The notes: generated from the letters alone by a model not told the origin. A stretch of DNA of 44,052 nt from Burkholderiales bacterium (GCA_026400155.1 JAPLPO010000024.1:1-44052); one strand, 5' to 3'; positions 1 through 44,052 are shown, numbered from the stretch's first letter. Numbers and translations: made by a program.

Positions 1-642
1 ATCGTTTTCAATCGAGCCCAAATATCGAATGGTTCGGTTCAGAAAACGGGCGCAAACTTGGTTGATTCGCTCAAACAGTTGGTAGCCCTCTTGGGCACTG
101 CCCACACCATTGGGCACCAGGTAAATCTCGTCCAAGCCATGGTCTTGAATGAGCACTTTGATGGTGGCATAGCCATCGGCAATGGAAGACGGGTCGTCTC
201 GCACCACCACAAAGCGCCTAGAGCAGGCCGCCATGAAGGCCAAAACCTCAGGCGAAATGCCAGCAGCCATGTCCACAATGAGGAAATCGATGTCATCGTC
301 TAGGGCACTGAATGCGCGCACGATGTTGGCTGCCTGAATGTCGCCCAAGGCGGCCATTTCTTGAATGCCAGAAGCACCGGGAACCAACTTCACGCCCTGA
401 CGGGTGGTCACAATGATCTCGGCAAGTGTTTTTTCGCCACTTAAAAAATGACTCAGGTTGTAGGGACAACGGCAGCCCAATGCAATTTGAGCATTGGCCA
501 AGCTCATGTCTGCATCAAACAACATGACGCGGTGACCCATGGCCTGCAGTGCAACAGCCAAGTTCACAGAGACAGTGGTCTTACCCACTCCTCCTTTGCC
601 ACTGGCGATGCCAATGACCTGCGTTGTTCTTGCTTTATCCAT
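1..642 (-). CDS. flhG: MinD/ParA-like ATPase FlhG (FleN), 3' part truncated by window edge
   Basis: Reverse-strand reading from the ATG at 642: MDKARTTQVIGIASGKGGVGKTTVSVNLAVALQAMGHRVMLFDADMSLANAQIALGC..., with a deviant Walker A KGGVGKT; lies directly after flhF. Not in the ORF track because it is open at the window edge. Confidence 0.9.
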   Translation of the reverse strand, partial: MDKARTTQVIGIASGKGGVGKTTVSVNLAVALQAMGHRVMLFDADMSLANAQIALGCRCPYNLSHFLSGEKTLAEIIVTTRQGVKLVPGASGIQEMAALGDIQAANIVRAFSALDDDIDFLIVDMAAGISPEVLAFMAACSRRFVVVRDDPSSIADGYATIKVLIQDHGLDEIYLVPNGVGSAQEGYQLFERINQVCARFLNRTIRYLGSIEND

Positions 643-2050
643 GAAGCTCACTTTGAGGAATTTCAAGCGACCAATTGGGACGGCTCAAACCCATGTCATG
701 GGTGAGAGGCTCATTGGCAGCTTCCACTTCGCTAACCTGAGCGTCTAGTGTCGCAGGTTTTGCGGCCTCATCAAGCGCGCCATCTTCAAATGCGTCTGAA
801 ATTGGTTGCAAATTGTCTATCGCAATGTTGATCAGTTTTTGCAAACCCGACGATTTCAAACCCTCGGAAATCTTGTCAGAGCCACCGCCCGCAGAAACCA
901 CGCACTGCGCACCGTCTGCAATCAAAAACTGGATCAATGGCCAGGGTGAATTGGATTCATCCAGCTTGCTGATCATGAGTGACTGCCATGGCAACTTGGA
1001 TTTCGACATGATTCGGGACAAACTGACACCCGAAGAGTCGGCTGGAACCACGGCGTGCAGGCCAGCCTGTGGGCAAATTTGCACAATTTCAGCCAAACGA
1101 TCGGTCATTTGAACGCCGGGGGTGTCAATCAATATGAGCCTTCTGGGCGACAACTCATTGAGCAACAACTGCAATGCTTCAGGGCTGCTGGCACGGAAGC
1201 AATCGACGCCCAACTGTGCGCACAACATTTGGGTTTGACTCCAAGCACCGGCACGCATGTCGTGATAGCTCACCACGGCCACATACTCAACGCCGTAATG
1301 CATGGCCACCTGCTGAGCGGCTTTGGCCACCATCAAGGTTTTGCCAGAGCCCGACAAACCCGCCAGCACATGGATGCCGCGATTTGGGAAACCCTCTTGC
1401 GGACGCTCCAAATTGTGTGCCAATTGGGCGCGAATGCTGTCCAAGGCACGGTCTAAAGTGGGTTGCTCGCGCAAGCCTTCTTGCAACAAGGCACGCAAAG
1501 CTGTCGGCACACCCGCTTCGGTCATGGTTTGAATCAAAGGCTGAATGTGCGCTGGCCAATACTGGTTCATTTGCCAGCTGGCTGTTTGCTGGCTCAATCG
1601 AAATTCTTGGCGCAATGCGGCCAACTCTTCGCGCACCAAAGACACAATTTCTTGGCTTCGCACTTGATCGCGGCCTTCGGTCAAAATTTGCTCTGTGCCA
1701 ACCATTGCAACCGGCTCGGTTTCTGTTTGCAAGGTTCTTGAACCTGGCTGCAACAGCTGATGCAAATGATCACTGAAGGGGCTGTTCAAAGAAGAGGGTG
1801 TGCTGGAAATGCGTCTCGCAGCGTTAATGGCAGCCACAGAAACAGTCACTGACTGTTTGGCATTCAAGCTCGATTCATTTTCATCCAAAAACTCCTCTGG
1901 CGAAGCTTCTGCGACATCCATGGCAACGATCAACTCGGTTTGACCTTCCACACGATTGTTGGAGATGATCAACACATCGGGGCCAAACATAGCCATTGCC
2001 TTTTCAGTGGCACTGCGCGTGTCGCGGGCAAGTATGCGTTTAAGTTCCAT
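635..2050 (-). CDS. flhF: SRP-type GTPase FlhF, flagellar biosynthesis
   Basis: 471 aa; GLSGSGKT P-loop, DTPG, SKLDE motifs; between flhA and flhG; N-terminus MELKRILARDTRSATEKAMAMFGPDVLIISNNRVEG is FlhF-like. Confidence 0.9.
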   Translation of the reverse strand: MELKRILARDTRSATEKAMAMFGPDVLIISNNRVEGQTELIVAMDVAEASPEEFLDENESSLNAKQSVTVSVAAINAARRISSTPSSLNSPFSDHLHQLLQPGSRTLQTETEPVAMVGTEQILTEGRDQVRSQEIVSLVREELAALRQEFRLSQQTASWQMNQYWPAHIQPLIQTMTEAGVPTALRALLQEGLREQPTLDRALDSIRAQLAHNLERPQEGFPNRGIHVLAGLSGSGKTLMVAKAAQQVAMHYGVEYVAVVSYHDMRAGAWSQTQMLCAQLGVDCFRASSPEALQLLLNELSPRRLILIDTPGVQMTDRLAEIVQICPQAGLHAVVPADSSGVSLSRIMSKSKLPWQSLMISKLDESNSPWPLIQFLIADGAQCVVSAGGGSDKISEGLKSSGLQKLINIAIDNLQPISDAFEDGALDEAAKPATLDAQVSEVEAANEPLTHDMGLSRPNWSLEIPQSELHG

Positions 2051-2089
2051 GGTGTTATCTCTTCTTCAATCTAAATCTTTGAATGTGTT

Positions 2090-4186
2090 TTATCGAGTTT
2101 CAGCGTGAACCGTATGGACCACTTTCACAGTCTGGTCGTCTGGAATTTCGCTGTAAGACAACAAGGTCAAATCGTTCACGCGGTAGCGCACAGCCTTGGA
2201 CAACCAGGGGCGAATCAAGGGGGACACCACCAACACAGCAGGGTGACCCATTTCTTCCACGGCGCGGGCGCCATCACGCAAAGCACCAAACAATCTCTCA
2301 GCCAAACCTGGCTCCATGGCAATGCTTTGGCCAGGGGCGGTTTGTTGCAAGATGTTGTGAATGAGCTGCTCAAGGCTAGGGTCCAAGGTCATGACCGACA
2401 AGCCATTGGTGTCATCCACCAAGCTCTGAACAATCATGCGGCCCAACTTAGGACGAACCAGCGAGGTGAGTTGCTCGGGCTCTTGTGTGCGGCTGGCCAC
2501 TTCAGACAAGGTCTCGGCAATGGTGCGCATGTCCCGAATCGACACCGATTCGTTCAACAAGTTTTGCAAAGTGCGTGTGACCACACCCAAAGACAACTTG
2601 CCAGGCACCAAGTCTTCAACCAATTTAGGCGACTTGGCAGCCAACTTATCAAGCAACTGCTGGACTTCGTCGTGGCTGAGCAAATCGGAAGCGTTGTCGC
2701 GCAAAACTTTGTTCAAGTGTGTGGCCACTGCGGTGCTGGCATCCACCACGGTGTAACCCAAAGTACGGGCCAAGTCGCGCTGCGAAGGATCAATCCACAC
2801 AGCGTCCAAGCCAAAAGCTGGCTCTTGCGTGGCTTGTCCTTCCAGAGGACCATAAACTTGACCTGGGTTGATGGCCAATTCTTTGCCCACTCTGATTTGA
2901 CCCTTACCGCGAATCACACCCTTCAACACAATGTGATACGCATCAGGATCGATGGTCAAAGCGTCGCGAATGCGCACGGGTTGAACCAAAAAGCCCAACT
3001 CAGCAGACAATTTCTTGCGCACACCCTTCACACGGTTCATCAATTGACCGCCTGTTTCGGGGTTCACCAAGGGAATCAAGCCGTAGCCAATTTCAAGGCC
3101 AATCAAGTCCACTTGATCGACATCGTCCCAATCCAATTCTTTTGGCTCGTCCAAAGCCGCTTGAGCAGCCTGCTCTGCTGGGGTGGCAACGGGGTTGTCT
3201 TGTTTTTGTGTAATGCGATAAGCCAAGCCTGCGGTGGCCAAAGCAATTGTAAGGAACACCAAATGAGGCATGCCGGGTACCAAGCCCATGATGGCCAAAA
3301 TGGCGGCCGAAAGGTACAAGGCCGCGGGGTTGGACAACTGAGAAGAGGCTTGTTCCGTCATGGACTCAGCAGTGGTCACACGGGTCACGATGATGGCTGT
3401 AGCCAATGACAAAAACAATGCAGGAATCTGTGCGACCAAGCCATCACCGATGGTCAGCAAGGTGTAAATTCGGCCAGCTTCGGACAAGGACAAATCATGT
3501 TGAGCGACGCCAATGATGAGACCACCAACCAAGTTAATCACCAAAATAAGCAAGCCCGCCACCGCATCGCCAGACACAAACTTGGAGGCACCGTCCATAG
3601 AGCCGAAGAAGTCTGATTCTTGGGAAAGTTCTTCGCGGCGCTTTTTCGCGGTTTCTTGGTCAATCACGCCCGAATTCAAATCGGCGTCAATGGACATTTG
3701 TTTACCAGGCATGGCGTCCAAGGTAAAACGAGCGTTCACTTCAGATACTCGTCCCGCACCTTTGGTCACCACAATGAAGTTGATGATCATCAAAATAGCA
3801 AAGATGATGAAACCCACCACATAGTTGCCACCGATCACAAACTCACCGAAAGCCGCCACCACTTTGCCAGCAGCTTCGTGACCTTCATGGCCATCGACCA
3901 AAATGACACGGGTGGATGCCACGTTCAAGCCCAAACGGAGCATGGTGGCAAACAACAAAACAGATGGAAAAGATGAAAACTCGAGCGGCTTGCGGGTGCC
4001 AATGGCAATCATGATGACCAACAAGCTGCAGCCAATGTTGAAGGTAAACAGAATGTCCAACAACAAGGGTGGCAGAGGGATAACCAACATGGCCATGATC
4101 AACAACACCATGGCGGGCAAGCCCAGGCCGGCGTAATCGAATTTGGACAGGTTCTGTCGAACCGCTGACAGGGTCAAGGTGCTCAT
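2090..4186 (-). CDS. flhA: Flagellar type III export gate protein FlhA
   Basis: 698 aa; characteristic N-terminal TM block and FHIPEP-family sequence (MDGASKFVSGDAVAGLLILVINLVGGLIIG...). Confidence 0.97.
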   Translation of the reverse strand: MSTLTLSAVRQNLSKFDYAGLGLPAMVLLIMAMLVIPLPPLLLDILFTFNIGCSLLVIMIAIGTRKPLEFSSFPSVLLFATMLRLGLNVASTRVILVDGHEGHEAAGKVVAAFGEFVIGGNYVVGFIIFAILMIINFIVVTKGAGRVSEVNARFTLDAMPGKQMSIDADLNSGVIDQETAKKRREELSQESDFFGSMDGASKFVSGDAVAGLLILVINLVGGLIIGVAQHDLSLSEAGRIYTLLTIGDGLVAQIPALFLSLATAIIVTRVTTAESMTEQASSQLSNPAALYLSAAILAIMGLVPGMPHLVFLTIALATAGLAYRITQKQDNPVATPAEQAAQAALDEPKELDWDDVDQVDLIGLEIGYGLIPLVNPETGGQLMNRVKGVRKKLSAELGFLVQPVRIRDALTIDPDAYHIVLKGVIRGKGQIRVGKELAINPGQVYGPLEGQATQEPAFGLDAVWIDPSQRDLARTLGYTVVDASTAVATHLNKVLRDNASDLLSHDEVQQLLDKLAAKSPKLVEDLVPGKLSLGVVTRTLQNLLNESVSIRDMRTIAETLSEVASRTQEPEQLTSLVRPKLGRMIVQSLVDDTNGLSVMTLDPSLEQLIHNILQQTAPGQSIAMEPGLAERLFGALRDGARAVEEMGHPAVLVVSPLIRPWLSKAVRYRVNDLTLLSYSEIPDDQTVKVVHTVHAETR

Positions 4187-4261
4187 GGTTGGCCTAAGGG
4201 GCTATTTAGAGGGTTAGAACAATCAAACTGCATGGTTTTTCTTCCATAGTTCAGCTTGTTG

Positions 4262-4277
4262 AGCAAGGTCCATGCCA
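4262..4277 (-). promoter_or_regulatory. sigma54 promoter for flhA-flhF-flhG
   Basis: Reverse strand TGGCATG-GACC-TTGCT; GG-N10-GC spacing; upstream of flhA. Confidence 0.75.
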
Positions 4278-4337
4278 TGTGGAATCCCGACACCAAGCCC
4301 CATTTCCCAGTTTCAGCCAAAGCGGCAAGCCCTGACC

Positions 4338-4353
4338 TGTCACGATTTTTGCT
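4338..4353 (+). promoter_or_regulatory. Possible sigma54 promoter for fliK operon (one mismatch in the -24 GG)
   Basis: TGTCACG-ATTT-TTGCT, correct spacing but GT in place of GG; 63 nt upstream of fliK ATG. Confidence 0.4.
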
Positions 4354-4415
4354 AATACAAGGCGTGCCCGGCCTAAAAACCGGGGTGAATAGATCCAACT
4401 GAAGATGGAAATAAC

Positions 4416-5855
4416 ATGGACGCCAACCTGAATTTTGCAACGACCCCAAGCTCAAACCCCACGTCAGTAGGGGCTTCCAGCGGTTCTAAGGGTTTAGACC
4501 CGAGCCTTGCCAAGCCCATGAATGGGCAGGAATTTGCGGGTGTGATGCGTGACTTGATGGCCAAGGGGGAGCGGCAAGAGCTTGCCGGAACCGAGCCCAA
4601 GGAAGCCACCGATGCCACAACGGCAGCCCTGCAAACTCTGAATTTAGGTAGCCAGTTCTCTGTGATCACAGCGGCCTCGCCGCTGCCCGATCCCAACAGC
4701 CTGGCCCAATTTGCCCGAGCTCAAGGTTTGAGCGAGTCGGCAGTCCAGGCCTTGTTTGGAGACTTGACAATGGGGATGAGTCAGCCTGCTAGCCCTGTTG
4801 CAGTCTGCGCCAGTGTCAGTGCCAGCACCCTCACGCTGTTGCCAAGCGCACCCACATTAGGTTGGATCCAAGCAACTCCAAGCAGTTTGACAATTTCAGC
4901 TCAGGTCGAAAGTTCCGTATTGGCGCCAGCAACTCAGCTTACAACACAAGGCGCCATCAAAACTTCCGATGTATCCGCCTTGCTGGCAACAGCGGGCGCC
5001 ACGGGCATTCTCAAAACAGTGGGCGACATGGGCGCAGCACCTATTCAAGCGCTGAGCACCGCAGAAACTGTGGCCGAAATGTCACCAGAGCTTGGCCCTT
5101 TGGATGCCATGCGCATGCGCATGGTGCCAGCATGGGAAAACATGACCCGACAGTTGGCCAAATTGAATGGCACCGATCAAGCTGCCGCTTGGGGGCAAAT
5201 GACCTCCAACATATTGAGTAGCAAAGTACTCGGCGCTGATGTGCCGGAGGTTTTGCTGGACTTGGGCGTCAATGACCCCGCACTCTTGTCAACATTTGAC
5301 ACCCTTCAAGACCCCAGCAGTGGGAGCACCATCAGCCTTGATTCAGCACGCAACACCGCCAGCACCGGAACTTTGGGCGCCGCCGCCACCAGTGCAGCCT
5401 TGGCCAACCCCGGGTTGACCGACAGAGCGGCCCAAATTCAGGACTTGGCCGACAAACTGGGCAAAGCCATGGGCGAGCGACTCCAAGAACAATTGGAACG
5501 CGGGGAATGGAAACTGCAATTGAAGCTGAATCCCGCCCATTTGGGCAAAATTGATGTTGAGCTTGACATGAGTACGAAGGGTTTGGACGCCATTTTCAAG
5601 ACTGACAACCAACTCACGCGAGAATTGATTGCACAAGGAATGAACAAACTCAAGGATAGCTTGGCACAATCAGGCATGACAGTTGCTAATGTCTGGGTGA
5701 ACAGTGAAAACCAGCGTGGATCTGGCGGAAACTCGACACCTCGTCAAAACTCGGAATCTGACAACCATGTCAGTGCCCCTGTGTCGGATGTCAAAGCCGC
5801 TGAATCTCGCATCAAAGAGCTTAGATCTTCTGATGCCTGGGACGCACTGGCTTGA
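4416..5855 (+). CDS. fliK: Flagellar hook-length control protein FliK
   Basis: 479 aa; C-terminal Flg_hook-like WKLQLKLNPAHLGKIDVELDMSTKGLDAIFKTDNQLTRELI; directly before fliL. Confidence 0.88.
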   Translation: MDANLNFATTPSSNPTSVGASSGSKGLDPSLAKPMNGQEFAGVMRDLMAKGERQELAGTEPKEATDATTAALQTLNLGSQFSVITAASPLPDPNSLAQFARAQGLSESAVQALFGDLTMGMSQPASPVAVCASVSASTLTLLPSAPTLGWIQATPSSLTISAQVESSVLAPATQLTTQGAIKTSDVSALLATAGATGILKTVGDMGAAPIQALSTAETVAEMSPELGPLDAMRMRMVPAWENMTRQLAKLNGTDQAAAWGQMTSNILSSKVLGADVPEVLLDLGVNDPALLSTFDTLQDPSSGSTISLDSARNTASTGTLGAAATSAALANPGLTDRAAQIQDLADKLGKAMGERLQEQLERGEWKLQLKLNPAHLGKIDVELDMSTKGLDAIFKTDNQLTRELIAQGMNKLKDSLAQSGMTVANVWVNSENQRGSGGNSTPRQNSESDNHVSAPVSDVKAAESRIKELRSSDAWDALA

Positions 5856-5912
5856 GATTTAACTGAAACGCCCGGTTCAACCGGTGACAATTTGTTTATA
5901 TAGAGGTGCCCT

Positions 5913-6491
5913 ATGGCAACAGCAGCCCCAGAAGCAGCAGAAGTCGTTGAAGAAGAGCCGAAAAAGAAAAAGCCCATCGTCCTGATCATTGGGGGCGTTG
6001 TTGGTTTGATCGTCCTCATTGTGGGCATTGTGATGGGTACGCTATTTTTCACAGGTTACTTCAACCCCAAACCCGTGGTCGATCCTGAGCTTGCTGAGGC
6101 CGACGCCCATGGCGGGAAAAAAGACGACAAGAAGCCTGGCAAGAAAACCAAAGATTCACCAGAACTCACCCGCTTTGAGTACACCTACTTGCAAATTGAA
6201 CGCGAGTTCTTGGTCAATGTGAGTGGCTCCAAAAAAGTCATGTCGGTTCAAATTGCCGTCATGACCCATTACGATGAGCGCGTCTTTGAGAATGTGAAAA
6301 AGCACGACTTTGCCATTCGCTCCGCTGTTTTGGATGTGATGCGACAGACCACCGATGCAGACTTGGTTAAACCTGAGTTCCGCAAAGAAATAGCTGTCAA
6401 AATTCGCGACAGCATCAACACCTTGCTTGAAAAGTACGAAGACTTTGGTGGCATCGAAGAAGTTCATTTCACGAGCTTCATCGTGCAGTGA
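5913..6491 (+). CDS. fliL: Flagellar basal body-associated protein FliL
   Basis: 192 aa; N-terminal single TM, FliL-type periplasmic domain; syntenic with fliM. Confidence 0.9.
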   Translation: MATAAPEAAEVVEEEPKKKKPIVLIIGGVVGLIVLIVGIVMGTLFFTGYFNPKPVVDPELAEADAHGGKKDDKKPGKKTKDSPELTRFEYTYLQIEREFLVNVSGSKKVMSVQIAVMTHYDERVFENVKKHDFAIRSAVLDVMRQTTDADLVKPEFRKEIAVKIRDSINTLLEKYEDFGGIEEVHFTSFIVQ

Positions 6492-6536
6492 TGGCGCCCA
6501 TCGTTCAAAGTATTTGCTTTATTTCATTTTGATTGT

Positions 6537-7535
6537 TTGAGTTTCATGGCCACTTCTTTGCTCACACCCGACGAACTCTCTGCCTTGGCAGAAGGCGTGA
6601 TGGATGGATCGATCCCAGTTGACACTGGTTTCAACACCACCGCACGGGTGAAGAAACACGACCTGGCCTCTGAGGACAGCAGCTTGGGGGTGAACATCAC
6701 CTCCATCGACATGATCAACGAGCGCTTCATTCGCACCTTCCGTTTGGGTTTGGTCGAAATGCTGCGCACCAGCCCCAAGGTCAATCCCAACCAAGTTGAA
6801 ATTGTTCGCTTCGGTGATTACCTCAAAAGTTTGAAAGCCCCCTTGTCTGTCAATGTGGTTCGCATGAACCCCTTGCGCGGCAATTCCATTGTGGTCATTG
6901 ACCCCACGGTGGTGTTCAGTTCACTCGACAGTTTCTTTGGCGGGTTTGGCAAAGGTGTTGGCAATTTGCCCCCTGGCCGCTTGTTCACACCTACCGAATC
7001 GCGCATCATCAACATGATTTTGGAAGTCTTTTTCAAGTCATTGACAGAAGCTTGGGCTGCAGTCTTGCCAGTTGAATTTGAATTGATCAGCTCTGAAATC
7101 AATCCCCAATTTGCACAAATTGCCGACGAAAACGACTTGGTCATCTTGACGCGCTTCGAAGCCGAAGGCAACATGAACTCTCAAGGCTTCATCGATCTGG
7201 TCTACCCCTATGCATCACTCAAACCCATTCGTGAACTGCTGCGCAGCCGAGTACAGTCTGGCGATGGCAACGATGAATCAGACAAGCAATGGCGCATTGA
7301 ACTTGAAGAAGCCGTTGACAGCGCAGGCTTGGAAGCAAGGGTTCTGTTGGGCAGCGTTGAGTCTTCATTTGGTGAAATTGAAACCATGAAAGAAGGCGAC
7401 GTGCTGTTCTTTAAGAAACCAGAATTGGCCCGATTGCTTGTGAATGGGTTACCGGCTTTTGATGTTCAAGTAGGTACCATAGGCGCACAAACCGCTGTGC
7501 AAATTGAACGGGCTTGTATACCCGGTATGCAATAA
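6537..7535 (+). CDS. fliM: Flagellar motor switch protein FliM
   Basis: 332 aa; FliM family sequence (RPLRGNS-like MNPLRGNSIVVIDPTVVFSSLDSFFGG). Start could be the internal ATG at 6546. Confidence 0.95.
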   Translation: MSFMATSLLTPDELSALAEGVMDGSIPVDTGFNTTARVKKHDLASEDSSLGVNITSIDMINERFIRTFRLGLVEMLRTSPKVNPNQVEIVRFGDYLKSLKAPLSVNVVRMNPLRGNSIVVIDPTVVFSSLDSFFGGFGKGVGNLPPGRLFTPTESRIINMILEVFFKSLTEAWAAVLPVEFELISSEINPQFAQIADENDLVILTRFEAEGNMNSQGFIDLVYPYASLKPIRELLRSRVQSGDGNDESDKQWRIELEEAVDSAGLEARVLLGSVESSFGEIETMKEGDVLFFKKPELARLLVNGLPAFDVQVGTIGAQTAVQIERACIPGMQ

Positions 7536-7552
7536 ATTTTCAGGAAAAAGAC

Positions 7553-7861
7553 ATGACCGATACCAACGCAGAAGCCGCCATCGAAAACGAAGCAGCACAT
7601 CGCCAGATCAATCCTGAGGTGTTGCAAAACATCAGCGTCACACTGTCCATTGAAGTGGGCCGCGCCATGATCAAAATTCGCGACCTCATGCGCCTCACTC
7701 AGGGCAGCGTGGTCGAACTCGATCGCATCGCGGGCGAACCGCTCGATCTCTTGGTCAACAACACCGTGGTCGCCCAAGGCGAAATTGTGTTGGTCAACGA
7801 TCGCTATGGCGTCCGCCTTACCCGCGTGGCGCCCGCATCAGAACGCATGAAGAACCTTTAA
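7553..7861 (+). CDS. fliN: Flagellar motor switch protein FliN
   Basis: ORF 7514..7861; start re-assigned to ATG 7553 (MTDTNAEAA) after an AGGAAA-type RBS; C-terminal SpoA domain GSVVELDRIAGEPLDLLVNNTVVAQGEIVLVNDRYGVRLTRV. Confidence 0.93.
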   Translation: MTDTNAEAAIENEAAHRQINPEVLQNISVTLSIEVGRAMIKIRDLMRLTQGSVVELDRIAGEPLDLLVNNTVVAQGEIVLVNDRYGVRLTRVAPASERMKNL

Positions 7862-7897
7862 ACTTCAGGCTTCTGAACCACAAGAAAAGAGCTCCGC

Positions 7898-8233
7898 ATG
7901 GCACCCGGTTTTGAAAGCGCCGACCTGTTTCGGATGATCGGCAGCTTTGCCTTGGTGCTGGCAATCATGGCAGGGCTCTTGTGGACTTTGCGCAAGCTGC
8001 AATCCCGCCTGAACAGCCAGAATGCTGGCAAACGCATGCAGGTCCTTGAAACACTCAGTGTGGGTCCGCGTCAAAAATTTGCACTTCTCAAAGTGGGGGA
8101 CAATGAAGTCTTGGTCGGCATCACGCCCACCCAAATGACCTCCTTGGGACAATGGCCAGCATCAGCAGCTCCGCCAATCGATGCCCTCATTCACGCAACC
8201 CCTTCCAACAATGGAGCACCTCATGTTGCGTAA
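7898..8233 (+). CDS. fliO: Flagellar biosynthesis protein FliO
   Basis: 111 aa, N-terminal TM, LNSQNAGKRMQVLETLSVGPRQKFALLKVGDNEVLVGITPTQMTSL; between fliN and fliP. Confidence 0.88.
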   Translation: MAPGFESADLFRMIGSFALVLAIMAGLLWTLRKLQSRLNSQNAGKRMQVLETLSVGPRQKFALLKVGDNEVLVGITPTQMTSLGQWPASAAPPIDALIHATPSNNGAPHVA

Positions 8234-8990
8234 ATTGATCCAACAACCCTGGTTCTTGGCCACCGGCATCATTGCCTTGGCCATGTTGGCTTTCCCATTG
8301 GCCGCTGCCGCACAGGGCATCCCCATGGTCAACGTCACAGGCGGCCCCAAAGGCCAACAACAGTACAGCTTGTCGCTCCAACTGTTGGCCTTGATGACAT
8401 CGCTCACGCTGCTGCCATCCTTTTTGCTCATGATGACCGCCTTTGTGCGCATCATCATTGTGTTATCCATTTTGCGCCAAGCATTGGGCACAGGCCAAAC
8501 GCCGCCCAACACCGTGTTGGTGGGTTTGGCTTTGTTCCTAACCTTGTTTATTATGTCGCCCATCTTGAACGACATTTACACCAACGCCTTGGTGCCCTAC
8601 ATGCAAAAAGGCATGGCCTTTGACAAAGCCTTGGCCGCGGCAGAAGAGCCTCTGCGCAACTTCATGATGAAGCAAACCCGCGAAGACGACATCGGTTTGT
8701 TCATGCAAATGGCCAACAAAGGCGAACCCGCCAATGCAGCTGCCGTGCCCTTTTCCACCTTGGTGCCCGCCTTCATCACCTCTGAATTGAAGAGCGCTTT
8801 TACCATCGGCTTTCTAATTTACATCCCCTTCGTGGTCATTGACCTCATTGTGGCCAGCGTGCTCATGTCCATGGGCATGATGATGTTGTCGCCCATGATG
8901 ATTTCCATGCCCTTCAAGCTTATGTTGTTTGTTTTGGTCGACGGCTGGAGCTTGATCCTCGGATCGCTTGCAGCCAGCTTCGCCACCTAA
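8223..8990 (+). CDS. fliP: Flagellar export gate protein FliP
   Basis: FliP family sequence with signal peptide; ORF track starts at 8181 but ATG 8223 (MLRKLIQQPWFLATG) or 8211 gives a better signal peptide. Confidence 0.95.
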   Translation: MLRKLIQQPWFLATGIIALAMLAFPLAAAAQGIPMVNVTGGPKGQQQYSLSLQLLALMTSLTLLPSFLLMMTAFVRIIIVLSILRQALGTGQTPPNTVLVGLALFLTLFIMSPILNDIYTNALVPYMQKGMAFDKALAAAEEPLRNFMMKQTREDDIGLFMQMANKGEPANAAAVPFSTLVPAFITSELKSAFTIGFLIYIPFVVIDLIVASVLMSMGMMMLSPMMISMPFKLMLFVLVDGWSLILGSLAASFAT

Positions 8991-9004
8991 ATTGGAGCCC
9001 TCAC

Positions 9005-9274
9005 ATGGACACCGCCACCGTTGTTGATTTGGGTCGCCAAGCACTTTGGATCACTGTTTTAATTTCTGCACCTTTGCTTGGTGTTGCTTTGTTTGTGGGC
9101 TTGATCATTGGTATTTTGCAAGCCGCCACTTCAATCAATGAAGCAACGCTCAGCTTTATTCCCAAGTTGGCCGCTTTGGCCATTACCTTGGCGGTGGTGG
9201 GTGGGTGGCAGTTAACCACCATGGTGGATTACACGCGCGGTCTTTTCCAGCGCATCCCTGGTCTCTTTACCTGA
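9005..9274 (+). CDS. fliQ: Flagellar export gate protein FliQ
   Basis: 89 aa, two TM helices, syntenic with fliP/fliR. Confidence 0.95.
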   Translation: MDTATVVDLGRQALWITVLISAPLLGVALFVGLIIGILQAATSINEATLSFIPKLAALAITLAVVGGWQLTTMVDYTRGLFQRIPGLFT

Positions 9275-9275
9275 T

Positions 9276-10046
9276 ATGGACATTGCAGTCACCGAACTAA
9301 TGGAGCGCTTTTATGGGCTCCTTTGGCCGATGCTGCGTATCTCGGCCCTGTTGGTGGCTGCGCCTATTTTTTCATTGCGTGCACTCAACTTGCGCATTCG
9401 CATTGTGCTGGCCATGGCCATCACCTGGTTGGTTTACCCCCTGCACGAGTGGCCCGTTATTGACCCTCTCTCACCTGGCGGCCTCCTAGAAATTTGCAAC
9501 CAGCTCATGATTGGTTTGCTCATGGGCCTCATGCTCCAAGTGGTCACTGCGGCCATTGTGCTGGCCGGTCAATCGATTGCCAACGCCATTGGTTTGTCCA
9601 TGGCCACCATGATTGACCCCAACATGGGCAACGTTCCCGTGATTTCACAATTTCTGTTGGTCATGGCCACCCTCATTTTTGTGGGTCTGGGCGGTCATGC
9701 CCTGCTCTTGAATTTGGTGGTGGAAAGCTTCAACACCTTGCCCATTGGCAGCAATCTCATGAGCACTGAAGCCATGAAGCACGTGATTGCCTGGAGCTCC
9801 ATGCTGTTTTTGGGCGCCTTGCTCACAGCCTTGCCGGTCATGGTGGCCTTGCTCTTCATCAACATTGGTTTGGGTGTGGCCACGCGTGCTGCGCCCAGCT
9901 TGAATATTTTTTCCGTCGGATTTCCAGCCATGATTTTTGCTGGTTTTGGCGTGCTCATTCTGGCTTTGCCCAGCATTGGCGCACGCATTCAGTGGCTGTG
10001 GATGCAGGGCTTTTTTCAAGTCCGCGCCTTGGTCGGTATCACTTAA
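9276..10046 (+). CDS. fliR: Flagellar export gate protein FliR
   Basis: 256 aa multi-TM, syntenic with fliQ/flhB. Confidence 0.95.
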   Translation: MDIAVTELMERFYGLLWPMLRISALLVAAPIFSLRALNLRIRIVLAMAITWLVYPLHEWPVIDPLSPGGLLEICNQLMIGLLMGLMLQVVTAAIVLAGQSIANAIGLSMATMIDPNMGNVPVISQFLLVMATLIFVGLGGHALLLNLVVESFNTLPIGSNLMSTEAMKHVIAWSSMLFLGALLTALPVMVALLFINIGLGVATRAAPSLNIFSVGFPAMIFAGFGVLILALPSIGARIQWLWMQGFFQVRALVGIT

Positions 10047-10058
10047 GGGAGCGCAAGC

Positions 10059-11207
10059 ATGGCAGAAGAATCTGGCGCTGAAAAAACCGAAGACCCCACG
10101 GCCCGAAAATTACGCAACGCCCGCGAAGAGGGTCAAGTTGCGCGCTCAATCGAGCTGCCTGCCGCAGCGGTCACCATTGGCGCCATCTTGGCTTTGTTCA
10201 TGATGGGTGGCTACTGGCTCTCAAAGGTGGCCGAGCTTTTTGCATCCGGCTTTAAATTTGACCGCAAATCTTTAGACAACCCCGACCTGATGGTCACCAC
10301 CTTTGCGCATCATTTGGGTGAGAGCTTCTTGCTCATCGTGCCTGTGCTGTTGGTCACTGCTGTGTTGGCCATTTTGTCGAGTGGCGCCACGGGTGGCTAT
10401 CTCTTTTCTTTGAAAAGCCTTGCGCCCAAGTTCAGCAAACTGAGTTTGCTGTCAGGCTTTAAGCGCATGTTTGGCACACACGCCGCTGTGGAATTGTTGA
10501 AGGCCATTTTGAAATTCACATTGGTGGCTTCTGTTCTTTGGGCGCTGGTCAGCCGGCAAATGGACCAAATGTTGCAGCTCGGTCAAATGGCCGTCGAACC
10601 TGCTCTGGCTGCAGCCGCCTGGATGATTGGCGAATCGGCCTTGTGGTTGTCTTTGAGCTTATTGGTCATTGCGCTCATTGATGCGCCCTACCAAAAATAT
10701 TCTTTCATCAAGCGCATGCGCATGACCAAGCAAGAGGTCAAAGATGAAATGAAGGACATGGAAGGTAACCCAGAAATTAAGCAGCAAATTCGCAGACGCC
10801 AACGCGAAATGGCCAACAACCGAATGCTTGAAAAAGTCAAAGACGCCGACGTGGTCATTACCAACCCCGAACACTTTGCGGTGGCTCTGTCTTACGATCC
10901 CACCGGTGATGGCGCTCCTATTTTGCTGGCCAAAGGCTCTGACCACATGGCCGCCCGCATTCGCGAAGAAGCTCAAAAGCACGGCGTCGAAATGTTTGCA
11001 GCCCCGCCACTGGCACGTGCGCTTTACTTCAAAACCGAGTTAGACCAACCTGTGCCCGAGGCCTTGTATTTGGCCGTTGCGCAAGTCATTGCCTACGTCT
11101 TTAGCCTGGCTGACGTCAGGCCAGGCGTACCACCCATGGCTAAACCCACCCCCAAAGTCCCTGCCTCCATGCAATTTAATGCAGACGGTAGATTGATGAC
11201 GTCTTAA
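10059..11207 (+). CDS. flhB: Flagellar export switch protein FlhB (cleavage site NPEH)
   Basis: 382 aa; GAEKTEDPTARKLRNAREEGQVARS start and DADVVITNPEHFAVALSYDP cytoplasmic domain. Confidence 0.96.
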   Translation: MAEESGAEKTEDPTARKLRNAREEGQVARSIELPAAAVTIGAILALFMMGGYWLSKVAELFASGFKFDRKSLDNPDLMVTTFAHHLGESFLLIVPVLLVTAVLAILSSGATGGYLFSLKSLAPKFSKLSLLSGFKRMFGTHAAVELLKAILKFTLVASVLWALVSRQMDQMLQLGQMAVEPALAAAAWMIGESALWLSLSLLVIALIDAPYQKYSFIKRMRMTKQEVKDEMKDMEGNPEIKQQIRRRQREMANNRMLEKVKDADVVITNPEHFAVALSYDPTGDGAPILLAKGSDHMAARIREEAQKHGVEMFAAPPLARALYFKTELDQPVPEALYLAVAQVIAYVFSLADVRPGVPPMAKPTPKVPASMQFNADGRLMTS

Positions 11208-11229
11208 TGCAATTAAGTCAGGAAACACC

Positions 11230-11769
11230 ATGAGCGACAAACCCCAATCCAACGAGCCCCTGATCATCAAGAGTGATCGCCCGCACGAAGTCACCATGCC
11301 CGAGGGCACCAATGTGGCTGTGGGCAAAAAGGGGGAAGAAGGTACACCAGCTGTGCGCAAAGTGTTGGCCGACCCCGACCTGCATGCGGTAGAGCATATT
11401 GTGATGGATGCCGGTGTGAGCCAAAAGGCCGAGCAGCTGCACAGCGTGCATGCGCAAGACCCCAATTACAAGGGCTATCAAAGTGCCTCCGAGATGCCCG
11501 ATCGCTTTGTTTCCAATGAAAAAAGCGCTACTGTACCGCCGCCTGTTCGCAAACAGATCGATATCGCCCAACTTGACAGCATCTTGAAGCCTCAAGAGAA
11601 AGCGCTTGGTGTCGATGCTATAGAAAGTCAAGCTGTGGGCGAAGAAATGGCGGCAATGGCTTCAGAGCCCGTCTATGAAGTTGAGCCAGTCATGGACTTC
11701 CCAGCTCGCGTTATCAATATCAAAATCGAGAATGACCAGTTGCGTGCGCGCCTGGACAAGCTTGAGTAA
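11230..11769 (+). CDS. Uncharacterised soluble protein (orfA), C-terminal coiled-coil-like segment
   Basis: 179 aa ORF 22 nt after flhB, same strand, no family recognised; C-terminus VINIKIENDQLRARLDKLE. Confidence 0.8.
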   Translation: MSDKPQSNEPLIIKSDRPHEVTMPEGTNVAVGKKGEEGTPAVRKVLADPDLHAVEHIVMDAGVSQKAEQLHSVHAQDPNYKGYQSASEMPDRFVSNEKSATVPPPVRKQIDIAQLDSILKPQEKALGVDAIESQAVGEEMAAMASEPVYEVEPVMDFPARVINIKIENDQLRARLDKLE

Positions 11770-11780
11770 AGGAACTCGCA

Positions 11781-12647
11781 ATGAGCACTCAACCCACAAC
11801 TGGCGGACACGATCATGGCCACTCAGACCATGCAGCCTCCCATGCTCAGGCAGACAATGATGAGTTAGAGGGCATCAAAATGGTGGCGCTAGAGTCGGCT
11901 GAGCTGGCCACCCGCTCGGCCAACTTGGCTGTGGGCGCAGGCGAAAACATGAAAAAAGCCACGCACAATCTTGAAGAGCTCATGAAGGTCAACAAGAAAC
12001 AGCACCAAATTATGTTGGGCATTGCAGGCGGCTTGATGTTTATCACGGCCATCATTTTTGGCACATCCATCTTCACTCTGAAGTCACGCATCAATCAAAT
12101 GGACACCATGCTGGCCTCTCTGAGCAAACGCGTTGTGGAGTTGAACGACTCATTGGAAATGGTCGGCTCCGTCAACGAAGGCCTTCAAGCCATGGTGGCC
12201 AAACAAGACGACATCACCAAAATGCAAGGCAGCTTGGAGACCCGCCTGAACGAGGCCATCAAACAATCCGAAAGCGTGCCGGAAAAAACCGCCCAACAAG
12301 TGGGTGAAAAAGGCCAGGCCTTGGCCGCGCAAGTGAAGTCTTTAGAGGGCCGCTTTGTGCAGCAATCGAAAGCTTTGAATGCCCTGGCCAATCAGGTGGG
12401 TGGCCTTCAGGGTGCCGTAGGTGAAACTGGTAGTTTCAAGAAAGAAATGGAAACACTGGCGCGCTTACAAAGGGAACGACAAGCTGCTGAAAATACTGTC
12501 ACGATCAAATCGAACGCCAACGCCAATGCCGCCAACCAAGCCGCACTTGCGGCTGCCAAACAACGCGAGCGCATGGTTCAATATCCACGCGCTCAGCAAG
12601 AAACAACACCTGCGGGTGCCAGTGGCGTCTTGAGTTCCAAACCCTGA
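11781..12647 (+). CDS. Uncharacterised protein (orfB): His-rich N-terminus, one TM segment, long periplasmic coiled-coil-like region
   Basis: 288 aa; GGHDHGHSDHAASHAQ, then IMLGIAGGLMFITAIIFGTSIF, then long Q/E/K-rich heptad-like region; 11 nt after orfA. Confidence 0.82.
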   Translation: MSTQPTTGGHDHGHSDHAASHAQADNDELEGIKMVALESAELATRSANLAVGAGENMKKATHNLEELMKVNKKQHQIMLGIAGGLMFITAIIFGTSIFTLKSRINQMDTMLASLSKRVVELNDSLEMVGSVNEGLQAMVAKQDDITKMQGSLETRLNEAIKQSESVPEKTAQQVGEKGQALAAQVKSLEGRFVQQSKALNALANQVGGLQGAVGETGSFKKEMETLARLQRERQAAENTVTIKSNANANAANQAALAAAKQRERMVQYPRAQQETTPAGASGVLSSKP

Positions 12648-12672
12648 TTTCCAAACCTTGAGCTAGCGTGGC

Positions 12673-13863
12673 TTAGCCCACGTCTTTTTCGAGGTCGTTG
12701 GTGGCAACAGGCAGAGTGCCCTGGCGCAAGTCGTACTTGTTGAGCTTTTCAATCAAGGTGGTGCGCTGCAAATTAAGCAGCCGCGCCGTTTGCGAGACAT
12801 TGCCGTCTGTGCGATTCAAAGCTTGCACAATGAGGTCTCTCTCAATATCGGCCAAGCGGTCTTTCAAGGACAGGCCCTCTGGCGGCAAGCTGGGCAAACC
12901 TTGCGCCAGCATGATGATGTCCTCCACTTCATTGTGCAGGTCCATTGTCAAAGGTGGCGCAGGATTGGCAAAGGGGTTCATCACCTCAGCATTGGCACTT
13001 TGAAGCATGTCTTTGGCACTCAGAGGCGCCACAATTTCGAGGGAATCCGCAATGGGTGTGCTCACGCGCTGGGCCTGCAGCGTGCGCAAACCCTTGGGCA
13101 ACAAGGATGAGGGCACCGTAGCCAAACTCAAAAGTTGGCCACTGAACAGCGTGTTAAAGCGGTCAACCAAGTTGGATAATTCCCGCACATTGCCTGGCCA
13201 CGCATAATCTTTCAGTGCGTCTATAAAGTCTGCAGTGAATGAAATAGGCGTCTGACCTTTGACCGCAAAATGCTCTGCAAAATGGACCAGCAAGGCAGGC
13301 ACATCTTGTGTTCTTTGGCGCAATGCGGGCGTGTTCAAAGGCAGCACATTGAGACGGTAATACAAGTCTTCTCTAAATCGACCCGCTTCTATTTCCGCTT
13401 CCAAATCTCGGTGCGTGGCGGCCACCACCCGCACATCCACCTCTACCGATTTCAAGCCGCCCACAGGATCGACGGTTCGCTCTTGCAACACACGCAAAAG
13501 CTTGACCTGCATATCGAGCGACAAGTCACCAATTTCGTCCAAGAAGATGGTGCCGCCATGGGCCAACTCAAACCGGCCAATTCGATCGGCCATGGCGCCC
13601 GTGAAGGCGCCCTTGCGATGGCCAAACAGCTCACTCTCCAACAAGTCTTTGGGAATGGCCGCACAATTGATGGGGACAAAATTTCCGCCACTTCGGTCGG
13701 ATTGATCGTGCAAGGCCCTGGCCACCAACTCCTTGCCCGTGCCACTTTCACCGGTAATTAAAACCGTGGCGGTGGATGACGCTACGCGTTCAATGAGGTG
13801 GCGGATGGCTTCAGCGCCTGCACTGGCGCCAATAAAGGCTTTGGAAGGACTCTTTTTAGCCAT
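12673..13863 (-). CDS. sigma54-dependent activator (FleQ/FlrA-like) without N-terminal receiver domain
   Basis: GESGTGKE Walker A, GAFTGA sigma54-contact loop, [24 protein letters not shown] Walker B, C-terminal Fis-type HTH ([27 protein letters not shown]). ORF track start 13878; MAKKSPSK at 13863 preferred. Confidence 0.88.
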
Positions 13864-13993
13864 GGGCGATGGTTGCAATGATCATGAATTGTCTCAAGAC
13901 AGCACTGTATTGCAATTTTGGTGAAAAATGTCTTAAATGTCGGAAAACCGTCAAGGTGCTTCTCCTTTTCACAACAAGCGGCATCGAAAGCTC

Positions 13994-14020
13994 TCAAGCT
14001 TCTAGAGTTGATGCCGAATC
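13994..14020 (+). promoter_or_regulatory. sigma28 (FliA) promoter for flgP-like operon
   Basis: TCAAGCTT-N11-GCCGAATC; lies inside the ORF-track reading frame 13918.., supporting a downstream start for flgP. Confidence 0.7.
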
Positions 14021-14064
14021 AGAGGGTGAAGGACTTCAAGTCCTCCTCTAACAAGGAACTGAAC

Positions 14065-14544
14065 ATGAAACGCATGACCTCACTCTGCTTGGTATTTGGC
14101 TTGGTGGCCCTGACAGGCTGTAAATCTGTCGATTTGGCAATGTTGTCGTCCAACACCAAAGACCAAAACACCATCGTCTCACCGTTGATTGAAAAACGGG
14201 AAACCATCACCGCCACAGGCTATGCGGTGGTTGCTGTGCAAAACCACAGAAACCCGGCGCAGCAGCGTTTGATGGCCATCAGGGCCTCCAAACTCGATGC
14301 CTACCGCAACTTGACCGAGCAGGTCTATGGTCAGCAACTAGATTCCAGCTCTACCGTGGCCGACATGGTGGTGACCAACGATACCTTTCGCACCAAAGTC
14401 GAAGGTGTGATTTATGGCGCTCGTTTGGTCAGCATCACACCCGTGGGCGAAGACACTTACGAAACCACTTTGTCGCTCGACAAAGACGTGGTGCAAGATT
14501 TGCGCATTTTGTTCATGGGTCAGATGGTTTCCAAAGGCCGCTGA
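14065..14544 (+). CDS. flgP: Outer-membrane lipoprotein, LPP20/FlgP-like
   Basis: Start re-assigned to ATG 14065: MKRMTSLCLVFGLVALTGC lipobox; QQRLMAIRASKLDAYRNLTEQVYGQQL...VEGVIYGARLVSITPVGEDTYETTLSL is the LPP20/FlgP pattern. Confidence 0.78.
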   Translation: MKRMTSLCLVFGLVALTGCKSVDLAMLSSNTKDQNTIVSPLIEKRETITATGYAVVAVQNHRNPAQQRLMAIRASKLDAYRNLTEQVYGQQLDSSSTVADMVVTNDTFRTKVEGVIYGARLVSITPVGEDTYETTLSLDKDVVQDLRILFMGQMVSKGR

Positions 14545-14546
14545 TC

Positions 14547-15977
14547 ATGCGCTCGGGTTACAAACTCCTTCACGTGAATGCTTTGTGCCTGGCGCTGAGC
14601 GTCGGCATGAGCGTGCAGGTTGCAGCCCAAAGCACGGCGCAAGCGCCCAGCAAAAAGGTGCCGACTGGTGCCATTGCACCTCAAGCGCCTCTCACGCCAC
14701 AAGAGCGCCTGGATGCCATTCGACAAAGTTTGGTGGAAACTTCATTGCAAACTCCCACCCGCGTCTCCACCACAAGCTGGGTGGACTCGCAGGGCAGTTT
14801 GCGTGAAAACAGCAGTTTCAAAAATGGCATGGAAGTTCGAGGCGTCAAGGTCCTGAGATTTGAGCGCGATGAAAACGGCCAAGCCAAGGCCACATTGCAA
14901 TATCCCAGCAACCCAGACGACCCGCCTGCAACACCCAAGCCCAGTGCATCTGATGCTTCTGAGAATAGCGTTCAAGTTGCTGCTCAAAAGCTGCGCGACA
15001 TGGTGACCCAGCTCTGGAGTCCAAGTCAAAACGCAAAGTCCGAAGCAACATCGGCTCTCAAGGTGGCTGCCTGTACGCCACAAGTTGGCGCTCGCATGAA
15101 CCATGTCATTGGCTTGGAGGTTCAAATCGACCCTCTTGCACCTCACTCTTTGTTGCAAACATTGGTGCCCCAGATTCAGGCGCAGTGGGTTCAATCGAAT
15201 ACCCAAAATGGCAAAACCAATGCGTGGCGTGCTGTCAACACCATGACTGACGCGTCCATGGCCAACAGCATGACCGCCTACGAACGGGCGCTGGTGGGCA
15301 ATCGGCCAGAAACACTGCCTTGGCACGCCATTTTGAAAGTGCAGACAGAATCTTTGCCACCCACACCAGTAGAGGCTTATTTAGGCGCCGCCCATCCCTA
15401 CTTCATCATGAAACTGGCTTTTCAATTGGTGAACACCGAAGGTCAGCCTGCTCAGATGGAAGAGGAAGTCACCCTCCAGTTAGCGATAGAGCGCTCATCT
15501 TGGTCGGCGCCCAAGTTAACCGCAGCCAGCGTCTTGAGCATCCAAAAACAACTTCAAAATTGGCGCAATACGGCCCATGATTGGCTCAATTGCCAACCCC
15601 TGAACCCAATAGTCACAGCCGTCAGTGGTCAACAAATTGAAATCAATGCGGGTGCTCTGTCTGGCGTGCGCAAAGGCGATGAATGGCTGATTGCCAATCC
15701 CGCGCAGTTTCCAGCCCAGCTCATCAGCAGAGAGGGCGCGCCGGAAACTTTGTTGGCCATGGTGCAATCGGTTTCACCGCATGGGTCCAAACTCATGGTG
15801 GTGGCTGGCCCAGCACAAGCTGCCCAAACAAACTGGCGCGCCTGGCCCACAGACACCTTGGTGAAAGAGCCCTCTGTGTTGCCTAGCAAGCCACCTGCCA
15901 GTGCAAACAAACAACCTGTCAAAGTCAATGCACGGCCCAACGCTAACGCTCAGGCCAACGCCTCTTTGACACCTTAA
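14547..15977 (+). CDS. FlgT-like flagellar assembly protein
   Basis: 476 aa secreted protein directly after flgP; C-terminal motif EINAGALSGVRKGDEWLI is FlgT C-terminal-domain-like; long low-complexity C-tail. Confidence 0.6.
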   Translation: MRSGYKLLHVNALCLALSVGMSVQVAAQSTAQAPSKKVPTGAIAPQAPLTPQERLDAIRQSLVETSLQTPTRVSTTSWVDSQGSLRENSSFKNGMEVRGVKVLRFERDENGQAKATLQYPSNPDDPPATPKPSASDASENSVQVAAQKLRDMVTQLWSPSQNAKSEATSALKVAACTPQVGARMNHVIGLEVQIDPLAPHSLLQTLVPQIQAQWVQSNTQNGKTNAWRAVNTMTDASMANSMTAYERALVGNRPETLPWHAILKVQTESLPPTPVEAYLGAAHPYFIMKLAFQLVNTEGQPAQMEEEVTLQLAIERSSWSAPKLTAASVLSIQKQLQNWRNTAHDWLNCQPLNPIVTAVSGQQIEINAGALSGVRKGDEWLIANPAQFPAQLISREGAPETLLAMVQSVSPHGSKLMVVAGPAQAAQTNWRAWPTDTLVKEPSVLPSKPPASANKQPVKVNARPNANAQANASLTP

Positions 15978-15996
15978 TGATTGAATTGAGTTTGAC

Positions 15997-16437
15997 ATGA
16001 ACACTTCATCACGCCTTGAATTTAAAAACAGCATCACAGCCTTCTCTTGGCTGCTCTTGGCTGCCATGTCATGTTTCATGGCCACGCCCAGCCGCGCAGC
16101 CGACAAAAGTGCAGACACAACAGAGCTGGTGGCTGTGGCTCAGGTCACTCTGGACCAGAGCATGGCTGTGGACAAACTGGTGCAAAAGTTTTATCCCAAC
16201 AGCCCCATCGCTACCAGCGTGTTGCGCAAAGTCTTGCAAGATGCCAATCCCAAAATCATTTCTGGCAACCCTCAGCAGCGTGTCAAAGCAGGTACCACGC
16301 TGGCTGTTCCCGACCATGGCCACATTGCCGTCGCGGTTTTGACCCCCTTTGCGGCAGCTCATACTGCTAAAGATCCAGACCCCGGCCCCTCAGCTCGCGA
16401 CGCTTCAGTTCGCAAGCCTTGGGTCCGGTTCCCATGA
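15997..16437 (+). CDS. Small secreted FimV/LysM-like protein
   Basis: 146 aa; signal peptide ending ATPSRA; DKLVQKFYPNSPIATSVLRKVLQDANPKIISGNPQQRVKAGTTLAVPDHGHI resembles the FimV N-terminal LysM-like domain. Confidence 0.6.
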   Translation: MNTSSRLEFKNSITAFSWLLLAAMSCFMATPSRAADKSADTTELVAVAQVTLDQSMAVDKLVQKFYPNSPIATSVLRKVLQDANPKIISGNPQQRVKAGTTLAVPDHGHIAVAVLTPFAAAHTAKDPDPGPSARDASVRKPWVRFP

Positions 16438-17471
16438 TTTCGGTGGCCGACGCACTTGCTGCGCCCGGCCGAATCCCCACCATTTATCTGGAAGGCAAGT
16501 TGCTGCCTTTGCAGGCCAGCACAGCCGCAGAGTTGGGCTTGAAAGACGGGCAAGTGGTTCAGGCTTCCATCAGGCTACAACAAGACCAACCCATGCTCAT
16601 GTTGCAAGGCAAAGCCTTGCCTGCGCCGGGCCTCTTGGCAACCCAAGTGGGAGAGTCCATTTGGTTGCGCGCCCAAGGTGGCAACTTGGTGCCCATCAAC
16701 GCACCGCCCCTTGTGTCGCGCATTGCCAACTTGCTTTACAGGCCCAATGTCAATTCAGTGTTGCCGCAACTTTTTCAGCCAGGCACGCTAGATCAGTTGT
16801 TAAGCCAAGTTCAGCGCCCCGACTTGCAAGCGCAATGGCGAGGCCTGCAACTTTCCATGTCGCAACTCACGCCAGGTACTTTGCAGCAAGCCATGATGGG
16901 CGCCATGGGCGCTGAGGTTTGGATGGCCAGAGGATTGCAACCACCCCAAGACGTCAAGCAATTAATGCGCAAGCTCATTGCCGAGTTGAGTATGGCGCGG
17001 ACCGATGAAGAGCCAGACACAGGCCTTATTGAAAAGCTCACCCGCGCTGTTGACGACGTTGAAGCCCGTCAAGTCCAAGCTGTGCAAGCGCAAGCACAAC
17101 AAGAAGTTTTGTTCAGCATGACCTTGCCCTTTGTGGATGCCAACCCCATTGAACTCACCGTTCGACGCGGCCCGCGCCAAGATGGCGAACAAGCGGTGCT
17201 CACGGTCAATGTGCATTCCAAAACAGAAGACTTGGGTCCTGTTTGGTTAAAGACCCAACTCATGAATGCCCAGCAACTAGAGCTCACCATGTGGGCTGAG
17301 AACGAGTTTGTGGTTGGGCAAGCCCGCTCTAGGTCTTACCTGCTTGGCGATGAATTGCGCGCTGCAGGCCTCAACATGCGCGCCTTCAACGTTGTGCATG
17401 GCGCACGGCCCCCAGAAGCCAGTGACTGGACGCCCTCGGGTCGGGGCCTGGTGGTGGATGTTTCAGCATGA
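16434..17471 (+). CDS. Second FliK-like protein (Flg_hook C-terminal domain-like)
   Basis: ATGA overlap with preceding stop supports start at 16434 (MISVADALAAPG); C-terminus LGPVWLKTQLMNAQQLELTMWAENEFVVGQARSRSYLLGDELRAAGLNMRAFNVVHG; followed by an FlhB-C-like gene. Confidence 0.6.
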   Translation: MISVADALAAPGRIPTIYLEGKLLPLQASTAAELGLKDGQVVQASIRLQQDQPMLMLQGKALPAPGLLATQVGESIWLRAQGGNLVPINAPPLVSRIANLLYRPNVNSVLPQLFQPGTLDQLLSQVQRPDLQAQWRGLQLSMSQLTPGTLQQAMMGAMGAEVWMARGLQPPQDVKQLMRKLIAELSMARTDEEPDTGLIEKLTRAVDDVEARQVQAVQAQAQQEVLFSMTLPFVDANPIELTVRRGPRQDGEQAVLTVNVHSKTEDLGPVWLKTQLMNAQQLELTMWAENEFVVGQARSRSYLLGDELRAAGLNMRAFNVVHGARPPEASDWTPSGRGLVVDVSA

Positions 17472-17821
17472 GCCGCTACATGCGTCAAGCCGTGGCACTG
17501 GCCTATGGCAAGAACCCCGTGCCCGTGGTTACCGCCAAGGGCGACGACGATTTGGCCATGCGCATGATCGAAGAAGCGCGCCAACAAGGCGTGTTCATTT
17601 CCGAAGACCCCCAGCTGCTGGCATTGCTCAGTCGCTTGAATGTCGATGAAGAAATTCCGCAAGAGCTTTACACCGCAGTGGCGGTTGTCTTGTCTTGGGT
17701 GTATTGGCTTAAGGGCATGCGCCCAGGCGATGAAAAAACAAGCTCAGATCCTGTAGATCCCACACAAGCTGTGAATCCTGCAGATTCAAACCCCTCACCA
17801 GCAAATTCGGTGAGCGACTGA
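17468..17821 (+). CDS. Stand-alone FlhB cytoplasmic-domain-like protein (FhlB/FlhX/YlqH type)
   Basis: 117 aa; RQAVALAYGKNPVPVVTAKGDDDLAMRMIEEARQQGVFISEDPQLLALLSRLNVDEEIPQELYTAVAVVLSWVYWLKG matches the segment of FlhB after the NPxH cleavage site. Confidence 0.85.
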   Translation: MSRYMRQAVALAYGKNPVPVVTAKGDDDLAMRMIEEARQQGVFISEDPQLLALLSRLNVDEEIPQELYTAVAVVLSWVYWLKGMRPGDEKTSSDPVDPTQAVNPADSNPSPANSVSD

Positions 17822-17824
17822 CAC

Positions 17825-18205
17825 TCAAACTTCTTGGTATCCTCGGCCCTTGCTGAAACGGGCCACTTGGCCTAAGCGGTCATAAACTTCAACGGGGCTG
17901 CCAGATTCGCCCACTTGCAAGCTGTGCAAGGCACCGCGAATGGTGTCTAGTTTGCGTTCGATGAGCACAGCGTTGCGTCTGTGCATGTCGCGGCATTGAA
18001 TGAGCGATTCACGCAGGGCATCCCACTCGGGGAGATTTTGGAGGTCTTCGGGCGAGGGGCAAAGTGCAGAAAGCTCGCTCAAAAGATCATTTTTGCCGGG
18101 CTGCAAAGACTCAAACCGGTCCAGATCTTGGCTCTTGAGAGATTCAAACTCCAAAGCCAACAGCTGGACCAGCTGGTCGGATACAGTAAGTGCACGCTCA
18201 CTCAC
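17825..18205 (-). CDS. flgN: FlgN-type hook-filament junction chaperone
   Basis: 126 aa helical protein, 8-nt overlap with flgM, in flgA-flgM-flgN order. Confidence 0.75.
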   Translation of the reverse strand: MSERALTVSDQLVQLLALEFESLKSQDLDRFESLQPGKNDLLSELSALCPSPEDLQNLPEWDALRESLIQCRDMHRRNAVLIERKLDTIRGALHSLQVGESGSPVEVYDRLGQVARFSKGRGYQEV

Positions 18206-18521
18206 GAATCATTTGCTCAATGGCATGGAAGCTTTCAGCAATTTTGCGTGGGTTCAATGGATATTGACCATCTTGAATTGCTTGCTTAATAGACTCCACC
18301 TTCACGCGATCAAAGTCGGGCTCGGCCATGGCACGTGCGGCGACATTGCTTAAATGCAATTGATCAGCGCCGGGCGCTTTGGCAGTGGTTGCAGCAGGCG
18401 CTGACGAATCGAGTGCCACACTGTCTTTCGAGCTGCTTTTGCGGTTGGCTTTGTCCAATGCGCTGCGCAACGACGCGTCCGATTGGGCGCGCTGTCCATA
18501 GTTTGAAATTGCATCGGTCAT
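18198..18521 (-). CDS. flgM: Anti-sigma28 factor FlgM
   Basis: 107 aa; C-terminal DFDRVKVESIKQAIQDGQYPLNPRKIAESFHAIEQMI. Confidence 0.9.
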   Translation of the reverse strand: MTDAISNYGQRAQSDASLRSALDKANRKSSSKDSVALDSSAPAATTAKAPGADQLHLSNVAARAMAEPDFDRVKVESIKQAIQDGQYPLNPRKIAESFHAIEQMIRE

Positions 18522-18583
18522 ACCTAGCTCACTTTCTAATTTCTTCTCACATCAACCCACAAAAAGGGGGTTGGACATGCTCA

Positions 18584-18610
18584 GTATCGGCAGTAGATTC
18601 TAGAACTTGA
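18584..18610 (-). promoter_or_regulatory. sigma28 promoter for flgM-flgN
   Basis: Reverse strand TCAAGTTC-N11-GCCGATAC, 63 nt upstream of flgM. Confidence 0.8.
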
Positions 18611-18632
18611 ATCATTTTTCTAGAAATTTTGA

Positions 18633-18663
18633 CTTAAAAGGCCAAAAATTGTGCATTTTTAGC
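18633..18663 (-). terminator. Possible terminator between flgA and flgM
   Basis: Reverse strand GCTAAAAAT-GCACA-ATTTTTGGC hairpin followed by CTTTTAAG. Confidence 0.35.
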
Positions 18664-18666
18664 ATT

Positions 18667-19524
18667 TCAAAGCCCTTTTGCCGCATTGGGACCCGTCACC
18701 ACACCCGAAACTTGGCGGCCTGACTCAGGGTTTTTCAACTTCACCTGCTCACCCAGTCGGCCATCCTGCATGGCTTCCATTCGAATGGAAATCTCAAATT
18801 CCGACTTATTCCCAATCGACAACATCACCGTTTGGCCCTGCTTGACCAGCACTGCACGGCGAATATCAGACACCCTCAGGGGCTGCCCTGCAGGAATATC
18901 TCGGGTGAGTTCAGCCAATTGGGCGTCTTTCACCGTATTCAGTAACTGAGTATCGGCATTTCCGGGGGAAGCTTGAACTTCTTCTAGCATTTCGGGCTGC
19001 AAAATGACGCCTCGTTGCAACAAGCGCTTGGCAACCACGATGGTTCTTGGAGGATTGGCCAAGTTTGGCGGGGTGGCGGCGCTTGGCGATGTCCCTGAAT
19101 TGAGAGCACCCGCTGGCAAGCCTGCCACTGGGGCGGTGCTGCGCGCAGTGGGCATTGTGACTTGCAAGTAAAGCTGCCACACAGGCTCGGCACAACGAAC
19201 TCGCACAGTTTCTTTAGAGGCAAATGGGTGGTCAACGTTCAGGGGTTTTTGACAGCCTTGAACTTTCAATCGATCGTCCAGGGGTGCAATGACCACATCT
19301 TTGACATTCACGCCATGGGTTTGAGACATCCACTGACGCACTTGCACGCTCAAGGCATCGGCAGCTGGGTTGGCTTTCGCAGTGTTTGGTGTATTGTTGG
19401 TCGCATTGACCGAAAAAGGCAAAAAGACTGCATACAGCCAAAAAACCGTCAGGCACAGGATTTGCATCAGTGCTTGAGCAGGTGTAGATGTTTTGACACT
19501 TGGTTTGAACATACCGGAGTTCAT
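18667..19524 (-). CDS. flgA: Flagellar P-ring chaperone FlgA
   Basis: C-terminal SAF-type domain IVVAKRLLQRGVILQPEMLEE...QPLRVSDIRRAVLVKQGQTVMLS. Start uncertain: ORF track 19665; MNSGMFKPS at 19524; MQILCLTVFWLYAVFLPFSVNA at 19467 looks like the signal peptide. Confidence 0.88.
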   Translation of the reverse strand: MNSGMFKPSVKTSTPAQALMQILCLTVFWLYAVFLPFSVNATNNTPNTAKANPAADALSVQVRQWMSQTHGVNVKDVVIAPLDDRLKVQGCQKPLNVDHPFASKETVRVRCAEPVWQLYLQVTMPTARSTAPVAGLPAGALNSGTSPSAATPPNLANPPRTIVVAKRLLQRGVILQPEMLEEVQASPGNADTQLLNTVKDAQLAELTRDIPAGQPLRVSDIRRAVLVKQGQTVMLSIGNKSEFEISIRMEAMQDGRLGEQVKLKNPESGRQVSGVVTGPNAAKGL

Positions 19525-19539
19525 GCAATAAAGATGCCA
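19524..19539 (-). promoter_or_regulatory. Candidate sigma54 promoter for flgA
   Basis: Reverse strand TGGCATC-TTTA-TTGCA with GG-N10-GC spacing; the -12 element abuts the ATG at 19524, implying the true flgA start is downstream. Confidence 0.55.
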
Positions 19540-19546
19540 CATCATC

Positions 19547-20767
19547 ATGAGAATTGAAGCCAATTTACCTAATAACCTTGCCAACAACACGTCCAATAGT
19601 TCGGCGGCATTGTCGCGTCCTGGCTTTGCCAAAGCTTTGGAGCAAGTGCAGCCGGCCAATGTCAAAGTGATTCAAGCGGGTGACACCCTCACCAGTATTG
19701 TGAAAGAGCAAGCCCAATTGCAAGGCGTGAAGCTCACACCCTCAGAAGAATTCAGGTGGGCGCAAAACTTAGCGACTGACAGTGGGATTCAAAACCCCAA
19801 TGCCATTTTCCCGGGCCAAAAAATTCAATTGCAAAATATGTTGAGCCAGTGGCAGACGGGACAAACTCAGCCGCAAAACTTGGCACAAACAAGCCCCAAA
19901 GGCACGCCAGCCATCGCCCAGAACAAAGTTGAAACTGTGACGGTCACAGCCAGCAGATCTGTACCGACTCTGCCAAAAAGCAATTACATCAACGCTGTGG
20001 CTCACCCTGTGCTTAGCCAAACCCTCGACCGTGCGGTCAATCGGGGCTTTATCCCCAAGGTGGAAAAGCAAGATGTTTACAACAAAGTTTTGCAAGTGGC
20101 CAACAAGCACAACTTTTCGCCTGACGATTTTGCGCGTCTGACCCTGATGGAAAGCGACGGCATGAACCCTCAGGCCACGAATACGCGTTGCCACGGCATC
20201 ATTCAGTTTTGCGATGGCCCGGCTCGAGGTGCAGCTGAAGTGGGCTTTGGCCAATCGCCCAAATCTATTTTGGGTCTGAGCGTTTATCAACAATTGCATT
20301 TGGTCGACACCTACTTCGAGAAAGTGGGCCTGAAAAAAGAAGGCGCTGTGCCTTTGGACGAACTGTATTTGGCAGTGCTGCAACCGGCTGCGCGTGGCGA
20401 GAAACGCCCTCAAGAGCCCTTGGGCATTCCTGGCAAACAGGCTAAGTACTTGTATGAAGGCCGTGATCCTCAAGCCCCCATGACGCGCTCGTCTATCACG
20501 CAAGGCTTGATGCAAAACGCTGCAGACCGTTTGGGATTTAAAAATTTCCGAAGCAATGCCAACAGCGTACCCGTCAGTTCGACGGTGAACACTTCATCAG
20601 CCCCAACGAATCACAACACCTTTAATACGGCGATGAACTCTGCAACGAACCCTGCTTTGAATCCAGCTTCAGATTCGCACCCAAATTCAACCGCGCGAAT
20701 TCGATTGCAAGTTCAAAAAGCGGCTGACTACGACGCATTGGAAGCCCCCAAAACTTGGTTGCGCTAA
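19547..20767 (+). CDS. LysM-containing lytic transglycosylase-like protein
   Basis: 406 aa; VKVIQAGDTLTSIVKEQAQ...NPNAIFPGQKIQL LysM; DDFARLTLMESDGMNPQATNTRCHGIIQFCDGPARGAAEVGFGQSPKSILGLSVYQQLHLVDTYF lysozyme/SLT-like core. Confidence 0.75.
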   Translation: MRIEANLPNNLANNTSNSSAALSRPGFAKALEQVQPANVKVIQAGDTLTSIVKEQAQLQGVKLTPSEEFRWAQNLATDSGIQNPNAIFPGQKIQLQNMLSQWQTGQTQPQNLAQTSPKGTPAIAQNKVETVTVTASRSVPTLPKSNYINAVAHPVLSQTLDRAVNRGFIPKVEKQDVYNKVLQVANKHNFSPDDFARLTLMESDGMNPQATNTRCHGIIQFCDGPARGAAEVGFGQSPKSILGLSVYQQLHLVDTYFEKVGLKKEGAVPLDELYLAVLQPAARGEKRPQEPLGIPGKQAKYLYEGRDPQAPMTRSSITQGLMQNAADRLGFKNFRSNANSVPVSSTVNTSSAPTNHNTFNTAMNSATNPALNPASDSHPNSTARIRLQVQKAADYDALEAPKTWLR

Positions 20768-20810
20768 GCCCATTTGGCTTTGCAATCGTTCGTCTCACAT
20801 AGAAATATTT

Positions 20811-20840
20811 AAAAAGCGGCAAGGGTTTGCCGCTTTTCTT
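20811..20840 (+). terminator. Rho-independent terminator
   Basis: AAAAGCGGCAA-GGG-TTTGCCGCTTTT, perfect stem ending in T run, after the transglycosylase gene. Confidence 0.8.
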
Positions 20841-20944
20841 TGCGTCCGAAGTTTGAATCGCTGGACGCTCGCAAACCCGCATTTCCCCTCGTAAAACGAC
20901 CAGGGCGACCGTCAAAAACCCATCGACAAACGGCAAGAAAAGCA

Positions 20945-20960
20945 TGGCACGGCTCTTGCA
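20945..20960 (+). promoter_or_regulatory. sigma54 promoter for flgB operon
   Basis: TGGCACG-GCTC-TTGCA, consensus match, 81 nt upstream of flgB. Confidence 0.9.
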
Positions 20961-21040
20961 ATCGAACACTTTGCAAAGAACTTTAATTCTTTGGGCTGTC
21001 GGATATCCGGCATTGAAAGATTCGCGAAGGAGAGCACATC

Positions 21041-21424
21041 ATGGAGATGATTGACAAAGCACTGGGCGTCCACGCACAGGCTCTGGGATTGCGCAGCAAG
21101 CGCATGGAAGTGCTTGCGCGAAACATTGCCAATGCCGACACCCCCCACTTCAAAGCCAAAGACATCGACTTCCGGTCTGTCTTGAAACAAACCAAAGAGT
21201 CCGCTTTAAACACCACCAGCAATTTGCACATGGCCATGCCCATGGAAGAGAGCCCTGGCGGCGAAAAGTTTCGTGTGCCATTCAATGCGTCCTTCGACGG
21301 CAACACCGTGGAAATGAACGTAGAACAAGCCAAGTTTGGTCAAGTGGCAGCTGATTACCAAGCCACATTGAACATCCTTGAAAGCCGCGTGAGTGGTATT
21401 CGCCGTGCGTTGCGTGGAGATTAA
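21041..21424 (+). CDS. flgB: Flagellar rod protein FlgB
   Basis: 127 aa; NIANADTPHFKAKDIDF. Confidence 0.95.
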   Translation: MEMIDKALGVHAQALGLRSKRMEVLARNIANADTPHFKAKDIDFRSVLKQTKESALNTTSNLHMAMPMEESPGGEKFRVPFNASFDGNTVEMNVEQAKFGQVAADYQATLNILESRVSGIRRALRGD

Positions 21425-21429
21425 TTAAC

Positions 21430-21855
21430 ATGGCACTTGATCGTATTTTTAATATCGCGGGTTCTGCGCTCAATGCGCAGACCACCCGCATGAACACCAC
21501 GGCCTCTAACTTGGCCAACTCGGGCACCGTCACAGGCAAAGAAAACGAAGCCTTTCGAGCCAAACGCACTGTGTTCAAAACTATTTTGGAACAACAACAA
21601 AAGCCCCACGAACAAGGTTTTGCGGGCGGCGTTCGGATTGAAAAGATCACGGACGATCCGTCTCCCATTCGCAAAATGTCAGAGCCCAACAACCCCATGG
21701 CCGACAAAGACGGCTATGTCTACTTGGCCAATGTGAACGAGATGACCGAGATGGTGGAAATGATGGCGGCTTCACGCTCCTATCAAAACAACGTCGAAGT
21801 GGTGAACACCACGCGTCAGATGTTGATGCGCACCATCGACATCATCAAAACTTGA
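21430..21855 (+). CDS. flgC: Flagellar rod protein FlgC
   Basis: 141 aa; NLANSGT... and C-terminal VEMMAASRSYQNNVEVVNTTRQMLMRTI. Confidence 0.95.
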   Translation: MALDRIFNIAGSALNAQTTRMNTTASNLANSGTVTGKENEAFRAKRTVFKTILEQQQKPHEQGFAGGVRIEKITDDPSPIRKMSEPNNPMADKDGYVYLANVNEMTEMVEMMAASRSYQNNVEVVNTTRQMLMRTIDIIKT

Positions 21856-21895
21856 TTTGTAAAAAATACAAATCAACGATCAGGAAACTTCCATC

Positions 21896-22639
21896 ATGTT
21901 CTTATCAGCCAACAACACCGGATTGAATGCTGCGGCCAACGCCGTCAATTCAAGCAAAACAATCAACGCGCCTGCTGGTGTCAAAACGACGTCACAAGCG
22001 GCCAGCGAAGCCTTAATGGCCAAGTCGGGTACCACCGGCGGCATGGGTCAAAAAGATTTCCTGACCTTGTTCACCACACAGCTGAAGTGCCAAGACCCCC
22101 TAGATCCTGTGAAGAACGAAGCCTTCGTGGCGCAACTTGCGCAGTTCTCTCAGCTTGAAGCCACCACCACCATGTCGGACACCCTGAAGGCCTATGTCGA
22201 CAGCATGGACGGCGAACGCATGATGAGCAGTACAAGCATGATTGGCAAAACGGTGGCTGCGCCTGGCGCACCCGCCATCATCACGCAGGGCGGCAAACCA
22301 GCTCAAGGTTTTATCAATTTGCCAATGGGTGCCGAAGGCGTGAAGCTCGAAGTGTTCAATGACAAAGGCCAATTGGTGACCAGCAAAACCTTGGGTGCAC
22401 AAAACATTGGCGACATGCCTTTTGCATGGGACGGCACCAGCGATGCTGGCGGCAAAGTGCCTGATGGCAGCTACACCTTCAAAGCCACTGTTATTAGCCA
22501 AGGCAAGACATCCAACCCTGTGGTCAATGTGCTGTCTACCGTGACTGGTGTGAATCAACAAGCCGACAAAACCATTTTGTTGGAAGTAACCGGCGGCAAG
22601 TCAGTGAAGCTCACTGATGTTCAACGCATCGGCACCTAA
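21896..22639 (+). CDS. flgD: Hook cap protein FlgD
   Basis: 247 aa; DFLTLFTTQLKCQDPLDPVKNEAFVAQLAQFSQLE. Confidence 0.95.
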   Translation: MFLSANNTGLNAAANAVNSSKTINAPAGVKTTSQAASEALMAKSGTTGGMGQKDFLTLFTTQLKCQDPLDPVKNEAFVAQLAQFSQLEATTTMSDTLKAYVDSMDGERMMSSTSMIGKTVAAPGAPAIITQGGKPAQGFINLPMGAEGVKLEVFNDKGQLVTSKTLGAQNIGDMPFAWDGTSDAGGKVPDGSYTFKATVISQGKTSNPVVNVLSTVTGVNQQADKTILLEVTGGKSVKLTDVQRIGT

Positions 22640-22692
22640 GCATTTCTAAATCAATTTACCAAGACCCAACTCAACCCTAGGAGTTAACCACC

Positions 22693-25197
22693 ATGTCTTT
22701 CTATACCTCGCTGACCGGATTGAATGCTGCCACCGCCATGTTGGGCGTGACCAGTAACAACATTTCCAATGTGGGCACCACCGGTTTCAAGCGTTCACGC
22801 GCCGACTTCGGTGACATTTTTGCGACCTCACCTTTGCAAAAAGCTTCTTCCACAGTGGGTCAGGGTGTGTCTCTGAAACAAGTGTCTCAGGAGTTCTCCC
22901 AAGGTAATATTTCTTTCTCGTCCAACGCGCTTGACCTGGCCGTAACCGGTGACGGTTTTTTCCCCATGCGCTCGGCCGACGGCTTGCAAGAACTGTTTAC
23001 ACGAAATGGTTCGTTCTTGTTGAACGAGCAATTTAACGTGGTGAACTCTTCAGGCCAGCGTTTGATGGCAGCCACAGTTGACTCGACAGGTTCTGCGAAC
23101 ATCAACGAACGCGTGGTGCTGACAATTCCGCAAAAAACATCGGGCGATGCCAAACAAACATCCTTGGTGTCTTTGGGCTTGAACTTCCCAGCCGATGCGG
23201 AAGTGATTACCGAGCCCTTCAACCGCTCCAACCCTGCCACGTACAACAAGTCAACCGCGTTTACCGTGTACGACAACGGGGGCAACGGTTATTTGGCCAC
23301 CATTTATTACACCAAAACATCGAACGCCAATCAAAATGTGCCATTCAACAAATGGCAAACCAACGTGTTTGTGGGTGAAGACCAAGTGGCAGCGTCATTG
23401 GTGCAGGCCACCGATGCCAACAACGAAAGAATCTATGTGAACCAATACGGTCAAACCAAGCCCTACAGCGAAGTGAAGGACGAATTGACCACTGCCAAAA
23501 CACAATTGTTTTCTTTGGATGAATTGACCAACAAGAAGATATCTATCGCAGCCACCGCCACTGGTAACATCGTGCCAGAAACCGGCGCCAGCAGCTACGA
23601 CTGGGTGGCAGGCTTGCCCAATGGCGACCCCAAACTGGCAGGCCTTTTGACCGACAACGCCTTCACAGTAGACGTCGACAACAGCGGATCACCCGTGACT
23701 GTGAATTTGGCCAAGTTGGCTGCATTGCCAGTCGGTACACGTATTACAGGCGACCTCATTGCCCAAGAAGCCACCAACCAATTGATCAGCAAGTTTGGTG
23801 TTTCGCGAGGCACTACCACCACCAGCACAACAGCGACAGCCACTGGCGCTACAACTGCAAGTTCTGTGACAGCTACTGTCGGTAGCGTCACAACCACTGT
23901 GGTTACAACTGCAGGCACCATTGCTGCCCCAGGTACGATCACAACCACCGTGACCAAGCCAGCAATGAATGAACGTTATGGCATGAAGGTTGGCTTTGAT
24001 GCAGTGAACAAACAGTTCTTTTTAGAATCTGGCACCACCGGCGACACCTCCAGCGTTGCACTTTCAGCAGTGAGCACTGCCGCAGCCACGGCCATGGGCC
24101 TTAAAGCTCAAATCGTTTCGCCAGAGGCAGTTGCCACACGTGGTATTCCTTCTAAATCTGCAGTCACTTTTGGTATTACACCCACTGTGAATACAGCCAC
24201 CAACTTCAGCGTAGACGCTACCAACAACAAATTCATTGTGACCGTCGATGGCATTAAGTCGACAGTTACCTTGGCAGTTCGTGAATACTCTTTGGCTGAG
24301 TTCACGCAAGCTTTGGAAAATGAAATCAATGCCATGAAAGAAGTGCGAACCGATGGTCTCACACCCAAAGAAATCAGTGGTGTGAAGGTTGAATTTGACA
24401 ACACGAAAAGGGCTTTCAAATTTACCAGCGGTACATCGGGTGCTGATTCTTTCATCAAAATTTCGGGCGAGCCTATTTGGGGTTTGTCCACAGTTGAAGC
24501 AGGTCGTGGCGAAACGTCCACATGGATTCTGCCCACGCAGCGCGTTGACGTAGTCAATGGCACACCGCAGCCCAAGTACATCGATGCCCAAGGCAATGAA
24601 ACCACCAGCACTGATGGCTATGTGGGCTTGCCAGCTTGGTCACCTGTGTACTTAGACAAAGGTGAGCTGACTTTTGACACCGGCGGAAACTTGGTCTCGC
24701 CGATCGAAGGTACTCAGTTGGAAACTGTGTACTTGGCGGGTGGTAAAGGTGCTTTGAGAATTAACATCGATTACTCAGCTTCCACACAATTCTCATCTGC
24801 GTTTGCCGTGTTGTCACAGTCCCAAGATGGCGCCCCAGAAGGCGACTTGGTGGGTGTGACCATCGGTAACGACGGCTTGGTGAGTGCTTCATTCTCCAAC
24901 GGTTCTCAAAAATCTTTGGCAAAAATTTTGCTGGCCAACTTCTCAAGCCCAGTGGGTTTGCGTCAGATTGGTGACTCCAGTTTCTTGGCTTCTGCAGCCT
25001 CTGGCAGGCCTATTTTGGGCACGCCAGGCTCTGCCGGTTTCGGTACCTTGCGAGCCGGTGCCACAGAACGAGCCAACGTGGACTTGACACAAGAATTGGT
25101 GGACTTGATTACTGCACAGCGTAACTTCCAGGCCAACGCCAAAGCCATTGAGACGTCCAGCACCATGACGTCGGCCATTATCAACTTGCGCTCTTAA
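22693..25197 (+). CDS. flgE: Hook protein FlgE (enlarged)
   Basis: 834 aa; N-term SLTGLNAATAMLGVTSNNISNVGTTGFKRSRADFGD, C-term ELVDLITAQRNFQANAKAIETSSTM. Confidence 0.95.
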   Translation: MSFYTSLTGLNAATAMLGVTSNNISNVGTTGFKRSRADFGDIFATSPLQKASSTVGQGVSLKQVSQEFSQGNISFSSNALDLAVTGDGFFPMRSADGLQELFTRNGSFLLNEQFNVVNSSGQRLMAATVDSTGSANINERVVLTIPQKTSGDAKQTSLVSLGLNFPADAEVITEPFNRSNPATYNKSTAFTVYDNGGNGYLATIYYTKTSNANQNVPFNKWQTNVFVGEDQVAASLVQATDANNERIYVNQYGQTKPYSEVKDELTTAKTQLFSLDELTNKKISIAATATGNIVPETGASSYDWVAGLPNGDPKLAGLLTDNAFTVDVDNSGSPVTVNLAKLAALPVGTRITGDLIAQEATNQLISKFGVSRGTTTTSTTATATGATTASSVTATVGSVTTTVVTTAGTIAAPGTITTTVTKPAMNERYGMKVGFDAVNKQFFLESGTTGDTSSVALSAVSTAAATAMGLKAQIVSPEAVATRGIPSKSAVTFGITPTVNTATNFSVDATNNKFIVTVDGIKSTVTLAVREYSLAEFTQALENEINAMKEVRTDGLTPKEISGVKVEFDNTKRAFKFTSGTSGADSFIKISGEPIWGLSTVEAGRGETSTWILPTQRVDVVNGTPQPKYIDAQGNETTSTDGYVGLPAWSPVYLDKGELTFDTGGNLVSPIEGTQLETVYLAGGKGALRINIDYSASTQFSSAFAVLSQSQDGAPEGDLVGVTIGNDGLVSASFSNGSQKSLAKILLANFSSPVGLRQIGDSSFLASAASGRPILGTPGSAGFGTLRAGATERANVDLTQELVDLITAQRNFQANAKAIETSSTMTSAIINLRS

Positions 25198-25241
25198 ACC
25201 GATCAAGATTTAAGCCTTTAAGCCTCTAACAGGACTTCAAC

Positions 25242-26009
25242 ATGGATCGTTTAGCCTTTAACGCCGCCGCCGCCATCAATGAGATGCGAACTGCTCGGCA
25301 GATGACGACCAACGAATTGGCCAACGTGGCAACGCCTGGCTTCAAGCGAAGCTTTGAGTCAGCCATGCTGACCATGAAAGTTCAAGGTGCAGGCTTTGAG
25401 TCACGTTTGCAACCACAAGCCTTTGCCAGCGACAACATCAACATGAAACCTGGCGTGATTGTAAAAACAGGTCGTGATTTGGATGTGGCCATGGATGATT
25501 TGACTGTCATGGGCGTCACGGCAAGTAACGGTGACCTGGCCTTCACGCGCCGTGGCGATTTGAAACTCAATGGCTCGGGTGTATTGGAAATGGGCACCGG
25601 TGCATTGGTGCGCGGACAAGCTGGCGGCCCCATCACCATCCCGCCTGGCTTCTTTGTGAAGATCAGCAAAGATGGCTCTATTTATGCCACCAATCCTGCA
25701 CAAGCAGGTGTTGCAGTGCCCGTCCTGATTGACAGAATTTTGTTGCGCGATGCCAGCCAAGTAAGCTTGGAGCGCCGTGAAGACGGTCTTTACAAAGTGG
25801 TGGGGCAGCCTCCCAGTGCAGACATCCCTGTGACTGGCAAATTGGCCACGCTCACACCCGAAACATTAGAAGGTTCCAACGTGAACGCCATGGAAGTCAT
25901 GGTGAAACTCATGGACCAAAGCCGTTCCTTCGAAATGCAAGTGAACGTGATCAAACAAAACAAAGACGTTGACGAGTCGGGCGGCACCATGATGCGCGCC
26001 TCTGGTTAA
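25242..26009 (+). CDS. flgF: Flagellar rod protein FlgF
   Basis: 255 aa rod-family protein between flgE and flgG. Confidence 0.93.
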   Translation: MDRLAFNAAAAINEMRTARQMTTNELANVATPGFKRSFESAMLTMKVQGAGFESRLQPQAFASDNINMKPGVIVKTGRDLDVAMDDLTVMGVTASNGDLAFTRRGDLKLNGSGVLEMGTGALVRGQAGGPITIPPGFFVKISKDGSIYATNPAQAGVAVPVLIDRILLRDASQVSLERREDGLYKVVGQPPSADIPVTGKLATLTPETLEGSNVNAMEVMVKLMDQSRSFEMQVNVIKQNKDVDESGGTMMRASG

Positions 26010-26057
26010 TGGTCCTCATTTTTTAACGAACAACTGAACAATTAAAAGGAGCTCGCC

Positions 26058-26840
26058 ATGGACGCAAGTATGTGGGTCGCTAAAACAGGTTTGGATGCGC
26101 AGCAAACGCGCATGAACGTCATTTCCAATAACTTGGCCAACGTCAACACGACAGGCTTTAAGCGCGATCGCGCTGTGTTTGAAGATTTGCTGTATCAAAA
26201 CATTCGCCAAGCTGGCGGCCAAACGGGTGCCACAACGCAGGCTCCAACTGGCCTCATGCTGGGTACAGGTGTGCGTATAGTGGCTACTGAAAAGCAGCAC
26301 TCACAAGGCAACATGGTGAACACGCAAAACCCCTTGGATTTGGCCATCACGGGTGAAGGTTTTTTCCAAGTTGCCCAACCCGACGGCACCATTGCCTACA
26401 CACGCGATGGCAATTTCAAACGCTCCAGCACTGGGCAAATTGTGACCGCCTCTGGTGCTTTGTTGCAGCCGGCAATCACCATTCCCAACACCGCTTCATC
26501 GGTCACATTTGGTCGTGACGGCACAGTGTCAATTGAATTGGCTGCTGGCGGTTCACAGGTGATTGGTCAAATTCAGTTGGCACGTTTTGTCAATCCAAGT
26601 GGCCTCGAAGCACGTGGTCAAAACCTGCTCAAAGAAACCCCCGCTTCAGGCGCGCCTCAAGTTTTGCAACCTGGCGTGACGGGCGCTGGCAATTTGATGC
26701 AAGGCACTTTAGAAGCGTCCAATGTGAACGTGGTGGAAGAAATGGTCAACATGATCGAAACCCAGCGCGCTTACGAAATCAACTCCAAAGCCATCTCTGC
26801 GGTTGACGGCATGTTGAAGTTCATTAACAACAACCTCTAA
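26058..26840 (+). CDS. flgG: Distal rod protein FlgG
   Basis: 260 aa; [42 protein letters not shown]. Confidence 0.97.
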
Positions 26841-27535
26841 TGCGAAGCACCATGAAATTCATTAAATGTATGGCCTGGGTTTTATTGGCTGGCTCCCTAA
26901 CAGCTTGCAACGTCATACCGCCCAAAGCCATGACGCATTCGCCCCAATTTGAACCTGTCTATCCCATTCAACAAGTGCAAGCGCCTGTTCCCACGGGCGG
27001 CATTTATGTTGGCCGTCAAAGCGACAGCTGGTTTGGCAGGGGCCGCACATTCCAAGTGGGCGACATCATCACAGTTTTACTCAATGAATCGACTCAGGCT
27101 GCTCGCAGCCAAGTCGGATCTGTGATTCGCAATTCAACCAACGACATGCTCACACCCGGTCTGGCCGTGCTTGGCAACAAGCTAGGTGGCGTGATGAAAG
27201 GCACCGACTTTTCCAAAACCGACATCAGCAACAAAGGCACAGGCACAGCCGATCAAACCGCCAGCTTGAACGGCTCTGTAGCTGTGGCTGTGGTTGAAAT
27301 CATGGCCAATGGCAATTTGGTTTTGCGCGGTGAAAAACAACTGGCTCTGACAGAAGGCTCCGAAATAATTCAAGTGGCCGGCATCATTCGGCCCGACGAT
27401 GTGTCGCCCAACAACACGGTTCAATCTCGTCGTTTGGCCAACGCACAAATTGCGTACCGCGGCTCTGGCGACTTGGCGAATGCAACTCGCGCAGGCTGGG
27501 GCACCAGTGCGCTTCTCAAACTTTGGCCCTTCTAA
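26840..27535 (+). CDS. flgH: L-ring lipoprotein FlgH
   Basis: 231 aa; lipobox LAGSLTAC; VGDIITVLLNE; TAATG overlap with flgG stop. Confidence 0.95.
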   Translation: MRSTMKFIKCMAWVLLAGSLTACNVIPPKAMTHSPQFEPVYPIQQVQAPVPTGGIYVGRQSDSWFGRGRTFQVGDIITVLLNESTQAARSQVGSVIRNSTNDMLTPGLAVLGNKLGGVMKGTDFSKTDISNKGTGTADQTASLNGSVAVAVVEIMANGNLVLRGEKQLALTEGSEIIQVAGIIRPDDVSPNNTVQSRRLANAQIAYRGSGDLANATRAGWGTSALLKLWPF

Positions 27536-27597
27536 CACTCTTGCATCCGCTTGACTGAAATTTCACAGCTCTGAGTCAACTCACAAAGCATCTCATC

Positions 27598-28734
27598 ATG
27601 AACAACATCTTTAAGTCTTGGTCCGTTTTGGCTCTTTTGCTTACCCTGAGCTGTACCAACGCCATGGCCGATCGAATCAAAGATCTCACCACAGTGGCCG
27701 CCATGCGCACCAACCAACTCATTGGCTATGGTTTGGTGGTGGGCTTGCAAGGCACTGGTGATGGCGCAGACGTGTCATTCACATCGCAAAGTATGAAGAC
27801 CTTGCTTAACCGCTTGGGCGTGAGGTTGGAAGGCCCATTGTCTGACTTTGAAACAACTGCCACTGCCGGCAAAATTGAAATCCGTAATTCTGCAGCTGTG
27901 ATGGTGACCGCTGAGCTTCCAGGCTTTGCCAAGCCCGGCCAAAAAATTGACATCAGTGTGTCCGCTATTGGCAGGGCCAGCAATTTGCGCGGTGGCACAC
28001 TGCTGCTAACTAGCTTGCGCGGCGTGGATGGTGAAGTTTATGCCTTGGCTCAAGGCTCACTCACTGCCACTGGCATTGATGCGCAAGCTGCCGGCTCAAA
28101 GGTTGCCATTGGCGTGCCCACATCTGCGCGTATTCCTTCGGGCGCCACTGTAGAGCGCATTGTTGAAAACCCCTTTGACAAAGCCGATCGCATTGTTTTG
28201 AACGTGCGTGAAAGCGACTTCACCACCACCAACGCCATTGTGAATGCCATCAACGGCCGCTTCGGCAACGACGTAGCGCGCGCCCTAGATGGTGTGTCCA
28301 TCACCTTGCAAGCCCCCGTCGATTTGACACAACGTGTAGCCTTTATGAGCATGGTTGAAAACATTGATGTCATGCCTGGCGAGCCCACGGCGCGCGTGGT
28401 GGTCAATGCCAAAACAGGCACTGTGGTGATTAGCCGCAATGTGCGTGTGACGGCAGCAGCGGTTACGCATGGCACCATCAGTGTGTCGATTGCGGCCACC
28501 AATGAAATTTCTCAGCCTGGCGCATTCAGCCAGGGTCAAACGGCCGCCGTTCAAAACGCCGAAGTGACCGTGAGCGAACCCAACAAGCCCATGTTCTTGT
28601 TTCAGCCTGGCGTTGACTTGCGTCAAATTGTGGATGCCGTGAACCAAGTGGGCGCATCACCCTCTTCCCTGATTGCCATTCTGGAAGCCCTCAAAAGCTC
28701 AGGAAGTTTGCGCGCAGAGTTGATTGTGATCTAA
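27598..28734 (+). CDS. flgI: P-ring protein FlgI
   Basis: 378 aa; RIKDLTTVAAMRTNQLIGYGLVVGLQGTGDG. Confidence 0.97.
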   Translation: MNNIFKSWSVLALLLTLSCTNAMADRIKDLTTVAAMRTNQLIGYGLVVGLQGTGDGADVSFTSQSMKTLLNRLGVRLEGPLSDFETTATAGKIEIRNSAAVMVTAELPGFAKPGQKIDISVSAIGRASNLRGGTLLLTSLRGVDGEVYALAQGSLTATGIDAQAAGSKVAIGVPTSARIPSGATVERIVENPFDKADRIVLNVRESDFTTTNAIVNAINGRFGNDVARALDGVSITLQAPVDLTQRVAFMSMVENIDVMPGEPTARVVVNAKTGTVVISRNVRVTAAAVTHGTISVSIAATNEISQPGAFSQGQTAAVQNAEVTVSEPNKPMFLFQPGVDLRQIVDAVNQVGASPSSLIAILEALKSSGSLRAELIVI

Positions 28735-28765
28735 GCACGCAGCGGCAATGCATCAACCTACAAGC

Positions 28766-28781
28766 TGGCACAAGATTTGCT
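28766..28781 (+). promoter_or_regulatory. sigma54 promoter for flgJ-flgK-flgL
   Basis: TGGCACA-AGAT-TTGCT with GG-N10-GC spacing, 40 nt upstream of flgJ. Confidence 0.8.
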
Positions 28782-28820
28782 GATCAATTGCTGATTAAAC
28801 ACCAATCACTCTATTGAATC

Positions 28821-29339
28821 ATGGACGCCATCAACACACCTGCTCCCAGCTCTTACCTAGACTTTGACGGTCTGGGTCAATTGAAGGGACAAGCACGTCT
28901 GGATGCCAAGAGTGCCATCAAGCAAACAGCGCAGCAATTTGAGGCTCTGTTCCTGCAGATGATGATGAAGTCCATGCGCGAATCCATTGTGAAGAGCGAG
29001 TTGTCTGAGTCGAACACCATGGAAACCTTCGAAGGCATGTTCGACAAAGAGGTGTCGGTGCAACTGGCCAAAAAAAACTCGCTGGGTTTGGCCGACATGC
29101 TGGTGAAGAACCTTGAACAAAATCAAGCCAACCTTGCCACCACGGCCGATATATTGAAACAGCGGCAAGATCCTGCCGCTTTCAATGCCGCTGCCAAAGG
29201 CATGGCCTTGAATCCGAAAAGCATGGGCTTCTCTTTAGACAAGCTCAACGACAAACCAAGCGGAATTGCACTGCCTAAGTCGCAAATTTTGCCACTCAAT
29301 TTGCCATCCAAGCCTATGGGTAACGGGGGTGGCCAATGA
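28821..29339 (+). CDS. flgJ: Rod-cap FlgJ, rod-binding domain only (no muramidase domain)
   Basis: 172 aa; QTAQQFEALFLQMMMKSMRESIVKSEL...FEGMFDKEVSVQLAKKNSLGLADMLVKNL; no glucosaminidase domain. Confidence 0.92.
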   Translation: MDAINTPAPSSYLDFDGLGQLKGQARLDAKSAIKQTAQQFEALFLQMMMKSMRESIVKSELSESNTMETFEGMFDKEVSVQLAKKNSLGLADMLVKNLEQNQANLATTADILKQRQDPAAFNAAAKGMALNPKSMGFSLDKLNDKPSGIALPKSQILPLNLPSKPMGNGGGQ

Positions 29340-32107
29340 GCGATTTAGTTAGTGTTGCCTCCAATGCGGTCCAGTCGTACCAACGTGCGCTGGGCACCGT
29401 GTCTAACAACATTGCCAACGTTTCCACCGACGGTTACTCGCGCCAGCAAGTGGTCATGGCCGCCAACCCCGTGGCCAAGGTGGGTACGGTGTTCTTGGGT
29501 ACCGGTGTGACGGTAGACACTATCAAACGCCAGTACGACACCTTTGCAGAAACCAATCTGCGCAACAGCAACAGCCAACTCACCAGCCAAGAGCCCATGG
29601 TGAACTACGCCAACCGCGTGATTGACATCATGGGCAGCACCTCCATGGGCTTGAGTGGTGCGCTCGATCAGTTTTTCAATGCGGCGCGCGATTTGTCGTC
29701 CGACCCCGCCTCCACCGTGATGCGCGGCAGCTTCTTGCGCGACTCTGAAAACTTAGCGGCCCGATTTGGTGAGCTGTCGGGCCAACTGGATTTGGTTCAA
29801 GACGAAACCGACGAAGCCGTGAAAAGCTACGTCAATTCAATGAACACCATTTTCAAGCAGCTGGCTGCGGTCAATACCCAAATGACCAAGCAGAAGTCTG
29901 CCGAAATGCAGCCCGCCGACTTGCTTGATCAACGCGATGTGTTGCTCAAAGATCTTTCAAGCTATGTGCACATCAAAACGGGCTTTTCAGAAAACGGCGC
30001 CGTGACCGTTAGCTTGGGCCCCTCCCTCACCCGCGATGTGGTGGTGGATGGCGTGAAGTCTTTCATGCTGGGCACCAACTTCAATTCAGCCGCCCCCGAA
30101 AAAGTCAGCTTGGTGCTAGACCCCTACGGTGCTTCCACTACGCTTTCAGGTATTAGCGGCGGCAAACTGTCGGGCATCATGAGCTTCAGGGAGCAAGTTC
30201 TGGGCAGCAGCCGCAGTTCTTTGGACACCCTGGCCAACAACTTTGTGAAAGAAGTGAACGCCATTCACACCAGTGGCATTGATGCCTATGGCAACACAGG
30301 CATCGAGCTTTTTAACATTGACAAAAACTCGGTAGGGTCGGCAGGTACCGTCAAAGTGAATTTGAACGACCCTCTCAAAGTTTCTGCTGCAGCACAGTTC
30401 CGGGTTATTGAAGCACCCAACAACACCGGCGGCGCCGATGCTGGCATTGTGTATGTGGGCAAACCCACCAACGGTCCGCCCGACATCACCCTGACCTTGG
30501 TCAACAACCCCAGTTCGTCGGCCGCTATTACAGTCAAGCCGACCATCTCTCGCCCTGTGGCAGCGGTGGCCACCATTCCCAATGGTTTAGCAAACATCAG
30601 CGTGCTGATGGGCGAAGCAGACCCTGGCCAACAGCTTCAAATTTTCACGCGTGATGGCAGGCAGTTGGCAGGCAAAGCAGTAGACACTGCCACCCAAAGC
30701 TTGATCTTGACAGAAGCCAACGGCTTTGCAGCCAACGCCAGCTATAGCGATGCCTACCTGAATGTCAACGGCCCCAACAGCTACAAAGACATCAGCGTGT
30801 TTTATGGCGCTAAAGCCAACGTGGGCTCTGTGTTGCAAGCCGACGGCACAGAAACAGATCCCACCAAACACAGCACCTTGGCCAAAGTGGCTGTGCCGGC
30901 CACCTTGCAAAGCGACCGCATTCAAACAGGCTTAACTTCCATTGCCAGCGGCTTGATCAAACTCAATGGCGTGACCTTGCCAGAAATTTCTGTGCTCACA
31001 GGCACCCTCCAAGCTTCCGACATTGCCGCCAAAATTCAAGCTGCTGGCATTTCAGGCATTACCGCTAGCGCCAAAAACGAAATTCGCATTCCACTCAGTC
31101 AACTCAAACTGGATTTGCCTTTGTCACTCAAGAGTGGCAATGCCACTGGCTTTACCGTGATTCAAGCGGTACCCACCGGCCTCACCAGTGTGCAAGGCTT
31201 GATTGATGCCATCAACAGCAAAAGCAGCACCACTGCCGTACAAGCCTACTTGGGCAACGATGGCAATTTGGTCTTGACCAACACCACAGGCAACGAAGGC
31301 AAAGACATTGCCATTGACAGCTCTGCCTCGCCCAATGCCTTGGGTTTGAAGGCCATCGCTTATGGCGGCCAAATTAGCATCAGCCGCGCTTTGGTAGATG
31401 GTGTAGATACCCCCATTGAACTTGGCTTTGCCAACGGCGCCCCCGCCGACTTGGCCAAAATGGGTTTCAAAACGGGCGCATATTTGTCGGGCACTGCCAA
31501 CGAAGATTTGTTGGTGTTTGTGACTGGCCCAGGCGAAGCCAAAATTTCGACCGGCTATACCGGCAAGCCGATTGATGCCAAGCAAGCATTGAGAACCAAC
31601 CCTTTGCAAGTGCGCTTTGATTCACCCACCCAATTCAGCATTGTGGATATCAACACCGACACCGTGGTGGCTTCGCGCAAATTTGACCCCAACTACCTTG
31701 AACCTGCCTTTACCTACCAAGGCATTCAAATTTCGCTGTCCAACCCACCCAAAGCGGGCGACATCTTTGTCATTGATGGCAACAAAGACGGCACCGGCAA
31801 CAACGAAAACATGTTGGCGCTGATCGACTTAGAGTCAGAGCCCGTGATGGGCGGTGGTAAAACATTCGCTTCGGCCTACATCGACAACGTGAACGACATG
31901 GGCAACATTGCCCGTCAAGCCACCATCTCCCAATCGGCGCTGCAAGTGGTTTTTGACCAAGCCCTGACGGCGCGCGACCAGGTTTCGGGTGTGAGCTTGG
32001 ACCAAGAAGCAGCCGACTTGGTGCGCTACCAACAAGCCTACCAAGCCGCCGCCAAAATTTTGCAAGTGGCCAGCCAGCTGTTTGACAGCGTGCTGCAAGT
32101 TCGTTGA
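29336..32107 (+). CDS. flgK: Hook-filament junction protein FlgK (enlarged)
   Basis: 923 aa; N-term SNAVQSYQRALGTVSNNIANVSTDGYSRQ, C-term VSLDQEAADLVRYQQAYQAAAKILQVASQLFDSVL; ATGA overlap with flgJ. Confidence 0.96.
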   Translation: MSDLVSVASNAVQSYQRALGTVSNNIANVSTDGYSRQQVVMAANPVAKVGTVFLGTGVTVDTIKRQYDTFAETNLRNSNSQLTSQEPMVNYANRVIDIMGSTSMGLSGALDQFFNAARDLSSDPASTVMRGSFLRDSENLAARFGELSGQLDLVQDETDEAVKSYVNSMNTIFKQLAAVNTQMTKQKSAEMQPADLLDQRDVLLKDLSSYVHIKTGFSENGAVTVSLGPSLTRDVVVDGVKSFMLGTNFNSAAPEKVSLVLDPYGASTTLSGISGGKLSGIMSFREQVLGSSRSSLDTLANNFVKEVNAIHTSGIDAYGNTGIELFNIDKNSVGSAGTVKVNLNDPLKVSAAAQFRVIEAPNNTGGADAGIVYVGKPTNGPPDITLTLVNNPSSSAAITVKPTISRPVAAVATIPNGLANISVLMGEADPGQQLQIFTRDGRQLAGKAVDTATQSLILTEANGFAANASYSDAYLNVNGPNSYKDISVFYGAKANVGSVLQADGTETDPTKHSTLAKVAVPATLQSDRIQTGLTSIASGLIKLNGVTLPEISVLTGTLQASDIAAKIQAAGISGITASAKNEIRIPLSQLKLDLPLSLKSGNATGFTVIQAVPTGLTSVQGLIDAINSKSSTTAVQAYLGNDGNLVLTNTTGNEGKDIAIDSSASPNALGLKAIAYGGQISISRALVDGVDTPIELGFANGAPADLAKMGFKTGAYLSGTANEDLLVFVTGPGEAKISTGYTGKPIDAKQALRTNPLQVRFDSPTQFSIVDINTDTVVASRKFDPNYLEPAFTYQGIQISLSNPPKAGDIFVIDGNKDGTGNNENMLALIDLESEPVMGGGKTFASAYIDNVNDMGNIARQATISQSALQVVFDQALTARDQVSGVSLDQEAADLVRYQQAYQAAAKILQVASQLFDSVLQVR

Positions 32108-32129
32108 AGTGCGTGAAAGCTAAACCATC

Positions 32130-33053
32130 ATGAAAATTTCAACCCGCCTTTTGTTTGACCGAGCCTCCGCTCAAATGAGTAACGTGCAAAGCAAGCTGAC
32201 GCAAACCCAAGCGCAGCTGGCACAAGGCAAGCAAATTATCAACGCGAGCGATGCGCCCAACCAAGCGGCCACCATTCAGCGTTTGAAATCTATTTTGAAC
32301 AAACAAGACAGCTATCAAAGCTCTTTGAACACCATCAAGGCCAGACTTGAAGGGGAAGATACAACGCTGAACAGTGTCAGCACCTTGCTGGTTCGGGCCA
32401 AAGAAATTGCCGTTCAAGGTGCCAACGACACATTGGGTGTGCCCGACCGAAAAGCCTTGGGCACAGAGCTGCAAGCTTTGCGTGACCAACTGCTCAGCTT
32501 AGCCAACACCAAAGACAGCAACGGCAACTATTTATTCTCTGGCAGCCGCGTGAAGCAAGCCGCCTTTGTAGAAACCGCCAATGGCAGCCCGGTGTACATG
32601 GGCGACCAAACCCGCATGAATGTGCGAGTGGGCGATCAGCGCAGCATTCCCATTAACCGCACTGGCACCGATGCATTTGTGCCAGTAGCACGCCCAGATA
32701 CCAATGGCAGAACCACTGGTGTTGGTTTTTTCCAAGTGCTCGATGACTTAATTTCTGGCTTGAACAACGTCAAGGGCGATGACATTCGACGTGGTGTGGG
32801 TGAACTGGATACGCTGACGCAAGGCGTGAGCTTGGCACAAGCTCAAATTGGTACCAACTTGAATGTTGTGGATCAGCAAACAGCTGTATTGGAAGACACC
32901 ACCCTGAATTTGAAAACCACCTTGTCTTCCATTGAAGACTTGGACTACGCCAGTGCCATTACCAAAATGAACCAGCAAATGATGAGCTTGGAAGCGGCGC
33001 AGGCCAGTTTTGCCAAAGTGAGTCAGTTGAATTTGTTCAACTACATCAAGTGA
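32130..33053 (+). CDS. flgL: Hook-filament junction protein FlgL
   Basis: 307 aa; flagellin-like N/C termini; follows flgK. Confidence 0.95.
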   Translation: MKISTRLLFDRASAQMSNVQSKLTQTQAQLAQGKQIINASDAPNQAATIQRLKSILNKQDSYQSSLNTIKARLEGEDTTLNSVSTLLVRAKEIAVQGANDTLGVPDRKALGTELQALRDQLLSLANTKDSNGNYLFSGSRVKQAAFVETANGSPVYMGDQTRMNVRVGDQRSIPINRTGTDAFVPVARPDTNGRTTGVGFFQVLDDLISGLNNVKGDDIRRGVGELDTLTQGVSLAQAQIGTNLNVVDQQTAVLEDTTLNLKTTLSSIEDLDYASAITKMNQQMMSLEAAQASFAKVSQLNLFNYIK

Positions 33054-33094
33054 TTGAAGTCACAAGAAGCCCACAAAGAAATCTCACTTAGCAC

Positions 33095-33121
33095 TTAAGT
33101 TTTTGAAACTCAATCCGAATC
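33095..33121 (+). promoter_or_regulatory. sigma28 promoter for fliD
   Basis: TTAAGTTT-N11-TCCGAATC, the same -10 octamer as the fliC1 promoter. Confidence 0.6.
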
Positions 33122-33182
33122 TAAGGCTGACTTAACATGCACAAATTTTTTAAATCACGTCTAACAATTTTGGGAGCCTAAA

Positions 33183-35009
33183 TTGGCTACCACTGCTGTT
33201 GCATCCACCACCAACACCATCACGGCCTTAGGAGCCGGATCGGGTGTGGACGTCAAAACTTTGGCGCAAAGCTTGGTGGATGCTGAAAAGACACCCCGTA
33301 AAACTCTAATTGACGACAAGATTAAGAAATCTGAAAGCGGAGTTTCTGGTTATGCAGCTCTAAAGTATGTTTTAAGTGATTTAAAAACAGCATTTTCAAA
33401 CCTCAAAGACCAAAGCGCTTTCAATACGGTGGTGCCCAGAGTTAGCCAGGCCTCTGCCATCAGTGTGACCACCACTGCTACAGCCAGTGCTGGCAGTCAT
33501 ACCGTTACCGTTACCAACCTGGCAAAGCCCCAAAGAAATATCTCTGACGGAGCTGGCTTTGCCACCCCGCTTTCTGAACTTAACGCTGGCGCACCATTTA
33601 GCTTGGTTCTCAAAAAAGGCATTGACCCAACGCCCACCAAAGTATTTAGTTTAGGCAATGCAGACGTTAACGGCGCTGGTGGCACTAAATCTACTTCAAC
33701 CTTGACCTTGAAAGCAATGAACAAGGGCGACACACTGACCATCAACGGACTGACCATGACTGCCAACAAAGCACTCACGGCCACCGAAGTGGGTCAAATG
33801 TTTGCGAATTTCAACACCACATCACCAGACGTAATTGCAGCCGGTGGCATTTCGGCCAGCAGCCAGAACAATCCCATACTGGCCAATTTCGGCACTTTTT
33901 CTGGCACCTTTGCAGCGGGCTACTCTACAGGCGCCAACAACAATGGTGTTCTAACGCTTACCTCTACCGCCAACAATGCCGCTGAATTGGCAGCGCCTGT
34001 GGCCACTCAATTTGCAAACAACATTGCAATAGCCGCAACAGCCAGCACACCCGCCGGCATTGCAGCCGCCATCAATACGGCCAATTTGGGCGTTTCTGCC
34101 CAATTGGTTAGCACTGGCAATGCTGCAACACCCTACAAAATTATGATTACCGGCACCTCGGGTGCCAACAATGCTTTCTCGCTAACAAGCCTTACAGCTG
34201 GCGGCGCAGCAGTCACAGGCGTTGACTTTACAAGCAAATTGCAATCTGCAGAGAATGCAGCGCTCAATGTCAATGGTATGGCCATTACATCCAGTAGCAA
34301 CCGCATTACCGATGCCATTGCAGGCACAACCCTTGAATTGTTCAGTACAACCAACGGTACAGCCAGTTTAGATTTTTCGCGCGATACATCCACCGTTAAA
34401 ACCAAAATTCAAGCTCTGGTAACAGCCTTCAACGATGCCAACTCCATGTTGACTGTAGTCTCTGATCCTAAATCGAAAGTGGCAGAATATGGCGCATCAC
34501 TGGTAGGCAACAACATTGTGAACTCTGTGCGCAGTCAAATGCGCTCAATGATCACAACCGATTCCACCTCCCCTTCGGGCGGTCTGAATGCTCTGCGCGA
34601 CATTGGTTTGTCCATTAACCGAAGCGGCACATTGGAGCTAGACAGCACCAAACTAGACAGCGCCATGCTGAACAAGTTTGACAATGTAGTCACTTTGCTT
34701 ACCTCTAACCAAGAAAAACTAAGTGCTACAAGTGCACTGCCGGCAGGTGCTGCAGGTGAGGCTGTTAAAAAACTCAACACCTTGCTAGACGCAAGTGGGG
34801 CCATTACTAGTCAAAGCACCAATCTGACCAAAAAAATCACGGATTATCAAAAAGAGCTGACTGCGTTAGACACCAAAATGACTGCTTTGTTAAGCCGTTA
34901 CAACAAACAATTTGCCGCCATGGAATCTATCGTGGGCCAATCTAAGAGCCTGCAAACCAGCCTAAAGAGCACCTTTGAGGGCATGATGGCAGCCTACACC
35001 AACAAATAA
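33183..35009 (+). CDS. fliD: Filament cap protein FliD
   Basis: 608 aa; TTG start preceded by GGGAG RBS; ITALGAGSGVDVKTLAQSLVDAEKTPR N-term; C-term coiled coil. Confidence 0.93.
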   Translation: MATTAVASTTNTITALGAGSGVDVKTLAQSLVDAEKTPRKTLIDDKIKKSESGVSGYAALKYVLSDLKTAFSNLKDQSAFNTVVPRVSQASAISVTTTATASAGSHTVTVTNLAKPQRNISDGAGFATPLSELNAGAPFSLVLKKGIDPTPTKVFSLGNADVNGAGGTKSTSTLTLKAMNKGDTLTINGLTMTANKALTATEVGQMFANFNTTSPDVIAAGGISASSQNNPILANFGTFSGTFAAGYSTGANNNGVLTLTSTANNAAELAAPVATQFANNIAIAATASTPAGIAAAINTANLGVSAQLVSTGNAATPYKIMITGTSGANNAFSLTSLTAGGAAVTGVDFTSKLQSAENAALNVNGMAITSSSNRITDAIAGTTLELFSTTNGTASLDFSRDTSTVKTKIQALVTAFNDANSMLTVVSDPKSKVAEYGASLVGNNIVNSVRSQMRSMITTDSTSPSGGLNALRDIGLSINRSGTLELDSTKLDSAMLNKFDNVVTLLTSNQEKLSATSALPAGAAGEAVKKLNTLLDASGAITSQSTNLTKKITDYQKELTALDTKMTALLSRYNKQFAAMESIVGQSKSLQTSLKSTFEGMMAAYTNK

Positions 35010-35066
35010 TTTTCCCTGTTTCTCCCATGAGAGAACACTTTTTTCAAAAAAACTTGAAATAGCCCC

Positions 35067-35093
35067 TCAAGTTTGGCCAGCCCCTGCCGATTC
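35067..35093 (+). promoter_or_regulatory. sigma28 promoter for flaG
   Basis: TCAAGTTT-N11-GCCGATTC; near-consensus. Confidence 0.85.
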
Positions 35094-35187
35094 ACCTACC
35101 ACTGAACTTCTCTTGATGCTTGTAGGCACAGGAGTCCGGTGGTATTCGGCATGTTCAGCATGCTTTTGAAGAAAGGAACGGAAAACT

Positions 35188-35586
35188 ATGGCTTCCGATA
35201 TCAGCAACATTTCGCAAGGGGTCTCTGGCTTTCCAGCTATGCGGCCCCACACACCTGCGCCTGCAAACGTAGCCACCCCTGGTAGCTCTGCTATTCAAAT
35301 TCCTGAAACGCCCAAAGTTCAAGCCCCCAAGCCGGTGGCCATTAAGTTTGATGCGTCAGAAGTTAGGCAGAACGTGCAAGAGGCTGTGAGCATTCTTAAT
35401 CAACAATTGACCAGCAGCAAGCGTGGACTTGGTTTTCACATTGACGACGCTGTGGGCGGCCCAGTGGTGACTGTGCGCAGCGCAGACACAGGTGAAGTAG
35501 TTCGTCAAATTCCCAATGAAGTGGTGGTGCGCGTAGCCCACAGCATTGAGAAGATGAAGGGCCTCATCTTTAATTCAAAAACTTAA
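35188..35586 (+). CDS. flaG: FlaG family protein
   Basis: 132 aa; KRGLGFHIDDAVGGPVVTVRSADTGEVVRQIPNEVVVRVAHSIEKMKGLIF. Confidence 0.92.
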   Translation: MASDISNISQGVSGFPAMRPHTPAPANVATPGSSAIQIPETPKVQAPKPVAIKFDASEVRQNVQEAVSILNQQLTSSKRGLGFHIDDAVGGPVVTVRSADTGEVVRQIPNEVVVRVAHSIEKMKGLIFNSKT

Positions 35587-35626
35587 AAAATACAGCCATG
35601 TATTTTAAAAAGTTTCATTATTTCAC

Positions 35627-35653
35627 TCAACTTTTGCAAACAAGTTCCGAATC
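35627..35653 (+). promoter_or_regulatory. sigma28 promoter for fliC1
   Basis: TCAACTTT-N11-TCCGAATC, 66 nt upstream of fliC1. Confidence 0.6.
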
Positions 35654-35719
35654 ATCATTTAACAAGAAATCAAATTGAATTCTTGTCAATCAATTTTTTC
35701 ATCTTTAAGGAGATAGATC

Positions 35720-37846
35720 ATGTCAGTAATTAACACCAACGTCAAAGCCCTGGCCGCTCAAGCGTCCATGAGCAACGTGAACAAGTCAATGGAAACTGCC
35801 ATGGAGCGACTCTCCACTGGTATCCGTATCAATTCTGCAAAAGACGATGCAGCCGGTTTGGCCATTGCACTTCGCATGACCGCAGACATTCGCGGCACTG
35901 CTGTTGCTATTCGCAACGCGAACGACGCGATTTCATTGTCACAAACTGCTGAAGGCGGTTTGGGTCAAATCAATGACATTTTGCAGCGCATGCGTGAGTT
36001 GGCTGTGCAGTCTTCTAACGGCACTGCTTCTGCAGACAACCGTGCAGCTTCACAGCTTGAAATTTCACAGCTTAAACAAGAGATTGACACTATTGCATCT
36101 AGGACAAACTTCAATGGTATCAAGCTGCTTGATGGAACTGCTGCGAAAATGACTATCCAAACTGGTGTAAATTCAGGCGATTCTATGGTTATGCAAATCA
36201 GTGCTGCTCGAACGCAAGACATTGGACTTGGTGGAAGGTCGTCTCTTACTGCAACAGGTTTAAGCGGAACAGCTGGCTCGCTAGCAAAACCAATTGCAGC
36301 TGGAGATCTTACAATCAATGGTGTTGCCGTTGGTGCAAGTTCTGCTCTTGATGATAATCTCTCTTCTGGCGATAAAGCTTCTAGCGCGATAGCCAAAGTA
36401 GCTGCTATCAATGCTGTTGCCTCTCAAACTGGTGTAGTTGCTTCTATTGGTAAAACGGTAGTATCTGGCAAAGATCAAACTGCTGCTGCCCTTACAGGTA
36501 CCATTACAATTAATGGTGTGGCCACTGGTTCATTTTCCACTACTGCAGATGCTGGTGTAAGTCGTGCAAACTCTGTTGCTGCCATCAATTTAATTACTGC
36601 TCAAACTGGTGTGCGCGCAGTGGATACAGGCGACGTCAAGAAGGGTGTCCAGTTAATTGCTGATGATGGAAGAAATATAACTGTTGCATTTACTACTTTG
36701 ACTGACGCTGCAACTGGTGTAGGAAGTGCTGGCGTTACCACTGCTTCTTATCAATTGACAAGTACTTCTGGAGCTCCTATGGTTCTAGGATCGTCCAGCA
36801 ATGGAACAATTGCAAACGCAGGTCTTGTAGCAGGTACCTTTGAAGCAAATACATCGACTGTCACCAGTGTTTCGCGCGCTGTAGGCGCCACAGCAGTTGC
36901 TCCAACTGCTGCTACTACAGGTATTTTGGAAGCTGGAACTATGCGGATTAATGGCATCGCAATTGATGCAGCTGTCTCCGCCTCAGATACAGCATCTGAC
37001 ACACAAGCTACATCTTCTACAAAGTCAGCCAGTGCTATTGCTATAGCTGCAGCCATTAATGCAAAAACCAGCTTAACAGGTGTTACAGCCAAGGCTGAAC
37101 CAAACACGATTGTTGGTGATACTTTTACAGCTGCCGCTTTAGCTGCCAAAGTCTTGAATATTAATGGTGTGGCTGTTACTCTTACAACAACCACAGCTTC
37201 CACTCGTGGTGATGTTGTGTCTGAAATTAATAAAGTTAGTGGCCAAACTGGTGTTGTTGCTTCAGACAATGGCCGTGGCTTAACACTAACAGCTGCAGAC
37301 GGACGCAACATTTCTCTTTCATCAGATTCAGGTGGGGCAGAAGCAAACTATGGTTTGAAATCAGGCTCAGCCTTAATGACTGTTGGAACTAAAGCAAATG
37401 CTGTTACAACCTATGCTGCAGTTACTTTAAAGTCAGACCAAAGTTTTTCTGTCGAAGGTGGTTCTGATGGAAATGCTAGCTTTGAAAAGTTAGGTTTTAA
37501 AACCGGAACAGTTGGCGGAAGTAACAATGGCGTTAAGGTAGCAAACGTTGATGTTTCAACTATGGCTGGAGCTCAAATAGCAATTACTGCTCTGGACGCA
37601 GCCATGAAAACGGTCTCTATGAGCCAAGCGCAACTTGGTGCTTATCAAAACCGTTTGGATTCAGCGATTGCCAACTTGACAGAAGGCAGTACCAACATGA
37701 ATGCCTCCAGAAGCCGTGTACTGGATACGGACTACGCTAAGGAAAGTACGAATTTGGCCAAGGCACAAATTATTTCTCAAGCTGCTACAGCTATGTTGGC
37801 GCAAGCTAACCAGTCTGCACAATCTGTGTTGGCTTTGCTTAAGTAA
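35720..37846 (+). CDS. fliC: Flagellin 1, enlarged central domain
   Basis: 708 aa; N-term SVINTNVKALAAQASMSNVNKSMETAMERLSTGIRINSAKDDAAGLAIA; C-term AQIISQAATAMLAQANQSAQSVLALLK. Confidence 0.97.
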   Translation: MSVINTNVKALAAQASMSNVNKSMETAMERLSTGIRINSAKDDAAGLAIALRMTADIRGTAVAIRNANDAISLSQTAEGGLGQINDILQRMRELAVQSSNGTASADNRAASQLEISQLKQEIDTIASRTNFNGIKLLDGTAAKMTIQTGVNSGDSMVMQISAARTQDIGLGGRSSLTATGLSGTAGSLAKPIAAGDLTINGVAVGASSALDDNLSSGDKASSAIAKVAAINAVASQTGVVASIGKTVVSGKDQTAAALTGTITINGVATGSFSTTADAGVSRANSVAAINLITAQTGVRAVDTGDVKKGVQLIADDGRNITVAFTTLTDAATGVGSAGVTTASYQLTSTSGAPMVLGSSSNGTIANAGLVAGTFEANTSTVTSVSRAVGATAVAPTAATTGILEAGTMRINGIAIDAAVSASDTASDTQATSSTKSASAIAIAAAINAKTSLTGVTAKAEPNTIVGDTFTAAALAAKVLNINGVAVTLTTTTASTRGDVVSEINKVSGQTGVVASDNGRGLTLTAADGRNISLSSDSGGAEANYGLKSGSALMTVGTKANAVTTYAAVTLKSDQSFSVEGGSDGNASFEKLGFKTGTVGGSNNGVKVANVDVSTMAGAQIAITALDAAMKTVSMSQAQLGAYQNRLDSAIANLTEGSTNMNASRSRVLDTDYAKESTNLAKAQIISQAATAMLAQANQSAQSVLALLK

Positions 37847-37890
37847 ACTTAGGCTCCAAGGGTTGCTTGGTTTAATCTACCAAGCCCTTC

Positions 37891-37927
37891 AAAAAGCCAC
37901 TGGCGTTACTGCCAGTGGCTTTTTTTT
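37891..37927 (+). terminator. Rho-independent terminator after fliC1
   Basis: AAGCCACTGGC-GTTACT-GCCAGTGGCTT followed by T7; perfect 11-bp stem. Confidence 0.95.
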
Positions 37928-38002
37928 GCCACTTTTTCTGCCAAAACGGCAACGCACTGCCACCTTCCGTCAGTCTTTCGACACAAAGTGGCAAGTAAAA
38001 GC

Positions 38003-38018
38003 TGGCACCCCTCTTGCT
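38003..38018 (+). promoter_or_regulatory. sigma54 promoter for TPR gene (and possibly fliC2)
   Basis: TGGCACC-CCTC-TTGCT, GG-N10-GC spacing, 75 nt upstream of the TPR ORF. Confidence 0.8.
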
Positions 38019-38092
38019 CCATACCCTGTATTCGCATCAGCAGCCTTGATTCCATTCAATTTGCTGGTGTTCATTAACTACAGGAGCTAGAC

Positions 38093-38563
38093 ATGCACAT
38101 TGAATTACAACAGGCCATGCAACACTTGGTTGCAGAAAAATCTTTGAACCTCAAAGAAGTTTCTCGCTTTACACCAGTAGATTTCCGTCTGGGCATTCAG
38201 TACCTCGTTGCTCAAGATCAACCCGACTTAGCTCAGGCCTTAGCTGAAGCCGGTTTAGCTTTATATCCTTTAAGTGAAGACATTCTGGCCATCTCTGGCC
38301 TCTTGGCCATTACCCGTGAAGACTGGTCTCTTGCTGTCGAAATTTTGCAAGACCTGGTTTCTATTCAAAACAACCGAGTTCAACCCATGACTTACCAAAT
38401 GTTGGCACGTGCACTGGCTTGCAACCTCGACATCGCTGAAGCACACCAAGTGCTTGAGACCGCTTTACAAATATGGCCAAACGACGCCACATTGATTCAA
38501 GAACGCAACGCCATGGCCACAGCAGTTCAGGACGCCATGCCTGCATCTACCTTAACCAATTAA
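38093..38563 (+). CDS. Small TPR-like protein between the two flagellins
   Basis: 156 aa; alpha-helical repeats resembling TPR / SycD-LcrH chaperones (LAQALAEAGLALYPLSEDILAISGLLAITREDWSLAVEILQDL...LARALACNLDIAEAHQVLETALQIWPND). Confidence 0.75.
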   Translation: MHIELQQAMQHLVAEKSLNLKEVSRFTPVDFRLGIQYLVAQDQPDLAQALAEAGLALYPLSEDILAISGLLAITREDWSLAVEILQDLVSIQNNRVQPMTYQMLARALACNLDIAEAHQVLETALQIWPNDATLIQERNAMATAVQDAMPASTLTN

Positions 38564-38593
38564 TTTTAGTAATTGAACTAACGGCAAAAAAGC

Positions 38594-38635
38594 GGCAACG
38601 TGTTGCCATAAAGCAATAAATCGCAACACCTTGCC
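38594..38635 (+). promoter_or_regulatory. Long inverted repeat/hairpin in the leader of fliC2
   Basis: Arms GGCAACGTGTTGC (38594-38606) and GCAACACCTTGCC (38623-38635), 12/13 complementary, 16-nt loop. Confidence 0.7.
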
Positions 38636-38658
38636 ACTAGCCCCCTTAGGAGACTCTC

Positions 38659-40971
38659 ATGACCGTCATAAATACCAACGTCAAAGCCTTGTACACGCAA
38701 TCGGCGCTAAAGGTGTCCAACCGCGACAGCCAAATTGCCATGCAACAGCTGTCCACCGGCAAACGCATCAATTCGTCCAAAGACGATGCCGCCGGCTTGG
38801 CCATTGCAGCGCGGATGACTCAAAACATCCAAGGCTTGAAGCAAGCGGTTCGCAATGCAGGTGATGCGATCTCCATGATTCAAACGGCTGAGGGCGCCAC
38901 ACAAGAAATTACGGTCATGCTACAGCGCATGTCTGAATTGGCGGTACAGGCTGCCAACTCAACTTATTCAAGTGACCAACGCGGCTACTTGGACCAAGAG
39001 TTTCAACAGCTCAAGCAAGAGATTGTGCGAATTTCCAATACACACGAGTGGAATGGTTTTCCTATTTTGAACGGCAAAGCAGGCACGCCAGTTGGATCCC
39101 CTAAAACAGAAACGAACCTAAGAGCCGGTGTAAGTGCGACTTCAACAGTCAAAGCCTTGTTGGCGGGTGACCTGGAAATTCAAACTGCCAAAGGCTCATT
39201 TGCCATTCCCGCATCTTTGGCACTAAACGATCCCAAAAGCAGTGCGTTGGCATCAGGCAGCAACAAGGCTGCCAGTGCAATTGCCATTGCAGCAGCCATC
39301 AATGAGCAAATTGGCGAAACCGGTGTGAATGCAACGGCCAACAGTGCTGTCATTTCTGCTACCAAAACCACGGTTGGCACAACCTCCATACAAACTGATC
39401 TGTACGTTAACGGCGAACGAGTCTCTTTAAGTTTGTCTGCAGGGCAAACCGCCAGTGAGCGTCGTCAATATGTCATGGAAAGTATCAACTCGAGTACGGC
39501 TACGCATGGCGTGCTGGCAGGTGACAGCGGAAACGGTGGATTGACACTTAAAACCACAGACGGGCGAAATATTTCCGTTTGGTACGACTCTACGGTTGTA
39601 GGCGGCACAGACTTTGGTTTGGGTTTAGACACAGCCACACCCTCTAACCCACTGGGTGTCACTGGCATTGCCGGTGCATCAGCAATTTCTGCAGGAAGCC
39701 TTGAGAGCTCTACCATCACTTTCGCTGCTTTAACTGCTGGCCAACGCGTTACTGTCAATGGTTTGTCTTTTACATCTAAAGGCGCCACAACGGCTGAACA
39801 AGTTGCTGCTGCGTTCAAAGATTTAAAATCTGGTATGACTGCTATTGCAGCCACAGCTGGTAACTCAACCAGTGCCGCACTAGGAACCTTCTCTGGCACT
39901 TTTGCCGAAGGTTTTGAAACCGGCAAAGCTACCACCACCGCAGTTACAGCAACTGCCGTAGGAAAAGGCAATGTCACAGATATCAGCATTTCTGCTACCA
40001 CTGCACCTTCGGTAGTTACTACAGCAGGCTCTGGTACGGCAAAAGAGACTTCGATTATAAAATTCAACCCATTGGCTGCTGGCGAATCAGTTACCGTCAA
40101 TGGCTTAACTTACACTGCAAAAAACAGCTTAAGCGCTAATCAAGTAGCGGCCGCTTTTGCTAGCTTAACATCAGGTATAACCGCAGCTGCAGCCACAACT
40201 GCCAACAGTGCAAGTGCGGCACTTGGAACTTTTTCTGGGACAGCATTTTCTGCAGGATTTACCACTGGCGTAGCAAGTGGCTCTAGCATCACAGCAACCA
40301 GTGTAACCCTCGCAGACGTAGGTGACATCGCAGTGACTGCCAGTCTTACGCCTCCCACTGCTAGCACTACGGATGGTATTAGCGTTGCAGCTTCAACGGT
40401 TTATGGCACTGTCACTTTAACTTCTAACGAACCATTTACCGTCAAACCTGGTGCCAATGCCTACCCACAAGGTATAGCGCCTGCGGCAGACCCCACATAC
40501 TCAAACTTCACTGCTCTTGGCTTCGAATCCAAAACCATCAATCCAAAGAACATTGGTCGTTTGAGTTTCCAAGTTGGACCTGCAGAAAATCAGCTCATCA
40601 CCATTGACATGGCCGATTTTGGGCCTAATGGCGACATCACTGGCCCCATTACCAGCGAAAAAGCACCGACCAACTTGCTCAGCATGCAATCTGCCAACGA
40701 CGTGATCATGAACGTGAACAAGTCATTGGACCGCATTGCTTCAACACGTGCCACCATGGGTGCCGTCATGAACCGCTTGGAACACGTGATTGACAACTTG
40801 ACCAACGTGGTCATGAACTCCGAAGCTTCACGCAGCCAGATTGAAGATGCCGATTACGCACAGGCTTCTACCGAGTTGGCCCGTACGCAAATCATGCAAC
40901 AAGCCGCTACGGCCGTGTTGGCTCAAGCCAATACGTCACAGCAGACGGTGCTCAAGCTGTTGCAGGGTTAA
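38659..40971 (+). CDS. Flagellin 2, enlarged, with internal duplicated module
   Basis: 770 aa; flagellin N-term TVINTNVKALYTQSALKVSNRDSQIAMQQLSTGKRINSSKDDAAGLAIAARMT and C-term AQASTELARTQIMQQAATAVLAQANTSQQTVLKLLQG. Confidence 0.96.
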   Translation: MTVINTNVKALYTQSALKVSNRDSQIAMQQLSTGKRINSSKDDAAGLAIAARMTQNIQGLKQAVRNAGDAISMIQTAEGATQEITVMLQRMSELAVQAANSTYSSDQRGYLDQEFQQLKQEIVRISNTHEWNGFPILNGKAGTPVGSPKTETNLRAGVSATSTVKALLAGDLEIQTAKGSFAIPASLALNDPKSSALASGSNKAASAIAIAAAINEQIGETGVNATANSAVISATKTTVGTTSIQTDLYVNGERVSLSLSAGQTASERRQYVMESINSSTATHGVLAGDSGNGGLTLKTTDGRNISVWYDSTVVGGTDFGLGLDTATPSNPLGVTGIAGASAISAGSLESSTITFAALTAGQRVTVNGLSFTSKGATTAEQVAAAFKDLKSGMTAIAATAGNSTSAALGTFSGTFAEGFETGKATTTAVTATAVGKGNVTDISISATTAPSVVTTAGSGTAKETSIIKFNPLAAGESVTVNGLTYTAKNSLSANQVAAAFASLTSGITAAAATTANSASAALGTFSGTAFSAGFTTGVASGSSITATSVTLADVGDIAVTASLTPPTASTTDGISVAASTVYGTVTLTSNEPFTVKPGANAYPQGIAPAADPTYSNFTALGFESKTINPKNIGRLSFQVGPAENQLITIDMADFGPNGDITGPITSEKAPTNLLSMQSANDVIMNVNKSLDRIASTRATMGAVMNRLEHVIDNLTNVVMNSEASRSQIEDADYAQASTELARTQIMQQAATAVLAQANTSQQTVLKLLQG
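39709..40380 (+). repeat. Tandem duplication of a ~110-aa module inside fliC2
   Basis: Copy 1 TAGQRVTVNGLSFTSKGATTAEQVAAAFKDLKSGMTAIAATAGNSTSAALGTFSGTFAEGFETG; copy 2 AAGESVTVNGLTYTAKNSLSANQVAAAFASLTSGITAAAATTANSASAALGTFSGTAFSAGFTTG. Confidence 0.9.
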
Positions 40972-41030
40972 ACCTTTTAGGATTCCCTTTAGGAGTCCCT
41001 TTAGGCTTCGTTCATTAGCGGAAACGCTGG

Positions 41031-41070
41031 TGCTTGAAACTTTTCTAAGTTTCAAGTGCTGGCTTTTTCA
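41031..41070 (+). terminator. Rho-independent terminator after fliC2
   Basis: CTTGAAACTT-TTCT-AAGTTTCAAG followed by TGCTGGCTTTTT. Confidence 0.75.
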
Positions 41071-41159
41071 CGCGGGTTTAGATCAGTTTGTACCCCACAA
41101 ACTGTCGGTTAATTGACAAAAATCCCCTTTTATTTAGCCATTAAGTACTCAATTTAACA

Positions 41160-41175
41160 TGGCACGGCCATTGCT
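41160..41175 (+). promoter_or_regulatory. sigma54 promoter for second bEBP-fliE-fliF operon
   Basis: TGGCACG-GCCA-TTGCT, consensus match. Confidence 0.9.
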
Positions 41176-41216
41176 ACTACTCATGCATTCACATGCACAT
41201 GAGGCACCAGAAAGCA

Positions 41217-42710
41217 ATGAGCTCTATTCATACCGCGCAACAAGTTCTGTGGCTGGACCCGATCCAGCCCTTAGACGCGCCTGAGCACGCGCAACTTACA
41301 GCGGCGGGTTTGTCTGTTCGCTGTATCAGCACACTTGACGAACTTCAGTCCGCCTTAAGCCACGGCCAAACGGCGGCTTTGGTGCTTCGCCACGACACCA
41401 CCTTAGATTTGCTGCAAAGCTGCCAAAACCTCATGCTGCGTGCAGGTTGTGCTGTGCCTGTGGTGTGCCGCGTCGATCGCCGTCACTTAGAGCTGGCCGT
41501 TCAAGCCATGCGCCAAGGTGCCGCACATGTGTTGGCCACCGACGACTGGTCTGCCGCTTCTTGGCAAATGGCGCATCAAGCCATTCAAGCTTTGCGTTTG
41601 TCTTCTTCTGCTGCATCCATGGTGGCGCGCATGGCACCCCCTTCTGAGGTGGTGGCTGCCGCTGCACCCCAAAAGAGTGTGGTGTATGTCGATCCTGTGA
41701 GCCGTCACTTGCTGGCTTTGGCACAGCGTGTGGCCCAAGCCAACGTGACGGCCCTCATTGAAGGCCCCACGGGTGCCGGTAAAGAAATTTTGGCGCGTGT
41801 GTTGCACGAGTCTTCCAAGCGTGCACGTGGCCCGTTTGTGGGTTTGAACTGCGCAGCTTTGCCAGAGCACCTCATTGACGATATGTTGTTTGGCCACGAA
41901 AAAGGCGCGTTCACGGGCGCACAAAAAGATTTCAAGGGTTTGTTTGAACAAGCCCAAGGTGGCACTTTGTTCTTGGACGAAATTGGCGAAATGCCTTTGC
42001 ACTTGCAATCTAAGTTGCTGCGCGTATTGCAAGAGCGCTTGCTCACGCGCTTGGGTTCTGAGCGCCAAGTGGCCATTGATGTGCGCATCATTGCCGCCAC
42101 CAACAAAGATTTGCGTGTAGCCATCTCAGAGCGCGAGTTCCGTGAAGATTTGTATTTCCGCATTAGCACATTCAAATTGCGTGTACCGCCACTGCGCGAA
42201 CGCAAAGGCGATATCTTGCCTTTGGTGGCCAGCTTGTTAATGCGTCATGCACCCAACGCACAAGAATTTACCTTGAGCGATGAAGCTCAAGCGCAGCTCT
42301 TGTCTTACCCATGGCCAGGCAATGTGCGTGAATTAGAAAACGTGGTGCAACGCGCTGTGGTTTTGTGCGCTGACCAGCACATTGATACGCAACACCTGAT
42401 GTTTGACGACACCGCCGATTTGCAAATGAGCATGTCGTCTGACTTGCCAGAAGTACCTGTCTCTGCGTTTGCCATGCCCACTGAGGCCCTGCGCTACCCA
42501 GACACCAGCCATGCCGAAGACAGCGCGGTCATTGCGTCTAACTTGCAAGAAGCTGTGAAAACCAGCGAGCACCAAATGATTTTGGCAGCCATCCAAACCA
42601 CCGAAAGCCGGATGGAAGCTGCCGCCAAGTTGGGCATCAGCCCACGCACGCTGCGTTACAAACTCGCCAAGCTCAAAGCTGAGAACGGCACCATGGCCTG
42701 GGCCGCTTAA
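41217..42710 (+). CDS. sigma54-dependent activator, FlrC/FleR-like, with degenerate receiver domain
   Basis: [58 protein letters not shown] track start 41193; ATG 41217 (MSSIHTAQQVLWLD) is a plausible start given the promoter position. Confidence 0.88.
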   Translation: MSSIHTAQQVLWLDPIQPLDAPEHAQLTAAGLSVRCISTLDELQSALSHGQTAALVLRHDTTLDLLQSCQNLMLRAGCAVPVVCRVDRRHLELAVQAMRQGAAHVLATDDWSAASWQMAHQAIQALRLSSSAASMVARMAPPSEVVAAAAPQKSVVYVDPVSRHLLALAQRVAQANVTALIEGPTGAGKEILARVLHESSKRARGPFVGLNCAALPEHLIDDMLFGHEKGAFTGAQKDFKGLFEQAQGGTLFLDEIGEMPLHLQSKLLRVLQERLLTRLGSERQVAIDVRIIAATNKDLRVAISEREFREDLYFRISTFKLRVPPLRERKGDILPLVASLLMRHAPNAQEFTLSDEAQAQLLSYPWPGNVRELENVVQRAVVLCADQHIDTQHLMFDDTADLQMSMSSDLPEVPVSAFAMPTEALRYPDTSHAEDSAVIASNLQEAVKTSEHQMILAAIQTTESRMEAAAKLGISPRTLRYKLAKLKAENGTMAWAA

Positions 42711-42719
42711 GGGGAACAC

Positions 42720-43091
42720 ATGATGGAAAAAATTAACTCCCAAGGCAACATTCAATCGATGTTGCAAACCCTTCGCTCTTATCAAAGTCAAGCTGCTGGC
42801 GGCATGGACGATGAAGGCAATAAAGTTGGCAACCTCAACGGCCTGAGTGGCTCCAAAAGCACAGAAGGTCCTTCTGGCTTTAGTGATTTGGTTCGCCAAA
42901 CAGTCAACAAGGTGAACGAAAACCAAATGCATGCCTCCAAGATGGCCTCCTCTTATGAGCGCGGCGAAGGCGTACCGCTCACCGATGTGGTACTGAGCAT
43001 GCAAAAGTCATCTTTGAGCTTTGAGGCCACTTTGCAAGTGCGCAACAAGGTGCTCAAGGCCTACGAAGACATTTTGAATATGCCTGTTTAA
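42720..43091 (+). CDS. fliE: Hook-basal body protein FliE
   Basis: 123 aa; C-term VLSMQKSSLSFEATLQVRNKVLKAYEDILNMPV. Confidence 0.95.
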   Translation: MMEKINSQGNIQSMLQTLRSYQSQAAGGMDDEGNKVGNLNGLSGSKSTEGPSGFSDLVRQTVNKVNENQMHASKMASSYERGEGVPLTDVVLSMQKSSLSFEATLQVRNKVLKAYEDILNMPV

Positions 43092-43141
43092 GGCTCATTT
43101 CGAGTAGCTAATTTAAAAGATACGACTGAGAGATTTCAAAC

Positions 43142-44052
43142 ATGGCCACTACAACAGCTTCATTCACCCCGGCCTTGGCCACGGGTGGCTCGAACAGCAC
43201 TGCACTTGCCACCACCGGCGGCGCAGGTTCTAATGCGGGCGGTGCGTTGGCAACCTTCACGCCCGGCATGGATGTGCAACAAGCCAACGGCAACAATTAT
43301 GGCGGCGCAGGCGGCGGCCCCTTGGCCTCTGTGCAGCAAATGCTGCAACAGCCCAGCGTGAAAAAAGCCATGCCCCTCATCTTGATGGCCTTGGCTATTT
43401 TGTTGTTTGCACTCTTGTATGTCTTGATCAACATGCCCAGCTATCGCCCCCTCATGTTGAACATGAGCGAAGCCGACGATCAGCAAACGGCCATAGAAGC
43501 TTTGCGGGCTAGCGAATTCAAGCCTGTGCTCGATCCCTCTACCGGTCAAATCACGGTGCCTTCCAACAAGTACCACGAAGCACGTATTTTCTTGGCCTCG
43601 AAAGGCTTGCCCAAAACAGGCAACATGGGCATTGACTCTCTCAAAGACCAATCGGCCATGACCACCAGCCAGTTCATGGAACAAGTGCGCTACACAGCAG
43701 CCATGGAGCAAGAGTTGGCACGCACCATCATGCAAATTGACTCCATTCAACAAGCGCGTGTGCACTTGGCCATGCCCAAGCAATCGGTGTTTGTGCGTGA
43801 CCGCACACCGCCCAAAGCCTCGGTCATCATCACGCCTCATTCCGGCCGCTCTGTGTCACAAAACCAAGTGCAAGCTTTGGTTCATTTGGTGGCCTCCAGC
43901 GTACCTCTCATGACACCCGAGAATGTGGCCGTGGTAGACAACCAAGGCAAACTCATTACCGATTCGAGCAATGCTGCGGCCTTGGGTTTGACCTCGGCAC
44001 AAAGCAATCACAAGCAAAAAATGGAAGATGTGTATCGCCAACGCGTGATGCA
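43142..44052 (+). CDS. fliF: MS-ring protein FliF (truncated at window edge)
   Basis: Translation from ATG 43142: MATTTASFTPALATGGSN...MPLILMALAILLFALLYVLINMPSYRPLMLNMSEADDQQTAIEALRASEFKPVLDPSTGQITVPSNKYHEARIFLASKGLP...; open to the window end. Confidence 0.95.
   Translation, partial: MATTTASFTPALATGGSNSTALATTGGAGSNAGGALATFTPGMDVQQANGNNYGGAGGGPLASVQQMLQQPSVKKAMPLILMALAILLFALLYVLINMPSYRPLMLNMSEADDQQTAIEALRASEFKPVLDPSTGQITVPSNKYHEARIFLASKGLPKTGNMGIDSLKDQSAMTTSQFMEQVRYTAAMEQELARTIMQIDSIQQARVHLAMPKQSVFVRDRTPPKASVIITPHSGRSVSQNQVQALVHLVASSVPLMTPENVAVVDNQGKLITDSSNAAALGLTSAQSNHKQKMEDVYRQRVM

Follow-up and report, generated by a model that had tools for sequence, protein, structure and literature searches.

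A putative late flagellar operon joining outer-ring genes to a FliK paralogue and a stand-alone FlhB C-terminal domain in a relative of Limnohabitans

Stand-alone copies of the C-terminal domain of FlhB are common, and their role is unsettled. What might such a detached piece be doing when its gene overlaps that of a second FliK-type protein, directly behind genes for the outer rings of the flagellum? The question bears on whether the flagellar export switch is truly irreversible. The locus that raises it lies in a stretch of 44,052 nucleotides (here termed the window), part of a 76-kb contig from an incomplete metagenome-type assembly (81% complete), the nearest named relatives of which are Limnohabitans. 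Freshwater bacteria of this type are a good place to test the role of the detached FlhB piece, since FlhX there has a fixed link to a late-controlled FliK paralogue that lacks a ruler, and its role is thereby open to direct testing. An earlier note on this DNA had described five tightly spaced genes behind a sigma28-like promoter, and had suggested that completion of the outer rings could be coupled to a second switch in export specificity. The features on which the analysis draws are as follows.

4416..5855, plus strand: fliK1, the system's conventional FliK (Flg_hook, E 5.9e-18)
10059..11207, plus strand: the system's full-length flhB, with NPEH as its cleavage motif (Pfam match and motif)
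12673..13878, minus strand: sigma54 activator of FleQ/FlrA type, divergent upstream (Pfam Sigma54_activat, E 8.8e-73; conserved upstream of flgP in relatives)
13994..14020, plus strand: sigma28-type promoter TCAAGCTT-N11-GCCGAATC (consensus match with exact spacing; core conserved)
14065..14544, plus strand: flgP, LPP20 lipoprotein with lipobox LTGC (Pfam LPP20, E 4.9e-9; ~60% identity in relatives)
14547..15977, plus strand: flgT-like periplasmic ring protein (profile against Vibrio FlgT structures; AF2 model match)
15997..16437, plus strand: small exported LysM/FimV-like protein with C-terminus [RK][RK]xW[VI]x[FY]P (alignment of 47 relatives; C-termini of ~70 loci)
16434..17471, plus strand: fliK2 (Flg_hook in family members; AF2 model; PDB matches; tail)
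17468..17821, plus strand: flhX, stand-alone FlhB C-terminal domain (Bac_export_2, flhB_rel, tree, pocket residues)
17825..18205, minus strand: flgN, convergent neighbour (Pfam FlgN, E 2.5e-11)
18198..18521, minus strand: flgM, anti-sigma28 (Pfam FlgM, E 1.6e-10; sigma28-like site starting at 18610, minus strand)

The five genes from flgP to flhX are confirmed, as judged from their layout, as one tight putative operon. The flgP gene ends in TGA and is followed after 2 nt by the start of flgT, a gap of 19 nt separates flgT from the FimV-like gene, and the start codons of fliK2 (16434) and flhX (17468) each lie inside an ATGA overlap with the preceding gene; the overlap of 4 nt between fliK2 and flhX recurs in 65 of 79 related loci. 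A scan with window-type FlhX returned 303 relatives, for which 80 loci were retained, and in all 57 loci with at least 4.2 kb of upstream sequence the five genes were present in the same order. These loci had been selected via FlhX, and therefore the converse test, from flgP to flhX, matters. Among 37 same-genus genomes (the window's own included), window-type flhX was found in 30 of the 31 that carry flgP, the sole exception being a fragmentary assembly (G677, 66% complete), and in none of the six that lack flgP; five of those six gave no FlhB-type match in this search and the sixth has full-length FlhB only. In a sample of 151 genomes from the family, window-type flhX accompanies flgP in five of six cases, and in the sixth (G038) the contig stops 678 nt after flgP, which makes the missing flhX uninformative. 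Two loci with the record titles Singulisphaera and Akkermansia (L058 and L095) carry a Comamonadaceae-type operon, and these bins are probably mislabelled.

Downstream of flhX, a convergent flgN-flgM-flgA cluster was found in 67 of the 69 loci that include downstream sequence. The two convergent ends (17821 and 17825 in the window) are separated in relatives by gaps of mostly -16 to +18 nt, an arrangement in which the two late transcripts could overlap. The arrangement recalls the Vibrio-type flgO-flgP-flgT genes near flgN-flgM-flgA, and FlgP/FlgT are also encoded beside flgM-flgA in two gammaproteobacterial loci (L178 and L179); the window differs in having the small LysM-like gene, fliK2 and flhX between flgT and flgN.

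The promoter site TCAAGCTT-N11-GCCGAATC ends 44 nt 5' of the flgP start codon. Its core, T[C/A]AAG-N14-[GA][CT]CGA, was present in 56 of 58 flgP upstream regions, with 50 different spacers, against 0.09 expected from shuffles, which rules out a chance match; since the shuffles were mononucleotide shuffles and the upstream regions are related sequences, this figure demonstrates conservation and not independent events. Taken with the like site upstream of flgM, the conserved core makes it very likely that the operon is expressed late, although a sigma28 promoter is compatible with earlier expression from other promoters. In Aeromonas, in contrast, flgT is sigma54/FlrC-dependent (PMC4960245). The spacings, both overlaps, the promoter and the joint conservation of the five genes thus agree with what the earlier note had described. 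Neither of the two outcomes that the note had named as counter-evidence, a lack of joint conservation and an absence of FliK/Flg_hook homology in profile searches, was obtained.

The first three products all carry signals for export to the periplasm or outer membrane. FlgP has both the LPP20 domain and the lipobox. For the FlgT-like protein the Pfam match to FlgT_C was under the cut-off (E 0.0029), the same domain being detected in 21 of 40 family members, whilst its profile matched the Vibrio FlgT structures (E 5e-8) and its AF2 model matched FlgT of the Vibrio LPHT ring (E 6e-14) and 3w1e (E 2.4e-13); on this predicted fold it is confirmed as FlgT. The evidence for calling the small gene 'mini-FimV' is weak: the window's protein has no match among Pfam profiles, and LysM, at E up to 0.05, was found in two of the 47 members of its family, with a best E of 0.041. 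Outside its C-terminus the small protein is poorly conserved (mean column identity 26% over 47 sequences), and within the C-terminal motif the W and the terminal P are invariant in the same 47. The motif persists where the genes do not overlap and so is not a by-product of the overlap with fliK2. A strict DNA pattern for this tail failed to recover the window's own copy and is therefore uninformative on copies elsewhere.

FliK2 appears from its predicted model to resemble the switch end of FliK and not a hook ruler. Flg_hook was detected in 68 of 73 family members, the window's own protein scoring under the cut-off (E 7.1e-6, 26.2 bits against 29.8). In the AF2 model an N-terminal beta domain and a helical middle precede a C-terminal FliK/PscP switch domain, and the model's two best PDB matches were the PscP switch domain (5cuk; probability 1.00, at a weak E of 0.025) and FliK-C (2rrl; 0.99, at a weak E of 0.061); a plain sequence search of the PDB with the FliK2 profile gave no relevant match. 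FliK has been proposed to contact the C-domain of FlhB through its last five residues (PMC13344023). The window's FliK2 ends in VDVSA, where E. coli FliK has VDIFA and the window's FliK1 has WDALA; the tail is mostly hydrophobic-hydrophobic-D-hydrophobic-x-A/T/V, with D at position -4 in all 73 members. FliK2 thus has the C-terminal switch domain and D-x-x-A-type end in common with canonical FliK and PscP, but instead of their long, disordered N-terminal ruler it has a beta and helical half (most of residues ~30-335 are predicted to fold, with pLDDT largely 60-94), and on this predicted fold a hook ruler of the usual kind was rejected. A profile of this half aligns with the N-terminal region of FliK proteins linked to FlhX elsewhere (probability 75, pairwise E 2.4e-5), weakly yet above the controls (0.1-0.4). 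The D-x-x-A tail is missing from most of the distant FlhX-linked FliK proteins.

FlhX (117 aa) begins where FlhB continues just past NPxH and lacks the transmembrane part: it matches Bac_export_2 at positions 262-335 only (E 7.8e-18), and flhB_rel with E 9.2e-19, under the curated cut-off. The sequences point to a member of an old FlhX family. In a tree built from a short alignment with some long branches, and from which HP1575, FhlB and YlqH are absent, the FlhB clade received support of 100/97 and window-type FlhX fell outside it, grouped with FlhX; a local duplication of flhB is ruled out by this placement. The pocket that docks early substrates was taken as defined in PMC9307174, and Salmonella numbering was obtained by shifting the E. 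coli alignment by one position. At the pocket FlhX has V/T/A/I286, P287 (81 of 81), A/S/G341 and L344 (81 of 81), and the Thr at 286 in 22 of 81 does not belong to the residues reported as ideal (PMC9307174). The pocket thus seems to be kept, and would be compatible with replacement of the FlhB C-domain. Like H. pylori HP1575/FlhX, FhlB and YlqH, the window's FlhX is an FlhB C-domain that has no membrane part and begins directly behind NPxH; it differs in that its gene overlaps that of a FliK paralogue within an flgPT operon, and in that V, not E, follows pocket residue A341 in 81 of 81 sequences. The matches for FlgP, FlgT, FliK2 and FlhX bear out the identities given to them earlier, and the domain content (a switch domain with its D-x-x-A-type tail, and a retained pocket) supports the proposal of a second export-specificity module.

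From the gene content, gene order, promoter, domains and conserved residues we infer, tentatively, that a polar-type flagellum has here a late operon under sigma28 control, which would supply the FlgP/FlgT outer rings, the small LysM-like protein and a second, trans-acting specificity-switch cartridge; this is a real possibility, and the reading that we prefer. In Salmonella the switch flips when FliK removes the FlhB C-domain, a step that coincides with sigma28 activation, and loss of the domain blocks docking of early substrates (PMC13344023). By analogy, FliK1 would eject the cleaved C-terminal domain of FlhB at hook completion, FlgM would exit and sigma28 would become active. The operon would then be made, so that FlhX, a ready-made FlhB C-domain without the NPTH segment, would arrive once the original had gone. 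Its retained early-substrate pocket would let FlhX dock on vacated FlhB or on newly built basal bodies. FliK2, translated in overlap with flhX, would be its dedicated switch-domain partner and, with FliK's catalytic end retained, a folded N-terminal half and no long disordered ruler, would act without measuring hook length. FlhX would in this way replace or back up the ejected domain, and export specificity would be set or reset after the first switch. The ejection model, a recent one from Salmonella, may be inapplicable to the window's FlhB with its NPEH. The same NPEH autocleavage site, in place of NPTH, occurs in one further genome (G093, locus L024), whilst the other FlhB proteins listed from the family have NPTH.

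One alternative, which we consider unlikely, is that the pair is insurance, with FlhX as a redundant spare for the FlhB C-domain and FliK2 as a second, weak FliK, both needed only if the main copies fail. H. pylori HP1575, a stand-alone FlhB-C, is described in the title of a 2006 report by Wand as a 'spare part' that serves when the FlhB C-domain is deleted, and stand-alone FlhB-C, common across the phylum, is rare in the window's family, where most flagellated genomes have no flhX. Against this, the pair is conserved across many families, has invariant residues and is kept with flgP in 30 of 31 same-genus genomes, all of which argues for steady selection. It is distinctly unlikely that the switch is fully reversible here, such that FlhX refills the emptied FlhB site and restores early export, and FliK2 then removes FlhX in a ruler-free cycle. 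Quite improbable, too, is a role outside the export gate, in which a cytoplasmic FliK2-FlhX complex would sequester FliK1 or late chaperones and so tune timing or filament number: neither protein has obvious membrane segments, their overlapping translation suggests a complex and their expression is very likely late, but the docking-pocket residues of FlhX have been kept.

The coupling of FlgP/FlgT ring completion to a second export switch through the operon, as the earlier note had it, is very unlikely, despite joint sigma28 control and a linkage that is fixed in the lineage. Most of the sampled Burkholderiales families outside that of the window have flhX-like proteins without flgP, and Gammaproteobacteria have flgP/flgT without any flhX, or flhX with a fliK-like partner at a separate locus. 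Each is thus found without the other, which rules out a general FlgPT-FlhX link beyond this clade, and any tie between ring and switch would be lineage-specific. The ring proteins and the small protein are exported, moreover, and FliK2 and FlhX are without a Sec-type signal, so that contact between them would need a further link. Among 30 diverse loci a fliK-like gene lies directly upstream of flhX in about two-thirds, and 23 of 24 such proteins had a Flg_hook match; some of the loci have no fliK-like neighbour. An 'flhX-fliK' association has already been named in Nitratiruptor (PMC9321776). In the Nitratiruptor pair and in those of other Pseudomonadota a switch-domain protein likewise adjoins flhX, and the N-terminal beta domain of the FliK-like partner is similar to that of FliK2, but those pairs are unlinked to flgPT, so there is no general requirement for coupling of ring to switch. 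The literature searched yielded no experiments on the fliK-like/flhX pair. The combination that the earlier note called unexplained consists of known parts, stand-alone FlhB-C being common in the phylum and the pair already named. That the five genes have only late timing in common and are linked by descent is also very doubtful, for although all linked flgPT and fliK2-flhX cases found fall within one Burkholderiales clade and the fliK-like/flhX pair lies at other places elsewhere, the order has been kept whilst identity to the window ranges over 22-76% for FlgT and 31-94% for FliK2.

The genome of the window also contains a second flagellar gene set (L048, L049 and L050, on contigs C168 and C40) which includes an FlhB of its own and another FlhX, the latter preceded by a 343-aa ORF that matches no Pfam profile. 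Extra FlhB/FlhX copies also occur in further genomes of the genus, G659 among them, so the second set is probably not contamination. In the window itself the hook protein FlgE (22693-25197) is very large, at 834 aa, and it reaches 1222-1269 aa in two relatives (L040 and L047).
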